From Desulfovibrio ferrophilus (GTDB lineage: Bacteria; Desulfobacterota; Desulfovibrionia; Desulfovibrionales; Desulfovibrionaceae): a DNA stretch of 64,000 nt. Numbering within the stretch: position 1 is the first letter of the stretch; every line of letters begins with the position of its first letter. The stretch spans positions 2,004,905 through 2,068,904 of the forward strand of contig NZ_AP017378.1 of assembly GCF_003966735.1 (NCBI RefSeq), written 5' to 3'. Below the pieces are notes generated by a model that made no database searches, had not been told where the DNA came from, and saw only the letters and a program-made list of their open reading frames with translations. Shown piece after piece: positions 1 through 64,000 of this stretch. The position numbers and the translations under genes are program-made.

Positions 1-1106
1 ACAGGTGCCGGGCTCAATAACACTCGCGGCAATCCCTGAACGGCCTGTTCCATGAGTTTCAGAGCCCGCTTGATATCCGTCCCGTAGGAGACTCCCACTG
101 GCACCTTCAGACGCACGTTACTGTCCGAGAATGACCAGTTCACCACTTGGCTGGTGATCAAATCCTCATTGGGAATCAGATATTCCTTGCCGTCACGGGT
201 CACAACAGACACGAACCGTCCCCGCAGTTCAGTAATCCAGCCATAGACCCCGCCTATTTCGATAACGTCCCCTGGCTTGATGGACTTGTCCATCAGCAGG
301 ATGAGACCGCTGATCAGATTGGCAAAGACATTACGCAACCCAAAGCCAACTCCCACACCAATGGCCCCGGAAAAAACGGTCAGAGCGGTAAGGTCAATGC
401 CTACGCTATTCAGAGCGAGCAGGGTGGCCAGGACATAAAAGCTTATCCGTGCCGTCTTGGAAAGCAACACTCGGGTCGAAGGAGTCAACTCCGATACACC
501 CTCAAGACGACGCTCCACAAAGATAGAGGCCATCCCTCCCAAGCGAAAGAAAATCAATAACAGCAAGGCTGCTTTGGCCAAGACAAGCAGAGTGACCCGG
601 GTTCCACCAAGGTCAAACCCCACACTGTCCAGAACCTGCATGACAGGACCCAAAATTCCCAACACATGCAGGGTCGCAGCAATCACGGCAAGAGTGGCAA
701 AGCAACGTCGCCAGAATCGAGAACGAATAATTGAGGAGCCAAGAATAATCACGGAAGAGACGACCAGCAGCGTCAGCACCGAATCCAGTAGCACCCCTCC
801 GTAACCTGAGAGTTTGAGCCCCTCGCGAGCGGCAGCCGCCAGTAAAGCACTGACCATGGCCGGCAAGGCACGCACCAGGGTTCGCGCAAGCCGGGGCAAT
901 GGCAAATCACCTTCCATGCCTCCGGGGAACCGCGCCCGCACAGCCTGCTTGAGCGGCAAAGCCAGCAGCCACCCAAGAAGCACAACCCCGAGCACCACAG
1001 CAGCCTGCATCGCGCCACTGCCCACTGTCAGCCATTTCCAGGCCTGCAACGGCAACTCCAATCCCCAAGCGATGAAAGCTTCCAGCGAAAAGGGCTGCTG
1101 TTGCAT
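1..1106 (-). CDS. MscS-family mechanosensitive channel, C-terminus cut off by window edge
   Basis: Read on the minus strand from an ATG at 1106 (preceded by TAGGAG), the frame stays open to the window edge, giving about 368 residues. The N-terminal part has several hydrophobic segments. The last third carries the MscS pore and beta-domain pattern: a Gly/Ala-rich pore helix (SGAIGVGVGFGLRNVFAN), then SGLILLMDKSIKPGDVIEI, GWITELRGRFVSV and the LIPNEDLI motif. These channels open in the inner membrane under tension and release solutes after hypo-osmotic shock. The gene starts 10 bases after the stop of the receiver-kinase gene at 1117, so the two probably share a transcript. The family is clear; the C-terminal domain cannot be seen. 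Confidence 0.88.
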   Translation of the reverse strand, partial: MQQQPFSLEAFIAWGLELPLQAWKWLTVGSGAMQAAVVLGVVLLGWLLALPLKQAVRARFPGGMEGDLPLPRLARTLVRALPAMVSALLAAAAREGLKLSGYGGVLLDSVLTLLVVSSVIILGSSIIRSRFWRRCFATLAVIAATLHVLGILGPVMQVLDSVGFDLGGTRVTLLVLAKAALLLLIFFRLGGMASIFVERRLEGVSELTPSTRVLLSKTARISFYVLATLLALNSVGIDLTALTVFSGAIGVGVGFGLRNVFANLISGLILLMDKSIKPGDVIEIGGVYGWITELRGRFVSVVTRDGKEYLIPNEDLITSQVVNWSFSDSNVRLKVPVGVSYGTDIKRALKLMEQAVQGLPRVLLSPAP

Positions 1107-1116
1107 GAAACAACTC

Positions 1117-2151
1117 CTAGGTGGGAATGCGAACCGTAAAGCGGGTACCACCGGAACGAGACAGTTCAAGGGTCCCGCCAACCTGGGCGACCAATCCGCG
1201 GACCAGTTCCAACCCAAGAGACTTGGGATGGTTCAGGTCCACATCGTCGGCCAGGCCCACACCATCATCCATGACCACCAATTCGTAGTTGCCTACGACC
1301 TTGCTGAATACAATGGAAATGGTACCCGGACCTCCTTCGGGGAAGGCGTATTTCAACGAGTTGGTCAAAAATTCAGTCACGATCAGGCCCACAGGCATGA
1401 CCTTGTCCGGCTCCAATTCCATCTCCTCGCAATCCAGTTTCAACTCCACTCCCGGAGGAAAAACATAGGACCGCAACAATGAATCCGTCAGGCTTTCAAA
1501 ATAATCCCTGGCGGCGATTGTATCAAGATGTTCCGAACTGTAGAGCTTCTCATGAACCTTGGCGATGGAGACCACGCGACTGCGCACGGCCTTCAGAGCC
1601 TCCACGCAGGCTTCATTCTCGATATGCATGGATTGCAGAGCCAGCAGTCCGCAAATCATATTCAGATTGTTCTTGATGCGATGATGAATTTCCTTGAGCT
1701 GCAGCTCCCGGTCCTCGGCCTGAGAACGGAAACCGACCATCATGTCGTCGAGGTTGCGCTCCATGGCTTTTTTCTCGAGGACAATCTCAATCACGGCTTT
1801 GATCTGATCATTCTGGCTGGGCTTCAAGATATAACCATAGGGATGAACAACCTTGGCCCGATCAACATGAGCATCATCGCCATAGGCGGTGAGCAGGATC
1901 ACCGGAATATCCATCTTATCCTGAATCTCGCCACAGGCGGTGATTCCATCCTTTTCACCCGGCATCACGATATCCATCAGCACCAGGTCCGGCCGCAGCT
2001 CTCGTGCCAGACGCACGGCATCATCGCCCGTGGAGGCCTTGCAGACAACATCGTAGCCCAGAGTCGTCAGCAATTCTTCCAATTGCGTAATGATGACAGC
2101 TTCGTCATCAACGACCATGATTCTGTATTGGTTCCGCTCGGGGTTCGTCAT
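1117..2151 (-). CDS. Receiver domain fused to HisKA_2-type histidine kinase
   Basis: A 344-residue signalling protein. Residues about 10-125 form a receiver domain with acidic pocket DD at 15-16, phospho-acceptor Asp60 (LVLMDIVMP) and the conserved Lys in YILKPS. After a short coiled linker comes the HisKA_2 motif EIHHRIKNNL (His at 156-157) and then a HATPase domain (TEFLTNSLKYAF, DDGVGL, LGLELVRG). This is a cytosolic kinase with its own receiver at the N-terminus and no membrane segment. Its ATG overlaps the stop of the large sensor kinase gene by four bases (ATGA), so translation is probably coupled and the receiver is a likely phosphotransfer partner of that kinase. There is no DNA-binding output domain. 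Confidence 0.9.
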   Translation of the reverse strand: MTNPERNQYRIMVVDDEAVIITQLEELLTTLGYDVVCKASTGDDAVRLARELRPDLVLMDIVMPGEKDGITACGEIQDKMDIPVILLTAYGDDAHVDRAKVVHPYGYILKPSQNDQIKAVIEIVLEKKAMERNLDDMMVGFRSQAEDRELQLKEIHHRIKNNLNMICGLLALQSMHIENEACVEALKAVRSRVVSIAKVHEKLYSSEHLDTIAARDYFESLTDSLLRSYVFPPGVELKLDCEEMELEPDKVMPVGLIVTEFLTNSLKYAFPEGGPGTISIVFSKVVGNYELVVMDDGVGLADDVDLNHPKSLGLELVRGLVAQVGGTLELSRSGGTRFTVRIPT

Positions 2152-5100
2152 GAACTGGATTCTCCCTTCTCATCGTCATCAAAAGATATGGTGACTGTAG
2201 TGCCATGGTCCGACACAATGTGCAACTCACCTGAAAGCTGGAATTTAACAATATTTTTCAGCAATTTAAGCCCAACAGAGCTGAGCTCCCTATCCAGCTC
2301 GCCATCCGGGATGCCCTGCCCCTGATCGCTAACCTGAATAACCACTCGACCGTTCTGGCCTCTCTGGACGCTCAACATCAGTGAACCAGCCTGCCCCATC
2401 GGATATGCGTGCTTGAAAACATTCGACAGGACCTCCGAGAGCACCAGTCCACAGGGGATGGCCTTGCTCAGCGAAAGATGAATTTCCTCAAGCTCAAATT
2501 CTGGCTGGATGGCTTTGGCTCCATACATCTGAGCCAATTGCCACGTCAGCATGCGGGCGTAATTGGCAATATCGATGGAATCAAAACGCTCGTACCCGTA
2601 AAGTTGCAAATGGATCATGGCCATACCGTGAATCTTGGACTGGGTATCACGCATGATCTCGCGGGCCCGTTCATCCTCGATACGACGCCCCGCCATGTCG
2701 AGTAGTCCGGTAATGATCTGAAGGTTGTTCTTGACCCGGTGATGCACCTCTTGCAGCAATAGTTCCTTTTCCTTCAGGGAACGGCGAATCTCTTCCTCGG
2801 CCTGACGGCGCTCCGTGATATCGATGGTAATCCCGGCCAACCATTCCATCTCACCATCCGCACCCATGACCGGGAAAGCCCGCTCGCGGACCCAAATCCA
2901 ATCGCCCTGCTTGCGCCTGATGCGATATTCAATCTCGCGAACTTCAGGGCGGGGCCGGGCGTAGGTTCGCTGAACCAGGCGCCTGTCATCGGGATGAATG
3001 GCCTGCGCGAAGGAGAAAGGATTCCGGTACAACTCCTCACGAGGCCCAACCTGACGCTCATAGGCCTCATTCACATACAACACTTGTCCACGATTCGGGG
3101 TACTGATCCAGAACACATCCTGAACCGTATCTGCAATGAGCCTGAACTTACGCTCGGAATCACGCAGAGCCGTCTCCGTGAGCTTGCGGGCAATGGCACT
3201 GCCCACAATGTTTGCAGCAGCCACCAATGCCTCGATCTCCGCATCCAGCCATTGGCGTTCGACCTTGCAGTCGTCAAATCCGATGAATCCCCACCAATCG
3301 TTCCCGGCATAGACAGGGACCACAACCAAGGATTTGATTCCCTGAGGTTCAAGAATCATCCGGTCGCCCAAAGGCAGATCACACACCCGCCCATGCAGTG
3401 GCTGACGAGCCTCGAGTGTCTTCTGCAGGGTATCCAGGCCATAGTCAGCGTAAGAGAGTTTATCCAGGACTTCATTATCGATTTGAGGTTCGATTCCGGG
3501 GCTGCACCACTCAAAGCGCTGGCTCATGCACAGCCGTTCCTGCTCATCCAGAACATTCTCGAACATATAAGCCCGACAGGCCCCCGCTGCAGAGCCAAGA
3601 CTGGACAGGATCTCCTGCATGCATTCGGTCCACATGCTGGTCTGCAAGAATTTTTCTGCGGCGAGGCCCACTGCTTCCAGTACCGCATCCCGGCGAAGCA
3701 GAGAGCGTTCAATCTGCTTGCGTAGGGATATATCCTCCAACACACATGAAAAATACTTGGGTTCGCCGTTCTCATCCCGAATCGTCGCAACCGTCACGTT
3801 GATCCAGGTCGCCACTCCATTCCTCTTTTGATAGCGCTGTTCCTGCTTGAATGACGAGATCTCGCCGCTGAGCATCTGATCACGGAACTTCAGACTTTCT
3901 TCCAGATACTCTGGATGCACAAATTCACTGAATTGCCTGCCTAGCAGTTCCTCCCGCGCATAGCCGATGATATCGCAGAGTTTGTCGTTGACGCGCAGCC
4001 ATGCGCCTTCCACCGAAATATGCGCCATACCCACTGCAGCTTGCTCAAATGTCGCCCTGAAGCGTTCTTCACTCTCTGCCAGCTTGCGCTCGGCGAGCAG
4101 GGCTTCGGTGATATCCCTGGTAAATACGGCGAAACGGACAACAGTCCCGAACTCGTCATGCACGGGATAGACTCGATGCTCCAGGCTCTGCCCCCCGCGC
4201 TGTTCGGTGAATTGCACAGCTTCATCAGCCTGACGCACCTGCAACAACCGCTGCCAACGGTCATGCTGCCGAGGACTGCCATGGAGCGCTTCGATTCTTT
4301 TACCAACCATATCCTGCGGTTTCAGATCAAACACGGCCGCAGCCTTGGCGTTGGCAGCCAGCACGACACCCTCGATATCCAGAAGCACCATCATGTCACT
4401 GGTGGCATCGGACAAGGCACGTAAAGTCCGTTCACTTTGCCGCAGAGAATTCTGGGCAAACATCCGGCGCTCTTCCACGGCAACGGCAGAGGAGACTACA
4501 GACAGCAGCCATTCATCCTCTTCAGTCAACAGACGGTCATCGGTATACACCACACACAGACTGCCCACGACCTCTTTCTCGGTACGAACAGGAACGCCTA
4601 CATAAGTTTGCAACCCATAGGCCCGGACATTGGGATCACTCTCTCCGTAGGGGGAATCCTGAAGGTTACGCACCAGCAACACACTGTCCTGGGCGTTTTC
4701 GATAACATCCGCACAGATGTGTCCATCGGCGTCATCCACGAGGGGCATATCCGCAGGTACATTCCAATGCCCCGCGACGATCAGTTGCCTGCCTTCACGA
4801 CGATTATACAAGGAACAGGCACCGCCCAACATCTCGCCGCACAGGGCGACAAGGCTGGAAATATTCTCATCCGGTTCGCTCCCGAAACGGAGCAGGCAGT
4901 CATTGAAACGTTCCAGACGCAGACGCATTTCCTCGCGGCTGGTCACATCGGTACAAACACCCAGCACGGCACGCCCCGGCACGTCCGCGGGAAAGGGTAC
5001 GGCGGAGTATTCCAAATGCCGCGTCCTGCCATTGGCGTCTTCCAGACACAACTCCGCAACTTGAAACGGTGTGGCGCCACTGAACACCGGCTTTTCGAGC

Positions 5101-5714
5101 TGAGCAAGGGAACGATCCACTCGCTGCCCCTCCGGGCCGGAACAACGTCCATGAGCCAGGTCTTCCATGGAGCATCCATAGAGTTCGGTGGTTGCCCGGT
5201 TGACCATCAGAAACCGACCATCCTCATGGCGTGCATAAATGGCATGTGGGACCAGATCGATCACCCGACGCAGGCGGCTTTCGCTTCTGGCCAACGCGGC
5301 CTCCGCCTGCTTCTGCTCGCTGAGATCGATGATGAACGCCAGGCTCGCAGGCTCTCCGTCCCAGTCCACCAGCGAGCCATAGACGCCCACCCAGCTAAAA
5401 TCGCCATGCTTCTTCAATAGCCGATAGCTGTAGTAAACTTCATTCACTTTCCCGTCGAAACGCTGGGCAAGCATCTCGACAACCATGGCACGATCTTCGG
5501 GATACACGAAATCAAGCACCTGACGCCCGATCACCTCCTCTGCCGTATATCCGCTCCGCTCCAGCATCACCGGATTGGTGTAAACAATCCCGTCTTTGCG
5601 AGACACCACAACACCCACGCGAGAAGTATTGAGGATGGATCGCAACCGGCCTTCGCTCTCCCGAAGGGCTCGTTGCGCCTGTTTGATCTCCGTGACATCC
5701 TGCATGATTCCCAC
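2148..5714 (-). CDS. Multi-PAS/GAF sensor histidine kinase (main part of a frameshifted gene)
   Basis: About 1188 residues read from a GTG at 5714. In order there are two PAS domains, a GAF-like domain, two more PAS domains, a second GAF-like domain, another PAS domain, then a HisKA_2 motif (EVHHRVKNNLQII) and a HATPase (LSEVLSNVFKHAY, DQGQGIPD). No membrane segment is seen, so it is a cytosolic, probably redox- or ligand-sensing kinase. The GTG is not a convincing natural start: it lies inside the tail of a PAS domain and lacks a good ribosome site. The same frame continues upstream as the missing end of the PAS encoded at 5759-6124, joined across the run of G at 5787-5793. If the frame were restored the protein would have about 1325 residues. 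It is translationally coupled to the receiver-kinase downstream. Confidence 0.85.
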   Translation of the reverse strand: MGIMQDVTEIKQAQRALRESEGRLRSILNTSRVGVVVSRKDGIVYTNPVMLERSGYTAEEVIGRQVLDFVYPEDRAMVVEMLAQRFDGKVNEVYYSYRLLKKHGDFSWVGVYGSLVDWDGEPASLAFIIDLSEQKQAEAALARSESRLRRVIDLVPHAIYARHEDGRFLMVNRATTELYGCSMEDLAHGRCSGPEGQRVDRSLAQLEKPVFSGATPFQVAELCLEDANGRTRHLEYSAVPFPADVPGRAVLGVCTDVTSREEMRLRLERFNDCLLRFGSEPDENISSLVALCGEMLGGACSLYNRREGRQLIVAGHWNVPADMPLVDDADGHICADVIENAQDSVLLVRNLQDSPYGESDPNVRAYGLQTYVGVPVRTEKEVVGSLCVVYTDDRLLTEEDEWLLSVVSSAVAVEERRMFAQNSLRQSERTLRALSDATSDMMVLLDIEGVVLAANAKAAAVFDLKPQDMVGKRIEALHGSPRQHDRWQRLLQVRQADEAVQFTEQRGGQSLEHRVYPVHDEFGTVVRFAVFTRDITEALLAERKLAESEERFRATFEQAAVGMAHISVEGAWLRVNDKLCDIIGYAREELLGRQFSEFVHPEYLEESLKFRDQMLSGEISSFKQEQRYQKRNGVATWINVTVATIRDENGEPKYFSCVLEDISLRKQIERSLLRRDAVLEAVGLAAEKFLQTSMWTECMQEILSSLGSAAGACRAYMFENVLDEQERLCMSQRFEWCSPGIEPQIDNEVLDKLSYADYGLDTLQKTLEARQPLHGRVCDLPLGDRMILEPQGIKSLVVVPVYAGNDWWGFIGFDDCKVERQWLDAEIEALVAAANIVGSAIARKLTETALRDSERKFRLIADTVQDVFWISTPNRGQVLYVNEAYERQVGPREELYRNPFSFAQAIHPDDRRLVQRTYARPRPEVREIEYRIRRKQGDWIWVRERAFPVMGADGEMEWLAGITIDITERRQAEEEIRRSLKEKELLLQEVHHRVKNNLQIITGLLDMAGRRIEDERAREIMRDTQSKIHGMAMIHLQLYGYERFDSIDIANYARMLTWQLAQMYGAKAIQPEFELEEIHLSLSKAIPCGLVLSEVLSNVFKHAYPMGQAGSLMLSVQRGQNGRVVIQVSDQGQGIPDGELDRELSSVGLKLLKNIVKFQLSGELHIVSDHGTTVTISFDDDEKGESSS

Positions 5715-5758
5715 AAGAAAACGCTCTCCCCCCGGGGCGAGATACCGACTCTTGAGGG

Positions 5759-6124
5759 TCAGGCAGTGGGTCTTGCTTCCGGGCCAGGGGGGGTGACTTC
5801 ATAGGAGATCGTCTTGCCGGTATTCAGGACGTATTCATCCTTGTTCCAAAGGAAATCCACATACTCGGGAGGATAAGCGATAGAATCAGTGTTTCCGAGC
5901 ATCTCAGCGCAGGGTTTACCCACGACATCCCCGGCAGCCTTGTTCAAGTAGACCCAACGATGTTGCGCATCCTTGATGAAGATGGGCGAGCGCAGCGTGT
6001 CGAGCATGGCCCGCAATTCCAAGTCACCCGGAACCCCATCCGACGAATATTTCAGGGCGAGTTGCCGACGCAGCTCGGCAAGCTCTTCGATCAACTGTTG
6101 TTTGGTCTTTTTTGAATCGTCCAC
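5759..6124 (-). CDS. N-terminal PAS fragment of the frameshifted sensor kinase
   Basis: This 121-residue frame starts at a GTG at 6124. It has a coiled N-terminus (KKTKQQLIEELAELRRQLAL) and the first two-thirds of a PAS domain (LRSPIFIKDAQHRWVYLNKAAGD). It then ends abruptly after ISYEVTPPGPEARPTA. Adding one base in the C7 tract of the coding strand would carry the frame on through a normal PAS ending (KTHCLTLKSRYLA, then GERFLVGIMQDVTEI) into the kinase at 2148-5714. The fragment is therefore the 5' end of that gene, not an independent protein. It could reflect a sequencing error, a true mutation or slippage at the homopolymer. Confidence 0.75.
   Translation of the reverse strand: MDDSKKTKQQLIEELAELRRQLALKYSSDGVPGDLELRAMLDTLRSPIFIKDAQHRWVYLNKAAGDVVGKPCAEMLGNTDSIAYPPEYVDFLWNKDEYVLNTGKTISYEVTPPGPEARPTA
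5787..5793. repeat. Seven-base G homopolymer at the frameshift point
   Basis: Seven G on the plus strand (seven C in the coding strand) mark the place where the PAS reading frame changes. Homopolymers of this length are prone to both sequencing indels and replication slippage. Confidence 0.8.
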
Positions 6125-6271
6125 AGCATGTCCCGGCAGAGAAAGGCACAGACCGGGTCAGACTGACCGGGCTCTGTTAATGATCATGATCTACTATCAG
6201 TTTCCCATCACCGCTACAACCCGCGCCACAGTCATGACTCGCAGAATTTTCTTATATTTCAACGCAAATAA

Positions 6272-8629
6272 ATGATCATTTACCATTGTCTCAACATTGC
6301 TTTTTACGTACAAACGGTTGTAATGATCGGGCAAATCTATCCACTACAGGGCAAGCGCCCCACCTTGTTCGCACCAAGCCTCATGGCTGTGGGCACTCTG
6401 TTACTGTTGCCCGGCAAGGCCCATGGCGCCTCTCTCCCGTTCACCGGCGATGCCCCTCTACTGATCGCTCTCGGTGTGTGCCTGGTGGTCATAGCGGTGC
6501 TGACCATACTGATCCATACCCTTCGTCGCCACAAACTTCGCTGCTTGGAACAGAGCAACGAATACGACGCCCTTGTCGACGCCTTCGACGGGCAGCTCTA
6601 TATCTGCTCCCCGGACGGAACCGTTGAGTTCATGAACCCCGCCATGATCAAACAGATCGGAAGGGACGTCACAGGCGAGCCCTGTTACAAGGCTCTCTTT
6701 GGCCTGGAGGAAACCTGCCCCTGGTGCGTCAACGTCAATCTCTTCATCAACGAGACCGCCCGTTACGAGTTTCATGCCCTGTGGCACAGCACGTGGTTTG
6801 AAGCCGTCTGCGCCCCGGTCAAACGCAGAGATGGAAAAATTTCCAAGTTGGTGATGTTGACTGACATCTCCAAACGCAAAGAGATGGAAAATCACCTCCG
6901 CATCTCCGAGGAACGATATCGCACCATCGCGGAGCACACCCACGCCATGGAGGTCTGGCTCGGGCCTGAAGGCGAACACCGCTACACCAGCCCAGCCTGC
7001 AAGCATGTCACCGGATACGGCACAGAAGATTTCGACAACGAACAGCACCTGATGGCCAGTCTGGTGCACAGAGATGACCTCTCAAAGTGGAATGACTTCC
7101 TGACCGGTGACTTGGGAGACTCCCTGGACTTCAGAATCTTTCGTCATGACGGGGCCATGCACTGGCTGAACGCGGCGCGCCATGAAATCATCGGACAAGA
7201 CAATCTCTCCCAGGGATTACGGCTCTCGATACGCGACATTACCGAGCGCAAATTGCTGGAGATTCAACTCCGCTATCAAGCACTGCACGACAATATGACA
7301 GGCCTGGCCAACAGGGTGCTGGCCTCTGATCGAATCTCCCAGGCCGTACAGCGCGCCAAACGGCGCGAGCACTATCATTTCGCACTGGCCTTCGCAGACA
7401 TCGACCGGCTCAAAGTCATCAACGACAGCTTCGGGCATCGCATCGGTGACAAGGCTCTGGAGCAAATCGCTGCCCGCATGCACAAAAGTGTACGCAGCCT
7501 GGACATGGTTGCCCGGTACAGCTCAGACCAATTCATCTTCCTGTTGGAGGAACTGGACAAACCGCGCAAGGCCATCAACATCATCAACCGAGCCCGTGCC
7601 GCCATCGAAGAACCTCTCAATATCGATGGGCATGAACTGAACATGACAGCCTGCTTCGGAGCGGTACTCTTTCCCCCTCCCGAAGATGACGACGCCGAGC
7701 TGATCCGAAAGGCCAACATTGCCCTGCATCTGGCCAAACAGGCCGGCTATGGCAAGCTCAAGGTCTTTGTGCCGCACATGCTGGACAAGGCCGTTGAATT
7801 GATGACTCTGGAAAACGATCTGCGCCGGGCAGTAAGCGGCAATGAGTTCTTTGTTGAATACCAGCCCATTCTTTCCCTGCATGATTCCAAGCTCATCGGT
7901 TTCGAAGCCCTGGTCCGCTGGAACCACCCCGAACGCGGAGTGATCTCCCCTGCGGAATTCATCCCCCTGGCCGAGGAAACAGGATTGATCATGGTTCTGG
8001 GCCGTCATGTTCTGGAGGAATCCTGCCGGACCATGAGTGCCTGGCGTGAGACCATGCCTCAGGCGCAAGACCTGGTGCTTTCAGTCAACCTTTCGGCTCG
8101 CCAGTTCACGCAATCTGACCTGGTGGATAGCATCCGCGAGATTCTGAAAACAACAGGAATGCCCGCAGACCGGCTCAAGCTGGAAATAACAGAGACCACC
8201 ATCATGGAAAACGCCGAAGCCGCCGTGGACAAATTGAATCGACTGAAGGAACTGGGCATCCAGATTTCCATCGACGATTTCGGTACCGGCTATTCATCCA
8301 TGAGCTATCTCCAGAAATTCCCTCTGGACCACCTGAAGATCGACCTGTCCTTCGTCAAGCGCATGGACACCACCCCCGAGAACCGCGAGATCGTCAAGGC
8401 CATCATCAATCTGGCCCACAACATGGGATTGCAAGTCATTGCCGAGGGTGTTGAGAAATCGAGCCAGCAGGACATCCTGAATACCCTCAAATGCGAGTAC
8501 GGACAGGGATTCTACTTCTCGCGCCCCGTTCCTGCGATCGATGCCAAGGCCTACATCATTGGAGATGCCCTGGCCGAACCCGAGGGCAAGCCACAAATGG
8601 TCATCACGCAAGTAAACACAAAACCCTAA
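6272..8629 (+). CDS. Membrane PAS-(degenerate GGDEF)-EAL protein, probable c-di-GMP phosphodiesterase
   Basis: 785 residues. The N-terminus has two hydrophobic stretches (about 32-50 and 60-83), followed by two PAS-type domains (about 90-205 and 210-325), a GGDEF domain and an EAL domain. The GGDEF signature is replaced by SSDQF (around residue 415), so cyclase activity should be lost. The EAL domain keeps its catalytic pattern: FEALVRWNHP, SVNLSARQF, KLEITETTI, IDDFGTGYSS, LKIDLSFV and VIAEGVE. The simplest reading is a membrane-anchored phosphodiesterase with a regulatory GGDEF. An ATG at residue 18 is an alternative start. The gene is divergent from the kinase operon. Confidence 0.9.
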   Translation: MIIYHCLNIAFYVQTVVMIGQIYPLQGKRPTLFAPSLMAVGTLLLLPGKAHGASLPFTGDAPLLIALGVCLVVIAVLTILIHTLRRHKLRCLEQSNEYDALVDAFDGQLYICSPDGTVEFMNPAMIKQIGRDVTGEPCYKALFGLEETCPWCVNVNLFINETARYEFHALWHSTWFEAVCAPVKRRDGKISKLVMLTDISKRKEMENHLRISEERYRTIAEHTHAMEVWLGPEGEHRYTSPACKHVTGYGTEDFDNEQHLMASLVHRDDLSKWNDFLTGDLGDSLDFRIFRHDGAMHWLNAARHEIIGQDNLSQGLRLSIRDITERKLLEIQLRYQALHDNMTGLANRVLASDRISQAVQRAKRREHYHFALAFADIDRLKVINDSFGHRIGDKALEQIAARMHKSVRSLDMVARYSSDQFIFLLEELDKPRKAINIINRARAAIEEPLNIDGHELNMTACFGAVLFPPPEDDDAELIRKANIALHLAKQAGYGKLKVFVPHMLDKAVELMTLENDLRRAVSGNEFFVEYQPILSLHDSKLIGFEALVRWNHPERGVISPAEFIPLAEETGLIMVLGRHVLEESCRTMSAWRETMPQAQDLVLSVNLSARQFTQSDLVDSIREILKTTGMPADRLKLEITETTIMENAEAAVDKLNRLKELGIQISIDDFGTGYSSMSYLQKFPLDHLKIDLSFVKRMDTTPENREIVKAIINLAHNMGLQVIAEGVEKSSQQDILNTLKCEYGQGFYFSRPVPAIDAKAYIIGDALAEPEGKPQMVITQVNTKP

Positions 8630-8701
8630 CAACACCTGAAACTGGCCCTGAAATTGCTGTTGGAGGATAGAGCAAACCCCCAACCCAATGACAGGTGATC
8701 C

Positions 8702-10387
8702 ATGTTTCGACGCACCCTTGCCCTCCTTTCCCTGCCCCTTCTCCTGCTGGCTACAGCCTTGGCCGCAATAATCTTTACGGCACCATCCGCAGCTGGAAAT
8801 AGCAACTTCATCAATGATTACAGCGTATATCAATATACAGCCATTACCCTCACCCTGATCAGCATTCTGGCTCTGGCCGCCGGCGGAACCGCATTGGCAG
8901 TGACAGCCAAACGCCGCGAATCCGCCTTGGCGGCCCTGCTCGCAGCCAAGACCAAAACACATAGAGTAGACAATTTTGTAGACTTTCAAAACTTACTAAA
9001 AGACATTATTGTGGAAAACGACGACTATGTAAGATCTATTGCCCAAATGAATACCGAGACAGAACAGCTTCGCACCGAACTCTCCATTGCCCAATCCCAA
9101 ACGCAAACGGCTCGTCGACATGGTGAGGCCGCCCGCTGCCAGAGCCTGCAAAGCGCCTCCGGCACCCTGCACACTGCCATTACCAATATTCACGGCGCAG
9201 CAGGAGAACTGCAAACCGCAACCATGAGCGCCAGTAGCGGAGCACGCGACCAACAACGCTTATCCAGCGAATCAGCCTCCGCCATGGAGCAGATGAACGC
9301 CTCTGTTGCTCAGGTAGCAGAAAGTGCGGAAGCCGCAGCAGTGGCTGCTGACCGGGCTATGGAAGAAGCCCAGGCAGGGGCCAGTGCCGTGGATGAAACC
9401 GTTGCCGCCATCCAGGCCGTGAATGAGCACACCGCAGAATTGTCCGAGGTTGTCTCGGGACTGGGCGTGCAGGCCGAAGGCATCGGACGCATCATGAATG
9501 TTATCGCGGACATTGCAGACCAGACCAACCTGTTGGCCCTCAACGCCGCCATCGAAGCCGCCCGTGCCGGGGATGCCGGACGCGGCTTTGCCGTCGTGGC
9601 CGACGAGGTACGCAAACTGGCTGAAAAAACCATGGAAGCCACACGGGACGTCGGGCAACAGGTCGAGGCCATCCAGGGTGGTGTGGATCGCACCCGCACG
9701 GGCATGACCGCTGCTGCCGCCATCGTTGAGCAGGCCACGGAGGTCGCTCGACGCTCGGGGACAATGCTGACCACCATCGTTGAACTTGCTGCTGAAAATG
9801 CCGACCAGATTCGCTCCATTGCCACAGCAGCCACCCAGCAATCAGCTGCCAGCGAGCAGGTCACTCGCGCCGTGGCTCAAGTGGACAACATCTCCCAGCA
9901 GACCAACGAAGGCATGGAGACCTCCTCCCAGGCCCTTGAAAACCTCCTCTCTGGGGTATCGGAACTCGATGGCCTGAACGGAGCCTTTGACCTTATGGGC
10001 ACGGGAAAGGTTCAGCAGGCCCTCAACCAGCTGGCTGAATCCGCAGACATCCTTTCCATGACACCGGAGCGCCAGGAGACGGCCATGCGCCAAACCATCG
10101 CGCAGAGCGCCTTCCTCGAACTTCTGTATCTGACTGATGCCAAAGGCATCCAACCCTGTTCGAATATCCCGCGTCCCGGCCAGGAGTCCCCACATGACGC
10201 TCGGGCCAAGGGCAAGGACTGGTCTTCACGACCATGGTTCACGACAGCCATGGAGACCGGGACCATGGTCATTTCCGAGGTCTATGTCTCCCAGGCCAGC
10301 GGCGAGCGATGCATCACAGTCTCCACTCCTTTCGGCGACCAGGACAAGCCCTCGGGCGTCATCGCCGCGGACGTGACTCTGGGATAG
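8702..10387 (+). CDS. Methyl-accepting chemotaxis protein with C-terminal sensor domain
   Basis: 561 residues. Two closely spaced membrane segments (about 6-27 and 45-68) leave only a very short periplasmic loop. A coiled-coil region and the methyl-accepting signalling domain follow, with the conserved hairpin tip around 272-308 ([20 protein letters not shown], then [16 protein letters not shown]). Unusually, about 130 residues follow the signalling domain (about 430-561). They look like a PAS/Cache-type ligand domain ([62 protein letters not shown]). The sensor would therefore lie in the cytoplasm, beyond the receptor's own signalling tip. No CheB/CheR-binding pentapeptide is seen. Confidence 0.92.
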
Positions 10388-10463
10388 TTCGCTGGCCTGT
10401 TCATCAGGCTTCTGGACGATCACGAGGTTCTCGGGTATCCGTTGCCCACGGAGGGGTTACATC

Positions 10464-11255
10464 GTGGCCGGAGGCACAGGCTTTTCGCAGCTCGAATGGG
10501 ACACCATCCCCGGAGCCTATGAAACGGAACTGGCATCCGTTCTGCGTCTTGATGCGTCCAATTGCTGCAACAGCTACCTGCTGCGTTCACCGGAATATGC
10601 CATTCTGGTGGATCCCGGGACCGACTCCGACGAGGCTGACGCCCTGGCCGGGCTGATGGCGCAGTTCACGCGCGAGATGCCGCGCCAGGCCATGATCTGC
10701 CTGACCCATTGTCACGCAGACCATTGCCTCGGGGCCTCGCGAATTCTGGATACGCCCGGGCTCATCATTTCCCTTGTCTGCCACAAGCTGGCCGCTGATG
10801 CCCTGCGCAATCGCGACGCTGACCTGACAGGCGCAACAGTTCTGGACACCGCGACACCGCATGCGGCCAAAGCCATCGCCCTGTTTGCCCTGCCCACCTC
10901 GGCAGGAGTCGCACGGGACATGGAAACACCGGGCGGAAGCCTGCGTTGTCTGACCATCCCCATTGGCCCACGCGATGCGCTTCAGGTCTACCACACACCG
11001 GGCCACAGCCCGGATGGGCTCTGCTTCCGGGTCGGGGGCGCACTGATTACCGGCGACATCCTCTGCCCCGAAGAACCCGGAATGCCCAGACTACCGGGCC
11101 ACGACCCCGAAGAACTGGAGCACACGCTAAACAAATTGCTCTGGCTGCTGGACCACGCCAATATCGTTGCGATATACCCGGGACATGGCACCCCCATGAA
11201 CCGGACCCAGGCCGGAGAACACTTTCGAGCCCTGCGAGCCAAGCTGAACGCATAA
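10464..11255 (+). CDS. MBL-fold metallo-hydrolase
   Basis: 263 residues from a GTG start with a good upstream GGAGGGG. The metal-binding motif THCHADH is at 81-87. Further ligands fit HTPGHSPDG, TGDIL and YPGHGTP, in the order expected for a two-metal hydrolase of the glyoxalase II-like group. It has no signal peptide, so it should act in the cytoplasm. The substrate cannot be told from sequence; thioester or related hydrolysis is only a family-level guess. It lies 76 bases after the chemoreceptor gene. Confidence 0.88.
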   Translation: MAGGTGFSQLEWDTIPGAYETELASVLRLDASNCCNSYLLRSPEYAILVDPGTDSDEADALAGLMAQFTREMPRQAMICLTHCHADHCLGASRILDTPGLIISLVCHKLAADALRNRDADLTGATVLDTATPHAAKAIALFALPTSAGVARDMETPGGSLRCLTIPIGPRDALQVYHTPGHSPDGLCFRVGGALITGDILCPEEPGMPRLPGHDPEELEHTLNKLLWLLDHANIVAIYPGHGTPMNRTQAGEHFRALRAKLNA

Positions 11256-11339
11256 AGCAGGACGATCATTCACTCCACAGCTCCGGGACAAGCCCCGAGC
11301 CTTGCCACAATCGAACAAGAACTTTCCAAGGGAACCAAC

Positions 11340-11873
11340 ATGGGCCAACGCAAAAAAGACGAAGAATTTGATGAGTTTGATGGCGAAGACATCCGCAAGA
11401 GCAAAACGCAACGCAAACGCGAGATGATCGAACTACAAGCCCTCGGTGAAAAGCTGTGCGCCATGCCCAACGAAAAAATCAAGGCCATGGACATCCCCGA
11501 GGCCATTCGCGAGGCCGCGCTTTTTGACAAGACCGTAAAAAAGCACGAGGCCAAGCGCCGCCATCGCCAGCACCTGGGCAAACTCATGCGTGCAGAGGCC
11601 GACAATATCGATGCCCTGCGTGAGGCCATGGAATACGTGGATCAGAAAAAACATCAGAACGATGACCGCTTCCATCAACTGGAAGAATGGCGCGAACGCC
11701 TGATGGATGGTGACGACGAACTCATCGAGGAAATCGTTGCCGCCAACCCGGAGGCCGACCGCCAGCGCCTGCGCACCCTGGCCCGCAACGCCGCGGGCGA
11801 GCGCAAGGCCAACAAGCCCCCCAAGGCTTTTCGCATCTTATTCAAATATTTACGGGAAGTGAGTGGACAATAG
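11340..11873 (+). CDS. darP: DarP/YjgA-like ribosome-associated protein (DUF615)
   Basis: 177 residues, rich in charged residues and predicted to be helical. The start SKTQRKREMIELQALGEKL and the region HRQHLGKLMRAEADNIDALREAM match the DUF615 family. DarP (YjgA) of E. coli binds late 50S assembly intermediates and helps peptidyl-transferase centre maturation. The length is close to that of the E. coli protein. An intrinsic terminator follows at once at 11903-11937. The family is well supported; the function is transferred from enterobacteria. Confidence 0.82.
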   Translation: MGQRKKDEEFDEFDGEDIRKSKTQRKREMIELQALGEKLCAMPNEKIKAMDIPEAIREAALFDKTVKKHEAKRRHRQHLGKLMRAEADNIDALREAMEYVDQKKHQNDDRFHQLEEWRERLMDGDDELIEEIVAANPEADRQRLRTLARNAAGERKANKPPKAFRILFKYLREVSGQ

Positions 11874-11902
11874 CATTCCACCCTCGCTCCTCACCATTTT
11901 GC

Positions 11903-11937
11903 AGGCCACTGATCTTTTTTCGGTGGCCTATTTTTTT
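11903..11937 (+). terminator. Intrinsic terminator after darP
   Basis: A 7-bp stem (AGGCCAC/GTGGCCT) is followed directly by A and seven T. Confidence 0.8.
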
Positions 11938-12097
11938 ACTTGCTTTCCTCTCCAAGCCATGAAATGGACAATCAAGGGTTCTGCGCGCTTTTGTCAGCGC
12001 GCGCCGAAACACCTTGGTCGGACTGAAATCAGCCGGCCGCACGCAGCTGCCCCGGACCCCATGATTTTGGCAGCCGCCCCAGGAGCAAAAAGATTTA

Positions 12098-13498
12098 ATG
12101 GCACCGAAAAAAACCCAAAAACACTATGACGTCATCATCGTTGGCGGCGGACCAGCCGGACTCTTCTCCGCCTGGTACCTGGCCAACAACTCCAAGCTCA
12201 AAATCCTGGTGCTGGAAAAGGGCAAGCAGCCGCTCAAGCGCAACTGCCCCATCGGCGACGGCCAGGAATGCGTCAAGTGCCGCCCTTGCAATATCCTTGC
12301 AGGCATGGGCGGGGCTGGCCTGTTCTCCGACGGCAAGCTGAATTTCATCCCCATTCTCGGCAAGACGGACCTGACCCAGTTCCTGCCCATCGCCGAGGCT
12401 CAGGCCCTGATCGATGAGACCGAGGATATCTTCAATGCCTACGGCATGGACGGCCAGGTCTTCCCCACAGACATGGAGAAGGCCAAAGACATCCGCAAGA
12501 ATGCGCTGAAGCATGGCGTGGACCTCTTGATCATCAAGCAGAAGCATCTGGGCAGCGACAATCTGCCCGGTCATATCAATGGCATGGTGGAAGACCTGAA
12601 AGCCAAGGGCGTGACCATCCAGACCTCCGAGGAGGTCAAGGACATCATTGTGGACGGCGACCATGTCACCGGCGTGCTGACCAAGCGCGGCGGCTACTAC
12701 GCCGACAACGTGATCCTGGCCCCGGGCCGGGTGGGTGCGGAGTGGACCGCCAAGGTCGTACAGAACCACGGCGTGGGTGTGACCCAGCGCGGCATCGAAG
12801 TCGGTGTGCGCGTGGAAGTCCACAACGACATCATGAAGGACCTCTGCGAGATTGTATACGACCCCACGTTCTTCGTGCGGACCCGCAAATATGATGACCA
12901 GACCAGGACCTTCTGCACCAACTACGGTGGATTTGTGGCCCTGGAAAACTATCAGGATTTCGTGTGCGTCAACGGCCACGCCAACATGAATATCAAGAGC
13001 CAGAACACCAACTTCGCCTTCCTGTCCAAGGTCGTGCTCACCGAGCCCGTCTCCGACAACCAGGCCTACGGCGAGTCCATCGGGCGGCTGGCAAGCATCA
13101 TCGGCGGAGGCAAGCCCATCCTGCAGCGTTTCGGCGATCTGCGCCGCGGTCGCCGCAGCACCTGGGACCGCATCCGCAACTCCTACATCGACCCCACCAT
13201 GAAGGACGTGGTGCCCGGCGACATCGCCATGGCCCTGCCCGAGCGCATAGTGACCAATCTGGTCCAGGGACTGGAACAGTTGAACTACGCCGTCCCCGGT
13301 GTCGCCAACGACGAAACCCTGCTCTACGCACCGGAGATCAAGTTCTTTGCCACCCAGGTCAAGACCAGCAATGAACTGGAGACCTCCATCAGAGGCCTGT
13401 TCGTGGCCGGAGATGGTCCGGGCGTGGCGGGCAACATTGTTTCGGCCTCGGCCACGGGTATCATCCCGGCCAAGGAAATCGTCCGCCGCCAGGGCTAG
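12098..13498 (+). CDS. NAD(P)/FAD-dependent oxidoreductase (COG2509-like)
   Basis: 466 residues from ATG with AGGAG upstream. A Rossmann nucleotide-binding motif (DVIIVGGGPAGLFSAWYLA) lies at about 11-28 and a second FAD-contact motif (GLFVAGDGPGVAGNIVSA) near the C-terminus. Between residues 48 and 70 there are Cys-containing motifs (RNCPIGDG, CVKCRPCNI) and a Gly-rich GMGGAGLFSDGKL. This pattern is found in a family of uncharacterised FAD-dependent dehydrogenases common in anaerobes. The substrate is unknown. The gene is monocistronic, with a GC-rich inverted repeat (GCGCGC/GCGCGC near 11982-12003) in its upstream region and a strong terminator after it. Confidence 0.85.
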   Translation: MAPKKTQKHYDVIIVGGGPAGLFSAWYLANNSKLKILVLEKGKQPLKRNCPIGDGQECVKCRPCNILAGMGGAGLFSDGKLNFIPILGKTDLTQFLPIAEAQALIDETEDIFNAYGMDGQVFPTDMEKAKDIRKNALKHGVDLLIIKQKHLGSDNLPGHINGMVEDLKAKGVTIQTSEEVKDIIVDGDHVTGVLTKRGGYYADNVILAPGRVGAEWTAKVVQNHGVGVTQRGIEVGVRVEVHNDIMKDLCEIVYDPTFFVRTRKYDDQTRTFCTNYGGFVALENYQDFVCVNGHANMNIKSQNTNFAFLSKVVLTEPVSDNQAYGESIGRLASIIGGGKPILQRFGDLRRGRRSTWDRIRNSYIDPTMKDVVPGDIAMALPERIVTNLVQGLEQLNYAVPGVANDETLLYAPEIKFFATQVKTSNELETSIRGLFVAGDGPGVAGNIVSASATGIIPAKEIVRRQG

Positions 13499-13536
13499 CT
13501 CCCCGGCATGACAGAGCGAGAGCCACCAGACGACAC

Positions 13537-13571
13537 AAAGCCCCTGCGCCTGATCGGTGCGGGGGCTTTTT
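13537..13571 (+). terminator. Intrinsic terminator after the FAD oxidoreductase gene
   Basis: A long stem pairs AAAGCCCC with GGGGGCTTT around TGCGCC/GGTGCG, ending in five T. Confidence 0.85.
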
Positions 13572-13716
13572 CATTCAGATCAACAAAGCCCGGGCCGAGC
13601 CATCCTCCCTCCCCAAAAACTCCCCGCCCCTTGCTCCACTCCCGTGCAACTGTTACGAGAAATATGAAGATTCTGAATCCCGTAACGGTTCTAGTCATCC
13701 GAGGGGGGGCACGCAT

Positions 13717-13947
13717 ATGGCCATCATCTACGCTCTGGGTATTTTCATCGTCGTTTTTCTGGCATGGCATTTTTACATCCACAAAGTCTTGAAGGATATG
13801 GTCTTTTCGAGAATGACACAGCAGCCGATCATCGTTACGGTGCTCTCGATGGTCTCGTTCATCGCCGCGCTGCTCATCGTATGGACTATTTCCGGCATCT
13901 CGGTGCTGCAATACCTGACTGCCGTAATGAACCAGACTGGCCCCTGA
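13717..13947 (+). CDS. Small two-helix membrane protein of unknown function
   Basis: 76 residues from ATG, preceded by a G-rich ribosome site (GAGGGGGGGCACGC). Two hydrophobic helices are visible at about 3-20 and 38-62, with a basic loop between them (HKVLKDMVFSR). I do not recognise a family. The frame, ribosome site and membrane topology make it a plausible real gene. It stands about 150 bases downstream of a terminator and before an unknown gene at 14036, so it may begin a short operon. Confidence 0.6.
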   Translation: MAIIYALGIFIVVFLAWHFYIHKVLKDMVFSRMTQQPIIVTVLSMVSFIAALLIVWTISGISVLQYLTAVMNQTGP

Positions 13948-14035
13948 CCCGGCCCGCGAGTAAAAACCACGACCGCCTCATGACAAGGCGGTCCAGCCAT
14001 CTTTCAACCCAAGCTTCAGGAGGAGTCGCAACCCC

Positions 14036-14494
14036 ATGCCCGGACCAAGCCAGACCGCGCCCATGATCAAATCCATGATGGAGAACATCGAGTCAGCCCG
14101 CGAAATCGCCCAGGAAGAAATCAAGGCCCTGAAAAAGGACCTGACCACCCTGGAACGCATCCTTGCCGGGCGCAAGAAGGACACGGAATTCCCGCTCATC
14201 GACATCGCCCACAGCGCTTTTGAGATCTTCCGCACCTCCTCATTGGTTCTGGAAAACGAGCGCCTGCTGGGCGAGATGCAGGAAGCCGTGGACCAGGCTC
14301 TGGCCGAAGATTTTCTGACCTCCAATGGCGCAACACTTTTGACCGAGCCCGAAGGCTGGCACTACATTTCCCCCAAGGGAGTCATGCGCTTTCTGGGAGC
14401 ACCGGACGAAACCATTGCCGCTGCCACCAAGATCAAGCGTTACCTGCCCAAAACGCCTGCTGCCCCCAAACCCAAGGCGGAAAGCGGCGACTAG
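14036..14494 (+). CDS. Conserved-looking soluble protein of unknown function
   Basis: 152 residues from ATG with AGGAGGAG upstream. The first half is acidic and helical (ESAREIAQEEIKALKKDLTTLERIL). The second half contains a compact region (EGWHYISPKGVMRFLGAPDE) and a Lys/Pro/Ala-rich tail. It has no signal peptide or membrane segment, and I do not recognise a family. It is followed after 21 bases by the methyltransferase-like membrane gene, so the two are probably co-transcribed. Confidence 0.65.
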   Translation: MPGPSQTAPMIKSMMENIESAREIAQEEIKALKKDLTTLERILAGRKKDTEFPLIDIAHSAFEIFRTSSLVLENERLLGEMQEAVDQALAEDFLTSNGATLLTEPEGWHYISPKGVMRFLGAPDETIAAATKIKRYLPKTPAAPKPKAESGD

Positions 14495-14515
14495 CCCCTC
14501 GCCAAGGAGGGCACC

Positions 14516-15064
14516 ATGCGTCGCCCTGTTGTTGAGGTTTTGTTACGACTGGCCGGGTCCAAACCCGGCCCCATGCGCAAAGCGCTGTCCCTAGCCATCG
14601 GTGCGGCGCTGTTCCTGTGCGGAATTCCCCTCGGGCTGCTCATGATTCTGGAGCCGGCGCTTCAGCAAATGGGCAATCCCTGGCCCCGCTGGCTGGAAAT
14701 TACCGTGGGGGCTCCATCGCTCATCAGTAGTATCCTGCTATTGTCCTGGGCGGTACGGACCCAGTGGAAGCACGGTGGCACCCCCGCCCCCACGGCACCG
14801 ACGCAGCGCCTGATCACCACAGGCCCCTACGCCCGCACCCGCAACCCCATCCAATTGGGAGCCATGCTCTACTGGATGGGATTGATGACGCTCATCTCAT
14901 CACTCACAGCCGGCCTGATCGGTTTCCTGTTCGGGCTACTGGCCGGCAGCTTCTGGCATCGGCATGTGGAAGAACACGAACTCGCCGCGCGCTTCGGCCC
15001 GGCTTATGACCGCTATCGCCGCAAGGTCCCCTTCCTCTTCCCCCGGATTTGGCCACGGCGCTGA
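14516..15064 (+). CDS. Isoprenylcysteine carboxyl methyltransferase (ICMT/PEMT-like) family membrane protein
   Basis: 182 residues with about four hydrophobic segments. The C-terminal half has the family signature: LITTGPYARTRNPIQLGAML, then a hydrophobic hairpin and the charged end EEHELAARFGPAYDRYRRKVP. Bacterial members are integral membrane methyltransferases whose acceptors are mostly unknown. GGAGG lies just before the ATG. A bidirectional terminator separates it from the cytochrome module on the other strand. Confidence 0.85.
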   Translation: MRRPVVEVLLRLAGSKPGPMRKALSLAIGAALFLCGIPLGLLMILEPALQQMGNPWPRWLEITVGAPSLISSILLLSWAVRTQWKHGGTPAPTAPTQRLITTGPYARTRNPIQLGAMLYWMGLMTLISSLTAGLIGFLFGLLAGSFWHRHVEEHELAARFGPAYDRYRRKVPFLFPRIWPRR

Positions 15065-15210
15065 TATTGCCATGCTGCCCGGCAGAGAGGACAACTCCTT
15101 CTTTCATCAAAGTCACCCAAGCCCTCCCGGCTCGGTACCCCCCTCTCCGCCCAGGCCAGCCTCACACACCCCACCCTGCTCGCGCCTGCGCGGATTCTGT
15201 GCCACGGCAC

Positions 15211-15243
15211 AAAAAAGCCCCGGATTTCGGTCCGGGGCTTTTC
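15211..15243. terminator. Bidirectional terminator between convergent genes
   Basis: The stem AAAAGCCCCGGA/TCCGGGGCTTTT has A-rich and T-rich flanks. It serves the methyltransferase gene (plus) and the cytochrome b gene (minus). Confidence 0.88.
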
Positions 15244-15264
15244 ATTCATGGTTATTGGTTGGTG

Positions 15265-16068
15265 TTACCAGGTCACCCGAGGCGCGTTGATCAAGGCGTA
15301 GATCACGAGCAGGGCTCCGATGACCACGACCGCGTACCCAAAGACAAAGTACACGGCACGCATGGCCGTTGGGACAGCACTGATAACGTGCCCTTCGAGA
15401 TCGCCACCAGCCTTGAGCCGTTCAATCCAGGCAGGGCGATGCTCTTTTGCGGCGTCCACTTCAACCCCTCCCTCGAACATGGCTTTATCCATGGGGAAAT
15501 GGCTACGGCGCAGATGCGCCACAAAGAAGTGAATCAAGACCACATGCAGGATCGCAAGGATCGCCTCCACTCGGTGGACCCACAAGGCCACATTAATACC
15601 CCAGCCCATGATCACCCGGCTTGACACCAGGGAATCAAAGAGGATGAGCCCTGTACTGCCCAGGATGACCATACCCCAGAACACAGCCCAGTAATCGAAC
15701 TTCTCCCACCAGGTCCAACGGTCAAACCGGGGCTGGCGGGCCAGTCCGAATATCCAGGCGGTATGGCGCAGGAATTCCCCTATGTCGGACAATCGGGGCA
15801 AAAGCGAATCCTGCCCACGCATCTTGCCCCTGGCGATCTGCACCACCGCATAAACAATATGCAGCAGGAACAGCACAAGCATCAGAATGCCGACCCATTT
15901 ATGCACGGCCAGACATCCGGTATATCCTCCGAATAGCCCTGCAAGCCACTTGCCCCAGGCAGTCTCGATATAGAGGCGCCCAAACCCGGTTGCGGTCTGC
16001 ATCATGAATGTCAGAATCAGCGACAGGTGAAAGAGCCTCTGCACGGGAGTAAAGCGTCGTATCATCAT
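15265..16068 (-). CDS. Membrane cytochrome b (b561/formate dehydrogenase gamma-like)
   Basis: 267 residues with about five membrane helices. Candidate heme ligands are paired within helices, as in bacterial di-heme cytochromes b: HKWVGILMLVLFLLH in one helix and HRVEAILAILHVVLIHF in another, with a further His in RLFHLSL near the N-terminus. Such subunits exchange electrons with menaquinol. Its ATG overlaps the stop of the triheme gene by four bases (ATGA). Together with the two upstream cytochromes it should form a route between the quinone pool and the periplasm. Confidence 0.88.
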   Translation of the reverse strand: MMIRRFTPVQRLFHLSLILTFMMQTATGFGRLYIETAWGKWLAGLFGGYTGCLAVHKWVGILMLVLFLLHIVYAVVQIARGKMRGQDSLLPRLSDIGEFLRHTAWIFGLARQPRFDRWTWWEKFDYWAVFWGMVILGSTGLILFDSLVSSRVIMGWGINVALWVHRVEAILAILHVVLIHFFVAHLRRSHFPMDKAMFEGGVEVDAAKEHRPAWIERLKAGGDLEGHVISAVPTAMRAVYFVFGYAVVVIGALLVIYALINAPRVTW

Positions 16069-16739
16069 GACTCGTCACCCCCCTTCTTCTTTCCGCCGGA
16101 GAACAGCTCCCTCAGCCCCCACAGCACGGTGTGCGGCAGGAAGATCGCCAACGTTCCGCCTGCCAGTGCAATCATGGCCCAGAAGGCATAGAACAGCAGC
16201 GGGAACGATTCCCGCGTGGACATCATGGCCGGATTCGGCTCGTGCACCAGGTAGGAGGCATAGGAAATTCCCGCCCCCTGGTGACACTTGGCGCAGATAT
16301 AGGCATGCCGCCTGATCTTGTTCAGCGGCGAATAGTAATGGTTCACGCTGGAGATGGGCTCACCACCGTGACATTGACGACACACCAGATCGTTACGCAC
16401 CACATGCAGGTTGTCCCCTCCCTGTTGGCGATGGCAATCCACACAGGTTCTGCCTTCGTAGAAGGCGATTCCTGCATGGGCATCCTGCAGGCGCGTTCTG
16501 ACCCTGACCGTCGCCGTTCCAGGCCCATAGGATAAAATCCCGGGGCGGGCTGGAGTTTCGTCCATGATCAAGGGTCTGTTCAACCCAGGTCTGACCTCAT
16601 ACCGCTCGTAGTATCCCGTACTGAGTTCGTAATTCCGGTAGCGGTGCACATCGGATTTCACCTCCATACACCAGCTCGGACCGGGCAACGCCCACAGGGA
16701 GAACAGGAGCAGCCCCAATATCGTTTTGACAGGGTGCAT
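16065..16739 (-). CDS. Membrane-anchored triheme cytochrome c
   Basis: 224 residues, taking the ATG at 16739 because AAGGAGG sits four bases before it. There is a signal peptide (to about residue 25), three CxxCH heme sites (CVDCH near 99, CRQCH near 120, CAKCH near 149) and one C-terminal membrane helix (about 180-201) with a short basic cytoplasmic end. The heme domain faces the periplasm, so the protein is suited to link the membrane cytochrome b to the octaheme lipoprotein. I do not recognise a named family. Confidence 0.85.
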   Translation of the reverse strand: MHPVKTILGLLLFSLWALPGPSWCMEVKSDVHRYRNYELSTGYYERYEVRPGLNRPLIMDETPARPGILSYGPGTATVRVRTRLQDAHAGIAFYEGRTCVDCHRQQGGDNLHVVRNDLVCRQCHGGEPISSVNHYYSPLNKIRRHAYICAKCHQGAGISYASYLVHEPNPAMMSTRESFPLLFYAFWAMIALAGGTLAIFLPHTVLWGLRELFSGGKKKGGDES

Positions 16740-16762
16740 ACAGCCTCCTTTCAATCTCCCTG

Positions 16763-18028
16763 TTACTTGCCCATGTCCCCAACATTCCCGATGACCTTAC
16801 CCTGCGGCTTGGGCAACTGCGCCAAGGCCTCAAAACGCATCTGCAGCTTCTTGAGATCCTGGTCCTTATGCTCATGACAGGTCTGGCACGAATTGGGGAT
16901 AGCGGGGTTAGCCAACGTATCCTTGGGCAACAACGCCATGAACACATGGCTATGAATGTCACCGGACTCCGCACTCTTGGCGATGCGAGGCATATGACAT
17001 CCCACGCAATTGCCAAACGAATGGATGGCATGCGCCTGATTGTTGTTGATCATGGGGTGACAACTCAAACATTGAGATGAGCCGGAAGCACGAGTCTGAT
17101 AGCGGGTGCTAGGCACACCCAACTGGTGCACATAGTGGCATGAATTACAGGTCACGCCTTCGAGATAGTGCTTGGACTGCTGCCAGTCGATATACTGCTG
17201 ATGGTGCCCCTTGGAGAATTCATTGGCATAGACGTGCTTCTTGTCGCCTGCCTCGTAAGAGGTGGAGTTGTAGTAGGAAGTGAGCGCCTTGCCTGGCTTG
17301 TAGCCCACAGGCCAGCCCCCACCCTTGACCATGGTCGACTTGCCACGGTTATGGCACGATCCGCAGATCTGCACAGCCACTCCCGGCGTCAGTTTGGCGG
17401 GATTAACAATGGTGGAACGCTTGTCAAAGACTGCAGTCTTGGGAAGAGCCACGTGGTGTGAGCCTGGCCCGTGACAAGCCTCACAGCCAACTCCCGGCTC
17501 GGTCAAGGTCTTGGACGCAAGATCGACACCGGTTGCATGGCAACCACCACACTTCAACATCCAGGGACGCTTGTCCCAGTCGTGTTCGTGATAATTCACG
17601 AACCGCCCAGTCTCGATGTTGTACTGCACCGGACTAATATATAAATCACCGTTTTTATTAACGATATAACGCTGCTTCCACTGACTGCCGATGGTATAAA
17701 GGACCTCATCCTCGCGAGGGATGTAAATCTCGTCGGGTGGAACCTTGAGCTTCTTCTCGATCTTCCTGAAGTCTGCCCTGATTTTATCAGGATCAAGCTT
17801 CACGACAAAGACATCCTTGTTCGCCTTGGCATCCTGAAGCATACGGCTATGCAAAGTCGCCTTCCAGGAATCGTAATGTTCCAGATGACAGTATTTGCAT
17901 TCGTCCGATCCGACATAGGTTTTTTCCACTGAGGTGATCGCTTTGATGTCGTAGCTAGTTTCCCCTCCACTACAACCATAAACAGCCAACAAAACAACGC
18001 ATAACACTAAACAAAGACACAATCGCAT
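16763..18028 (-). CDS. Octaheme c-type cytochrome lipoprotein
   Basis: 421 residues from the ATG at 18028 (GGGAGG upstream); an in-frame ATG 26 codons earlier is less likely because it has no ribosome site and would bury the signal peptide. The lipobox LAVYGC gives a lipid-anchored Cys19. Eight CxxCH sites lie at Cys 44, 160, 182, 222, 294, 320, 341 and 381. The motif EPGVGCEACHGPGSHH and the closing CHMPRIAKS resemble the cytochrome c554/c' superfamily. Extra conserved His residues could act as distal ligands. It may be an electron carrier or a terminal reductase; the substrate is not evident. It is the first gene of the cytochrome operon. Confidence 0.87.
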   Translation of the reverse strand: MRLCLCLVLCVVLLAVYGCSGGETSYDIKAITSVEKTYVGSDECKYCHLEHYDSWKATLHSRMLQDAKANKDVFVVKLDPDKIRADFRKIEKKLKVPPDEIYIPREDEVLYTIGSQWKQRYIVNKNGDLYISPVQYNIETGRFVNYHEHDWDKRPWMLKCGGCHATGVDLASKTLTEPGVGCEACHGPGSHHVALPKTAVFDKRSTIVNPAKLTPGVAVQICGSCHNRGKSTMVKGGGWPVGYKPGKALTSYYNSTSYEAGDKKHVYANEFSKGHHQQYIDWQQSKHYLEGVTCNSCHYVHQLGVPSTRYQTRASGSSQCLSCHPMINNNQAHAIHSFGNCVGCHMPRIAKSAESGDIHSHVFMALLPKDTLANPAIPNSCQTCHEHKDQDLKKLQMRFEALAQLPKPQGKVIGNVGDMGK

Positions 18029-18200
18029 CGCACCCTCCCAAGCAAACGATACAAAAAAAATCACACCTCTTATATTAATTCTATTATTCCAGCGAAAAAG
18101 CAACAATTAATACGATATTCAATAGACAAAAACAGAACCATAGAGCCTTACTGCATCAAAAAATAAACACCAAAATAAAATCTAAATTATTATAATAACG

Positions 18201-18240
18201 AAAAAAAATGCCCCGAGCCGAAGGCTCGGGGCATTATATC
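18201..18240 (-). terminator. Intrinsic terminator after chemoreceptor 18299-20623
   Basis: On the minus strand, ATGCCCCGAGCC/GGCTCGGGGCAT forms a perfect 12-bp stem followed by T8. The rest of 18029-18298 is AT-rich and gene-free; it should hold the promoter of the octaheme operon, which I cannot place. Confidence 0.9.
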
Positions 18241-18298
18241 TGCCTGTTGGATTTCCAACGCCAAGATCATTCCTGACGTTAGGTTGAAGGAAACTCGA

Positions 18299-20623
18299 TC
18301 AATCCTGCATTTCGTCGATGGCTACCTTCAGGTCTCCAGCAATACGGGCCAGATCCGAGATCGCCTGCTGCGATTCATTCATGGCCTGAGCCGTCTCCAT
18401 GGCAATTTGATTGATCTCGCCCGTGGCACGGCTGATTTCCTCGCTGGTAGCCGATTGCTGCTCGGATGCGGTGGCAATGCCCCGGACCTGATCAGCGGTG
18501 CGCTCCACCAGATCGACAATCTCCACCAAAGCCCGACCGGACTGGTCCGCCATCTCGGTACTCAAGTCGATCGCCTTGGTAGCAGACTCGGTATTAGCAA
18601 TATTCTTTTGCGCACTTTGCTGGATATTGGCGATAAAACTGCCCACTTCATTGGTGGCGGACATGGTCTTCTCCGCCAGCTTGCGCACTTCGTCCGCAAC
18701 AACTGCAAAACCACGCCCCGCATCGCCTGCTCGGGCGGCCTCGATGGCGGCGTTCAATGCCAGCAGGTTCGTCTGATCCGCAATATCGGTAATCACGGTC
18801 ATGATCTGCCCAATGCCTTCCGCCTGGGTTCCCAACTCGGCCATGTCATTACGAAGCTGTGACGCATGCGTGTGGATTTCCTGAATGGTGCCGACCATCT
18901 TGCGAACGACATCCGAGCCCTCCTGCGCCTTCCCTTTGGATTGATCCGCCAGGGAAGAGGCCTCAGAAGCATTCTGCGCAACCTCAAGCACCGTGGCGTT
19001 CATCTCTTCCATGGCCGTAGCAGCCTCGGCAGAGCGCTCGCGTTGGACTTCGGCACCACTGGAAGACTGCTCGATCTGAGCCGAAAGCTCTTCACTAGCT
19101 GCCACAACCTGCTCCGCAACCTCGTTGGCCTGGGCTGCAGCGTGCTCGATCTTGATATTCTTTTCCTGAATCAGGGCCTGACTTTTCTTGATTTCAGTCA
19201 GGTCGAAGAACAGCAGAAACACGCCAATCACATTGCCGTCGATGTCGGTCAGCGGGGCCACATCGTAACGAATGTGCAGCTCCGAGCCCTTGGAGCTCTG
19301 GGTCTGCATTTCATGGTCCAGGACCACGCAACCGTCGCGCAGACATTTGCCGGCCATGGTTTCCCGACCTTCTTCGCCATAATAAAACTTTGACAGGGTC
19401 AGTCCCATTGCCTGCTCTGGAGTCTCGTCGCGCTCGAACAGCTTCAAGTAGGGGTCATTGACGAAGGTGATTCGTTCATCATTGTCCACCACCATGCAGG
19501 GCTGCGTGAGCCCCACAAGGACGCTCTCCGCGAAACCGAGCTTCTGCTTCAGCTCCGACACCATGTGCGAGATATGCCCAGCCAGGTTCTCCAGTTCATA
19601 CCGGAACTTGCCTGACAGCTCGGCAGACATGTTGCCTCTGGATATTTCGCCGGCAAAGGCTTCGATATTCGACAGAGGCTTGAAGACCTGGAATTTCAGC
19701 GCAGCCAGAATGATACCAGCCACAACCAGGACCATCCCAAGCCCGGCCCCAATCATGACATTGCGCTGGGCGAGCGCGCCCGCCGCAAGATCAGACTCAT
19801 AAACACTCATGCAGACCAGCCAGCCAGTGCGCTTATTCTCGCGCACGGCCATCACCTTCTTACGGCCCTTCCAGTCGTACTCGAAGAAGCCGTTTTTCTC
19901 TTTCATGGCCTGCTGCACAAAGGCGTGTTCGGACAGATCCTTGAGCATCAGGTCCTTATTCACGGCATGGGCAATGATCCGCCCGGAAGTATCAAAGATA
20001 AAACCATAGCCATCCTTGCCGATTCGAATCGGATCGATGAACTGCTCTGTGAAGACTTCCCAACGGGGGAAAACAGCCAATCCACCGGTCACGAACCCGT
20101 CTGGTCCCTTGATGGCCTTGGCAACGCCAAAGATGTAAATCCCCCCACCACTTTTGGATTTGAGGATATCAGGAGTGATATACAAATCCTGCCCACCCAG
20201 GACAGCCTTGACGTATCCCCGTGAGGCACGGTCCATGCCCCGCATGTCCGCCCCCTTGGCGTTGGACCCGGCTACGATCTTTCCCTCGCGGTCAAAAACG
20301 AACATGGCCCAATAATCCTTGTACGAGGTCATGAGTTCCTCGAACAGTCGTTGAGTCCGCTCAGCTGGATAACCCGGCATCAGCGTGTCGGAAATGGCCT
20401 TCTGCCCGGCAAGCCCTTCGGTTAACGCCACGGCATTGTCCAGATAGCTCGCCAGAGATTTGGCTGTGAGATCCGTTGACTGATTGGCAGACTGATACCC
20501 CAAATCAGTCGCAACCGAGAATGTCGACGAATTCACGTACAGTACAAGGCCTGTAATCGCCGCAATAATGACCACCGTAACAAACAGTGACAACTGCACA
20601 TTGATACTTTTCAATTTACCCAT
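18299..20623 (-). CDS. Methyl-accepting chemotaxis protein, Cache-HAMP-PAS-MA
   Basis: 774 residues from the ATG at 20623 with GGGAG upstream. The order is membrane helix (about 8-32), double-Cache periplasmic domain (about 33-280; [21 protein letters not shown], then [15 protein letters not shown]), second helix (about 287-310), HAMP, a cytosolic PAS (about 370-495) and the signalling domain with tip [20 protein letters not shown]. The Cache motifs suggest a small-molecule ligand. The PAS ([20 protein letters not shown]) is closely similar to those of the chemoreceptor at 20840 and the GGDEF-EAL protein at 50940. No CheB/CheR-binding tail is seen. Confidence 0.93.
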
Positions 20624-20774
20624 ACCTACTCCCAATTTGAAACACACACTCCCAGATACTTCAAAGTCTTATCGACTCATCAAAAATCTTCTTTAACATA
20701 CTCGCAGCATTGATCAAAATCCAGTCATTACACTCCAACACCACTATACATCAAAAATAACACAACAGAGACAA

Positions 20775-20811
20775 ACAAAAAACGGCCCCGGAGAGGACTC
20801 CGGAGCCGTTA
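20775..20811 (-). terminator. Intrinsic terminator after the heme chemoreceptor operon
   Basis: On the minus strand, a 13-bp stem (AACGGCTCCGGAG with its partner, one mismatch) ends in a run of six T. Confidence 0.87.
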
Positions 20812-20839
20812 TTGAACTACTGATATAGATGCGTTGCAA

Positions 20840-22867
20840 CTATGAAGAGCGCATGTCCTCAATGATCCCGCGCAGGGCCTGAGCCTGTTCGGCAAGATCA
20901 TTCACAGCCTTGGCCGCTTCGGTCATAGCCTGAGCCGTCTCATTGGCAATGGAGTTGATGTCCTCGGTGGATCTTGTGATCTGTTCCGATGTTGCCGACT
21001 GCTCTTCGGCTGCCGTGGCAATGGAACGGACCTGGTCCGCAGTATTCTCCACCATGCCCAGAATCTCCGCCAGGGCCTCGCCTGAGACATGAGCCTTCTC
21101 GCGACTTTGCTCAACGGAGACGACGGCCTCTTCAGTACTGGCCACACTGGCCTTGGCACTGTTCTGAATCGTCTGGATGGACTGGGTCACTTCCTGAGTG
21201 GCGCTCATGGTCCGTTCGGCCAGCTTGCGCACCTCATCGGCCACAACGGCAAATCCGCGTCCGGCCTCACCCGCCCGGGCGGCCTCGATAGCCGCATTCA
21301 GGGCCAGCAGATTGGTCTGGTCCGCGATGTCCGTAATGACCTCTACGATACGACCAACATCCTCGGCCTGAGAGCCCAGCTCCTTCATGCTCTCCTGAAG
21401 TCCCATGGCCTGCGTTGCCACATGCTCGGCAATACGCACGGATTCTTCCACCACGGTCTGGCCTTCCTGGGCCTTAATCTTGGTGCGATCGGCCAACTCT
21501 GCCGCGCTATCCGCATTCTGAGCAACTTCCAGCACGGTGGCGTTCATCTGCTCCATGGCGGTAGCCACCTCGGAGGTCCGGGCCAACTGGCCATCTGAAC
21601 CGCGGCTGGCCTCTTCGACCTGAGCAGACAGTTCGTCCGCCGAGGAGGACACGTTGACCGACACCTGTTCTGCATCTCCGGCAGCCTTGGCAATGCGCAT
21701 ATTCTGCGCCTCGATCATCCGCTCATTCTCCACAATGGCAGTCAGGTCCATGATCAGGGCAAAGGCACCAATCAGGTTCCCGTCAAGGTCATAAAGTGGA
21801 GCCGCTTCCATGTTCAGGAACAGGGTCTGGCCCTTGCGGTTCTCATATTCTTCACGCGGTACGGAATGCGGTTTGCGATCATTGAGAGCAAGGTTCTCGA
21901 CTGTCTCGCGAGTCGAATCGCCAAAGAACAAATCGGAGACATTTCGCCCATGGAAGGATTCCGGATCGCCATCCAGGCCGATCAGTTCAAGCATAGGCTT
22001 GTTGATGAATGACACGTTGGCATCGGTATCGGCCACATAGCAGGCGATAGTCATCCCGGACAGAATACCCTGCGAGAACCCGAGCTGGGTCTTCAATTTG
22101 CCAACCATGCCCGAGAGGTTGCACCCCAACTGACCCAATTCATCAGTACTGGCGCATTCGAAACGGGCATCAAAGTTTCCGTTGGCCACCTCATTGGAGG
22201 CACCAGCGATATCTGCCAGGCGAGCAATAACGTTGCGACGCAGGAACAGCACCACGGGCACCACCAACAGAATCAGTCCACCAACGCACAAGGCGATGAA
22301 TTCATAAATCTGCGTACGAATGGCGCTCACATTGGGGCTGACGTCCTGAATGACGGCGATGCTGCCAAGAATGGCCTGAGAACTACCATGACAGTGATAG
22401 CAGGACTTCTCATTGGGGATGGACATGACGCGCATGAACAAGTCCCGCCCGCCGCTCTTGGTCAGCAGCCCGGTCTCTGTCTGTTCGCTCAGCGACGTTG
22501 TCATCAGGCCCAACATATCTGCCTGGTCATAGGCAGATTCAAAGTCCTTGCGCACGGACTCATCCACTGTGGAATAGGTCACATTGGCCTTGTAGTTGGT
22601 CAGATAAATTTCCGTGTCGGGATACTTGTCCTTCAAGAAGGCGAACTCTTTCTTGGTGCTTGCATCATCACCGATGACCATGGGCTTTTCCACGGTCTGC
22701 TTGATGAGCTCGGAAGTTCTAGTGAGCGAGGCATCCAGCTGAGCCTCCATGGCGTCACTCTGCCACATGGAGCTGATGGTGATCAGCGCGGCGAAGACCA
22801 GGACACAGATCCCAATAACCAGAGCGGTCACACGGGCGTTCACATGGCTGCGAAAATAATCGAGCAT
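20840..22867 (-). CDS. Chemotaxis receptor with periplasmic heme-c motif (DcrA-like)
   Basis: 675 residues. A membrane helix (about 12-33) leads into a periplasmic domain of about 155 residues that ends with SCYHCHGS: a single CxxCH heme-c site at 156-160. A second helix (about 188-209), HAMP, a PAS domain (about 268-385) and the signalling domain ([20 protein letters not shown]) follow. The periplasmic domain has the layout of the DUF3365/Tll0287 group. Desulfovibrio DcrA is a known heme-c chemoreceptor that responds to oxygen and redox state; this protein has the same design, but orthology is not tested. The gene follows the tetraheme cytochrome by nine bases. Confidence 0.9.
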
Positions 22868-22876
22868 AAGGATCTC

Positions 22877-23341
22877 CTAGTGCGCACCGCTGAAGATCAG
22901 CGGCTTGAAGTTGAAGTCCTCGACTCGGTCTGCATTGTGGCAGGTTTCGCAACCTTCTACACTGGGAGTGCGCTCAATGGCTTCGGTATCCCCTCCGGAT
23001 TCGGCATGCTCGGCACCGGGACCATGACAGGTCTCACAACCGACATCGGCCAACTCGGGTGTTTCCTTGATGCTGACGAAACCACCCTTTCCGTACCCGG
23101 TGGTATGACATTCGTAACAGCTTTCCTGTTCAGCCTGCGTCAAATCCGAGGCCATGATTTCGATGCTGTGCCAGGATTTGGCTTTTTTGGAATAGCTCAC
23201 GAAATGTTCAAACTGCTCATCATGACATTCCGAGCAGGCTTCACTTCCGATATACTGCTTGGCGCCTGCGCCAACGGCCCCTGCCAATGTAACGGCAAGC
23301 ACCAGGGCACCAGTCAATGCCCTCTTGAATCTAATACTCAT
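22877..23341 (-). CDS. Small periplasmic tetraheme cytochrome c
   Basis: 154 residues from the ATG at 23341 (AAGGTGG upstream; an in-frame ATG 12 codons earlier would give an oddly long signal peptide). The signal peptide ends near AVGAGA. Four CxxCH sites lie at about 36, 75, 102 and 131 (CSECH, CYECH, CETCH, CETCH), and GCETCHGPGAEH is typical of the cytochrome c554-like superfamily. It is co-transcribed with the heme chemoreceptor, so it may pass electrons to or from the receptor heme; this is inference from gene order. Confidence 0.88.
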   Translation of the reverse strand: MSIRFKRALTGALVLAVTLAGAVGAGAKQYIGSEACSECHDEQFEHFVSYSKKAKSWHSIEIMASDLTQAEQESCYECHTTGYGKGGFVSIKETPELADVGCETCHGPGAEHAESGGDTEAIERTPSVEGCETCHNADRVEDFNFKPLIFSGAH

Positions 23342-23786
23342 GACCAAAACCCACCTTGGCTGAATAAATTTAGACATGACTCAATGCCAAGGCGAGCAAG
23401 GCATCAATCACCACCTCCCGGCACCCTTCCCCCGAGTGCCGAACCAATCTTATCGGTCAAATTCTGAAAATCTCACCCCGGAACGACACTATCGGTTGCA
23501 TCGACTCGGATGAACCAAGTCGGAATGCCCCCAAGCAGCTCCTGGATTGCGAAAAAAAGGACAAAGTAAAGCGACTCTGACCTGAGGCCCTAAACGACAA
23601 TGGCGGCACAATCAAGGGGCCTCCCGAACAAATATGGTTTTCCTCAAGCAGCCATGATCCCACTTCGTTTCGTAACCAACAGGAACAACAGGAGCATCGG
23701 ACCGATCAGCGCTTCTGCGCTAAAGCGAACCAGCATCGAGGCCGATAACAAGGATGAACCATCTGAAGCTTTGATACGAGGTATGG
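23342..23786. other. Gene-free divergent spacer
   Basis: A 445-base spacer between the cytochrome operon (minus) and the receiver-TPR gene (plus). It holds small inverted repeats (CGGCAC/GTGCCG near 23420-23445 and ATGCC/GGCAT near 23378-23403) that would lie in the cytochrome mRNA leader. I see no convincing gene. A 68-codon minus frame at 23457-23663 has no good start site or recognisable sequence. Confidence 0.5.
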
Positions 23787-24974
23787 ATGCTGACTCTGCA
23801 CAAAAAGAATCTGACCCCCTTCACCACTGCCCTGGCGGTCTCGGCCAACCGGGAGCATCTTCGTCTGGACCGAAGCGCCTTGCGCGCCGCAGGAGTCCCC
23901 GAAATCGTGACGTTCGCATCCATCGAAAAGGCTCTGGTCTGGATCGTCGCCAACCCGGTGGACGTGGTTCTTCTGGATGCAGACCTGGGCCGGACCACTG
24001 GAGCAAAGGTCTTGCGGTTACTACGCCGTCGTCGTTCCTTTGCGACACTGCCTGTCATCGTCACCAGCATGAGCAGCAGCCGAGCCTGCGTTCTCGAGGC
24101 CCTGGGAGCCGGATGTTCAGGCTACCTGGTTCGCCCCTACTCACAGGAAGGTCTGCTCAAGCAGTGTCGACTTGCTGCCAGCGGAGCCAATCCCGGACGG
24201 GAACGCATTGCCGCCATGCGCCAGGCGCAGGAGGAAACCCGACGAGGGCGTCGAGTTCAGGCCATTGCCGCCATGAAAAGAGCGACTTCAAGGCAGCAAG
24301 AAGCACATCAATACTATACCAAGGGTTGCGATCAGTTATCGGCTGAGCATTTCGAGCTGGCCATAGGTTCTTTCAACAAGGCGCTCGCCATCAACAACCT
24401 GTTTGCCGAGGCCTACATCGGAATGGCCAACGCCTGGGAGGCCTTGGGAGAGCCCGACAAGGCCAAGGCATGCATGCGTCGGGCTGTGGATGCCCATGCC
24501 CGCAATAACGGCATCACCCGCACGAGAAATGTGCTGGTTCAAACGCTGATGGACAATCCCAACGCGCCCAATCCGTTTTTGGACCTTGGATTCGCCCTTG
24601 TCCGCCAGGGAGAGCTCAAGGCAGCCGGACAGGCGTATTCGCTGGCCGTGCAGCATGGCCCCACGGGTGGTGGCGTCTATGCCGCCGTGGCAAGAGCCTG
24701 CCTGTTTACCTCCGACCCCAGACGGGCCGCCAAGCAGATCGCCGTCGGCATGGCCGAGGCGGGTGGAATATCACTCCCCGCCGAGACACTGTATCAGCGC
24801 ATCATGGGAGATATTCCCAGCCTGCCCGGTTCCGGCATCGTCCGCACCGAAACGGTTGAAGCCGACGAATGCAGTAACGTGATGAACGACATTCTGGCGG
24901 TACTCAAGTACACTTGGAAGTTGTACCGAAACGGCGGTCCCCTCACACCGCAGCCCCTGCCTTTGGACTTCTGA
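23787..24974 (+). CDS. Receiver-like domain fused to TPR repeats
   Basis: 395 residues. Residues about 10-130 look like a CheY-type receiver with Asp64 (VVLLDADLG) and the end GYLVRPYS, where the usual Lys is Arg116; the acidic pair near the N-terminus is not evident. Residues about 170-330 form TPR-like helices (FELAIGSFNKALAINNLFAEAYIGMANAWEALGEPDKAKACMRRAV). Such proteins act as protein-protein adaptors in two-component or motility systems. The Lys to Arg change and weak acidic pocket raise the possibility of a phosphorylation-independent pseudo-receiver. Monocistronic. Confidence 0.82.
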   Translation: MLTLHKKNLTPFTTALAVSANREHLRLDRSALRAAGVPEIVTFASIEKALVWIVANPVDVVLLDADLGRTTGAKVLRLLRRRRSFATLPVIVTSMSSSRACVLEALGAGCSGYLVRPYSQEGLLKQCRLAASGANPGRERIAAMRQAQEETRRGRRVQAIAAMKRATSRQQEAHQYYTKGCDQLSAEHFELAIGSFNKALAINNLFAEAYIGMANAWEALGEPDKAKACMRRAVDAHARNNGITRTRNVLVQTLMDNPNAPNPFLDLGFALVRQGELKAAGQAYSLAVQHGPTGGGVYAAVARACLFTSDPRRAAKQIAVGMAEAGGISLPAETLYQRIMGDIPSLPGSGIVRTETVEADECSNVMNDILAVLKYTWKLYRNGGPLTPQPLPLDF

Positions 24975-24978
24975 CACC

Positions 24979-25011
24979 AAGCGTCCGGCCAGCAATGCTG
25001 ACCGGACGCTT
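24979..25011 (+). terminator. Intrinsic terminator between convergent genes
   Basis: The stem AAGCGTCCGG/CCGGACGCTT has a 13-base loop and a modest T-rich tail on the plus strand. Confidence 0.75.
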
Positions 25012-25073
25012 CGATTTCATGTTCCAGGCATCACCTGGAAGCCCTGAAGAGTATCAAACCCAACTGGCGGGCG

Positions 25074-25874
25074 TTACTCGCCCAACGCAACATGCTCAGC
25101 CTTATCCACGTCCCAGTCCTTGTGGACCACGCCATGCAAGGCCTTGATCAGGTGATATGGCCTGTCAGCCTGAAAGATATTACGCCCAATGGACAAGCCA
25201 GAGCCGCCAGCCGCAAGGGAATCGCGAACCATGACAAACAGATCGCGAGAGCTGTCCAGCTTGGGACCACCGGCAATCACCACGGGCACGCAGACCCCAT
25301 CCGTTACCCGTTTGAAGCTTTCAGGGTCTCCGGTGTAGGGCACCTTCACCACATCAGCGCCCAACTCCATGCCCACACGGGCGCAATGAGCGACGGTATC
25401 AGGATCGTATTCATTCTCGATCTTGGGGCCACGGGCATAGACCATGGCCAGGATGGGCATGCCCCAATCCGAAGCTCGCGAGGCCATCCTTCCAAGATCG
25501 CTCAACATATCCCGTTCAGTTTCGTCACCGATATTCACATGCACGGACACCGCGTCCGCGCCCAGCTTGATGGCATCTTCCACCGTGCCCGTCAGGGTCT
25601 TGGCGTTGGGAAAAGGCGACAGTACCGTGCTGGCTGAAAGATGCACGATCAGTCCGATATCAGGCCCCTGCCGCCTATGACCACAGGGCACCAACCCTTT
25701 GTGCATCAGCACCGCATTGGCCCCGCCTTCTGCGATGTGAGTCAGGGTTTCACGCATGTCTATCAGCCCCTTGACCGGCCCGATGGTCGTGCCATGGTCA
25801 AGAGGGACGATGATGGCGCGTTCCGTATCTCTATTGAAGATTCGCTCCATTCTGATGGCTTTACCAATATGCAT
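25074..25874 (-). CDS. 2-amino-3,7-dideoxy-D-threo-hept-6-ulosonate (ADTH) synthase, class I aldolase
   Basis: 266 residues with AAGGAGGT before the ATG. The class I aldolase barrel shows [10 protein letters not shown] (D26/H27), Tyr146 in AMVYARGP and the Schiff-base Lys177 in [10 protein letters not shown], then GGPKLDSS and [10 protein letters not shown]. This family includes the ADTH synthase of methanogens and Desulfovibrio, which starts an alternative route to 3-dehydroquinate and the aromatic amino acids without DAHP synthase. The close relative is class I fructose-bisphosphate aldolase. The partner 3-dehydroquinate synthase II is not next to it here. The upstream leader with a Phe/Tyr-rich peptide and a terminator strongly supports the aromatic assignment. 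Confidence 0.87.
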
Positions 25875-25916
25875 TGTTACCTCCTTGGGATTTTCTCCAT
25901 ACCCTTATTAAGTCAC

Positions 25917-25950
25917 AAAAAAAAGGCCACCGGTATCTCCGGAGGCCCTT
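25917..25950 (-). terminator. Attenuator terminator inside the aldolase leader
   Basis: On the minus strand, AAGGGCC-T-CCGG pairs with CCGG-T-GGCCTTT and runs into T8. It ends 42 bases before the aldolase start codon, so it can only stop transcripts that would otherwise enter that gene. Confidence 0.85.
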
Positions 25951-26050
25951 GCTGGCGTGGATCACTCAGGCGCGCTCAGCGCGCCATGCAATCAACCCCA
26001 CGGGCCTTGATTCCCGTGGTAAAATAATAAAAACCAAAAAAGTTGATTGC
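25949..26050 (-). promoter_or_regulatory. Competing RNA stems of a transcription attenuator
   Basis: Stem 1:2 pairs GCAATCAAC (26042-26050) with GTTGATTGC (25988-25996) and encloses a second hairpin CCACGGG/CCCGTGG. The alternative stem 2:3 pairs TTGCATGGCG (25982-25991, one bulged A) with CGCCAGCAA (25949-25957), which overlaps the base of the terminator. The two are mutually exclusive. Strand 1 lies directly before the Phe/Tyr codons, so a ribosome stalled there would cover it and favour the antiterminator. Confidence 0.75.
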
Positions 26051-26065
26051 GTTGTGATCGATCAT
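25976..26065 (-). CDS. Phe/Tyr-rich leader peptide controlling the aldolase
   Basis: A 29-residue frame from ATG at 26065 to TGA at 25976, starting MIDHNAIN, with the core FFGFYYF and ending CMAR. Six of seven consecutive codons specify Phe or Tyr, which is unlike ordinary coding sequence but exactly the form of known attenuation leaders such as pheL. It ends 98 nucleotides before the aldolase start, with competing stems and a terminator between. A four-codon frame (MSNL) overlaps its start as ATGA and could couple translation. No strong Shine-Dalgarno sequence is present. Confidence 0.78.
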   Translation of the reverse strand: MIDHNAINFFGFYYFTTGIKARGVDCMAR

Positions 26066-26073
26066 AGATTGGA

Positions 26074-26103
26074 CATATATGCCCCCGCCCCTTCTCCTGT
26101 CAA
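26074..26103 (-). promoter_or_regulatory. Likely promoter of the aldolase leader
   Basis: A perfect TTGACA -35 lies at 26098-26103 and, 18 bases on, a TATATG -10 at 26074-26079. The predicted start (about 26067) would nearly coincide with the leader-peptide ATG, so leaderless translation or a second upstream promoter is possible. Confidence 0.6.
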
Positions 26104-26274
26104 CTGGAATTTACCAAAATCAACTGGCACATCAACCCCAGAAACCATTGTGACACAACCGTCACTCATGGTACTCATTAGGACTGCACGCAAGGAAGCG
26201 CCCCCATAAAAATCACACTCGGGGCAAACTCAACGGCTTCATGGCACCCGCCACGTCGTGTCGGAGATAACAAT

Positions 26275-29200
26275 ATGATTCCAGCATACGCCCGGTTGTT
26301 CATCACCTGCCTGATTCTGCTCTTCTGTTCCAATGCAAATTCGGCGTCAAACGACCAAAGGGCTTTGCTGATCAGTTCCTACCACCCCGGTTTTCCGACA
26401 TTCTTCCAACAAATTGACGGCATCAAATCCATATTCGAGCCCGCCGGAGTCATGCTGGATGTGGAATTCATGGACAGCAAACGCTTTCCCGGCCCCGAGG
26501 ACATTGCGCATTTCAAACGACAACTGAGCCACAAACTGGCAGTGGCACCACGCTATGACATCATCCTGACCTCGGATGACAATGCCTTGCGCTTCGCCTT
26601 GGACAACCGACATAAACTCTTCCCGTCCATCCCTCTTGTGTTTTGCGGGCTCAATAATGTGAACCTTGCCCTTGCCCAGGATGCGGAGCCCAATATTACC
26701 GGCGTCATCGAATCCATCTCCCTCAGCGAGACCCTGGCGCTGATTCACAGGCTCTCCCCCAGCACAACACAAGTCGCCGTTATTGCTGATGGCACCCCCA
26801 GCGGACAAAGCGACCTGAGGAAACTACGCCGCCTGTCCCAAACCAACCCCAACCTTGAAATCCACGAGCTGTTGCTCGCAGACATGAGCTTTGAGGAACT
26901 CACGCAGAAACTCTCGAAGCTGGGAAAAAACACCTCTATCCTGTTGCTGTCCGCCTATCGTGACAAGTCAGGACTCTCCATGTCCTTTGCCGACAGCCTG
27001 AGCTTGATACGCAGACACGCCAAGGCACCTGTCTTCCACCTCTGGGAGCATGGACTGGGGCAGGGCATTCTGGGAGGCAAGGTCGTCAGCCACGAATCCC
27101 AGGGCAGAACCGCCGCACAACTCGCACTGCGCATCCTTCAAGGCGAACTCGCGGAACAGATCAAGGTCGTCCCCGGTGAGGCTGCCAATCTGTATATTTT
27201 CGATGCTCTCGAGCTCAAACGCTGGAACATTTCCGAGGACCTTCTCCCCCCCGGCTCCCTGCTCCTGAACCGGCCAAAAACATTCTATGAAACCCATCAG
27301 TCACTGATTCAGATCAGCGGCGGCGCCATACTGATCCTGCTGGTGGTCATTGCGCTATTGACAAAAACCCTACGTGCCCTGCGACGCGCCGAGACGGCAC
27401 TGATCGAAAGTGAAGCCAAGTACAGAGGCTATATCGAAAATGCCCCTGACGGTCTGTTCGTCTTTGACAAGACCGGTCGGTTCCATGAAGTCAACCGGGC
27501 GGGTTGCGAAATGACCGGGTACACTCAGGATGAATTCCTGCAACTGAATTTCCCCAACCCCCTGGCCGAACACGACCATCCTCGCGCTCAAAACAATTTC
27601 GCCATGCTCATTGAGAAGGGAACCGTTCAGGCCCAGTACGACGTTCGTCGCAAAGATGGGACAATCATCTCGGTGCTGACGACCGCAGCCAAACTCTCCG
27701 ACAACCTGTTTGTCGCCTTGGGAAAGGACATCACGGAACTGCAAAAGACCAAGGAAGCCCTTGAACAAAGCAAGAGCAGGCACAGCATTGTCTTCAACAA
27801 TTCGCCACTGGGCATTATTCTCTACAATGAACAAGGAACCATCGTTGATTGCAATGAGCGATTCATCGACATCATGGGCTCATCGCGCCACCAACTGATT
27901 GGATTCAACACAATAGGCCAGACCGAAAGTAATGAACTGCGCCAAGCTCTCAAAACCGCCCTGAATGGGGAAATCGGCATCTTCGAAGGCCCATACGTTT
28001 CCGTAACCGGCGGCAAAGCCTCCTACATCCGGGTCAACTTCAACCCCGTGCACCCAGGAAAATCCCCCACCGAGGTGATCGCAACGCTGGAGGACTTCAG
28101 CCAGCGTATTCAGGCGGAACAGGCATTGCGCGAAAGCGAGGAGCGCCACACCGCCCTCTCCAGAGCCACGGCCGAAGCCATTTTCATTTCGGACAAGGGA
28201 GTCTGCATCGAGGCCAACCAGTCTGCCAGTGACATGTTCGGTTACAGCAATGAGGAGCTCATCGGCATCTTCGGAACCGACGTCATTGCCCCTGAATCCA
28301 GGGAGCTGGTCAAACAGAATATTCTGTCTGGAGCGGAGAATCCATACGAAGCTCTTGCCGTACGCAAGGATGGCTCGACATTCTGGGCAGAATTCCAGGG
28401 GCGGATGTTTACCTACAAGGGCAAACCAACCCGTGCCACGGCAGTGCGTGATATCACCATGCGCAAGGAAGCCGAACGTACCTTGCTTCAGGCCAAGGAA
28501 CAGGCCGAGGCCGTAAGCCGGGCCAAATCCCAATTCCTGGCCAACATGAGTCATGAAATCCGCACTCCCATCAATGGTGTCATGGGAATGCTGCAATTGA
28601 TGGGCATGACTCCCCTGAACCATGACCAACGCGAATATGTGGACAACGCGGTTCTCTCCTGCCAACGGCTGACGCGACTGCTGGGGGACATCCTCGACAT
28701 GTCCAGAATCGAAGCCGGGAAAATCCAGTTGCGGGATGAACTTATCAGCATGAGTGAAATCCTGGATGAGGTGAAGAGCACATACAGCACTCTCGCCACA
28801 TCGGCAGGGATCGAACTGAATATCCGTTGCCACCCGGAAGTGCCCCCACAGGTCATTGGGGATGAACTGCGCCTGCGTCAGATCCTGCTCAACCTGGTGG
28901 GCAACGCCTGCAAATTCACCCAGCACGGAGCCGTCTCCATTGACGTTTCAAGACTTGAGACATCCAAACCCGAAACAAGCCGATTGCTGTTCATGGTCAG
29001 TGATACCGGGCCAGGAATCTCGGATGCTCTGGTGGACTCGATGTTCAGTACCTTCACTCAAGCCGAGGGCACCTATTCACGCAAACATCAGGGAGCCGGA
29101 TTGGGGCTGCCCATCGTCAAGAACCTCGTTGAACTCCTTGAGGGCAGTCTCGCTGTGGAGAGCCTCCCCGGCCAGGGAACGACCTTCTATATCAGCATTG

Positions 29201-29649
29201 GCTTCAAGCTGCCCACGCAAGAAAAATCCATTTCCATGCCCACCCCACCCAAGACCGCCCAGGCAGCCTCCAAAGCCAAAATCCTGCTGGTCGAGGACGA
29301 ACGCATCAGCAGCCTCTCCCTGGTTAAAATGCTGGAAAACCAAGGATGCACGGTCCGTGCGGCATACAACGGTCAGCAGGCATTGGATACCCTGCGCGAA
29401 GAGTCTTTCGACTGTATATTCATGGACATCCAGATGCCGTTGATGGATGGCCTCGAAGCCACAAAGATCATCCGGACTTCTCCGGAATTCGTGCACAGGG
29501 CCCATATCCCCATCGTAGCCATGACAGCCCATGCCATGGCCGGAGACCGTGCCGGGTTCATGGAAGGCGGCATGACGGCCTATGTCTCAAAACCCGTTGA
29601 ATTCAGTGAAATTCTGGATGTTCTGCAAGAGGTTCTGGAGAACAAATAG
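26275..29649 (+). CDS. Hybrid sensor histidine kinase with periplasmic ABC-type binding domain
   Basis: 1124 residues. A signal sequence (about 1-24) precedes a periplasmic substrate-binding-like domain (about 28-330; ALLISSYHPGFPTFFQQIDGIKS, IPLVFCGLNN) of the ABC_sub_bind type. A membrane helix (about 345-363), three PAS domains (about 375-740), HisKA with His760 (NMSHEIRTPINGVMG), a HATPase (NLVGNACKFT, DTGPGI, GAGLGLPIV) and a C-terminal receiver with Asp1051 (CIFMDIQMPLMDGLEA) follow. It should sense a periplasmic ligand and relay phosphate through its own receiver. No cognate regulator lies next to it. Confidence 0.93.
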   Translation: MIPAYARLFITCLILLFCSNANSASNDQRALLISSYHPGFPTFFQQIDGIKSIFEPAGVMLDVEFMDSKRFPGPEDIAHFKRQLSHKLAVAPRYDIILTSDDNALRFALDNRHKLFPSIPLVFCGLNNVNLALAQDAEPNITGVIESISLSETLALIHRLSPSTTQVAVIADGTPSGQSDLRKLRRLSQTNPNLEIHELLLADMSFEELTQKLSKLGKNTSILLLSAYRDKSGLSMSFADSLSLIRRHAKAPVFHLWEHGLGQGILGGKVVSHESQGRTAAQLALRILQGELAEQIKVVPGEAANLYIFDALELKRWNISEDLLPPGSLLLNRPKTFYETHQSLIQISGGAILILLVVIALLTKTLRALRRAETALIESEAKYRGYIENAPDGLFVFDKTGRFHEVNRAGCEMTGYTQDEFLQLNFPNPLAEHDHPRAQNNFAMLIEKGTVQAQYDVRRKDGTIISVLTTAAKLSDNLFVALGKDITELQKTKEALEQSKSRHSIVFNNSPLGIILYNEQGTIVDCNERFIDIMGSSRHQLIGFNTIGQTESNELRQALKTALNGEIGIFEGPYVSVTGGKASYIRVNFNPVHPGKSPTEVIATLEDFSQRIQAEQALRESEERHTALSRATAEAIFISDKGVCIEANQSASDMFGYSNEELIGIFGTDVIAPESRELVKQNILSGAENPYEALAVRKDGSTFWAEFQGRMFTYKGKPTRATAVRDITMRKEAERTLLQAKEQAEAVSRAKSQFLANMSHEIRTPINGVMGMLQLMGMTPLNHDQREYVDNAVLSCQRLTRLLGDILDMSRIEAGKIQLRDELISMSEILDEVKSTYSTLATSAGIELNIRCHPEVPPQVIGDELRLRQILLNLVGNACKFTQHGAVSIDVSRLETSKPETSRLLFMVSDTGPGISDALVDSMFSTFTQAEGTYSRKHQGAGLGLPIVKNLVELLEGSLAVESLPGQGTTFYISIGFKLPTQEKSISMPTPPKTAQAASKAKILLVEDERISSLSLVKMLENQGCTVRAAYNGQQALDTLREESFDCIFMDIQMPLMDGLEATKIIRTSPEFVHRAHIPIVAMTAHAMAGDRAGFMEGGMTAYVSKPVEFSEILDVLQEVLENK

Positions 29650-29813
29650 CCATAGCCCCAGAAGCCCGATTCCAGGAGCCTTCACCCGACCTAGTGCCAT
29701 CACCGAGCAGAGAAGTCCCAGCCAGCGGTTAGACACCTTGGCCCAGGGCTGTTATGGTCCCGCGAGTGATGTTCGCCGGACTTGACGGTGAACGCGAAAC
29801 CGGAGGCCCATCA

Positions 29814-30608
29814 ATGCGCATCATCCGAGTGGCTTACAATAACTACTCTTTCTACGCCCAATTACTCGACGGCGAAGTCCTCTGCCTCGACCGCTCCAAG
29901 GGTCTGGACAAACCTCTTTCCCTGTCCGAAGTTCAGGTTCTGCCTCTGGCAGTACCCAGCAAGATCGTCTGCCTGGGGCTGAACTACCGCTCGCATGCCG
30001 AAGAATTGGGCCATGAGCTGCCACAGGAACCCCTGATCTTTTTGAAGCCCCCCACATCCGTCATCGCCCACGGCCAACCCATCCTCATTCCATCCATGTC
30101 GGAACAAGTGGACTACGAGGGGGAACTTGCCGTCATCATCGGACGCCAGTGCAAAAACGTCCCTGCTGATGAATTGGCCCCTTATATATTTGGATATGCA
30201 TGCGCCAACGACGTCACTGCCCGCGATCTGCAGCGCAAGGACGGCTTGTTCACTCGTGCCAAAGGATTCGACACCTTTGCCCCCATCGGCCCCTGGATCG
30301 AGACCGATGTATCCAATCCGGGTAATCTGAACATCCGAACACTGGTGAACGGACAGGTCCGCCAACAGGGCAATACATCGGAAATGGTCTTTTCCGTACC
30401 CGAAGCCGTCAGCTTTATCTCTCGCGTCATGACGCTCATGCCCGGGGATGTGGTGCTGACGGGAACACCCGCAGGTATCGGAGAGCTCAAAGCCGGTGAC
30501 GAAGTCACTGTGGAAATCGAAACCGTAGGACTGTTGACCAACACGGTTCAAAATGCGCCACAGCCAAGCGCGCCCGTCACAGAGGATCCGGCAGCCACGC
30601 TGCAATGA
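29814..30608 (+). CDS. Fumarylacetoacetate hydrolase (FAH) family protein
   Basis: 264 residues, taking the ATG at 29814 because GGAGG lies just before it; an upstream in-frame GTG at 29754 has no ribosome site. The family core is present: KIVCLGLNYRSHAEELG, FLKPPTSVI, the metal-binding DYEGELAVIIG, ANDVTARDLQ, KGFDTFAPIGPW and DVVLTGTPAGIG. Members include acylpyruvases, oxaloacetate decarboxylases and 2-hydroxyhepta-2,4-diene-1,7-dioate isomerases; the substrate cannot be chosen here. The C-terminal dozen residues are a Pro/Ala-rich extension. Confidence 0.88.
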   Translation: MRIIRVAYNNYSFYAQLLDGEVLCLDRSKGLDKPLSLSEVQVLPLAVPSKIVCLGLNYRSHAEELGHELPQEPLIFLKPPTSVIAHGQPILIPSMSEQVDYEGELAVIIGRQCKNVPADELAPYIFGYACANDVTARDLQRKDGLFTRAKGFDTFAPIGPWIETDVSNPGNLNIRTLVNGQVRQQGNTSEMVFSVPEAVSFISRVMTLMPGDVVLTGTPAGIGELKAGDEVTVEIETVGLLTNTVQNAPQPSAPVTEDPAATLQ

Positions 30609-30693
30609 TATAAATATCTGGGCATTGCGGCAGAGACCTGAATCCGGCACGCAATTTCCACTGAAGGGAAGGCAGGCATTCGGATCTCAGGGC

Positions 30694-30722
30694 TTGCCAT
30701 TTCGTTTGTTTTCACGTAAAAG
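30694..30722 (+). promoter_or_regulatory. Possible rpsB promoter
   Basis: TTGCCA, a 17-base spacer and TAAAAG lie about 115 bases before rpsB. Only the -35 is a good match. Confidence 0.3.
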
Positions 30723-30754
30723 TCCGCGACTCTTCAAGACCACACACCTCGGCC

Positions 30755-30795
30755 GCGTCCCGGGTGCCCTGCACGGTGCAGGGTTTGACGGACGC
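30755..30795 (+). promoter_or_regulatory. Structured rpsB mRNA leader
   Basis: An outer stem GCGTCC/GGACGC (30755-30760 with 30790-30795) encloses an inner perfect stem CCCTGCA/TGCAGGG (30767-30783). It lies 40 bases before rpsB. In many bacteria S2 represses its own mRNA through such a leader; this one is inferred from structure only. Confidence 0.45.
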
Positions 30796-30836
30796 CACAA
30801 GGCCGGAGTGGAGGAAACAACCCAGGAGGAATTCCA

Positions 30837-31718
30837 ATGGCTTACGTTACCATGAAGCAGATGCTGGAGACCGGCGTCCACTTTGGTCACCAGACCCGAC
30901 GCTGGAACCCCAAGATGCGTCCTTACATCTTCGGCGCTCGCAACGGCATCCACATCATCGACCTTCAGCAGACTGTCCGTCTGTTCCAGACCGCTCACGA
31001 TTTCATCGCTGAGAACGTCGCCAAGGGCGAAAAAATCATCTTCATCGGCACCAAGCGTCAGGCTCAGGAAGCCGTGAAGCAGGAAGCCGCTCGTGCTGGC
31101 CAGTACTACATCACCAACCGTTGGATGGGCGGCACGCTCACCAACTTCCAGACCATCAAGCGTTCCATTGACCGCCTGAAGAAGCTGGAGGAGATGTTCG
31201 AGGATGGCACCACCAGCAAATACACCAAGAAAGAAGTCGTGGGCATGACCCGTGAAGTCGCCAAGCTGAACAACGCACTCGGCGGCATCAAGGACATGGA
31301 AAGGCTGCCCGCCGCTGCGTTTGTCATCGATCCCAAGCGCGAGGACATCGCCGTCAAGGAATGTCGCAAGCTCGGTATCCCCATCGTGGCTGTGGTTGAC
31401 ACCAACTGCGACCCTGATGTCATCGACTACGTCATCCCCGGCAACGACGACGCCATCCGCGCCATCAAGCTGTTTGTGGCCCACGTGGCCGACGCCTGCC
31501 TCGAAGGCGGCGCCCGTCAGGAAGAAGTGGCCATGGCTAAAGCTGCCGACGCCGCTCAGGCCAAGGACAAGAAGGCTGACGCACCCAAGCCCGCGGCTCC
31601 CAAGACCGAAGTCCCCAAGATCGAGGTCCCCAAAGCCAAGCCCGCCGAAGCCCCCAAGGCTGAAGCCGAGGCAACCGAGGCCCCCAAGACCGAGACCACC
31701 GAAGAAGCTTCCGAGTAA
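30837..31718 (+). CDS. rpsB: 30S ribosomal protein S2 with acidic/basic C-terminal tail
   Basis: 293 residues; CAGGAGG precedes the ATG. The S2 core is clear ([66 protein letters not shown]). The core ends near residue 235; the remaining 55-60 residues are a low-complexity tail of repeated Lys/Pro/Ala/Glu units such as [21 protein letters not shown]2 is one of the last proteins to join the small subunit and is needed for S1 binding. tsf follows after 17 bases, the usual rpsB-tsf operon. Confidence 0.98.
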
Positions 31719-31735
31719 CTTTCAAGGAGATAACA

Positions 31736-32572
31736 ATGGCTATCACCGCAGCTATGGTTAAAGACCTGCGCGAGAAGACCGGCGTAGGCATGATGGACTG
31801 CAAGAAAGCGCTCGTGGAGAGCGGTGGCGACGAAGAAAAGGCCATCGCGTTCCTGCGCGAGAAGGGCCTTGCCAAGGCCGCCAAGAAGGCTGGCCGCGCC
31901 ACCTCTGAAGGCGTTGTGGGTACTTACATCTCCGCCGATGGTAAGACCGCTACTCTGGTCGAGCTGATGTGCGAGACTGACTTCGTGGCCAAAGGCGAAG
32001 ACTTCCAAGGCTTTGCCGCCAACCTGGCCGAGCAGATCGCTGGCCTCGATGTGACCACCGGTGTTGCCGCTGACCTGCCCGCCGAAATGGTTGACGTCTC
32101 CGGCCTGATTGGCAAGCTGGGCGAAAACATGGGCGTTGGCCGTTTTGCCAAAGTCGCTGCCGACGGCGTTGTGGGTGTCTACATCCACTCCAACATGAAG
32201 ATCGGCGTCCTCGTGGCCCTCGACGGCACCGACGATGCTGCCATTGGCAAAGACATTGCCATGCAGGTTGCTGCCGTGAACCCGCTTTGCGTTTCCTCTG
32301 ACGAAGTTCCCCAGGATCTCCTGGAGAAGGAAAAGGAAATCTACCGCAATCAGGGCCTCGAAGAAGGCAAACCCGCCGAGATCGTCGAAAAGATCATGAT
32401 CGGCCGCGTAAACAAATACTACAAAGAAGTCTGCCTGCTGGAGCAGCCGTTCATCAAGGACGACAAAAAATCCATCAAGCAGTACCTCAAGGAAGCCGCT
32501 GGCGGCGCGAAAGTCTTGAGCTTTACGCGACTGGCCCTCGGTGAGGGCGCACCGTCGTCCGACGAGGAATAG
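31736..32572 (+). CDS. tsf: Elongation factor Ts
   Basis: 278 residues, AAGGAGAT before the ATG. The N-terminal UBA-like domain has the signature VKDLREKTGVGMMDCKKAL and the core shows ELMCETDFVAK, the two classic EF-Ts motifs. It exchanges GDP on EF-Tu. It is co-transcribed with rpsB and followed by a strong terminator. Confidence 0.98.
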   Translation: MAITAAMVKDLREKTGVGMMDCKKALVESGGDEEKAIAFLREKGLAKAAKKAGRATSEGVVGTYISADGKTATLVELMCETDFVAKGEDFQGFAANLAEQIAGLDVTTGVAADLPAEMVDVSGLIGKLGENMGVGRFAKVAADGVVGVYIHSNMKIGVLVALDGTDDAAIGKDIAMQVAAVNPLCVSSDEVPQDLLEKEKEIYRNQGLEEGKPAEIVEKIMIGRVNKYYKEVCLLEQPFIKDDKKSIKQYLKEAAGGAKVLSFTRLALGEGAPSSDEE

Positions 32573-32576
32573 ATTC

Positions 32577-32603
32577 AAACGGGCCGTAAGGCCCGTTTTT
32601 TTT
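32577..32603 (+). terminator. Intrinsic terminator after tsf
   Basis: A perfect stem AAACGGGCC/GGCCCGTTT with loop GTAA is followed by T8. It separates rpsB-tsf from the pyrH operon. Confidence 0.92.
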
Positions 32604-32676
32604 GACCGACATTCAGCCCCAGAGATGATATTCATCTTGGAGGCAAACACCCTACAACCAGGGGAGAGATGCGCGT

Positions 32677-33396
32677 ATGAGCAAACTCCGGTTCAATCGT
32701 GTCCTGTTGAAGCTCAGTGGCGAGGCATTGGCGGGGAGCAAAAAATTCGGTATAGACCCCGAATCCGTTAGCGTATTTGCCCGTGAAATTGCAGAAGTAG
32801 CACAAATGGGCCTGCAGGTGGCTCTGGTCATCGGCGGAGGCAACATCTTCCGTGGCATGGCCGCAAGCGCCAAAGGCATGGACCGCGCCCAGGGCGATTA
32901 CATGGGCATGCTGGCCACGGTGATGAACGCACTGGCTGTGCAGGACGGACTGGAGAAGGAAGGCGTGCAGACCCGTGTCATGAGCGCCATCGACATGAAG
33001 GAAGTGGCCGAGCCCTACATCAGACGTCGCGCCGTGCGCCATCTGGAAAAGGGCCGAGTGGTGATCTGTGCTGCCGGAACCGGCAACCCCTACTTCACCA
33101 CTGACACCGCAGCCGCGCTGCGAGCCGCCGAACTGAACACCGAAGCCATCCTGAAGGCAACCAAGGTGGACGGGGTCTACGACAAGGACCCCATGGAACA
33201 TGACGATGCGACGCTCTTCGAGCAGCTGACATACATCGACGTCCTGAGCAAACGCCTCAAGGTCATGGATTCCACAGCCATTTCCCTGGCCATGGATAAT
33301 GACCTGCCCATCTGCGTGTTCAACCTGTTCACACCCGGCAACATCAAGCGTGTCGTGAATGGGGAGGCCGTCGGAACCATAGTTCAAGGAGGATAA
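32677..33396 (+). CDS. pyrH: UMP kinase
   Basis: 239 residues. Bacterial UMP kinase (amino-acid kinase fold) motifs are present: [35 protein letters not shown] as [15 protein letters not shown], and VDGVYDKDP. It makes UDP from UMP and ATP and is usually a GTP-activated, UTP-inhibited hexamer. It starts the pyrH-frr-uppS-cdsA-dxr-rseP-tsaB series; frr follows after six bases. Confidence 0.98.
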
Positions 33397-33402
33397 GCGA
33401 CA

Positions 33403-33957
33403 ATGCAATCCGTTATGGATGACGCCCGGGAAAGGATGAACAAGGCACTGGCGAACCTGGACAGAGAGTTCACCAAATTACGCACTGGACGCGCTTCGGC
33501 ATCTCTGGTCGAAGATATCATGGTGGACTACTACGGCACTCCTACGCCCTTGAAACAGATCGCCTCGATCTCCATCCCAGAATCCAGGTCGCTGACCATC
33601 CAGCCTTGGGATCGTGGAGCCTTTGCCTCCATCGAAAAGGCCATCATGAAGTCGGACCTTGGGCTGACCCCGGTCAACGACGGAAAGCTGATCCGCATCA
33701 ACATTCCGCCCCTGACCGAAGAACGCCGCAAGGAACTGGCCAAGCTCGCCAAGAAGTATACCGAAGACTGCCGCATCGGCATGCGCAATGTCCGCCGCGA
33801 CGCCAACGACATGCTCAAGGCCATGCAGAAGGACAAGGACATCACCGAAGACGAACTACATAAAGGTCAGGATGACGTCCAGAAAGTCACCGATGCCATG
33901 ATCAAGAAGGCTGATGAGGTCCTCGAGGCCAAAGAAATCGAAATCATGGAAATATAG
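33403..33957 (+). CDS. frr: Ribosome recycling factor
   Basis: 184 residues, the normal family length. Motifs include [35 protein letters not shown] and the C-terminal helix [28 protein letters not shown]. It splits post-termination ribosomes together with EF-G. GGAGG lies within the end of pyrH. Confidence 0.98.
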
Positions 33958-33980
33958 CCCTCACTCGAGGGAGATGATAT

Positions 33981-34008
33981 GCCCCGGGGTGGTATTCCAC
34001 CCCGGGGC
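33981..34008 (+). promoter_or_regulatory. Perfect 12-bp hairpin between frr and uppS
   Basis: GCCCCGGGGTGG pairs perfectly with CCACCCCGGGGC around the loop TATT. There is no T run after it, so it is not a standard terminator; it could slow decay of the frr mRNA or cause partial polymerase pausing inside the operon. Confidence 0.6.
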
Positions 34009-34029
34009 TTGACCGTCTCATGGAGACAG

Positions 34030-34770
34030 ATGATTCCAAGGAGGATCGTCCTGCAGCTTACCTCTTTACCTGTTCACCTTGCCGTCATCATGGACGGCAA
34101 TGGACGCTGGGCCACCTCCAGAGGCCTGACCCGCAGCGAGGGGCATCGGGCTGGCACCAAAACGGCCCGCAAAGTTGTCACCGAATGTCGCAAGCTGGGC
34201 ATCAGGCATCTGACGCTGTACACTTTTTCCAAAGAGAACTGGGGCCGCCCCAAGGAAGAAATCAGCTTCCTGTTCGATCTCCTCAAACGCTTCCTGACCA
34301 ATGAACTCAGCCTGTTGCTTGAACAGGATATCCGTTTGAATATTCTGGGTGAGATCAACGAGTTGCCACTGGCCACTCGTAAGGTTCTGCAACATGTCAT
34401 GACCACCACCAATGACTGCGCGTCCATGACCCTGAACCTGGCGCTGAACTATTCCAGCCGGGACGAAATCGTCCGTGCCGCCCGCCTGCTGGCCGAGGCC
34501 GAAACGCCCCCGGCAGAGTTTACCGAAGAAGCTCTCGCAAATCGGTTGTACACAGCAGGGCAGCCGGACCCGGATCTCATCATCCGCACCAGTGGCGAAC
34601 AGAGGCTCTCGAACTATCTGCTGTTCCAGGCCGCCTACGCCGAGTTCTATTTCACCGACACCCTCTGGCCCGACTTCGATGAAACCGAACTGCACAAGGC
34701 CCTGGAAACCTATGCCGGGCGCAAGCGCCGTTTCGGCAAGACAGGTGAACAGGCCGAGCAGGACACCTAA
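34030..34770 (+). CDS. uppS: Undecaprenyl diphosphate synthase (cis-prenyltransferase)
   Basis: 246 residues from the ATG at 34030 (GGAG five bases before). The frame is open back to 33979, but that region is the hairpin, so an earlier start is unlikely. Catalytic motifs: VIMDGNGRWA (Asp22), GHRAGTK, LTLYTFSKENWGRP, NLALNYSSRDEI, and DLIIRTSGEQRLSNYLLFQAAYAE split across the dimer interface. It makes the C55 lipid carrier for peptidoglycan and O-antigen. AAGGAGG six codons in may also serve a rare CTG start. Confidence 0.96.
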   Translation: MIPRRIVLQLTSLPVHLAVIMDGNGRWATSRGLTRSEGHRAGTKTARKVVTECRKLGIRHLTLYTFSKENWGRPKEEISFLFDLLKRFLTNELSLLLEQDIRLNILGEINELPLATRKVLQHVMTTTNDCASMTLNLALNYSSRDEIVRAARLLAEAETPPAEFTEEALANRLYTAGQPDPDLIIRTSGEQRLSNYLLFQAAYAEFYFTDTLWPDFDETELHKALETYAGRKRRFGKTGEQAEQDT

Positions 34771-34785
34771 CCCGGAGACCATACA

Positions 34786-35631
34786 ATGGCCCTGTCCTCC
34801 TCACATAAAAAACGCATCGGAACCGGCTTGATGCTGGTTGTCCTCTGGGCTCTGTCCATCACATTCAGAGGTTGGTCAGAATTTGCCCTGCTGACGGCCA
34901 TTGCCGCAGGTGGACTGTGGGAATTCTTCGGCATGTTCTGGTCCAAGAGGCGACACCTGACCCTGAAAATTTCCGGCCTCGGGCTGGGCACCCTGATTCT
35001 GCTGGCTGGCAAATGGAATGAACCATGGTTGATCCTGGCTGCCCTTGTGGCCGCTTTCTGGGTCTGCAACCTCTGGTTCCTCAAGCGTTACAGCCTGCAC
35101 CCCGAAGACCAGAGCGAGGAATACTCCTATGGTCAGTCCTCGGTATTCATCACAGGCCTGCTCTATGTCCCCGTACTGCTCCAGTTCCTCTTTGGCTTCG
35201 AGCGCATGGAAATCGTACTGGTGCTGCTGGCAGTCCTTGCATCGGATACCGGCGCCTTCTATGCTGGCTCATTGATCGGCGGCCCCAAGGTCTGGCCCAT
35301 GGTCAGTCCCAAGAAAACCTGGGCTGGTAGCATGGGTGGCATGGTCGCGAGCATCATGGTCTGCCTGGCTGCAGGCGCCGTGGATGAATACTGGCTGGCT
35401 GGCGCAGGAGCGGGACGCCCATGGTGGATGTGGGCACTGCTCGGCATTGGCCTGAACATCTCGGCCCAGTTCGGTGACTTCTTCGAATCTGCCCTCAAAC
35501 GCCGCCTGCATGTGAAGGACTCCGGGACATTGCTCCCCGGACACGGTGGAATCCTGGACCGGATCGACAGCCTGCTTCTGGCAGTGGCCACCTATGCTGG
35601 GCTGGATGCCCTGTTCAATTTCTTCCGCTAG
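34786..35631 (+). CDS. cdsA: Phosphatidate cytidylyltransferase
   Basis: 281 residues with about eight membrane helices. The family signature near the C-terminus is intact: SALKRRLHVKDSGTLLPGHG followed by GILDRIDSL. It makes CDP-diacylglycerol from phosphatidic acid and CTP for phospholipid synthesis. It is 15 bases after uppS, the common bacterial order. Confidence 0.96.
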   Translation: MALSSSHKKRIGTGLMLVVLWALSITFRGWSEFALLTAIAAGGLWEFFGMFWSKRRHLTLKISGLGLGTLILLAGKWNEPWLILAALVAAFWVCNLWFLKRYSLHPEDQSEEYSYGQSSVFITGLLYVPVLLQFLFGFERMEIVLVLLAVLASDTGAFYAGSLIGGPKVWPMVSPKKTWAGSMGGMVASIMVCLAAGAVDEYWLAGAGAGRPWWMWALLGIGLNISAQFGDFFESALKRRLHVKDSGTLLPGHGGILDRIDSLLLAVATYAGLDALFNFFR

Positions 35632-35667
35632 GCCGGACAACCTGTCACCCCTCGTGCAAGGCATTCC

Positions 35668-36861
35668 ATGATGAACTACATCTCTCCGCTGCCCACAGAT
35701 TCACCCTCGCCCAAACCCCTTGTCCTGTTGGGCAGCACAGGGTCCATCGGCGTCAGCACCCTGAAGGTCGTGGCTCAGCACCCCGGGCGGTTTCAGATTC
35801 TGGCTCTGGCTGGAGCCCGCAACGCTGTGCGCTTGGCCGAACAGGCTACGGCATTACGCCCACCGCTGCTGGCAATGCTGACCGAAGAAGCTGCCGCCGA
35901 GGTCAAAGCACTCTTACCTGCCGACTACACCCCGGAAATTCTCGTGGGCCCGGAGGCTTATGCCCAGCTGGCAACTTTACCCGAAGCGCATACCGTCCTT
36001 GCGGCCCAGGTCGGTGCCGCCGGATTGGTCCCTGCTCTGGCCGCCGCACGTGCGGGTAAGACTATTGCCCTGGCCAACAAAGAGGCCCTTGTCCTGGCCG
36101 GACACCTCTTCCGCGAGGCCTGCCACAAGACAGGGGCTGCCATTCTCCCGGTGGACAGCGAGCACAACGCCCTCTTCCAGGGTTTGATCGGACAGCGACA
36201 GTCACCCGTCCGTCGTCTGCTGCTCACGGCCTCGGGCGGACCGTTCAGGGGCAAGAGCGCTGAATATCTGAAAACCGTAACTCGTGAACAGGCTCTGAAC
36301 CACCCCAACTGGTCCATGGGCGCCAAGATCAGTATCGACTCGGCCACCCTGATGAACAAGGGGCTTGAGGTCATTGAGGCCTTCCATCTGTTCGGACTAC
36401 CCGCTGATCAAATCGAAGTTGTGGTTCACCCTCAAAGCTTCGTCCATTCTCTGGTGGAGTACGAAGATCGTTCCATGCTGGCCCAACTGGGCCCTGCCGA
36501 CATGCAGGTCGCCATCGCCTATGCCCTGGGCTGGCCAGGCAGACTGCCCCTGTCCCTGAAACCGCTGGATCTAGTGCACGCAGGACACTTGACCTTTGAG
36601 GCCCCGGCATTAGATATATTCCCTTGCCTGGCGTATGCGTTCCAAGCCCTCGAAGCAGGCCCCAGCTACCCGGTGGTACTCAATGCCGCCAACGAAGTGG
36701 CCGTGGAACTGTTCCTGAGCGGCAACATAGGCTTCACGAACATCCCGGCACTGGTTGGACGTGCTCTGGACGACCACGCCGGAGCCGACGCCACCAGCCT
36801 GGAAGCAATCCTCGCTGTGGATCATGAGACCAGGGACCGCGTCAGACACTGGGCATCGTAG
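35668..36861 (+). CDS. dxr: 1-deoxy-D-xylulose 5-phosphate reductoisomerase
   Basis: 397 residues. NADPH-binding GSTGSIGVSTLKVV lies near the N-terminus; metal and substrate motifs follow (LANKEALVLAG, PVDSEHNALFQ, TASGGPFRG, HPNWSMGAKISIDSATLMNK, HPQSFVHSLVEY, NAANEVAVELFL). It makes 2-C-methyl-D-erythritol 4-phosphate, the committed step of the MEP isoprenoid pathway that feeds UppS. Two adjacent ATG codons are possible starts. Confidence 0.97.
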   Translation: MMNYISPLPTDSPSPKPLVLLGSTGSIGVSTLKVVAQHPGRFQILALAGARNAVRLAEQATALRPPLLAMLTEEAAAEVKALLPADYTPEILVGPEAYAQLATLPEAHTVLAAQVGAAGLVPALAAARAGKTIALANKEALVLAGHLFREACHKTGAAILPVDSEHNALFQGLIGQRQSPVRRLLLTASGGPFRGKSAEYLKTVTREQALNHPNWSMGAKISIDSATLMNKGLEVIEAFHLFGLPADQIEVVVHPQSFVHSLVEYEDRSMLAQLGPADMQVAIAYALGWPGRLPLSLKPLDLVHAGHLTFEAPALDIFPCLAYAFQALEAGPSYPVVLNAANEVAVELFLSGNIGFTNIPALVGRALDDHAGADATSLEAILAVDHETRDRVRHWAS

Positions 36862-36930
36862 CCCAAGACCGAACACTTCCAGCCCAAGCACAACGCCGTC
36901 GCAATGCGTCGGCATGGAGTACCGTCGCCC

Positions 36931-37998
36931 ATGCAGGGAACCATCGCAGTCATTCTCGTTCTCGGAGCTCTGATCTTCTTCCACGAACTGGGCCACTTCA
37001 TTGTCGCACGTCTGCTGGGCGTCGGCGTCAAGGCCTTCTCGCTGGGCTTCGGGCCCAAGCTGGTTGGCTTCAGACGCGGTCAGACCGACTACAAACTTTC
37101 CCTGATCCCGTTGGGCGGCTATGTTTCGCTGTTGGGTGAAGGTGGCGACGAAGAGGACCTGCCCGAGGGCTTCACCCGCGAGGAAAGCTTTGCCCTGCGT
37201 CCGCCCCTGCACCGCATGATGGTGGTAGCAGCAGGCCCGATCTTCAACTTCGTGCTGGCCTGGTTCATCCTCTGGGGATTGTTCTTTGTCGAAGGCAAGA
37301 TGGATCTGAAGCCCGTTGTAGGCACGGTCCAGGAAAGCAGCGCGGCACAGATCGCAGGGTTACAGCCCGGCGACTTTATTACCGCCATCGACGGAGAACC
37401 GGTCATCTTCTGGAAGGAAATGACCACCCTGATTCAGGAGAGTGAAGGCCGCACCTTGCTCTTCACCGTGGACAGGGACAGCCAACAAATCGATATCCAG
37501 ATCACTCCCCGCCTTGCGGAAAACACCAATCTGTTCGGGGAAACCATCACCACTCCCATGGTGGGTATCGGCTCACGTGGCGACGTCGTGACCCAACCCA
37601 TGTCCTTTGGCGAAGCCATGACCGAAGGCGGGATGCAGACCCTCAATTACATCAAGGTCACGCTGCAGGCATTGATCAAGATCGTTGAGCGCGCCATTCC
37701 TCTGGATACCGTGGGTGGCCCCATCATGATCGCCCAGTTGGTAAGCGACGGCGCCGAACAGGGCCTGACCAGCGTCCTGTTCCTGACCGCCATCATCAGC
37801 GTCAACCTGGGACTGATCAACCTCTTCCCCATTCCCGTACTGGACGGTGGGCACATCCTGTTCTGCGGACTGGAAATGATCTTCCGCCGCCCGGTGTCCG
37901 AAAAATGGCAGATCATCACCACCCGCCTTGGCATCATGTTCCTGGTGATGCTTATGGGGCTGGCCATCTTCAACGACCTGTACCGGCTCTTCTCCTAA
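36931..37998 (+). CDS. rseP: Site-2 zinc metalloprotease RseP
   Basis: 355 residues from the ATG at 36931; an in-frame ATG nine codons earlier is possible. HExxH is in the first membrane helix (FFHELGHF, His18/Glu19/His22), then a PDZ domain (VGTVQESSAAQIAGLQPGDF) and the second metal motif NLFPIPVLDGGH near the C-terminus. It cuts anti-sigma factors within the membrane and clears signal-peptide remnants. Compared with E. coli RseP (about 450 residues, two PDZ domains) it is shorter, with one PDZ domain evident. Confidence 0.95.
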   Translation: MQGTIAVILVLGALIFFHELGHFIVARLLGVGVKAFSLGFGPKLVGFRRGQTDYKLSLIPLGGYVSLLGEGGDEEDLPEGFTREESFALRPPLHRMMVVAAGPIFNFVLAWFILWGLFFVEGKMDLKPVVGTVQESSAAQIAGLQPGDFITAIDGEPVIFWKEMTTLIQESEGRTLLFTVDRDSQQIDIQITPRLAENTNLFGETITTPMVGIGSRGDVVTQPMSFGEAMTEGGMQTLNYIKVTLQALIKIVERAIPLDTVGGPIMIAQLVSDGAEQGLTSVLFLTAIISVNLGLINLFPIPVLDGGHILFCGLEMIFRRPVSEKWQIITTRLGIMFLVMLMGLAIFNDLYRLFS

Positions 37999-38006
37999 GG
38001 ATTGCA

Positions 38007-38810
38007 ATGGGCAAGAAACGATCCCCCAGACGCATCCCGACCCCTCAGCTGGTTCTGAACGGGAGCGAACAACGACTCCAGTTGGTCCTGGCTGAAGACG
38101 GAGAGCTTCTTGCCTCGCAGGAACTGACGGTGGCAGGCAGTTCCATGCAGCACCTGGTCCCTGCACTACAGAGCCTGTTGGACCGCCTGGGGCTGACCAC
38201 GGCAAATTTAACCGGCATAGCCTGCGTCCGTGGCCCCGGGAGCTTCACAGGGCTACGCATGATTCTGGCTACGGCCCTCGGTCTTTCCCGGGCTGCTGAT
38301 ATCCCCATGGCGGGTCTGGAGTATTTGCCGCTCATCGCCGCAGGTCCCGCCCCACTGCTTGAGGGAACCCTGGCCGTGATTACCCATTCCCGCAGCCGCC
38401 AAGTCTATGTTCAGGCCTTTTCCGTTCCAGAAGGAAAGGCGTTGGGCAATCCACAACCGCTGCCTCTGGATCAGGCGGTTGCCGCCATCAATACGCTACC
38501 CGCACCAGTCAGCGCCGTGGGCAGTGGCTTGCGCAATAATCTCGAATTCTTCCAAGAGGCCCTACCCAGCCTGCGCATTCTGGGCGAAGGATTCGACCAC
38601 CCGCTGCTCCATGTCCTGGCCGGGGCCGCCGCCCACGCGTCCTACACCACGACCCCCCTTGAGCCGATGTACCTGCGGGCCTCGGACGCTGAAGACAACC
38701 TTCCCGGTATCGCCGCAGGCCGCGGCATCGGCCCTGAAGAGGCTTTACGTCGACTGGCCACGGCCACTTCCGCCATCACCGCACCAATCTGCGGCGACAG
38801 CGAGAGCTGA
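38007..38810 (+). CDS. tsaB: tRNA threonylcarbamoyladenosine synthesis partner TsaB
   Basis: 267 residues from the ATG at 38007 (AAGGA upstream). The ASKHA-fold motif is RGPGSFTGLRMILATALGLS, with the usual later segment EPMYLRAS. TsaB forms the complex with TsaD and TsaE that makes t6A37 in tRNA. The first Asp-containing motif of the family is weak here (VLNGSEQRLQLVLAEDG), as in many divergent TsaB. It ends the housekeeping cluster. Confidence 0.88.
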   Translation: MGKKRSPRRIPTPQLVLNGSEQRLQLVLAEDGELLASQELTVAGSSMQHLVPALQSLLDRLGLTTANLTGIACVRGPGSFTGLRMILATALGLSRAADIPMAGLEYLPLIAAGPAPLLEGTLAVITHSRSRQVYVQAFSVPEGKALGNPQPLPLDQAVAAINTLPAPVSAVGSGLRNNLEFFQEALPSLRILGEGFDHPLLHVLAGAAAHASYTTTPLEPMYLRASDAEDNLPGIAAGRGIGPEEALRRLATATSAITAPICGDSES

Positions 38811-39022
38811 TGCCAATTGTACCCATAATAGCTAACCGTACAAATTCCACCAATGCTCCCCCTTCCTCTTTAGCCTTCCCCAAACATCCCTCAGTGCCCC
38901 TCTTCCAAGACGACGTCATGTAGAGCAAACAACGACTTCTGACAAAACATCAGAATTCCCTACAGCTCCCAACGAGGGCCTACTTGACCCCTACTCCATA
39001 AATGTTACTTTACCGCTAACGA

Positions 39023-39052
39023 ATTGTTTATCTATATTTTATGTATAGGTTA
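39023..39052 (+). promoter_or_regulatory. Possible promoter of the orphan gene at 39097
   Basis: The 38811-39096 spacer is markedly AT-rich. TATATT lies about 18 bases after TTTACC, a weak sigma70-type pair. No gene is visible in the spacer. Confidence 0.3.
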
Positions 39053-39096
39053 GCTCCTAGAATTAGCACACGGCACTTGAACACGGAGGAATAACC

Positions 39097-40098
39097 ATGA
39101 GATGCTCACTTGGCTGTATCTCCATTGCAGGAGTGGGGGGGCTCATGCCTACACTTTGCAAACTTGCGAGCACCTATGCAACAAATCCAAGCGAACCACC
39201 GCCGGAGGCCGGATTATTTTGGGCCCTCGGCCTTTTTTTCTTTATCGGTTCAGTGTTGGCCATCGTCTTTGGCGAGAAGGAATTCAGACAGGCGTTCATC
39301 ATTGGCGTTTGCGCTCCCGGTATCATCACGAACATGATGTCTGGGGTACAAGAAGGGAATGCAAATAGAGCAAGAGAGAGAATAAGTTATCTATTCACCG
39401 TAAGCGAGGCCTTCGCCCAGCCCCCCCATCTAGAAGTCATAGAAGCGAAAGACAGTAGAACAATATACATTGAGATGTCACAAATCGAGCAACATCAAAA
39501 ATCACAAAAAATACAATTCTCCATCGATATTGAAGCCTATGGTCCCGGAAACAATATCCTTTTACGAAGCAGCTTGCCCGTTATCCCAGGTGCTATTCAA
39601 ACGTCTATTCCAAAACAAACCAAAACCCTCGTTATTAAAGCCATGGGAACCGAAAAAACTGTCCACATCGACAGCACGCAAAACGATTCCGGCTTTCTTC
39701 AATTAGATTTCAAAACCTCAACCAATGATTTTTTGTGGGGGCTAGGATTCACTCGTGGAATCAAATTGGACCAGATCAATTCAACCTATATGCCCATCGA
39801 TTCGACAACCGATCTAATAAAAAATGGAATTAAGTCTGTAACTGAAACTAAACTGACAAATTACACTATCACTGATGCTAACTACAAACTGGCACTCGAA
39901 AACATCGACAAATTCAATCAAACGAGCAACCCCGAAGTCAGGAAACTTATTGAGGAACAGATCTTCCAATCCTGGCACAACATCAACCAGCAATTGACCC
40001 CTTACTCTCCTAAATATGTCAAAATCAAAAAAAATCTCAACGAGATAAAAGCCAAAGCGGATGAGGCAGGGATCACAGCATTGACCAACAAAGAGTAG
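39097..40098 (+). CDS. AT-rich orphan membrane protein of unknown function
   Basis: 333 residues with CGGAGGAA before the ATG. Two hydrophobic helices lie at about 40-60 and 65-83; the rest is a soluble domain with many Ile, Asn, Lys and Thr residues. The N-terminus has three Cys but no clear lipobox. I recognise no family. Its base composition and codon use (many AAA, AAT, ATA-type codons) differ from the GC-rich genes on both sides, which suggests recent transfer. It has its own promoter-like region and terminator, so it is an independent unit between tsaB and the flagellin gene. Confidence 0.75.
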   Translation: MRCSLGCISIAGVGGLMPTLCKLASTYATNPSEPPPEAGLFWALGLFFFIGSVLAIVFGEKEFRQAFIIGVCAPGIITNMMSGVQEGNANRARERISYLFTVSEAFAQPPHLEVIEAKDSRTIYIEMSQIEQHQKSQKIQFSIDIEAYGPGNNILLRSSLPVIPGAIQTSIPKQTKTLVIKAMGTEKTVHIDSTQNDSGFLQLDFKTSTNDFLWGLGFTRGIKLDQINSTYMPIDSTTDLIKNGIKSVTETKLTNYTITDANYKLALENIDKFNQTSNPEVRKLIEEQIFQSWHNINQQLTPYSPKYVKIKKNLNEIKAKADEAGITALTNKE

Positions 40099-40189
40099 CC
40101 CCCGCAACAAAATCGATCCTAGATCACGGCTGTTCGATTCATTATGGTTTTTTCCAACATACTTAATAGCAGCACTCAAAAACATCCCA

Positions 40190-40234
40190 AAAATAAGCAG
40201 CCGCGGAGCTCTATAGCCGGGGCTGTTTATTTTT
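40190..40234 (+). terminator. Intrinsic terminator after the orphan gene
   Basis: AAAATAAGCAGCC pairs with GGCTGTTTATTTT (13 bp with one G-T) around a 17-base loop, ending in a T run. Confidence 0.8.
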
Positions 40235-40258
40235 CTCATTATTTAATCCCGCCAACCC

Positions 40259-40286
40259 TAAAGTAACTCCTCCACGAAGACGATGA
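40259..40286 (+). promoter_or_regulatory. Candidate sigma28 flagellar promoter
   Basis: TAAA (40259-40262), 16 bases, then GACGATGA, against the sigma28 consensus TAAA-N15-GCCGATAA. Six of eight -10 bases match; the spacer is one base long. A transcript from here would carry a leader of about 130 bases. Confidence 0.5.
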
Positions 40287-40299
40287 GACTCCCAGCACG

Positions 40300-40421
40300 G
40301 GGATAAACAGGAGCCAAAGGATCGGCTCCGACGGAACCAAGGATTCGGTTCCACCACTTATCCCACCGCTATCCATATCCGCCGGCATGGACGCCGGCAC
40401 CGAAGCTTTCATGGAGGAAAG
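40300..40421 (+). promoter_or_regulatory. Flagellin mRNA leader with four GGA-loop hairpins (CsrA-type)
   Basis: Four perfect hairpins occur in series. A: GGAGCC/GGCTCC, loop AAAGGATC (40310-40329). B: GGAACC/GGTTCC, loop AAGGATTC (40333-40352). C: GCCGGC/GCCGGC, loop ATGGAC (40381-40398). D: CTTTC/GAAAG, loop ATGGAG (40406-40421), which contains the flagellin Shine-Dalgarno GGAGG in part. GGGATAA (40300-40306) pairs with TTATCCC (40358-40364) and encloses A and B. Every loop shows GGA, the core CsrA site; B contains CAAGGAT of the CsrA consensus. Confidence 0.8.
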
Positions 40422-40425
40422 TGAC

Positions 40426-41316
40426 ATGTCGATGGTTATCAATAATAACCTGATGGCGATGAACGCCGCTCGCAATCTGAGCAATTCCTTTGGAGCCCTT
40501 TCCGTTTCCGTCCGCCGACTTTCTTCCGGTCTGCGCATCGGTACAGCTGCCGACGATGCAGCGGGAATGGCTATTCGTGAAATCATGCGCTCGGACATTG
40601 CCGCCCTGAATCAGGGTGTGCGCAATGCCAATGACGCCATATCCATGTTGCAAACCGCAGATGGAGCGCTGGCCGTCATCGATGAAAAGTTGATACGCAT
40701 GAAGGAACTGGCCGAACAGGCCGCAACTGGTACTTATAACTCCGACCAACGTCTGATCCTGGATTCAGAATATCAGGCCATGGCCTCGGAAATCACCCGT
40801 ATTGCCAACGCCACGGATTTCAACGGGCTGTACCTCTTGAATGGCAACCTCTCCAGCTCGACCCACGATGGTTCCGGCCTGACTCCTTCGGGCAAGATGA
40901 AGATTCACTTTGGAACGGCCAACGACAGCGCCGAAGACTATTACTACATCCAGATCGGCAATGCCACGGCCTCGGCCCTTGGCGTGGGCAATCAGGCAGT
41001 TGCAGGAGCTGGATTCGCCATTTCCACCCAGTCGGCGGCACAGAATGCTCTGGATGGTATCAATGATGCCATCGTATCCAAGGACAAGATTCGAGCCGGG
41101 CTGGGAGCCATGCAGAACCGTCTTGAGAACACCATCACCAACCTGCAGATTCAGGCCGAGAATCTCTCCGCCTCTGAATCTCGCATCTCGGACGTGGATG
41201 TAGCTCTGGAAATGACTAATTTCGTGAAGCAGCAAATCCTGTCGCAGGCAGCCACGGCCATGCTGGCCCAGGCCAACTCGCTGCCGCGCATGGCCATGCA
41301 GTTACTCGGCGGATAA
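40426..41316 (+). CDS. Flagellin
   Basis: 296 residues from the ATG at 40426, placed by GGAGG eight bases before. The conserved D0/D1 ends are clear: INNNLMAMNAARNLSNSF and RRLSSGLRIGTAADDAAGMA at the N-terminus, and NRLENTITNLQIQAENLSAS with FVKQQILSQAATAMLAQANS at the C-terminus. The central variable domain is short (about 150-190). It is exported by the flagellar type III system and forms the filament. Ser/Thr-rich surface segments could be glycosylated; two glycosyltransferases lie in the next operon. Its translation is probably repressed by CsrA through the leader. Confidence 0.95.
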   Translation: MSMVINNNLMAMNAARNLSNSFGALSVSVRRLSSGLRIGTAADDAAGMAIREIMRSDIAALNQGVRNANDAISMLQTADGALAVIDEKLIRMKELAEQAATGTYNSDQRLILDSEYQAMASEITRIANATDFNGLYLLNGNLSSSTHDGSGLTPSGKMKIHFGTANDSAEDYYYIQIGNATASALGVGNQAVAGAGFAISTQSAAQNALDGINDAIVSKDKIRAGLGAMQNRLENTITNLQIQAENLSASESRISDVDVALEMTNFVKQQILSQAATAMLAQANSLPRMAMQLLGG

Positions 41317-41356
41317 TGGATAAACAGCAACGATAAAAGCAAATAACCATCGACGA

Positions 41357-41382
41357 ACCGGGCCACGCATATGTGGTCCGGT
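41357..41382 (+). terminator. Hairpin after the flagellin gene
   Basis: ACCGGGCCAC/GTGGTCCGGT (10 bp, one G-T) around GCATAT. There is no T run, so termination may be weak or the hairpin may protect the mRNA 3' end. Confidence 0.45.
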
Positions 41383-41468
41383 CTCGTGCGTCCCCGGTGG
41401 CATCAACATTGCATTTTCAGCGATGTTAAACCGCTAACCGGAAATTTCTGCACGAGAGGAACAAGCGT

Positions 41469-43154
41469 ATGGCAGGCGACTACCTTACCTCAGGCGCCAT
41501 CCACTTCACGGGATTGGGCAATGGAACCGACTTCGATTCCATCATCCAAGCTATGGTCAAAGCCCAGAGCTTTCATAAAAACAGGCTCGAATCATGGAAA
41601 GCGGATTGGGAAGACAAGCAGACGGCTTTTCAGGACCTGAACACCACACTGCTGTCCCTCAAGACTCACATGCAGTCCATGGACAAGCCCAGTGAATTTT
41701 TCGTCAAGAACGTCACGTCCACAGACGAGGACGTACTCACTGCCACGGCAGATAGCGACGCTGCAGAGGGTAACCATCTCATTCTGGTGAACCAATTGGC
41801 CCAGAACAAGATCCAAACCAACAGCACCGGGTATGCCGATCCCACCACTGTCATCAACAGCACGGGATCGGATCAGACCATCGTTTTGAACTATAATGGG
41901 AAGGCCGCTGTCACCATCACCATCCCGGACGGCACCACACTGGCCGGTGCGCTGAACATGATCAACAAGGACGCCGACAATCCCGGCGTCCGGGCATCCA
42001 TTGTCAGTGACGGGTCCTCTTCCTATCTCCAGATGCGGGGCATGGACATGGGCTCGGGAGCGACATTATCCTTGGCAGGTTCCACCCTGTCCGGTTACGA
42101 CGATACCGGGGGCAACTGGGACGTCAACCAGGCCAATCAGAACGCCCAGATTCGAGTGGATGGCTGGCCCATATCCACCTGGATCGAATCGGACACCAAC
42201 ACCATCACCGATGCGGTGGAAGGGGTCTCGTTCTCGTTGAAGAGCATTCCCTTCGGACAATCCAACGCCTCGATCACGCTTTCCATCGCCAACGACAATA
42301 GTGCCATCAAGGAAAACGTGCGTGGCTTCGTGGACAAGATCAACGAAGTGCGTTCGGAACTCATCAACCTCACAAAGTTCGATGAAAACATGGAGAGGGG
42401 GGCTCTCCTGCAGGGTAACTACGGCCTGCAGCTCATCTCGACCAAGCTCAAGGATGTCACCTCGCAAAAGGGTGTGGGCTTCGATTACGACGACGATGTC
42501 ATCTCCACCTTATCCCAAATCGGCATCATGACCGACGCGGAAGAAGGTTCGGCCACCCGTGGTCTGTTGATGTTCGACGAGGAAATCTTTGATGAGGCCA
42601 TGAAAACCGACCCCGACGCGGTCTCAAGCTTCTTCAGTGCCTATTTCTCGGGAGATACCAACTCCTCTGATTTCACCTACGATTCTCATATTTCCGGAGT
42701 CACAAAGGCCGGAACCTATGCTGTGGAATACACCGTTGATGGGAGTGGCACCATCACCTCAGCGACCATCGGTGGTCAAACGGCCAGCATCATTGGAAGC
42801 CAAATGACTGGCCCCTCGGGCACGGATATGGCCGGTCTGGTGATCAATGCTGTCAATCTGTCCGCTGGCACCTATACAGGTGAAGTCAGGTTGAAGCTTG
42901 GTAAGGCAGGCCAAATGGTCGAAACGCTGGATGAAATCACCAGTACCGTTGATGGGCCGCTGCACATCTTGGAAGATAACTACCAGGACATCATCGATGA
43001 CATCGACAAGAAGATTGATTACGAAACAGATCGAATCACACGTATGGAACGCATGACGCGCAGTAGGTTTGCTCGGCTGGAATCGACATTGTCCTATTAT
43101 GACAGTATGATGAAGTCGTTGGATAGCCAGATCAGTTCGCTGAGCTCAAAGTAG
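41469..43154 (+). CDS. fliD: Flagellar filament cap protein FliD
   Basis: 561 residues. The N-terminal FliD domain begins GAIHFTGLGNGTDFDSIIQAMV, and the C-terminal domain has NVRGFVDKINEVRSELINLTKFDE, GLQLISTKLKDV and a final coiled coil (DDIDKKIDYETDRITRMERMTRSRFARLES). FliD caps the growing filament and promotes flagellin folding. GAGAGGA lies upstream. It begins a fliD-fliS-glycosyltransferase operon. Confidence 0.94.
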   Translation: MAGDYLTSGAIHFTGLGNGTDFDSIIQAMVKAQSFHKNRLESWKADWEDKQTAFQDLNTTLLSLKTHMQSMDKPSEFFVKNVTSTDEDVLTATADSDAAEGNHLILVNQLAQNKIQTNSTGYADPTTVINSTGSDQTIVLNYNGKAAVTITIPDGTTLAGALNMINKDADNPGVRASIVSDGSSSYLQMRGMDMGSGATLSLAGSTLSGYDDTGGNWDVNQANQNAQIRVDGWPISTWIESDTNTITDAVEGVSFSLKSIPFGQSNASITLSIANDNSAIKENVRGFVDKINEVRSELINLTKFDENMERGALLQGNYGLQLISTKLKDVTSQKGVGFDYDDDVISTLSQIGIMTDAEEGSATRGLLMFDEEIFDEAMKTDPDAVSSFFSAYFSGDTNSSDFTYDSHISGVTKAGTYAVEYTVDGSGTITSATIGGQTASIIGSQMTGPSGTDMAGLVINAVNLSAGTYTGEVRLKLGKAGQMVETLDEITSTVDGPLHILEDNYQDIIDDIDKKIDYETDRITRMERMTRSRFARLESTLSYYDSMMKSLDSQISSLSSK

Positions 43155-43176
43155 CCGCAGGACCAGGGAGTCATAC

Positions 43177-43986
43177 ATGATCAAGGGCGCACAAGCGTAT
43201 TTTGCAACTCAGGTGACCACCACGTCGCAGAGCGACGTCTTGCTCATGCTCTATGACGGGGCCATCAAATTCCTGAATCAGTCCAAGGTCAAGATCGAGG
43301 AGAAGAACTACGCCGAAAAGGGCATCCTCATCTCCAAGGCCATGGATATCATCGGAGAACTGGACAGCAGCCTGAATCCGGAAAAGGGTGGCGAAGTTGC
43401 CCAGAACCTCCACCAACTCTACTTCTATTGCAACGCCAGATTACTACGCGCCAACATGGACATGAACACCGAGCTTGTGGACGAGGTTGTCCGCATCCTG
43501 AGTTCACTGCGTGAAGCCTTCGAAACCATCAAGGGTGATGCGCCTGAAGTTGCCGCCCCCACAGGCGCAGTTCCCCAGGCGCGGCCCATGGCTGCAGCGC
43601 CCAAACAGCTGGGATCACCCATGGTCTCAGCCGCTCGTGTCAGCAGAGCCTACGGGGCAGGCCAGCCCAACCCGGCACAGAATGGCGAAGCACCAGAACA
43701 GGCACCATCCGCTCCCACTGCTCCCGTTGCACCCCAGGTCGCGCAGCAAAGTCCCGCGCCAGAACCTGTGGTGCCTCAGACTGCAACGCTGCCAAAGCAA
43801 TCACCCGAAACCTCTACGCCTCAGAGCGCAACGCCATCAGGTGAACCTCAAAAGAAGGCACCGACCCTTGTCAGGCCGGCACCTTCTCCGACAGGGCCAA
43901 CCCTGGTTGCACCCGCAAAGAAGCCAACTCCGTTGCGCAAGCCCGGCCTGCCCGGCGCCTATGGCCGCCAGGGCCCCAAGAGCTAG
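43177..43986 (+). CDS. fliS: Flagellar chaperone FliS with long Pro/Ala-rich C-terminal tail
   Basis: 269 residues. The first 123 or so are FliS (AQAYFATQVTTTSQSDVLLM, YDGAIKFLNQSKVKIEEKNY, ISKAMDIIGELDSSL, LHQLYFYCNARLLRANM). FliS binds the flagellin C-terminus in the cytosol and blocks early assembly. The family is usually about 125-135 residues; here a further 145 residues are disordered and rich in Pro, Ala, Gln and Ser (for example APSAPTAPVAPQVAQQSPAP), ending in a basic KKPTPLRKPGLPGAYGRQG. Sequence and codon use are continuous with the domain, so this is one protein. Confidence 0.9.
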   Translation: MIKGAQAYFATQVTTTSQSDVLLMLYDGAIKFLNQSKVKIEEKNYAEKGILISKAMDIIGELDSSLNPEKGGEVAQNLHQLYFYCNARLLRANMDMNTELVDEVVRILSSLREAFETIKGDAPEVAAPTGAVPQARPMAAAPKQLGSPMVSAARVSRAYGAGQPNPAQNGEAPEQAPSAPTAPVAPQVAQQSPAPEPVVPQTATLPKQSPETSTPQSATPSGEPQKKAPTLVRPAPSPTGPTLVAPAKKPTPLRKPGLPGAYGRQGPKS

Positions 43987-43988
43987 CC

Positions 43989-45101
43989 ATGTCCGCCGTG
44001 GGCGCTCCTATCCCCGTACTGCATATTACGGGAAGCCTTGGGCTGGGCGGTACAGAGAAGACCCTTCAGCTCTTTGTCAGCCACCTGGACAAAGCCCGCT
44101 TTAGCCCTTCGGTCTTTGCCTTTGAAGACGGCCCCCGGCGCGCCATGCTCGCAGCCAAAGGCATCGACGTCTTCGTCGGAGGCGATCTGCTGGTCATCCT
44201 GCAGCGCCTGCGCCCCGCCATCGTACATCTTCATCGCCCCGGCTGGCCCGATCCCAAGGTCCTCCGACTGCTCAGACTGGCTGGCGTTCCTGCCGTGGTT
44301 GAGACCAACGTCTTTGGCCGCTTCGACCCCAGTCCTCAAGCCAAAATTATCGATCGCCATCTTTTCGTGTCCAGATTCTGCCTTGAGCGCTATGGGCAGA
44401 TGAATCAGATCAACGTCAAAGGTCCCCGCTACCAGGTTCTCTACAATCCCGTGGATACAGATCTTTTTGCACGCTACAGCAGGCAGAACGACGCAGTCGC
44501 ACATTGCGTGGGACGCCTGTCCCGCCCGGATCCCGGCAAGTGGTCTGCCCTGGCCCTCGAGATGCTGCCCCATCTGCAGAAACATATCCCGGACATGACC
44601 TACCGGGTCATCGGTGGTACTCCCAAAGCCAAGCAATGGGTGCACACTCGTGGACTTGATGATCATGTGAAATTTTGCGAGGCTGTGCACACCGACGAGG
44701 AATTGGCTGATTTTTTCAACAGCATTTCCGTTCTGGCGCATGCCAACGACACGGGCGAAAGCTTTGGGCTGGTCATTGCCGAGGCTATGGCCGCTGGTCT
44801 ACCGGTTGTCACACATCCCTGCCCCAGTCCCAAAGACAACGCACAGCTTGAGCTGGTGGAGCACGGCCAGACAGGATTGATTGCCACCACTGCCGAAGAG
44901 TATGCCACAGCGGTGGCATGGCTGCTGAATCACCCCCGCGAGGCCCGTGCCATGGGTGAAGCCGGGCGAGCCAAAGCCCAGCGTCTGTACCGGGCCCAGA
45001 CCGTGACCCGCCAGTTGGAAACCATCTATCAGGATCTGCTGGACTCATCCCAAACCACAGCCGGACACTCGAATGAACAGGCATCCATTCAGGAAATATA
45101 G
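43989..45101 (+). CDS. Glycosyltransferase family 4-like protein
   Basis: 370 residues of the GT-B fold. The N-terminal HITGSLGLGGTEKTLQLFV is the usual acceptor-side loop. The C-terminal domain has YNPVDTDLF, CVGRLSRPDPGKW, and the nucleotide-sugar site ESFGLVIAEAMAAGLPVVTH. It starts two bases after fliS stops and overlaps the next glycosyltransferase by 29 bases, so it is in the flagellar operon. A role in flagellin glycosylation is likely from position, but other glycans are possible. Confidence 0.88.
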   Translation: MSAVGAPIPVLHITGSLGLGGTEKTLQLFVSHLDKARFSPSVFAFEDGPRRAMLAAKGIDVFVGGDLLVILQRLRPAIVHLHRPGWPDPKVLRLLRLAGVPAVVETNVFGRFDPSPQAKIIDRHLFVSRFCLERYGQMNQINVKGPRYQVLYNPVDTDLFARYSRQNDAVAHCVGRLSRPDPGKWSALALEMLPHLQKHIPDMTYRVIGGTPKAKQWVHTRGLDDHVKFCEAVHTDEELADFFNSISVLAHANDTGESFGLVIAEAMAAGLPVVTHPCPSPKDNAQLELVEHGQTGLIATTAEEYATAVAWLLNHPREARAMGEAGRAKAQRLYRAQTVTRQLETIYQDLLDSSQTTAGHSNEQASIQEI

Positions 45102-46269
45102 CGACGAAGTTCTGCAGTTCAACCTTGGGGAGCAGGCAGAGAATTCCCACCCCCTTCCCGACATGCCACCGGACCGGGCCAATCAGGCCCTGCTCTTACT
45201 GCTTAAGGCATGGCGCAAGGAACCCAGACCGGCGATTATCCTCATGGGCCTTGGTGACGGCGCAGTGCCGCGCCTGCTTGATGCAGCGCTGCCTCCAGAA
45301 GTCACTCTCGTCATTTCCGAACGCGACCCGCAACGGGCCCGCGAAGCCATGGCAGACTCCGAAGCCCCATGGAGCAAAGCAGGGGGCAGGACTCACCTGC
45401 TGGCCGATACATCGCCCTGGGCCCACTTCATACTCTGGAGCTTGCAGGGGCTGCATCCTGGCACCGCACTGTTACGGGCCGTGCCAGGAGGTGATCACAG
45501 GGGCTGGACCCAGATCCGCAAGATCTTTGCTGCAGCGCTGCCGCTGGACGTCCCCCCAGTGGCCCAGACGCCTCCACTGACCCTGGCAACCATCCTCTCC
45601 CCGGACGACCCCGGTCTGCCGGAATTTTTTGCTCAGGTTCCCGATTTCGTGCAAGAAGTCCTTGTGCTGTGGGATGGGCAAACCCCGCCCGCCTCGCAAT
45701 ATCCCTGCGCCGTACCGGTCCGTTCCTTCGCCCGTCCCCTGGATGGAGACTTCGCGGCTCAACGCAACGCCCTGCTGGCCGAATGCCGCACCAAATGGAT
45801 CATCTCCCTGGACGCTGACGAACGCCTGTCGCCCGCTGGATGGGAGGCATGTCGCAGGCTCGCCGCCCGTGGCGATGCCAATGGCGCAGGCGGTTTCTAC
45901 CTGCCACGCAAGACCCTTTCCCGAAACGTCGGCAACATCCTGACAGGCTATGGACTATGGCCGGACCTGCAACTCCGTCTCTTCCGTTGGACCGGCGGCA
46001 TCAGCTATGAGCGCCCCATCCACGAACGTCTTACAGGCGTCCGGGGACCGTTCGGCATTGCTCTGAACGCCTCCATCCTGCACCTATCGCATGTGCTCAA
46101 AACCCCTGATGAACTCAAACAGAAGCTGGCCGGATTCGATACCGCAGGAGCTGGGGCACTGAACCATACCCTGTCCGCAGACTATCCGGCATTACCTGTG
46201 GAGTTTTTCCCGGAAATCGGTTCAGCAGACGATTTAAGAGCCGTCATCATTCCCATGGACCCTTCCTGA
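45073..46269 (+). CDS. Glycosyltransferase family 2-like protein with N-terminal accessory domain
   Basis: 398 residues. From about 165 onward it is GT-A like: a short beta start (TLATILSPDDP), NALLAECRTKWIISLDADERLSP with the metal-binding DAD motif, then GGFYLPRKTLSRNVGNILTGYGLWPDLQLRLFR and HERLTG, as in the WaaE/SunS-like subgroup. The first 160 residues are a separate domain with a Rossmann-like strand (AIILMGLGDGAVPRLLDAALP), similar in style to domains in Maf/DUF115 motility accessory proteins; this likeness is weak. It overlaps the preceding gene by 29 bases. Confidence 0.82.
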   Translation: MNRHPFRKYSDEVLQFNLGEQAENSHPLPDMPPDRANQALLLLLKAWRKEPRPAIILMGLGDGAVPRLLDAALPPEVTLVISERDPQRAREAMADSEAPWSKAGGRTHLLADTSPWAHFILWSLQGLHPGTALLRAVPGGDHRGWTQIRKIFAAALPLDVPPVAQTPPLTLATILSPDDPGLPEFFAQVPDFVQEVLVLWDGQTPPASQYPCAVPVRSFARPLDGDFAAQRNALLAECRTKWIISLDADERLSPAGWEACRRLAARGDANGAGGFYLPRKTLSRNVGNILTGYGLWPDLQLRLFRWTGGISYERPIHERLTGVRGPFGIALNASILHLSHVLKTPDELKQKLAGFDTAGAGALNHTLSADYPALPVEFFPEIGSADDLRAVIIPMDPS

Positions 46270-46296
46270 TCAATATTTTCTTTCAATCGCTCATAT

Positions 46297-46325
46297 GAAC
46301 GGTCATCGCCTGCAGATGACCGTTC
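46297..46325 (+). terminator. Hairpin at the end of the flagellar operon
   Basis: A perfect 11-bp stem GAACGGTCATC/GATGACCGTTC with a 7-base loop. The T run is absent, so it is a weak terminator candidate. Confidence 0.5.
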
Positions 46326-46447
46326 TACCGGCGTATCCACTGCTCTCCCAACCAATAATCCTGTTTTTCAGTCAGGCCTGCAGCCCTGTTGATTCCAAAG
46401 CCCGGGCAAGGTATCCTGCGCAGACAATCACAAACACAAGGTAGAAC

Positions 46448-47596
46448 ATGGATATCACCTGTCCCAATTGTCAGTTTTCACGTCAGGTTCCGGACGACAA
46501 GATCCCCGGGCGCTCCGTCAATGCCACCTGTCCGCAGTGTGGCAACAAATTCCGTTTCCGCACCCCTGACGAACAGGCCGAGCCATCGGCTTCGGTCCCG
46601 GTCCCAGAGCAGCAGGAGTCCCCATCGGTGGAAGCTCTCCCGACTGAAGAGGCCGTTCAGGCACAGCCAAGCCCTGCCCCCGAAGGCATCGCAACGTCCA
46701 AAGCTTCTCCCCTCCAGGAAAATAACGAGGTGGTGCACGCAGCAGGACATCCCGTTGAGCCACAAGCCTCCGAGGACTCACCGGAACAGCGGCCCGACAC
46801 GGAAACAGCCCCTCCCACCAAGCAGCAGGACAAGACATCTGGCGACACCGGCGGCCCCAGCGACATCTGGCAAAAGCTGGACGATCTGGGCAAGACTCAC
46901 CCCGGTCGTACCCCTGAAAACGGCAGCTACCGCATCCAGGGAGCACCCGAGGAGTCCGAGACCGTACCCGTGCCCTTCGAGGACTTAGAACGCTTCGGGT
47001 TCTTTGGCGGCCTGTGGGAAACCGTCCGCCGCACCCTGTTCAATCCCGGGCTGTTCTTCGAGGCCATGCCCCTGAACACGAGCCTGGCCAGACCGCTGGT
47101 CTTCTATGTTCTGCTGGGCGAACTGGCCTACATGTTCATGGCCATCTGGGAATCGGCAGGGCTGGACCCCTTCGCCTATTTCGCGGGCCCGGGCCAGGAA
47201 GCGGCTGCAGCCAGTGATGCGGGGTTCTATGCAGCCCTGAGCGGACATTTCCTGATGATGTTCATCATGCCCATGTTCCTGTTCGCCGCCATCTACGTCA
47301 ATGCGGGTATCGTGCACCTGCTGTTGAAAATATTCCGTGCCGGAGATTCCGGTTTCCGGGCAACCTTCCGGGTCTGCTGCTATGCCAATGCCACAGGCCT
47401 GCTCTATGCCGTGCCCTTTGTCGGCATTCCCCTGAGTTTTCTGTGGCAAATCACGGTCATTGTGGCCGGCCTGAAAGCTGTCCACAGGACCTCATACTTT
47501 TCGGTGCTGCTGGCCTATTCGCCGATCATCCTGCTTGGCCTGCTGGCCTTTGCCGCACCGTTCATCAGCCCGGCGGATATGCCGCCAAGCATGTAG
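46448..47596 (+). CDS. MJ0042-type zinc-ribbon protein with C-terminal Yip1-like membrane domain
   Basis: 382 residues. The N-terminal zinc ribbon (CPNC at 5-8, CPQC at 28-31) is of the MJ0042 type common in deltaproteobacteria. About 140 residues of Pro/Glu/Ser-rich linker follow. The last 180 residues have four or five hydrophobic helices in a Yip1-family pattern (ETVRRTLFNPGLFFEAMPLN, FRVCCYANATGLLYAVPFVG). The function is unknown. The next small gene follows after 13 bases. Confidence 0.82.
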   Translation: MDITCPNCQFSRQVPDDKIPGRSVNATCPQCGNKFRFRTPDEQAEPSASVPVPEQQESPSVEALPTEEAVQAQPSPAPEGIATSKASPLQENNEVVHAAGHPVEPQASEDSPEQRPDTETAPPTKQQDKTSGDTGGPSDIWQKLDDLGKTHPGRTPENGSYRIQGAPEESETVPVPFEDLERFGFFGGLWETVRRTLFNPGLFFEAMPLNTSLARPLVFYVLLGELAYMFMAIWESAGLDPFAYFAGPGQEAAAASDAGFYAALSGHFLMMFIMPMFLFAAIYVNAGIVHLLLKIFRAGDSGFRATFRVCCYANATGLLYAVPFVGIPLSFLWQITVIVAGLKAVHRTSYFSVLLAYSPIILLGLLAFAAPFISPADMPPSM

Positions 47597-47609
47597 AAGG
47601 GTTGCGATC

Positions 47610-47945
47610 GTGATCAAACGCCTTCTTAAATACTGGCGCCGCTGGCGAGATGCCAGGCGCCTGGAACGTCAAATCGCCCCCAAGGTTTTTGTCGAGCTCT
47701 CGGCCGAACTCAAGGACCTGGCCAGAACTGCGTCAAAAGTCCGGCACGATGAACCGGAATTCCAAACCCGCGTGACCCGCATCCAAAAGGAAATGAAACA
47801 ACTTGGAGAACTGGCGGGCAAGCCGGAATTCAGGCGATTGACCACCGCAAAACGGCTGGAACTGCGCAAGAGCCTGCTTCTGTCCAAAGCCCAATTGCTG
47901 GAAAGCATGCACAACGCCGAACCACCCACCGACACTCTACAATAA
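47610..47945 (+). CDS. Small basic helical protein of unknown function
   Basis: 111 residues taking the GTG at 47610 (AAGGG upstream); the frame is open farther back into the preceding gene. It begins with a very basic amphipathic segment (IKRLLKYWRRWRDARRLERQ) and continues as charged helix (QTRVTRIQKEMKQLGELAGK). No family recognised. Co-transcribed with the zinc-ribbon gene. Confidence 0.6.
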   Translation: MIKRLLKYWRRWRDARRLERQIAPKVFVELSAELKDLARTASKVRHDEPEFQTRVTRIQKEMKQLGELAGKPEFRRLTTAKRLELRKSLLLSKAQLLESMHNAEPPTDTLQ

Positions 47946-48055
47946 TCCGCATCCGATGCGGTATGCATCTTGCTATGTCCCGTTCACCGGGGTGAATTCC
48001 CGGAAGGCGACGCATGTCGTCAAGGTTCAACAGCAACCACTGCGAGGACATCATC

Positions 48056-48745
48056 ATGACCGTTCGCCATTTGGGCGCCTTGCTCATGGCCTGCCTAACG
48101 GCCCTTTCCCTTGCCGCGTGCAATGCCAACGTGGGAGCCGGTGTCACAGCCGACTTTTCCAGTACCCCCACGCTGTATATCGATCAGTACGTGGAACGCC
48201 CCTGGCTGCCTGAGATCTACATCCAGCCCCGGACCGCGCCTCTGGAACCCCTGACTGCGGTATTGGTCCCGTTGCGCATGCGCACGCACTACTCCAATGC
48301 CAAGGGCTTATCCGAGGAACTGACCCGCGTTGTCTGGAACTCCTGGCTCAAGCAGAGAGTCTTCCCCGGCTTGGTCATGCTTGAAGGCGAAAAATGGCGT
48401 GGCCCCCAGGGCATCATGACCATGCCTTCCGCCGGAGGAGCCGACCTGGTCATCGGCGGCGAGGTCACTCATCTCATGTTCGGAGGCTCCGCCGGAAATA
48501 CCGAACTGGCCATACGCCTGGAGATCTACGACGCCGCCACGGGTGATCTGCTGTGGTCCATGGCCCATGCAGGCAGCATGACCGCCGGGCTGACTCAGGA
48601 TTATGTTTTCTTCTACAAGAAAAACCGCCTGCCTTCCTCACCCATGCTTGCGGTGGCCCAAGCCCTGGCCAACGACATTGGCGACCCGCTGCGCAACTGG
48701 AATTACGGCCAGCCCAAAGAGGAAGAAGAGTCGTCCATGGAATGA
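48056..48745 (+). CDS. Predicted lipoprotein
   Basis: 229 residues from the ATG at 48056 with GAGGA upstream; an in-frame ATG 14 codons earlier is less likely because it would spoil the signal peptide. The signal ends with lipobox LSLAAC. The body (LEPLTAVLVPLRMRTHYSNAKGLSEELTRVVWNSWLKQRVFPGLVML, then DLVIGGEVTHLMFGGSAGNTELAIRLEIYDAATGDLLWSM) resembles outer-membrane lipoproteins that carry a group of beta-strands such as FlgO or TolB-N-like proteins; I cannot name the family. Asp at +2 is absent (Asn), so outer-membrane location is plausible. Confidence 0.72.
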   Translation: MTVRHLGALLMACLTALSLAACNANVGAGVTADFSSTPTLYIDQYVERPWLPEIYIQPRTAPLEPLTAVLVPLRMRTHYSNAKGLSEELTRVVWNSWLKQRVFPGLVMLEGEKWRGPQGIMTMPSAGGADLVIGGEVTHLMFGGSAGNTELAIRLEIYDAATGDLLWSMAHAGSMTAGLTQDYVFFYKKNRLPSSPMLAVAQALANDIGDPLRNWNYGQPKEEEESSME

Positions 48746-48840
48746 CCTCTGGCGAAACCACTATTCATCGTATACCCTCAGGCGGCAACGATTTGACCCC
48801 GGTCAAAGCGTCACCGCCTGTTTTCATATACGGAGAGTTC

Positions 48841-49503
48841 ATGAAACCCAAACGACACACGGTGGAACTGGCCGGAGACGGCTTCCACATCACGGCATGC
48901 TTTGGTGCCGACGCCTGTGAGCATAGGGCACTGAACGCACCAGAACTCCCCCAGCGCATCTTTGACGCACTGACAGAACTCGGCGTGGGCGAAACTCTTC
49001 GCCAACGAATCGGGTCCACTCTCAAGGCCCACAACATCATCAAAATATCCATCTCCTATTGCCCCAATGCCTGCGCACGCTCGCAGATTGCGGATGTGGG
49101 GTTGATCGGTGCTGCGGCTCCAAACTTCAATCCCGAATGTTGCATTGCCTGCGGAGCCTGTTCCGATGTCTGCCGCGAAGGCGCAATCCGCCTGGATGAA
49201 GCCGGAATCCTGACCAGCATCGACCGCGAAAAATGCGCCAATTGCGGAGCCTGCACAAAGGTCTGCCTGAATGGGTGCATCGTCGATGCAAGTACGGGGT
49301 TCAGGCTGATGCTGGGCGGTAAACTTGGGCGTCACCCACGCTTTGCCGAAGAACTGACCGGTTTGCGCCAGCCCGACGATATCCCGGTGCTCGTCGCCCG
49401 CTGCATCAAAAACTATCTGAAGCTGGCCCAAGGCCATGAGCGCATGGGAGACGTGGTCAACCGCGTCGGGGCAGCAGCCTTGAGTCGACCGGATAGCGAA
49501 TAA
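48841..49503 (+). CDS. Siroheme/[4Fe-4S] reductase-like protein with 2[4Fe-4S] ferredoxin domain
   Basis: 220 residues from the ATG at 48841 (GGAGA upstream). ACFGADACEH gives a Cx5C and SYCPNACARSQIADVGLIG a Cx3C: the four Cys that bind the [4Fe-4S]-siroheme centre in sulfite/nitrite reductases. A ferredoxin with two CxxCxxCxxxC sets (CCIACGACSDVC, CANCGACTKVC) follows. Single-subunit assimilatory-type sulfite reductases of about this size are known in Desulfovibrio, and AsrC has a similar ferredoxin. Sulfite or nitrite is the likely substrate but cannot be chosen. The next gene begins within its stop codon. Confidence 0.82.
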   Translation: MKPKRHTVELAGDGFHITACFGADACEHRALNAPELPQRIFDALTELGVGETLRQRIGSTLKAHNIIKISISYCPNACARSQIADVGLIGAAAPNFNPECCIACGACSDVCREGAIRLDEAGILTSIDREKCANCGACTKVCLNGCIVDASTGFRLMLGGKLGRHPRFAEELTGLRQPDDIPVLVARCIKNYLKLAQGHERMGDVVNRVGAAALSRPDSE

Positions 49504-50825
49504 TGCCCGTGCTGCTCACTTACCTTCCCGCCATCCTGTCCATGTGGCTGCTGGGGGCGCACGCCCTGAGAGGCGGACAGCCCGGACTGATGCTGGCCTG
49601 GGCACTCATGCCTGCACTTTTCCTGCTGCACCGAAGCTGGTCACACAGGATAGGCCAGATAGCCCTGGCAGCCGGGGTCATCCTCTGGGCCAATACAGGC
49701 AGCTCTCTGATCCAGATACGCATCGCCCTAGACCAGCCATGGACTCGATTAGCGTTGATCTTGAGTGGGCTTATCCTGCTGGCGGTGCTGGGCATCATCC
49801 TCTTGGAATCACAGCGCGTCGCCACGCGCACCCAATCCGATACCGGGCCGCAATGGGCTCCGGCCTGGGCCTTTGCCCTGTGTGCCGGACTGCTCTCGAC
49901 CACCCAGGCAAAAGTCTCCTTTCCCATCCTCCTGCCCGACCGATTCCTGCCCGGCAGCGGCTGGCTGCTGATCCTTGGCCTGTCCATCTACGCCGCAGAA
50001 CTGACCCGCTCATTCCTGATGCCGGGGTTGAAGCCCCGCCAGTGGAGCACTAAGCGCATCCGATTATGGGGGCTGTTTTCTGCCGTATTTTTCGTTCAAC
50101 TCATCCTGGGGCTGGCAGGCGCCGAGCGCATGCTGATGACCGGACAATTGCATCTGCCCATCCCCGCACTGATCATGGCTGGGCCGCTCTACCGGGGCGA
50201 AGGCTTCTTCATGCTGATCCTGTTTCTATCCACCGTGGCCCTTGTGGGTCCGGCCTGGTGCAGTTGGCTCTGTTACATTGGTGCCTGGGACGGTTTGAGC
50301 AGCCGCACCCGCAAAACCCCGGCTCCTCTCCCGCGCTGGCGACAGCCGGTACGCCTGGGATTGTTCGTCCTTGTGGCGGGTACAGCCTGGGGGTTACGGC
50401 ACTGGGGCGCGCCCATCTCCGTGGCTCTGGCCCTGGCCGCAGGCTTCGGATTGGGCGGCGTCGCCATCATGCTGACCTTGTCCCGCCGCAAGGGGGTCAT
50501 GGTCCATTGCACAACCTTTTGCCCCATCGGGCTGCTCGCAAACATCCTGGGCAAACTCAATCCATTCCGGGTGCGCATCACCGAAGGCTGTACGGGCTGC
50601 GGCGTCTGTGCGGCTGTCTGCCGTTACGATGCCCTGGATGAAGAACGCATCGCATTGGGCAAACCCCACCTGTCCTGCACCCTGTGTGGCGACTGTGTCG
50701 GCTCCTGCCCACACACGGCCATGCACTATGTCTTTCCCGGCCTGAGCAACGCCAATGCCCGCGCTCTGTTCGTGACCATGGCAGTGGCTGCCCACGCCGT
50801 CTTTCTGGGCGTGGCACGCCTCTGA
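49503..50825 (+). CDS. NapH/CcoG-like membrane protein with C-terminal ferredoxin clusters
   Basis: 440 residues with about nine to ten membrane helices. Cys motifs at the membrane face (WCSWLCYIGAW and CTTFCPIGLLANI) are typical of the NapH/RdxA/NosR polyferredoxin family, and two [4Fe-4S] motifs follow (GCTGCGVCAAVCRYDAL and CTLCGDCVGSCPHTAM). Family members move electrons from quinol across or to the membrane surface. The start overlaps the reductase stop by one base, so it is the obvious electron donor to the siroheme protein. Confidence 0.85.
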   Translation: MPVLLTYLPAILSMWLLGAHALRGGQPGLMLAWALMPALFLLHRSWSHRIGQIALAAGVILWANTGSSLIQIRIALDQPWTRLALILSGLILLAVLGIILLESQRVATRTQSDTGPQWAPAWAFALCAGLLSTTQAKVSFPILLPDRFLPGSGWLLILGLSIYAAELTRSFLMPGLKPRQWSTKRIRLWGLFSAVFFVQLILGLAGAERMLMTGQLHLPIPALIMAGPLYRGEGFFMLILFLSTVALVGPAWCSWLCYIGAWDGLSSRTRKTPAPLPRWRQPVRLGLFVLVAGTAWGLRHWGAPISVALALAAGFGLGGVAIMLTLSRRKGVMVHCTTFCPIGLLANILGKLNPFRVRITEGCTGCGVCAAVCRYDALDEERIALGKPHLSCTLCGDCVGSCPHTAMHYVFPGLSNANARALFVTMAVAAHAVFLGVARL

Positions 50826-50939
50826 CAGGAAGCCACACCGTCTGTCCTTTTATCCGGGATTCGCGTATGATTTTCTCCCCATGCCTATCGCCCACTCTCC
50901 GTGAGCAGCCCTGAACATCATGACCACAAGGAGACACTG

Positions 50940-53801
50940 GTGCCCGCATTCCGCTCGCTGAATATTTCCACCAAACTGCTGCTCAGTGCCTTGGCCTTTG
51001 TTCTGCCCGTGGCCATGCTCTCCGTTTTCATGGATCTTTCCTTTCGCTACGATATCCGCATTGCCGAAACAGAACTGGCTGGAATTACGCATCTTCGCTC
51101 TTCAGCCCCCCTGATGCGACTGTCCGCCGAACACCAATACATGCGCACCGTAGCCGACCATGGCAGCCTGGATGCACAGGCCAGACTCAGCGCCATTGAG
51201 GCCGACATCGACACCCTTCTGGACGCAATCGATGCCCGACATATCGAATTCGTCAAGGCCATCGACAATGCGCCTGAAGGAGTTGCCAGCGTATTTCAGG
51301 ACAAGCTCACTCCCGCAGACCTTCGCCGCAGCTGGGCCAAGGCAAAAGACGGAGATGCCGGAGCCTCCGAACGCTTCCAAAACACCATCCGTCAATTCTT
51401 CAGAGGTGTGGCCGACTGTTCGCAACTGGCTGTGGACCCGGCTCTGGACAGTGCCTATCTGGTCGATGCCATCGTCTTTGCCGTTCCCGAATCTTTGGCC
51501 CACCAGCACGAGACCAAGCAGACCGTCTTCAAGCACCTGATGGGCGAAAAGACTATGGACTCATCCCTTCAGGCCACCATTGATACACATATTGTGCGCC
51601 ACGAGAACGACATGCAGTTCATCCTGGGAGGGGGGCAAAGCGCCCTGATGATGGACGACTATTTCTATGGACGCAGCCCGGGGCTTCAGACCAGATTCAA
51701 AGCCATATTGGACCAATACCACGGCAACACGACCGAGCTCATCAGACTGCTGCGGGATTTTCATTCCAACGGATCCATGTCACCGGGCTTCGATGCGGTC
51801 TGCGACGCAGCTTTAAGCGACCTTGATGAACTGTTCACCATCGGTCTGGACGAACTTCAGGCACTGATCGAGAAACGCCTGACCAGCTACAGGACTTGGC
51901 GCGCCATGGGCTATGGATTCAGCGCCCTGGCCCTGCTCCTGGCCGCCATCCTGCTCCTGCGGACCTACCTGAGCGTCACCGGTTCCATCAACAAAGTCCG
52001 CCGCTACTCAGCCGATGTCCGCGCTGGCGACTACAATGCCGAAGTCGAAGGTTATCTGGGTGGCGAAATGCAGGAACTGGCCGATGGCATCAGTCAGATG
52101 GTCAACGAACTCAAGCACAAGCTTGGCTATCTGGACGGCATCTTGAACGGACTCACCGTGCCTTGTCTGGTGGTGGACACCGAGGAACGCCTGACCTTCA
52201 TCAATCAGCACTATCTGGACCTGTACGAACGCGAGGGAACCCCCGATGATTACCTCGGGCTGACTGTGGGCGAATTCTACTATGGAGACTCGGAGCGCAA
52301 CACACTGACAGGCCGCGCCCTGCGTGAAAACCGCACCTTCCGCATCGACGAAGTCGAGGGTGAAACCAACAAGGGCAATCCGTTATTCGTTCGCTATGAT
52401 GTGGCCCCCATCCACGATCTGGACGGTAATCTGACGGGGGCATTTTCAGTAATTACCGATCTAACCAGGCTCAAGCAGCAGCAAAGCCAGATTCTGTTCG
52501 ACGCCACTCACGACAAGCTCACGGGCCTGCCCAATCGAGTCCTGTTCGCCGATCGCATTCGCCGCACGGCGACGCACGCAGCCAAGACCGAAGACCACGG
52601 CTATGCCGTCCTGCTGCTGGACGTAGATAATTTCAAGCACGTCAACGACAGCCTTGGCCATGGATTCGGTGACCTGCTGATCACAAACATCGCTGGAAGA
52701 CTGAATACCCTGATCCGCTCCTGCGACGTCCTGGCACGCCTGGGGGGCGACGAGTTCGCCCTGTTGCTGGACCCGGTATCCGGCCCGGATGAAGCCCTGG
52801 AACTCGCCGGGCGCGTTCACAGCAAATTTGCAGCCCCGTTCATCATCAACGGGCACGAGATTTTCGCCACCACGGGCATCGGCATCGTGGTCGATACGGA
52901 TGACACCCGCTCACCCGATGACATCCTGCGTGATGCGGACACGGCCATGTATCGGGCCAAGGACAAAGGCACAGGACGCTCACAACTGTTCGACCAGAGC
53001 ATGCACGACGCCGCCCGGGAACATCTGGAACTGGAAACGGACATGAAGCGCGGCGTTGAGCGCGACGAGTTTGTGCCCTATTATCAGCCCATCATCGACC
53101 TCAAAAGCGGCCAAATCAGCGGTTTCGAAGCACTGGTGCGCTGGAACCATCCCACCAAGGGCCTGGTCCCACCCGGACGATTCATCCCCCTGGCCGAGCA
53201 AAATGGGCAGGTCGTCCCCATGGGCAAGCGCATGCTGGAACAGGCCCTGACGCAGGCAACGGTCTGGCAACGCGAGATCCCCGGCTACGAGAAACTGACC
53301 ATGAGCGTCAATCTCGCCGTCCCGCAGTTGATGCGCCCCGACATGCCCCAGGTGGTCGCCAAGATCTTGGCCGACACGGGGATGTCCCCGGCACAGGTCA
53401 AACTGGAAATCACCGAAAGCGGACTGATGGGCAACGCACAGCAGGCTCTGGAGGCTCAGCGAAAGCTCAAGGCCCTGGGTGTCTCCCTATCCATCGATGA
53501 TTTCGGCACCGGCTATTCGTCGCTCTCCTACCTCTCCCGCTTCCCTTTCGACTTTTTGAAGGTGGACCAGTCCTTCGTCTTTGTGATGCAGGACAATGAA
53601 GAGAACATGGAGATTGTGCGGTCCATCGTTTCTCTGGCACACAGCCTGGGCAAGAAGATCATTGCCGAAGGCGTGGAAACCCCCGAGCAACTTGCCCTTC
53701 TGCGAAATCTCGGCTGCGAGTACGGCCAAGGTTACCTATTCGCCAAACCCCTGCCCACCGAAAAAGCTCGAAGCTTGCTGGAGAAAAATCCCACTTGGTA
53801 G
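50940..53801 (+). CDS. Membrane PAS-GGDEF-EAL protein, likely bifunctional c-di-GMP enzyme
   Basis: 953 residues, taking the GTG at 50940 because AAGGAG lies just before it; a GTG 13 codons earlier has no ribosome site. The order is membrane helix (about 12-32), helical periplasmic domain (about 35-330), second helix (about 337-350), HAMP, PAS (about 397-510), GGDEF with intact RLGGDEF near 600, and EAL with FEALVRWNHP near 729, KLEITESGL, IDDFGTGYSS, KVDQSFV and IAEGVETPEQ. Both active sites look intact. The PAS domain is almost the same type as in the two chemoreceptors at 18299 and 20840. Confidence 0.92.
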   Translation: MPAFRSLNISTKLLLSALAFVLPVAMLSVFMDLSFRYDIRIAETELAGITHLRSSAPLMRLSAEHQYMRTVADHGSLDAQARLSAIEADIDTLLDAIDARHIEFVKAIDNAPEGVASVFQDKLTPADLRRSWAKAKDGDAGASERFQNTIRQFFRGVADCSQLAVDPALDSAYLVDAIVFAVPESLAHQHETKQTVFKHLMGEKTMDSSLQATIDTHIVRHENDMQFILGGGQSALMMDDYFYGRSPGLQTRFKAILDQYHGNTTELIRLLRDFHSNGSMSPGFDAVCDAALSDLDELFTIGLDELQALIEKRLTSYRTWRAMGYGFSALALLLAAILLLRTYLSVTGSINKVRRYSADVRAGDYNAEVEGYLGGEMQELADGISQMVNELKHKLGYLDGILNGLTVPCLVVDTEERLTFINQHYLDLYEREGTPDDYLGLTVGEFYYGDSERNTLTGRALRENRTFRIDEVEGETNKGNPLFVRYDVAPIHDLDGNLTGAFSVITDLTRLKQQQSQILFDATHDKLTGLPNRVLFADRIRRTATHAAKTEDHGYAVLLLDVDNFKHVNDSLGHGFGDLLITNIAGRLNTLIRSCDVLARLGGDEFALLLDPVSGPDEALELAGRVHSKFAAPFIINGHEIFATTGIGIVVDTDDTRSPDDILRDADTAMYRAKDKGTGRSQLFDQSMHDAAREHLELETDMKRGVERDEFVPYYQPIIDLKSGQISGFEALVRWNHPTKGLVPPGRFIPLAEQNGQVVPMGKRMLEQALTQATVWQREIPGYEKLTMSVNLAVPQLMRPDMPQVVAKILADTGMSPAQVKLEITESGLMGNAQQALEAQRKLKALGVSLSIDDFGTGYSSLSYLSRFPFDFLKVDQSFVFVMQDNEENMEIVRSIVSLAHSLGKKIIAEGVETPEQLALLRNLGCEYGQGYLFAKPLPTEKARSLLEKNPTW

Positions 53802-53854
53802 GTAGGGAATAGTGACAACGGGCCCGTCGTGATTATCTTTTTTTGTTACGGGAA

Positions 53855-53886
53855 CCGGCTCTTGCGGCTTTGACTCCGCGAGCCGG
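53855..53886 (+). promoter_or_regulatory. Inverted repeat upstream of the heme operon
   Basis: CCGGCTC/GAGCCGG with inner GCGG/CCGC (a two-base bulge) lies about 100 bases before ahbC, just after a T-rich stretch. There is no T run on the distal side, so it is not a terminator of a plus-strand gene. It could be an operator or an mRNA leader hairpin. Confidence 0.4.
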
Positions 53887-53983
53887 AAGGACTATGGTGC
53901 GGCCTCGTTCCGATACGAGTTCATACTGATTTTACCGGGACCGGGCTTGGCCCGCCCTCGAAACAATACTGGAGGTTCCCAGA

Positions 53984-55165
53984 ATGATTGGCATCTCGAA
54001 ACTGTACTGCGGCGCGGTAGAGGCATCTGACGCTCTGCGGTATGGCCGCGACTCCAAGGAACTGCCCTCCCATCTGCTGCAGTTCTCCAAGGACAAAAAA
54101 CCGGTTGTGGTCTGGAACATGACCCGCCGCTGTAACCTGAAGTGTGTGCACTGTTACGCCCAGGCCGTCGATCCCGATGGTCAGGACGAAATCAGCACCG
54201 AGCAGGCCAAGACCATCATCAAGGATCTCGCTGAGTTCGGCGCTCCCGTGATGCTGTTCTCCGGCGGCGAGCCTCTGGTGCGCAAGGACCTGCCTGAGTT
54301 GGCCAAATTCGCAACTGCCCAGGGCATGCGTGCGGTCATCTCCACCAACGGCACTCTGATCACCAAGGAAAAGGCTCGCGAACTCAAGGAAATCGGCCTG
54401 TCCTACGTCGGCATCTCCATGGATGGCGGCGAGGAAATCCACGACAAGTTCCGTGGAGTTCCCGGTTCCTACAAGAAAGCCATTCAGGGTATTGAAAACT
54501 GCAAGGCTGAAGGCCTCAAGGTCGGCCTGCGATTCACCCTGAACAAGCGCAACCAGGGCGAAGTCCCCAAGCTCTTCGAGCTGCTGGAAGACCTGGAAGT
54601 GCCGCGCATCTGTTTCTACCACCTTGTCTATTCGGGCCGTGGCTCCGAACTGATCAAGGAAGACCTGTCCCACCAGGAGACCCGCGATGTGCTGGACCTG
54701 ATCATGGACAGAACCAAGGCATTGTTCGACAAGGGCAAGGAAAAGGAAGTCCTGACCGTGGACAACCACGCCGACGGCCCTTACGTCTACCTGCGCATGC
54801 TGCGCGAAGACCCCGAGCGCGCCAAGGAAGTGATGAAGCTGTTGTCCTTCAACGAAGGCAACAACTCCGGCCGTGGCATCGGTTGCATCTCCTGGGACGG
54901 TCAGGTTCACGCCGACCAGTTCTGGCGCAACCACACCTTCGGCAACGTTCTGGAACGCCCGTTCTCCGAGATTTGGATGGACGAGAAAATCGAACTCCTG
55001 CATAAGCTCAAAGACAAGAAGAGCCATGTGGGCGGCAGGTGTGCGACATGCAAGTACCTGGAGATTTGCGGCGGTAACTTCAGGGCACGAGCAGAGGCTT
55101 TTTACGGCGACGAATGGGCGCAGGATCCCGCATGCTATTTAACAGACGAAGAGATCAAGCGCTAA
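53984..55165 (+). CDS. ahbC: Radical SAM 12,18-didecarboxysiroheme deacetylase AhbC
   Basis: 393 residues, GGAGG before the ATG. The radical SAM cluster motif CNLKCVHC is at 50-57, followed by FSGGEPLVR and STNGTLIT. The C-terminal SPASM-like part has further Cys (GRCATCKYLEICGGN) for an auxiliary cluster. The opening MIGISKLYCGAVEASDALRY is typical of AhbC. It converts 12,18-didecarboxysiroheme to Fe-coproporphyrin III in the siroheme route to heme used by sulfate reducers and archaea. First gene of the heme operon. Confidence 0.93.
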   Translation: MIGISKLYCGAVEASDALRYGRDSKELPSHLLQFSKDKKPVVVWNMTRRCNLKCVHCYAQAVDPDGQDEISTEQAKTIIKDLAEFGAPVMLFSGGEPLVRKDLPELAKFATAQGMRAVISTNGTLITKEKARELKEIGLSYVGISMDGGEEIHDKFRGVPGSYKKAIQGIENCKAEGLKVGLRFTLNKRNQGEVPKLFELLEDLEVPRICFYHLVYSGRGSELIKEDLSHQETRDVLDLIMDRTKALFDKGKEKEVLTVDNHADGPYVYLRMLREDPERAKEVMKLLSFNEGNNSGRGIGCISWDGQVHADQFWRNHTFGNVLERPFSEIWMDEKIELLHKLKDKKSHVGGRCATCKYLEICGGNFRARAEAFYGDEWAQDPACYLTDEEIKR

Positions 55166-55386
55166 AGATAGGCACCTATACGCAGACTCGAAAACGCCTG
55201 AAAGCGAGCTTCGAGCTGCTACTGGAAGCAAGCAACCGTAACGACGCCCATACGGGTGAATTCGACACGGGCATCTGCAGGGACTGTGAACCCCTGACTC
55301 CAGAGCGTATTGCTGCTGCCGAGGAGCGCAAAGCCCGAGCCAAGGCCGAGGAATTGGCCACTGGTCAGTGCACTCCACAAAAATAA
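55132..55386 (+). CDS. Possible small gene between ahbC and hemB
   Basis: 84 residues if read from the ATG at 55132; it overlaps the end of ahbC by 34 bases. The downstream part, clear of ahbC, reads IGTYTQTRKRLKASFELLLE, ASNRNDAHTGEFDTGICRDC and a Lys/Ala/Glu-rich helix. Four charged or Cys-bearing features suggest a real soluble protein, but no family is recognised and the ribosome site is poor. It fills an otherwise unexplained gap of 336 bases inside the operon. Confidence 0.45.
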   Translation: MLFNRRRDQALKIGTYTQTRKRLKASFELLLEASNRNDAHTGEFDTGICRDCEPLTPERIAAAEERKARAKAEELATGQCTPQK

Positions 55387-55501
55387 TCAGATCCGCCGGG
55401 GCGCGAAAGCGTCCCGGCGGCATCCTGAACTGCCCGCCAGACGATTCAACCATCCGCAGGCCACGCATACCCCGGGGCCTGAGCAGGAAGGGAGCAACCT
55501 G

Positions 55502-56497
55502 ATGGATTATCCCTCTTTCTTCAGGGGCCGCAGGCTCCGCAAGACCCAAAACCTCCGGGACATCGTCCGCGAAAACGTGGTCCGGTCCGAAGACCTGATC
55601 ATGCCTTATTTCGTGGTCGAAACCGATGACCCCGATTTCAGGAAACCCATCAGCGCCATGCCCGGCCAGTTCCAGCTTTCGCTGGATCAGCTGGAAAAGC
55701 AGGTTGCCGAAGGTGTTGCTCTGGGCATGCATTCGGTCATCCTGTTCGGCATCCCTGCCAAGAAGGACTACAAGGGCTCAGGGGCCTATGCCGGAGATGG
55801 CATTGTCCAACAGGCCACCCGCCGTCTGAAGAAGGCCTTCCCCGAACTGATCGTCATCACCGACACCTGCCTGTGCGAATTTACGGACCATGGTCACTGC
55901 GGGCTGGTCAAACAGGGCGACACCACCGGTGAAGTCCATAACGACCCCACCCTGAAACTGCTGGCCAAAACCGCCGTCTCCCAAGCCGAGGCCGGGGCGG
56001 ACATGGTCGCTCCGTCCGACATGATGGATGGACGAGTGGCTGCCATGCGCCAGGCTCTGGATGCCAACGGCTACGCCCATGTGCCCATCATGTCCTACGC
56101 GGTCAAATACGCGTCCGCATTCTACGGACCCTTCCGCGAGGCTGCCGAGTCCACTCCACAATTCGGGGACCGCAAGACCTATCAGATGGACCCGGCCAAT
56201 GGTCGCGAAGCAATGCGCGAAGCCATGGCCGACATCGATGAAGGTGCGGACATCCTCATCGTCAAACCGGGCATGCCCTATCTGGACATCGTGCGCACCC
56301 TGCACGAATCCTTTGATCTGCCCGTAGCGGCCTATCAGGTCAGTGGCGAGTACTCCATGATAAAGGCAGCGGCAGACAATGGCTGGATCGACGGCACCGC
56401 CGTTATGATGGAATCCCTGACCGCCTTCAAGCGCGCCGGGGCCAAGCTGATCATCACCTATTTCACCGAAGACTTCCTGCGGTTGCAGAGCAAATAA
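55502..56497 (+). CDS. hemB: Porphobilinogen synthase (5-aminolevulinate dehydratase)
   Basis: 331 residues from the ATG at 55502 with GGGAG upstream. The zinc-type active site DTCLCEFTDHGHCGL is present, with Schiff-base Lys segments SYAVKYASAFYGPFR and ILIVKPGMPYLDIV. It joins two 5-aminolevulinate molecules to porphobilinogen, the first common step to siroheme and thus to heme in this organism. ahbD starts one base after its stop. Confidence 0.97.
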   Translation: MDYPSFFRGRRLRKTQNLRDIVRENVVRSEDLIMPYFVVETDDPDFRKPISAMPGQFQLSLDQLEKQVAEGVALGMHSVILFGIPAKKDYKGSGAYAGDGIVQQATRRLKKAFPELIVITDTCLCEFTDHGHCGLVKQGDTTGEVHNDPTLKLLAKTAVSQAEAGADMVAPSDMMDGRVAAMRQALDANGYAHVPIMSYAVKYASAFYGPFREAAESTPQFGDRKTYQMDPANGREAMREAMADIDEGADILIVKPGMPYLDIVRTLHESFDLPVAAYQVSGEYSMIKAAADNGWIDGTAVMMESLTAFKRAGAKLIITYFTEDFLRLQSK

Positions 56498-56498
56498 C

Positions 56499-57701
56499 AT
56501 GAGCAAAAACAAAGACTGTTTCGAGCATCCCGGTGCGACCTCCGCTGGTCATCCCGGCGGACATCCCCACGGCAAGGGCGGGCATCCTGGCGGGCACCCC
56601 GGTGGCTGCCCTCACGGTCACTCCAAGAGTGAAGACGGAACCCCCGAACTGCGGCTCATTGCCTGGGAGATCACCCGTTCCTGCAACCTGGCCTGCAAGC
56701 ATTGCCGCGCCGAAGCACACGAGGAGCCCTATCCCGGCGAATTCGACACTGAAGAGGCCAAGGGTCTGATCGACGATTTCGCCAAGGCCGGGAACCCCAT
56801 TCTGATCTTTACCGGTGGCGAGCCCATGCTGCGCAAGGACTGGCCCATTCTGGTGGAATACGCCACCTCCAAGGGGCTGCGTTGCGTCATGAGCCCCAAC
56901 GGCACGCTCCTCACTCCCGAGACTGCTGCGACCATGAAGGAAGTGGGCGTCCAGCGCGTCTCCATCTCCATCGATGGGCCGGACGCCGAGTCCCACGATG
57001 AATTCCGTGGCGTAAAGGGTGCCTTCGAAGCCAGCATGCGCGGCATCGAATACCTGAAACAGGCCGGAATGGAATTCCAGATCAACACCACCGTGACCCG
57101 GGGCAACCTGGGCATGTTCAAAGACATCTTCAAGCTCTGCGAAGAGCTTGGCGCTGCCGCATGGCACATCTTCCTGCTGGTCCCCACCGGACGCGGAGCC
57201 AACCTTGGCGCCGAGGTCATCACCGCCGAGGATTACGAAGACGTCCTGAACTGGTTCTACGATTTCCAGAAGACCACGGATATGCAGCTCAAGGCGACTT
57301 GTGCACCGCATTACCACCGCATCCTGCGCCAGCGCGCCAAGGAAGACGGTATCCCCGTGACCTTCGAAAACTTCGGGCTGGACGCCGTATCCCGCGGCTG
57401 TCTGGGTGGCGTGGGCTTCTGCTTCGTATCGCACACTGGCCAGGTGCAGCCCTGCGGCTACCTGGTCAAGGACTGCGGCAACGTACGCGACACCCCGTTC
57501 CCGGAAATCTGGAAGAACTCCAAAGTCTTCAATCAGTTCCGCAACCAGGAAGAGTTCGACGGCAAATGTGGCGTGTGCGAGTACCACAAGGTCTGCGCCG
57601 GTTGCCGTGCCCGAGCCTTCACCATGGACAACAATCACATGGGCGAAGAGCCGCTGTGCTCCTACATTCCCGTGAAAATGCGCAACAAAGAGAAAAAGTA
57701 A
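56499..57701 (+). CDS. ahbD: Radical SAM heme synthase AhbD with His/Gly-rich N-terminus
   Basis: 400 residues. Radical SAM motif CNLACKHC is at 62-69; FTGGEPMLRK follows, and a C-terminal auxiliary-cluster region has CGVCEYHKVCAGCRARAF. AhbD converts Fe-coproporphyrin III to heme b by oxidative decarboxylation of two propionates. Residues 17-42 are a His/Gly/Pro-rich stretch with nine His (GHPGGHPHGKGGHPGG and on), a possible metal-binding tail not needed for the fold. The next gene overlaps its stop (TAATG). Confidence 0.92.
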   Translation: MSKNKDCFEHPGATSAGHPGGHPHGKGGHPGGHPGGCPHGHSKSEDGTPELRLIAWEITRSCNLACKHCRAEAHEEPYPGEFDTEEAKGLIDDFAKAGNPILIFTGGEPMLRKDWPILVEYATSKGLRCVMSPNGTLLTPETAATMKEVGVQRVSISIDGPDAESHDEFRGVKGAFEASMRGIEYLKQAGMEFQINTTVTRGNLGMFKDIFKLCEELGAAAWHIFLLVPTGRGANLGAEVITAEDYEDVLNWFYDFQKTTDMQLKATCAPHYHRILRQRAKEDGIPVTFENFGLDAVSRGCLGGVGFCFVSHTGQVQPCGYLVKDCGNVRDTPFPEIWKNSKVFNQFRNQEEFDGKCGVCEYHKVCAGCRARAFTMDNNHMGEEPLCSYIPVKMRNKEKK

Positions 57702-58165
57702 TGGATGATCTGGACCGCAAGATTCTGGGCGTGATTCAATCCGGATTCCCCCTTGAAGCCCGGCCTTATGCCGTGATGGGTAAGGATCTGGGACTGACCG
57801 AGACCGAGGTGCTGGCACGTGTGCGTGCCCTCAAGGAATCCGGCGTAATCCGCCGCATCGGGGCAAACTTTCAGTCCGGCAAGCTGGGCTGGCACTCCAC
57901 CCTGTGCGCCGCCAAGGTCCCGGACGAAGCCTTTGACGATTTCGTGGCCGTGGTCAATGCCCACCCCGGCGTGACCCACAACTACCTGCGCGATCATGAA
58001 TTCAACGTCTGGTTCACCTTTATCGGTGAAACCCCGGAAATCGCACAACAGACCCTGAAGGACATCACTGCCGAAACAGGCATCGACATCCTCTATCTGC
58101 CAGCCACCAAGCTGTTCAAGATCAAGGTTGATTTTGACATGAACAAGAATGGGAAAGAGTCATGA
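57701..58165 (+). CDS. ahbB: Siroheme decarboxylase subunit (AhbB/AhbA type)
   Basis: 154 residues from the ATG that overlaps the ahbD stop. It has an AsnC/Lrp-like winged helix (MDDLDRKILGVIQSG, GLTETEVLARVRALKESGVIRRIGANF) and a ligand-binding RAM-like half (HPGVTHNYLRDHEFNVWFTF). AhbA and AhbB form a heterodimer that removes two carboxyls from siroheme. Only one subunit is present here; the choice of B over A rests on family resemblance, and the other subunit should be elsewhere. Confidence 0.8.
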   Translation: MDDLDRKILGVIQSGFPLEARPYAVMGKDLGLTETEVLARVRALKESGVIRRIGANFQSGKLGWHSTLCAAKVPDEAFDDFVAVVNAHPGVTHNYLRDHEFNVWFTFIGETPEIAQQTLKDITAETGIDILYLPATKLFKIKVDFDMNKNGKES

Positions 58166-58827
58166 GCCGCGAATTCATTTTATCGCCCTCGCTGCTGTCC
58201 TGCGACTTCGGACGCATGGCCGAGGAGTTGGAAGCACTGGAAGCCGCCGACCTGAAGTGGGTGCATTGGGATGTCATGGATGGCCGATTCGTGCCCAACA
58301 TCACCCTCGGCCCGCCGATCATCGGCGCCCTGCGCAAGACCTCCAAACTCTACTTCGATGTGCATCTTATGATCGAGGAACCCGAGCGCTATGTGGAGGA
58401 ATTTGCCAAGGCCGGAGCGGACATGATCGTGGTCCATGCCGAGGCCACCAACCATCTGGAGCGTATTTGCGCCCAGATCAAGGATCTGGGCAAGGACGTT
58501 GGCGTGGCGCTGAACCCCGCGACCCCTGTGGAAAACATCCGCTACCTGATTCCGCAGCTGGATATGGCGTTGATCATGAGCGTGAACCCCGGCTTCGGCG
58601 GTCAGGGCTTCATCCCCTTCTCGCTGGACAAGATCAAGGAACTCGCCGCCCTGCGCGACGAGCTAAACCCCGAGATGCTGATCCAGGTGGACGGCGGCTG
58701 CACCCCGGAAAATACTCCGGAGCTGGTCGCTGCCGGTGCCGATTGTCTGGTCTCAGGCTCGGCGTTCTTCAAGTTCCCGCCGCTGAAGGAACGCCATCAG
58801 GTGTTCAAGGACGCCGCCAAGGCGTAA
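58162..58827 (+). CDS. rpe: Ribulose-phosphate 3-epimerase
   Basis: 221 residues. TIM-barrel motifs are LSPSLLSCDFGRMAEE, HWDVMDGRFVPNITLG, DVHLMIEEPE, MSVNPGFGGQGFIP and DGGCTPENTPELVAAGAD. It interconverts ribulose 5-phosphate and xylulose 5-phosphate. Its ATG overlaps the ahbB stop by four bases, so it is expressed with the heme genes although it has no role in heme synthesis. Confidence 0.96.
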   Translation: MSREFILSPSLLSCDFGRMAEELEALEAADLKWVHWDVMDGRFVPNITLGPPIIGALRKTSKLYFDVHLMIEEPERYVEEFAKAGADMIVVHAEATNHLERICAQIKDLGKDVGVALNPATPVENIRYLIPQLDMALIMSVNPGFGGQGFIPFSLDKIKELAALRDELNPEMLIQVDGGCTPENTPELVAAGADCLVSGSAFFKFPPLKERHQVFKDAAKA

Positions 58828-58894
58828 ATGCTTCTTGGGGAAGGCTCCATTTAAAAAAGGTCGCCCTTCCCCAACCCCCATACTCCCAAAATCA

Positions 58895-58936
58895 AAACCG
58901 CCCGTCCGTATATTACACGGACGGGCGATTTTCTTT
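58895..58936. terminator. Bidirectional terminator after rpe
   Basis: The perfect 10-bp stem CGCCCGTCCG/CGGACGGGCG has T-rich flanks on both strands and lies between convergent genes. Confidence 0.88.
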
Positions 58937-58960
58937 CTCATCAGGGAAATGCAGAGAGGC

Positions 58961-60592
58961 TTACCCTTCTTCCGGGGGGTCGGAACAAATCACACAGTTG
59001 TTCTTACCTCGGGCCTTAGCCCGATACATGGCCGAGTCCGCACGTTTCAAAAGTTCATCGGAATCTTCCGCGTGGTCCGGATAAACCGCGCCCCCCACAC
59101 TGCCACCGATATGCGCGGTCCCGGAAGGTAGAGCAATGGGCTCGCCCAGGCTTTCGACGATCTTCTGCCCGGCCCGGCGCGCTCCTTCTATCCCGTCGAT
59201 TTCAAACAGAATCACAGCGAACTCGTCACCGCCCAACCGCGCCACGGTATCAGATTTGCGGGACGAAGCTTGCAGGATCTCACCCACCCGAATCAGCAAC
59301 GCATCCCCGGCCTGATGCCCCAAGGTATCGTTGACCTGCTTGAAGCCGTCCAAATCGATGTACAGTACCCCCATCTTGCGCCCATAGCGCGAGGCATGAT
59401 TGAGACTTATCTCCAGACGATCGAAAAACAACTTGCGGTTAGGCAGACTGGTCAGAGGGTCATACAGAGCCATCTTCACCAGCCGAGCCTGATACAAACG
59501 ACGGCGAGTAACTGCCACTGCCAGAGCCCAGGCCCCCAGAGAAACCATCAGGAAAAGTGCCGCACCAAAAAGAAACAACTGCCCTATGAGAGAATTACGA
59601 TGGGCTTTCAGCATCTTTGGTGCGATGCGTGAAACCAGGACCCAGAAGTATTCCGCCTCGGGCCCTTTCTTCGGCTCGGTCAAGGCCTGGGCCACCGTGT
59701 GCCTGCCCATGACCTCGCGAAGAGGATAAATCCGCCTGAAGCTGAACAGGCCATTCCCGGTCTGGAACTGTCCCTCGTCCTGTCCCTGCATGCGCTCCCA
59801 TTCCTGAGTGAACATACGGGCGAAGCTTGCGCTCACGCGCTCGCTGAGCATGAAGCCCCATTCCAATTCCTTGTCCTGACAGAGCATCCAATATCCGTTC
59901 TGATTCAGGAGCATGGGTTCACCGTTGGAAGTCCGGCTCACGCTCTCGATCTTGTCCAACAAATTTCTGGCCAGATAGTTCAGGATGACCACGCCCTGCT
60001 TCTTGCCCAACGAGTCAAAAACAGGAGTACCGAAACGGATCATCGGCTTATAGGGCTGTTCTACCACGCCGCTTTCAACATTGAGATCCAAAGGGGAGAC
60101 ACTGATTCCGGACTTTCCCATGTCCATGGCGTTCTTGAAATAATAACGATCAGACTTATTCTGGAGGCTCTCAAGGGAAACAACACCAGCCATGTCCCCA
60201 TCGAAATTGACCCGCACCCGTTCCATGCCGCTGGCGTCGATGAATCGAATCTGATCATATACGCCCTTGATCCGGGCCAGATCAATAAATTCCTTCTGAA
60301 CCTTAACCCGGTCGGCAAACGAATTGGACATCAGAAAATCATCAAGCTCGTTCTGGTTCGACAAAAACAACAGGTCCGCGGTCACGTGATCAAATTCGTT
60401 CTCCAGTGCCAGCCCTTGCAATTCCATGAGGCCCCATTCCTTGATCTCCACGTCGTGCAGAAAGGAATCGATCTCAGACCGATAGAAAACGGCCACTAAG
60501 CCGCCCAGAACAGACCCAAAAATCAGAAACAAGACGAAAAATAGAGTCATCGCCTTGCGCGTAACTCGTTCGCTGTCCGTCTTCATGTTCAT
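58961..60592 (-). CDS. Membrane diguanylate cyclase with Cache-like periplasmic domain
   Basis: 543 residues from the ATG at 60592 (GGGAG upstream). A membrane helix (about 15-38), a periplasmic region of about 290 residues with Cache-like motifs (YDQIRFIDASGMERVRVNFDG, DRYYFKNAM, FGTPVFDSLGKKQGVVILN), a second helix (about 335-360) and a GGDEF domain (RLGGDEF near 450). RKSD, five residues before GGDEF, is a product-inhibition site (RxxD). It should be an active, feedback-inhibited cyclase. Confidence 0.93.
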   Translation of the reverse strand: MNMKTDSERVTRKAMTLFFVLFLIFGSVLGGLVAVFYRSEIDSFLHDVEIKEWGLMELQGLALENEFDHVTADLLFLSNQNELDDFLMSNSFADRVKVQKEFIDLARIKGVYDQIRFIDASGMERVRVNFDGDMAGVVSLESLQNKSDRYYFKNAMDMGKSGISVSPLDLNVESGVVEQPYKPMIRFGTPVFDSLGKKQGVVILNYLARNLLDKIESVSRTSNGEPMLLNQNGYWMLCQDKELEWGFMLSERVSASFARMFTQEWERMQGQDEGQFQTGNGLFSFRRIYPLREVMGRHTVAQALTEPKKGPEAEYFWVLVSRIAPKMLKAHRNSLIGQLFLFGAALFLMVSLGAWALAVAVTRRRLYQARLVKMALYDPLTSLPNRKLFFDRLEISLNHASRYGRKMGVLYIDLDGFKQVNDTLGHQAGDALLIRVGEILQASSRKSDTVARLGGDEFAVILFEIDGIEGARRAGQKIVESLGEPIALPSGTAHIGGSVGGAVYPDHAEDSDELLKRADSAMYRAKARGKNNCVICSDPPEEG

Positions 60593-60742
60593 ACAGCCAT
60601 CTCCCATCCGCAGGTGCGTTGGCGCCAATTTTGATCACTGGACCATATTATAGAACACAAATCCGCCACATTGTCACAGTCGCGCAATCTGTTAGTGAAT
60701 CATATTTTTTTCAGAGGTGTTGAAAAGACAAGTCACTCAGGA

Positions 60743-61657
60743 TTAGATCGCCAAGTCCATACGCTGCTCGGTAAGTGTTATTCCCCCCATCTTGCCAGGC
60801 TTTATCTCGGTCAGCTCAAAACCAAAGGATTGATACAGCCGGATGGCGGGTAACAGGGAATCGATGGTCCACAAGAAAATGCCCTTGTAGCCCTGCTCGC
60901 GGCTGAAGGTCACGGCCTGATCAACCAGTTTGCGCCCCAACCCGAGCCCCCGAGCCTGCGGGTCCACGATCAGCCAGCGCAGTTGAGCCATCTCGCCCTC
61001 ACTCTCAACAATACCGATACTGCCAAGCACTTGACCGCTTTGCTCGGCAACCCAAAGACCACTTTTCGGGCTTGCCTTGCGCGCAAACTCGGCCAGTCCA
61101 AGTAAGACGTATTTCTCGAATTCCTCGTTGAATCCGTGCGAATCCCGGTAGAGTTCACCGTGACGCTGAACAACCCAGCCCATATCACCAGAGCGGGCGG
61201 TGCGCACTACGACCTCGCCCTCGGAACTTGGCCACGCTCCAGCTCCAAGCAGCGCCTCGACCTCGCCCATTGCCTGCGCCAGCCGCTTGCGTCCGGCAGC
61301 TCCCAACGACGAAAGCAAGCCCTCGGCCTGCCGGCTGGACATTAAGTCCAGCTCCTTCATCACGCGAAGCCCTTGAGGGGTCAGATTGAGGGGAATGGCC
61401 CTGCGCCCAGCGTGGGTTTCCTTCTTCAGCACAAGGCCCTGCCTGCACAGACCGGCAATCACCCGGCTGAGTTGCCCCCGGTCCATGTCCAAAAGCCGCA
61501 TCAGATCGGCGGATGACAGCCCCGGCTGCTGCCACAGCTCATAGAGAATGCGGGCCTCGACCAGCGTCTGCCCGCTGCCCATTAAACGGGGGCTGAACAA
61601 TCCAAGTATGCGGGTATAAAATCGGTTGAACCGTCGGAATGCTTCGATCTCTTTCAT
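60743..61657 (-). CDS. MarR-type regulator fused to GNAT acetyltransferase
   Basis: 304 residues. Residues 1-140 are a MarR winged helix (EARILYELWQQPGLSSADLM, DRGQLSRVIAGLCRQGLVLK). Residues about 148-304 are a GNAT domain with the acetyl-CoA loop ARGLGLGRKLVDQA and the closing YQSFGFELTE. Such fusions are widespread; their acetyl acceptors are mostly unknown. A palindrome overlapping the -10 box suggests it represses itself. Confidence 0.9.
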   Translation of the reverse strand: MKEIEAFRRFNRFYTRILGLFSPRLMGSGQTLVEARILYELWQQPGLSSADLMRLLDMDRGQLSRVIAGLCRQGLVLKKETHAGRRAIPLNLTPQGLRVMKELDLMSSRQAEGLLSSLGAAGRKRLAQAMGEVEALLGAGAWPSSEGEVVVRTARSGDMGWVVQRHGELYRDSHGFNEEFEKYVLLGLAEFARKASPKSGLWVAEQSGQVLGSIGIVESEGEMAQLRWLIVDPQARGLGLGRKLVDQAVTFSREQGYKGIFLWTIDSLLPAIRLYQSFGFELTEIKPGKMGGITLTEQRMDLAI

Positions 61658-61675
61658 GATGAGCAGAATAATTCC

Positions 61676-61694
61676 ATTATATTGACTATGTCAA
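61676..61694 (-). promoter_or_regulatory. Promoter and putative MarR operator
   Basis: TATAAT on the minus strand (61676-61681) is overlapped at its edge by the perfect palindrome TTGACTATGTCAA (61682-61694), which lies between the -35 and -10 positions, a usual place for MarR operators. Confidence 0.55.
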
Positions 61695-61758
61695 CATACA
61701 AGAGAAAACCAACCCCGCATGAGCGAGTTCAGGCTCAGCGGGGTTGATAAAAAACGGG

Positions 61759-62262
61759 CTATGCGCCGTGGCGATTATTTTCGCGCTTCCATTCCGAAAC
61801 AACGGAACGGACCTCGGCGATATTGGGGGCATCAACCTTGAAGTGCTCGGCAAAGACATGCAGCGTGGTGGCCCCGCGCGGGGAGAACAAGCCCTTCACC
61901 CGGCACCACAACGGGTCCAGAGCCTTCACGAAATCATCCAGCATGGTGTTGGCGATGGTCTCCATGAAGGACTGGTGGTTGCGGTAGGCAAACATATACA
62001 GCTTGAAGCTCTTGGATTCCACAATGCGCTGGTCTGGAACGTATTCCATGATGATGGTCCCGAAGTCGGGCTGACCGGTCATGGGACAGAGCGACGTGTA
62101 CTCCGGGAACTCCACGTTCACGATATAGGGCCGCCCCGGGAAGTTATTGGGGAAGGTCTCCAGAATTCCGGAATGCGGGCCTTCGAGCTGATATTCGGTC
62201 TGCCCGCCCTGGCCCAGGGTCTTGAGGTGGTTGGTCTTGTCCTGGCTTTTGGTGGTGCCCAT
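61759..62262 (-). CDS. queF: NADPH-dependent 7-cyano-7-deazaguanine reductase
   Basis: 167 residues, taking the ATG at 62262 because GGAGG precedes it by five bases. Catalytic Cys59 and Asp66 are in YTSLCPMTGQPDFG, and the binding motif ESKSFKLYMFAYRNH is present. It reduces preQ0 to preQ1 in queuosine synthesis. It is divergent from the queuosine-precursor transporter. Confidence 0.95.
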   Translation of the reverse strand: MGTTKSQDKTNHLKTLGQGGQTEYQLEGPHSGILETFPNNFPGRPYIVNVEFPEYTSLCPMTGQPDFGTIIMEYVPDQRIVESKSFKLYMFAYRNHQSFMETIANTMLDDFVKALDPLWCRVKGLFSPRGATTLHVFAEHFKVDAPNIAEVRSVVSEWKRENNRHGA

Positions 62263-62430
62263 TGAGTCCTCCATAGGTCATTAATTCTGGCGCGTCACTT
62301 TGACTTCCGCGCCCGACAATGGCAAGCCCCTTTTTCCGAATCGTTTTCGCCGCCAGGGACTGCTTTTCCCTCCAGCGGCAGGGCGCCAATGCCCACCCTT
62401 ACGGACTGTATATCCCGAGGAGCTAGAAAA

Positions 62431-63060
62431 ATGGAATCTTTTGATCGCAGGGCCTACACCCTGCTCGTCAGCCTGTTCATCGGTGGACTCGTTGTCGCCG
62501 CCCTGATCTCCAGCAAAATCATCACCGTATTTGGCATGGCAGTACCAGCCGGAGTGCTGGCCTACTCCCTGACCTTCGCCGCGTCCGACGTCATCGGCGA
62601 AGTCTGGGGCAAGGAGCGCGCCGGAGAGGCAGTCTTTTGCGGATTCGCCACGCTGGTCATGACCTCGGCGTTGGCCTGGTTGGCCGTATCCTGGCCGGGG
62701 GCCGTGTTCTGGACCAATCAGGAGGCCTTTGCAAGCGTCATCGGCAACACCCCGCGCATCGTGGCCGCGTCGCTCATTGCCTACGCGGTGAGCCAGAAGC
62801 ATGACATATGGCTGTTTCACCTCCTGCGCCAGCGCACGAAAGGCCGCCATCTCTGGCTGCGCAACAACCTCTCCACCATGGCCTCGCAGCTCATTGACTC
62901 AACCATCTTCGTGACCATCGCCTTTTGGGGCATCCTGCCCGTGGGCGAGGTCATCCTGGGCCAATGGCTGGTCAAGCTGATGATCGCCGCCATCGACACT
63001 CCGCTGGTGTACGCCGCTGTCCAGGCCTTGCGCGGCAAAACTCTCCCGGCGACAGCCTAG
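62431..63060 (+). CDS. Queuosine precursor transporter (YhhQ family)
   Basis: 209 residues from the ATG at 62431 (GAGGAG upstream). It has about six membrane helices and the family segments LVVAALISSKIITVFG, YSLTFAASDVIGEVWGKERA and RNNLSTMASQLIDSTIFVTIAFWG. YhhQ takes up preQ0/preQ1. Paired with divergent queF, it suggests that the cell can scavenge precursor. I see no preQ1 riboswitch in the 168-base spacer; only a GGCGCG/CGCGCC inverted repeat near 62289-62313. Confidence 0.9.
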   Translation: MESFDRRAYTLLVSLFIGGLVVAALISSKIITVFGMAVPAGVLAYSLTFAASDVIGEVWGKERAGEAVFCGFATLVMTSALAWLAVSWPGAVFWTNQEAFASVIGNTPRIVAASLIAYAVSQKHDIWLFHLLRQRTKGRHLWLRNNLSTMASQLIDSTIFVTIAFWGILPVGEVILGQWLVKLMIAAIDTPLVYAAVQALRGKTLPATA

Positions 63061-63082
63061 CCCCATATCGTCCTATCAAGTC

Positions 63083-63116
63083 AAAACGCCTGGCACCGCA
63101 AGGAGCCAGGCGTTTT
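63083..63116. terminator. Bidirectional terminator after the YhhQ-family gene
   Basis: The perfect stem AAAACGCCTGGC/GCCAGGCGTTTT lies between convergent genes. Confidence 0.9.
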
Positions 63117-63147
63117 CCTGTTGCCGTGGGAACGAGGGCGAAGAGGT

Positions 63148-63606
63148 CTAGCGAACAGCTTTAGCCGCTTTCAGAAATTCTCGACGCGGCACTGCGGATA
63201 TCCCAACCTGAACTGCCCCATACCCCTTACAGGCCACGCCAGCATCAAGACAGTTCACCCGGCGCATGAAGTGAATACCATTGGGATCCAGTCCGGCGCA
63301 GAAGCGTTCATTCATCAGCCCCAGTGGCAAGGCCAATTGGCTGATCAGATACACGCACATCCGCTGCGGACAACGCTTGGCGATAAAATTACCCGCCACA
63401 TCAAGGACGAACTGATCTCCAACGTTGTAGCCGGAATTGCAATTGGCGGATTCCAGGACCTCGACGACGATGAGGTACTGACCACTGGCCTCGGCAAGCG
63501 CTTCGATAAAACGAGCCCGGGGTTCGTCTGCAGCCACCATCGCGGCTTCGTCCGAATTGTATTCCAGGTATTTGTTGAACCGCTCAAGAATCTCTTCCCT
63601 GCCCAT
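63148..63606 (-). CDS. TIGR04076-like small Cys-containing protein
   Basis: 152 residues. The C-terminal 105 residues fit the TIGR04076 pattern: VEVLESANCNSGYNVGDQFV, RCPQRMCVYLISQLALPLG, and a late CLDAGVACKGYGAVQVGISAV. The N-terminal 40 residues are an extra helical segment. The family is widespread in anaerobes and of unknown function. Several conserved Cys could bind metal. Confidence 0.65.
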   Translation of the reverse strand: MGREEILERFNKYLEYNSDEAAMVAADEPRARFIEALAEASGQYLIVVEVLESANCNSGYNVGDQFVLDVAGNFIAKRCPQRMCVYLISQLALPLGLMNERFCAGLDPNGIHFMRRVNCLDAGVACKGYGAVQVGISAVPRREFLKAAKAVR

Positions 63607-63696
63607 GACATCGCCCCCAGTGCATCATTGGAATGGATTATCCCAACCCAACGCTGCCTATCCGGGTACCAAACGGCAGGCAATGAGACAACTGGC

Positions 63697-64000
63697 CTAC
63701 TGGTATTGCTCCCGCACCAGCTTGAAAAGATCGGGCTTGCGATCGTACTGATGCACAATCACCGCCGGATGCCCCGCATCGTTCAAGATGCACCCGGCAG
63801 AGTTCACCGCAGGAGCATCCTTCTTGTAGGCCAGGGTCAAAATGGGGCCCGCATTGTCGTGAAGGGTCAGGCGAGGCAGCAAGTCGTTGTGAATCAGGTG
63901 ATTGTGCACGCCCTGGTCATAGCCCGCCATCATCTTGCGGTCAGGCTCGTAAGGCACGAGCAGTGCAGTCAGGCGCTCCAGATAATCCAGCATGCCAGCA
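63697..64000 (-). CDS. C-terminal part of an unknown protein, cut by the window edge
   Basis: The minus-strand frame is open to the window end. The first visible Met (63993) has no ribosome site, so the gene probably starts outside. About 100 residues are seen, with DQGVHNHLIHN, GPILTLAYKK and HPAVIVHQYDRKPDLFKLVREQY. This ending resembles glycosyltransferase-like proteins that act on surface glycans, but I am not sure of that. Confidence 0.55.
   Translation of the reverse strand, partial: AGMLDYLERLTALLVPYEPDRKMMAGYDQGVHNHLIHNDLLPRLTLHDNAGPILTLAYKKDAPAVNSAGCILNDAGHPAVIVHQYDRKPDLFKLVREQYQ

Follow-up and report, generated by a model that had tools for sequence, protein, structure and literature searches.

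The stand-alone ADTH synthase gene and its upstream region

The window analysed here is a stretch of 64,000 nucleotides of Desulfovibrio ferrophilus DNA, and all positions without a contig label refer to it. At 25874-25074 on its minus strand lies a gene for 2-amino-3,7-dideoxy-D-threo-hept-6-ulosonate (ADTH) synthase, whose product matches Pfam DeoC and scores 386 bits against the NCBIfam equivalog TIGR01949, well above the cut-off of 299.45 that identifies this aldolase as ADTH synthase. The gene has its own Shine-Dalgarno sequence (AAGGAGG, 25885-25879, minus strand), and as its large neighbouring ORFs on both sides are encoded on the other strand, it seems to be a stand-alone unit; the upstream neighbour is divergent and extends from 26275 onward on the plus strand. 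Profile searches found neither a class I nor a class II DAHP synthase in the genome, the sole PF00793 match being KdsA, and they also found no AroB, which leaves the ADTH route as the one entry into the aromatic pathway found in this genome. The statement in an earlier note on this DNA that aromatic synthesis lacks the usual DAHP synthase is thus correct for this genome. The genome also encodes a third, only 38% identical ADTH synthase relative (L003, C1:2961224-2961970).

Upstream of the gene, again on the minus strand, a perfect -35 box (TTGACA, 26103-26098) is located 38 nt 5' of the ATG of a short reading frame and is followed, after an 18-nt spacer, by TATATG (26079-26074) as the best candidate for a -10 box. 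The promoter had been described as strong, which is correct for the -35 box but not for the -10 box with its 4 of 6 matches, and a simple promoter and terminator scan with stricter fixed rules called neither this promoter nor the main terminator at the locus. From the promoter position, transcription is predicted to start at about 26063-26069, at or adjoining the leader ATG. The reading frame itself (MIDHNAINFFGFYYFTTGIKARGVDCMAR plus stop, 26065-25976) is the reported minus-strand frame of 29 sense codons, would probably be translated from a leaderless mRNA, and contains the putative sensor codons FFGFYYF (26041-26021), in which six of seven codons specify Phe or Tyr and none Trp.

Such a concentration of aromatic codons is not expected by chance. 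When the upstream 300 nt were shuffled 2000 times with dinucleotides preserved, no short ORF reached six aromatics in seven codons, and among the upstream regions of the 44 long ORFs in the window a single one attains six, which we take to be this leader, while all others have at most four. In shuffled upstream regions of ADTH synthase genes from relatives (n = 124) this density was almost never obtained, compared with 98 of the 124 real ones. Together with the conservation described below, the leader thus has the richness in end-product codons that characterizes leader-peptide attenuators. The leader RNA also folds more stably than its shuffled versions (z = -4.8; none of 200 as good).

An intrinsic terminator lies between this leader and the structural gene. 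It consists of the arms AAGGGCCTCCGG and CCGGTGGCCTTT separated by AGATA (25950-25922, minus strand), the 5' arm being region 3 and the 3' arm region 4 in attenuator terminology, and of a T8 tract (25924-25917), from which 42 bases lead to the aldolase ATG. Further upstream, folding indicates that region 1a (GCAATCAAC, 26050-26042) pairs with 25988-25996 unless a ribosome covers it, and that region 1b (CCACGGG, 26019-26013) pairs with the CCCGTGG of region 2. Region 2 (AGGCCCGTGGGGTTGATTGC, 26007-25988) is the antiterminator strand and can alternatively pair with the terminator 5' arm. The alternative stems and the T8 terminator are therefore present as claimed, and the earlier observation of attenuator parts at this locus is confirmed. 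A small perfect hairpin of 7 bp, GGCGCGC-TGA-GCGCGCC (25985-25969, minus strand), has the leader stop codon TGA as its loop and is nearly identical in the sister genome L084.

Conservation in the Desulfovibrionales

ADTH synthase genes were sampled from 80 named contigs and, at genus, family and order level, from whole genomes, yielding 174 distinct copies with more than 60% identity, and a leader was counted if at least four of seven codons specified Phe, Tyr or Trp; the relatives share ancestry, and the counts among them are hence not independent. By this definition, 151 of the 174 copies are preceded by an aromatic leader, and 141 of these 151 leaders have a terminator, mostly 20-38 nt 3' of the leader stop. 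In the sister genome the leader reads MIDYNAINFFGFYYFTVADKAPGVGCMVR with an unchanged core (INFFGFYYF); slightly more distant orthologues have Tyr cores such as YAYYYYY and YSYYY. The earlier note had predicted that an alignment of these upstream regions across the order would reveal a conserved aromatic leader and compensating stem changes, and both are observed.

No recognisable leader was found at 13 of the 52 distinct stand-alone copies included in a tree of the enzymes (L058, L071, L073, L074, L188, L190, L193, L198-L203), and these copies may be controlled otherwise. Where two ADTH synthase genes stand in tandem in one operon (L057, L065, L105, L112, L138, L139, L140), the leader is found at the first copy only. 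Two aromatic-rich, leader-like ORFs occur in tandem in an outgroup genome (L267, at about 1464 and 1643).

A probably leaderless leader mRNA

An exact TTGACA lies near 113 of 124 non-redundant leaders, and in 94 of these 113 it starts 36, 37 or 38 nt 5' of the in-frame ATG. Given the usual promoter spacing, this distance implies that transcription begins at the leader ATG or immediately beside it. Shine-Dalgarno-like 4-mers are found at only 12 of the 124 leaders but at 115 of the 124 genes. The leader mRNA is thus probably leaderless, with a start site deduced from promoter geometry; a precedent is the trpL of Sinorhizobium meliloti, in which the 5' end of the leader RNA coincides with the leader-peptide ATG (PMC7298713).

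The main competing view is that of an ordinary attenuator with a normal 5' UTR, in which transcription starts further upstream and the leader is translated from a ribosome binding site or by coupling to the four-codon frame MSNL. The MSNL frame exists, with its ATG at 26076, and overlaps the leader ATG as ATGA, and a GGAGAAGG stretch precedes the leader ATG by about 30 nt. We nevertheless regard this version as improbable, as it fits neither the TTGACA spacing in most relatives nor the rarity of Shine-Dalgarno-like motifs at the leaders. MSNL coupling as a conserved feature was rejected: the ATG of the frame lies inside the -10 box, and the sister genome L084 has not kept MSNL, its nearby upstream ATG being read in the same frame as the leader (MKSMIDYNAINFFGFYYF). 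The frame is therefore probably a coincidence. Of the two translation modes considered in the earlier note, leaderless initiation is thus favoured by promoter spacing and the lack of a Shine-Dalgarno sequence, and coupling is disfavoured.

Pairing and covariation

Pairing was analysed in 62 aligned leaders from relatives, the leader of the window included. The antiterminator helix is paired in 89.4% of the cells of this alignment, compared with 35-43% when one strand is slid by 1-3 columns, and 30 cells are changed on both sides; for the terminator, 93.5% of the cells are paired and 47 show such compensatory changes. In 55 of 61 leaders, alignment column 130 of the terminator 5' arm forms a pair with region 2 (UA 25, CG 18, UG 10, AU 2), but in 40 of 62 it is left unpaired within the terminator, for which selection on the antiterminator is a simple explanation. 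Region 2 also fits its cognate terminator arm better than the arms of other species (40 arms, mean -2.24 kcal/mol, 0 of 10,000 permutations), and the distance from the first base of the final sensor codon to the start of region 2 is nearly constant, with a median of 9 nt.

These data also bear on the suggestion that the leader encodes a functional small protein, comparable to peTrpL acting in trans, with attenuation being secondary. The S. meliloti peptide provides a precedent (PMC7298713), and the peptide end RACGLG is kept in many relatives. This stretch coincides with region 2, though, and changes together with the terminator arm, so that RNA pairing explains its conservation, and the peptide otherwise varies; we therefore consider a primary role of the peptide very unlikely.

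For the sequence in the window, stalling of the ribosome at codons 9-15 gives a probability of 0.63-0.91 that the terminator 5' arm is paired upstream while the 3' arm is still to be transcribed, whereas in the complete, ribosome-free RNA the terminator forms at 0.90. At equilibrium, the terminator is favoured in the full-length RNA in every state, the stalled ribosome included (-45 to -54 versus -37 to -40 kcal/mol), from which we infer that the switch must be kinetic and decided during transcription. Antiterminator and terminator are accordingly mutually exclusive in a kinetic rather than an equilibrium sense. For this sequence taken by itself, the energy of the antiterminator stage is only moderately unusual, 15 of 500 shuffles being equally low. 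Across relatives, a simple fold separated ribosome-free from stalled leaders poorly (mean 0.74 against 0.78), because the minimal-energy model misses the co-transcriptional order of events.

Sensor codons of the ADTH synthase isozymes

The second ADTH synthase of the genome (L124, C1:3258854-3276000, gene start 3001), which the earlier note does not mention, heads a supraoperon of 12 genes, which were named by reading their translations: ADTH synthase, DHQ synthase II, pheA, aroA, tyrA and trpE, G, D, C, F, B and A. Its leader (MLNETLTTAQHTSTNNSGNYSWLYFWFWFFMPACGQGVSR) has Phe, Tyr and Trp codons and its own terminator. This difference from the stand-alone leader recurs in the relatives, where 99 of 100 operon-head leaders contain Trp. 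After removal of near-copies, Trp is present in the core of 70 of 71 operon leaders and absent from that of 35 of 38 stand-alone leaders, the three exceptions being Desulfobacterales-type copies. Within genomes that have both types, the operon core contains Trp and the stand-alone core does not in 34 of 37 pairs, and in the other three Trp is located just beyond the nine-codon window that was scored (cores YFTNFYFGYWY, YFSYFYFGYWY and YFSNFYFGYWF). For one pair (G036) the operon leader is doubtful, as its terminator was not found (L127).

In the tree, stand-alone copies appear in several separate places, with 8 changes of context. In Humidesulfovibrio and its relatives they are sister to the operon copies of their own lineage; gene and leader were evidently duplicated together, as judged from a comparison of MNLSRANNTSFSFSQYWYYWFSRACGLGEVC with MNLSVAKNSFSFFEDGFFGFSRACGRGEVC. 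The loss of Trp in stand-alone copies corresponds to only 2 supported phylogenetically independent pairs (5 in all), which is below the number needed for a formal test. Taken at the level of codons, the sensor seems to match the gene controlled, with Phe, Tyr and Trp at the supraoperon and only Phe and/or Tyr at stand-alone isozymes, and the ADTH synthase isozymes thus appear to be specialised by their attenuator codons.

Other genes behind the same module

A covariance model was built from 62 relatives with the window leader among them, so that its own score is not independent. In this genome the model has exactly two full matches (73.6 and 61.5 bits; the next at 28.5), and these two are the leaders of the stand-alone ADTH synthase and the 12-gene supraoperon. 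Matches were obtained in 52 of 59 relatives. Strict matches in a thin sample of the phylum were limited to 13 of 118 genomes, which indicates that this form of attenuator is centred on the Desulfovibrionales; some of the distant matches likewise have aromatic leaders at ADTH synthase genes.

In other genomes the module also precedes genes of different function. Sodium:solute symporter genes (L243, L244, L247, L248, L251, L257; PF00474 in the one scanned) mostly have Phe-rich leaders, and genes for TRAP binding proteins (DctP) have Trp codons in theirs (L254, LWWWR; L262, NWWRFW). There is furthermore a trpE gene (L253), before which a WWWH frame was recognised by eye, and a prephenate dehydratase gene standing alone (L258) with the leader FFGYFYF. 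Sensor content agrees with gene function in all cases in which the function is known. By the same reading, the symporter is a candidate importer of Phe, or of aromatic amino acids, and the TRAP systems of L254 and L262 are candidates for Trp uptake, these being predicted substrates.

This change of the conserved aromatic codons with the gene, from Trp triplets at trpE and TRAP genes to Phe runs at the symporter, is hard to reconcile with a terminator under the control of a protein or small molecule (a riboswitch, a T-box or a TRAP-like protein) for which the aromatic ORF would be incidental. Pairs of terminator and antiterminator are by themselves no proof of ribosome sensing, but no Rfam family reached its gathering score in 12 loci, and the probability that we assign to such control is slightly lower still than that of a functional peptide.

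Proposed mechanism

That we are dealing with a T-rich chance ORF 5' of an ordinary terminator of the upstream transcript, as the T-richness of Phe and Tyr codons might suggest, is barely conceivable in view of the shuffle controls, the fact that relatives keep both the leader codons and the pairing, and the divergent orientation of the upstream neighbour, whose transcript needs no terminator here.

The reading that we prefer, with a probability of about 0.92, is that of a ribosome-mediated attenuator with a leaderless leader which responds to the charging of Phe- and Tyr-tRNA and governs the stand-alone ADTH synthase; the interpretation given to the locus in the earlier note is thereby supported at the level of sequence analysis. 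The parts, their conservation, the pairing with its covariation and the promoter spacing are observations, from which we infer the exact start, the ribosome stalling and the dependence on Phe and Tyr. Transcription would start at or next to the leader ATG, and the leader would be translated as a leaderless mRNA. With plentiful Phe and Tyr, the ribosome would pass FFGFYYF and reach the stop codon; region 1 would then pair with region 2, or the ribosome would mask region 2, and the terminator would form 5' of the gene. If Phe or Tyr were short, the ribosome would stall on FFGFYYF and cover region 1, region 2 would then base-pair with the 5' arm of the terminator while the 3' arm has yet to be transcribed, and the polymerase would enter the gene.

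Comparison with known systems and implications

The closest textbook counterpart is E. coli pheL-pheA (Rfam RF01859, Phe_leader), which likewise has a Phe-rich leader peptide, the 1:2, 2:3 and 3:4 stem logic and a terminator 5' of an aromatic-pathway gene. RF01859 is the top-scoring Rfam match on the minus strand, with the whole model (1-125) spanned. Membership in this family by sequence and structure was rejected, the score of 17.5 bits (E 2.7) lying below the gathering threshold of 55. In contrast to pheL-pheA, where prephenate dehydratase is controlled, the leader described here would be a sensor of both Phe and Tyr, is probably leaderless, and is placed before the first step of the common pathway. 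The S. meliloti trpLE(G) system resembles it in having a leaderless trpL with a leader RNA that begins at the leader ATG (PMC7298713), but it responds to Trp only and belongs to another gene and another phylum.

For Desulfovibrio vulgaris, an attenuator before the aroA'-aroB'-aroQ.pheA-aroF-tyrA-trp supraoperon was predicted from Merino's database by Song et al. 2005 (PMC1173090, Table 7), which very probably is the operon-head version of this element. The table entry (PMC1173090) does not describe a leader peptide, its amino acid specificity, a mechanism or the stand-alone isozyme. Within the open full-text literature on Desulfovibrio attenuation and ADTH synthase, subscription journals being outside this scope, we found no description of this leader, of the stand-alone isozyme with its attenuator or of the codon matching. 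Leader-peptide attenuation is a known class; new as far as checked are the stand-alone element, the family-wide leaderless architecture, and the encoding of isozyme and transporter specificity by leader codons.

In E. coli, the entry step is catalysed by the DAHP synthase isozymes AroF, AroG and AroH, each of which answers to particular aromatic amino acids by allosteric inhibition and by repression through TyrR and TrpR. The specificity of the ADTH synthase isozymes, by comparison, appears to lie in the leader codons. We consider it likely that those Desulfovibrionales that lack DAHP synthase duplicated ADTH synthase and its leaderless attenuator as a unit on several occasions, and that the isozymes were re-specified by edits of leader codons, to all three amino acids at the supraoperon and to Phe, Tyr or Phe plus Tyr at stand-alone copies. 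The module would also have been installed at trpE, at pheA and at candidate transporters of Phe and Trp, so that a regulon written in codons would replace allosteric isozyme control and repressors of the TyrR/TrpR type.

For the ADTH entry route in this group, we found no control described beyond the one predicted supraoperon attenuator, and a testable one is now offered. Isozymes of one step are apparently distinguished by the codons of a leader peptide and not by enzyme inhibition, and reading these codons predicts substrates of uncharacterised transporters, Phe for the symporter and Trp for the TRAP system. The leaders of the Desulfovibrionales may represent a natural series of attenuators whose specificity was altered after duplication.
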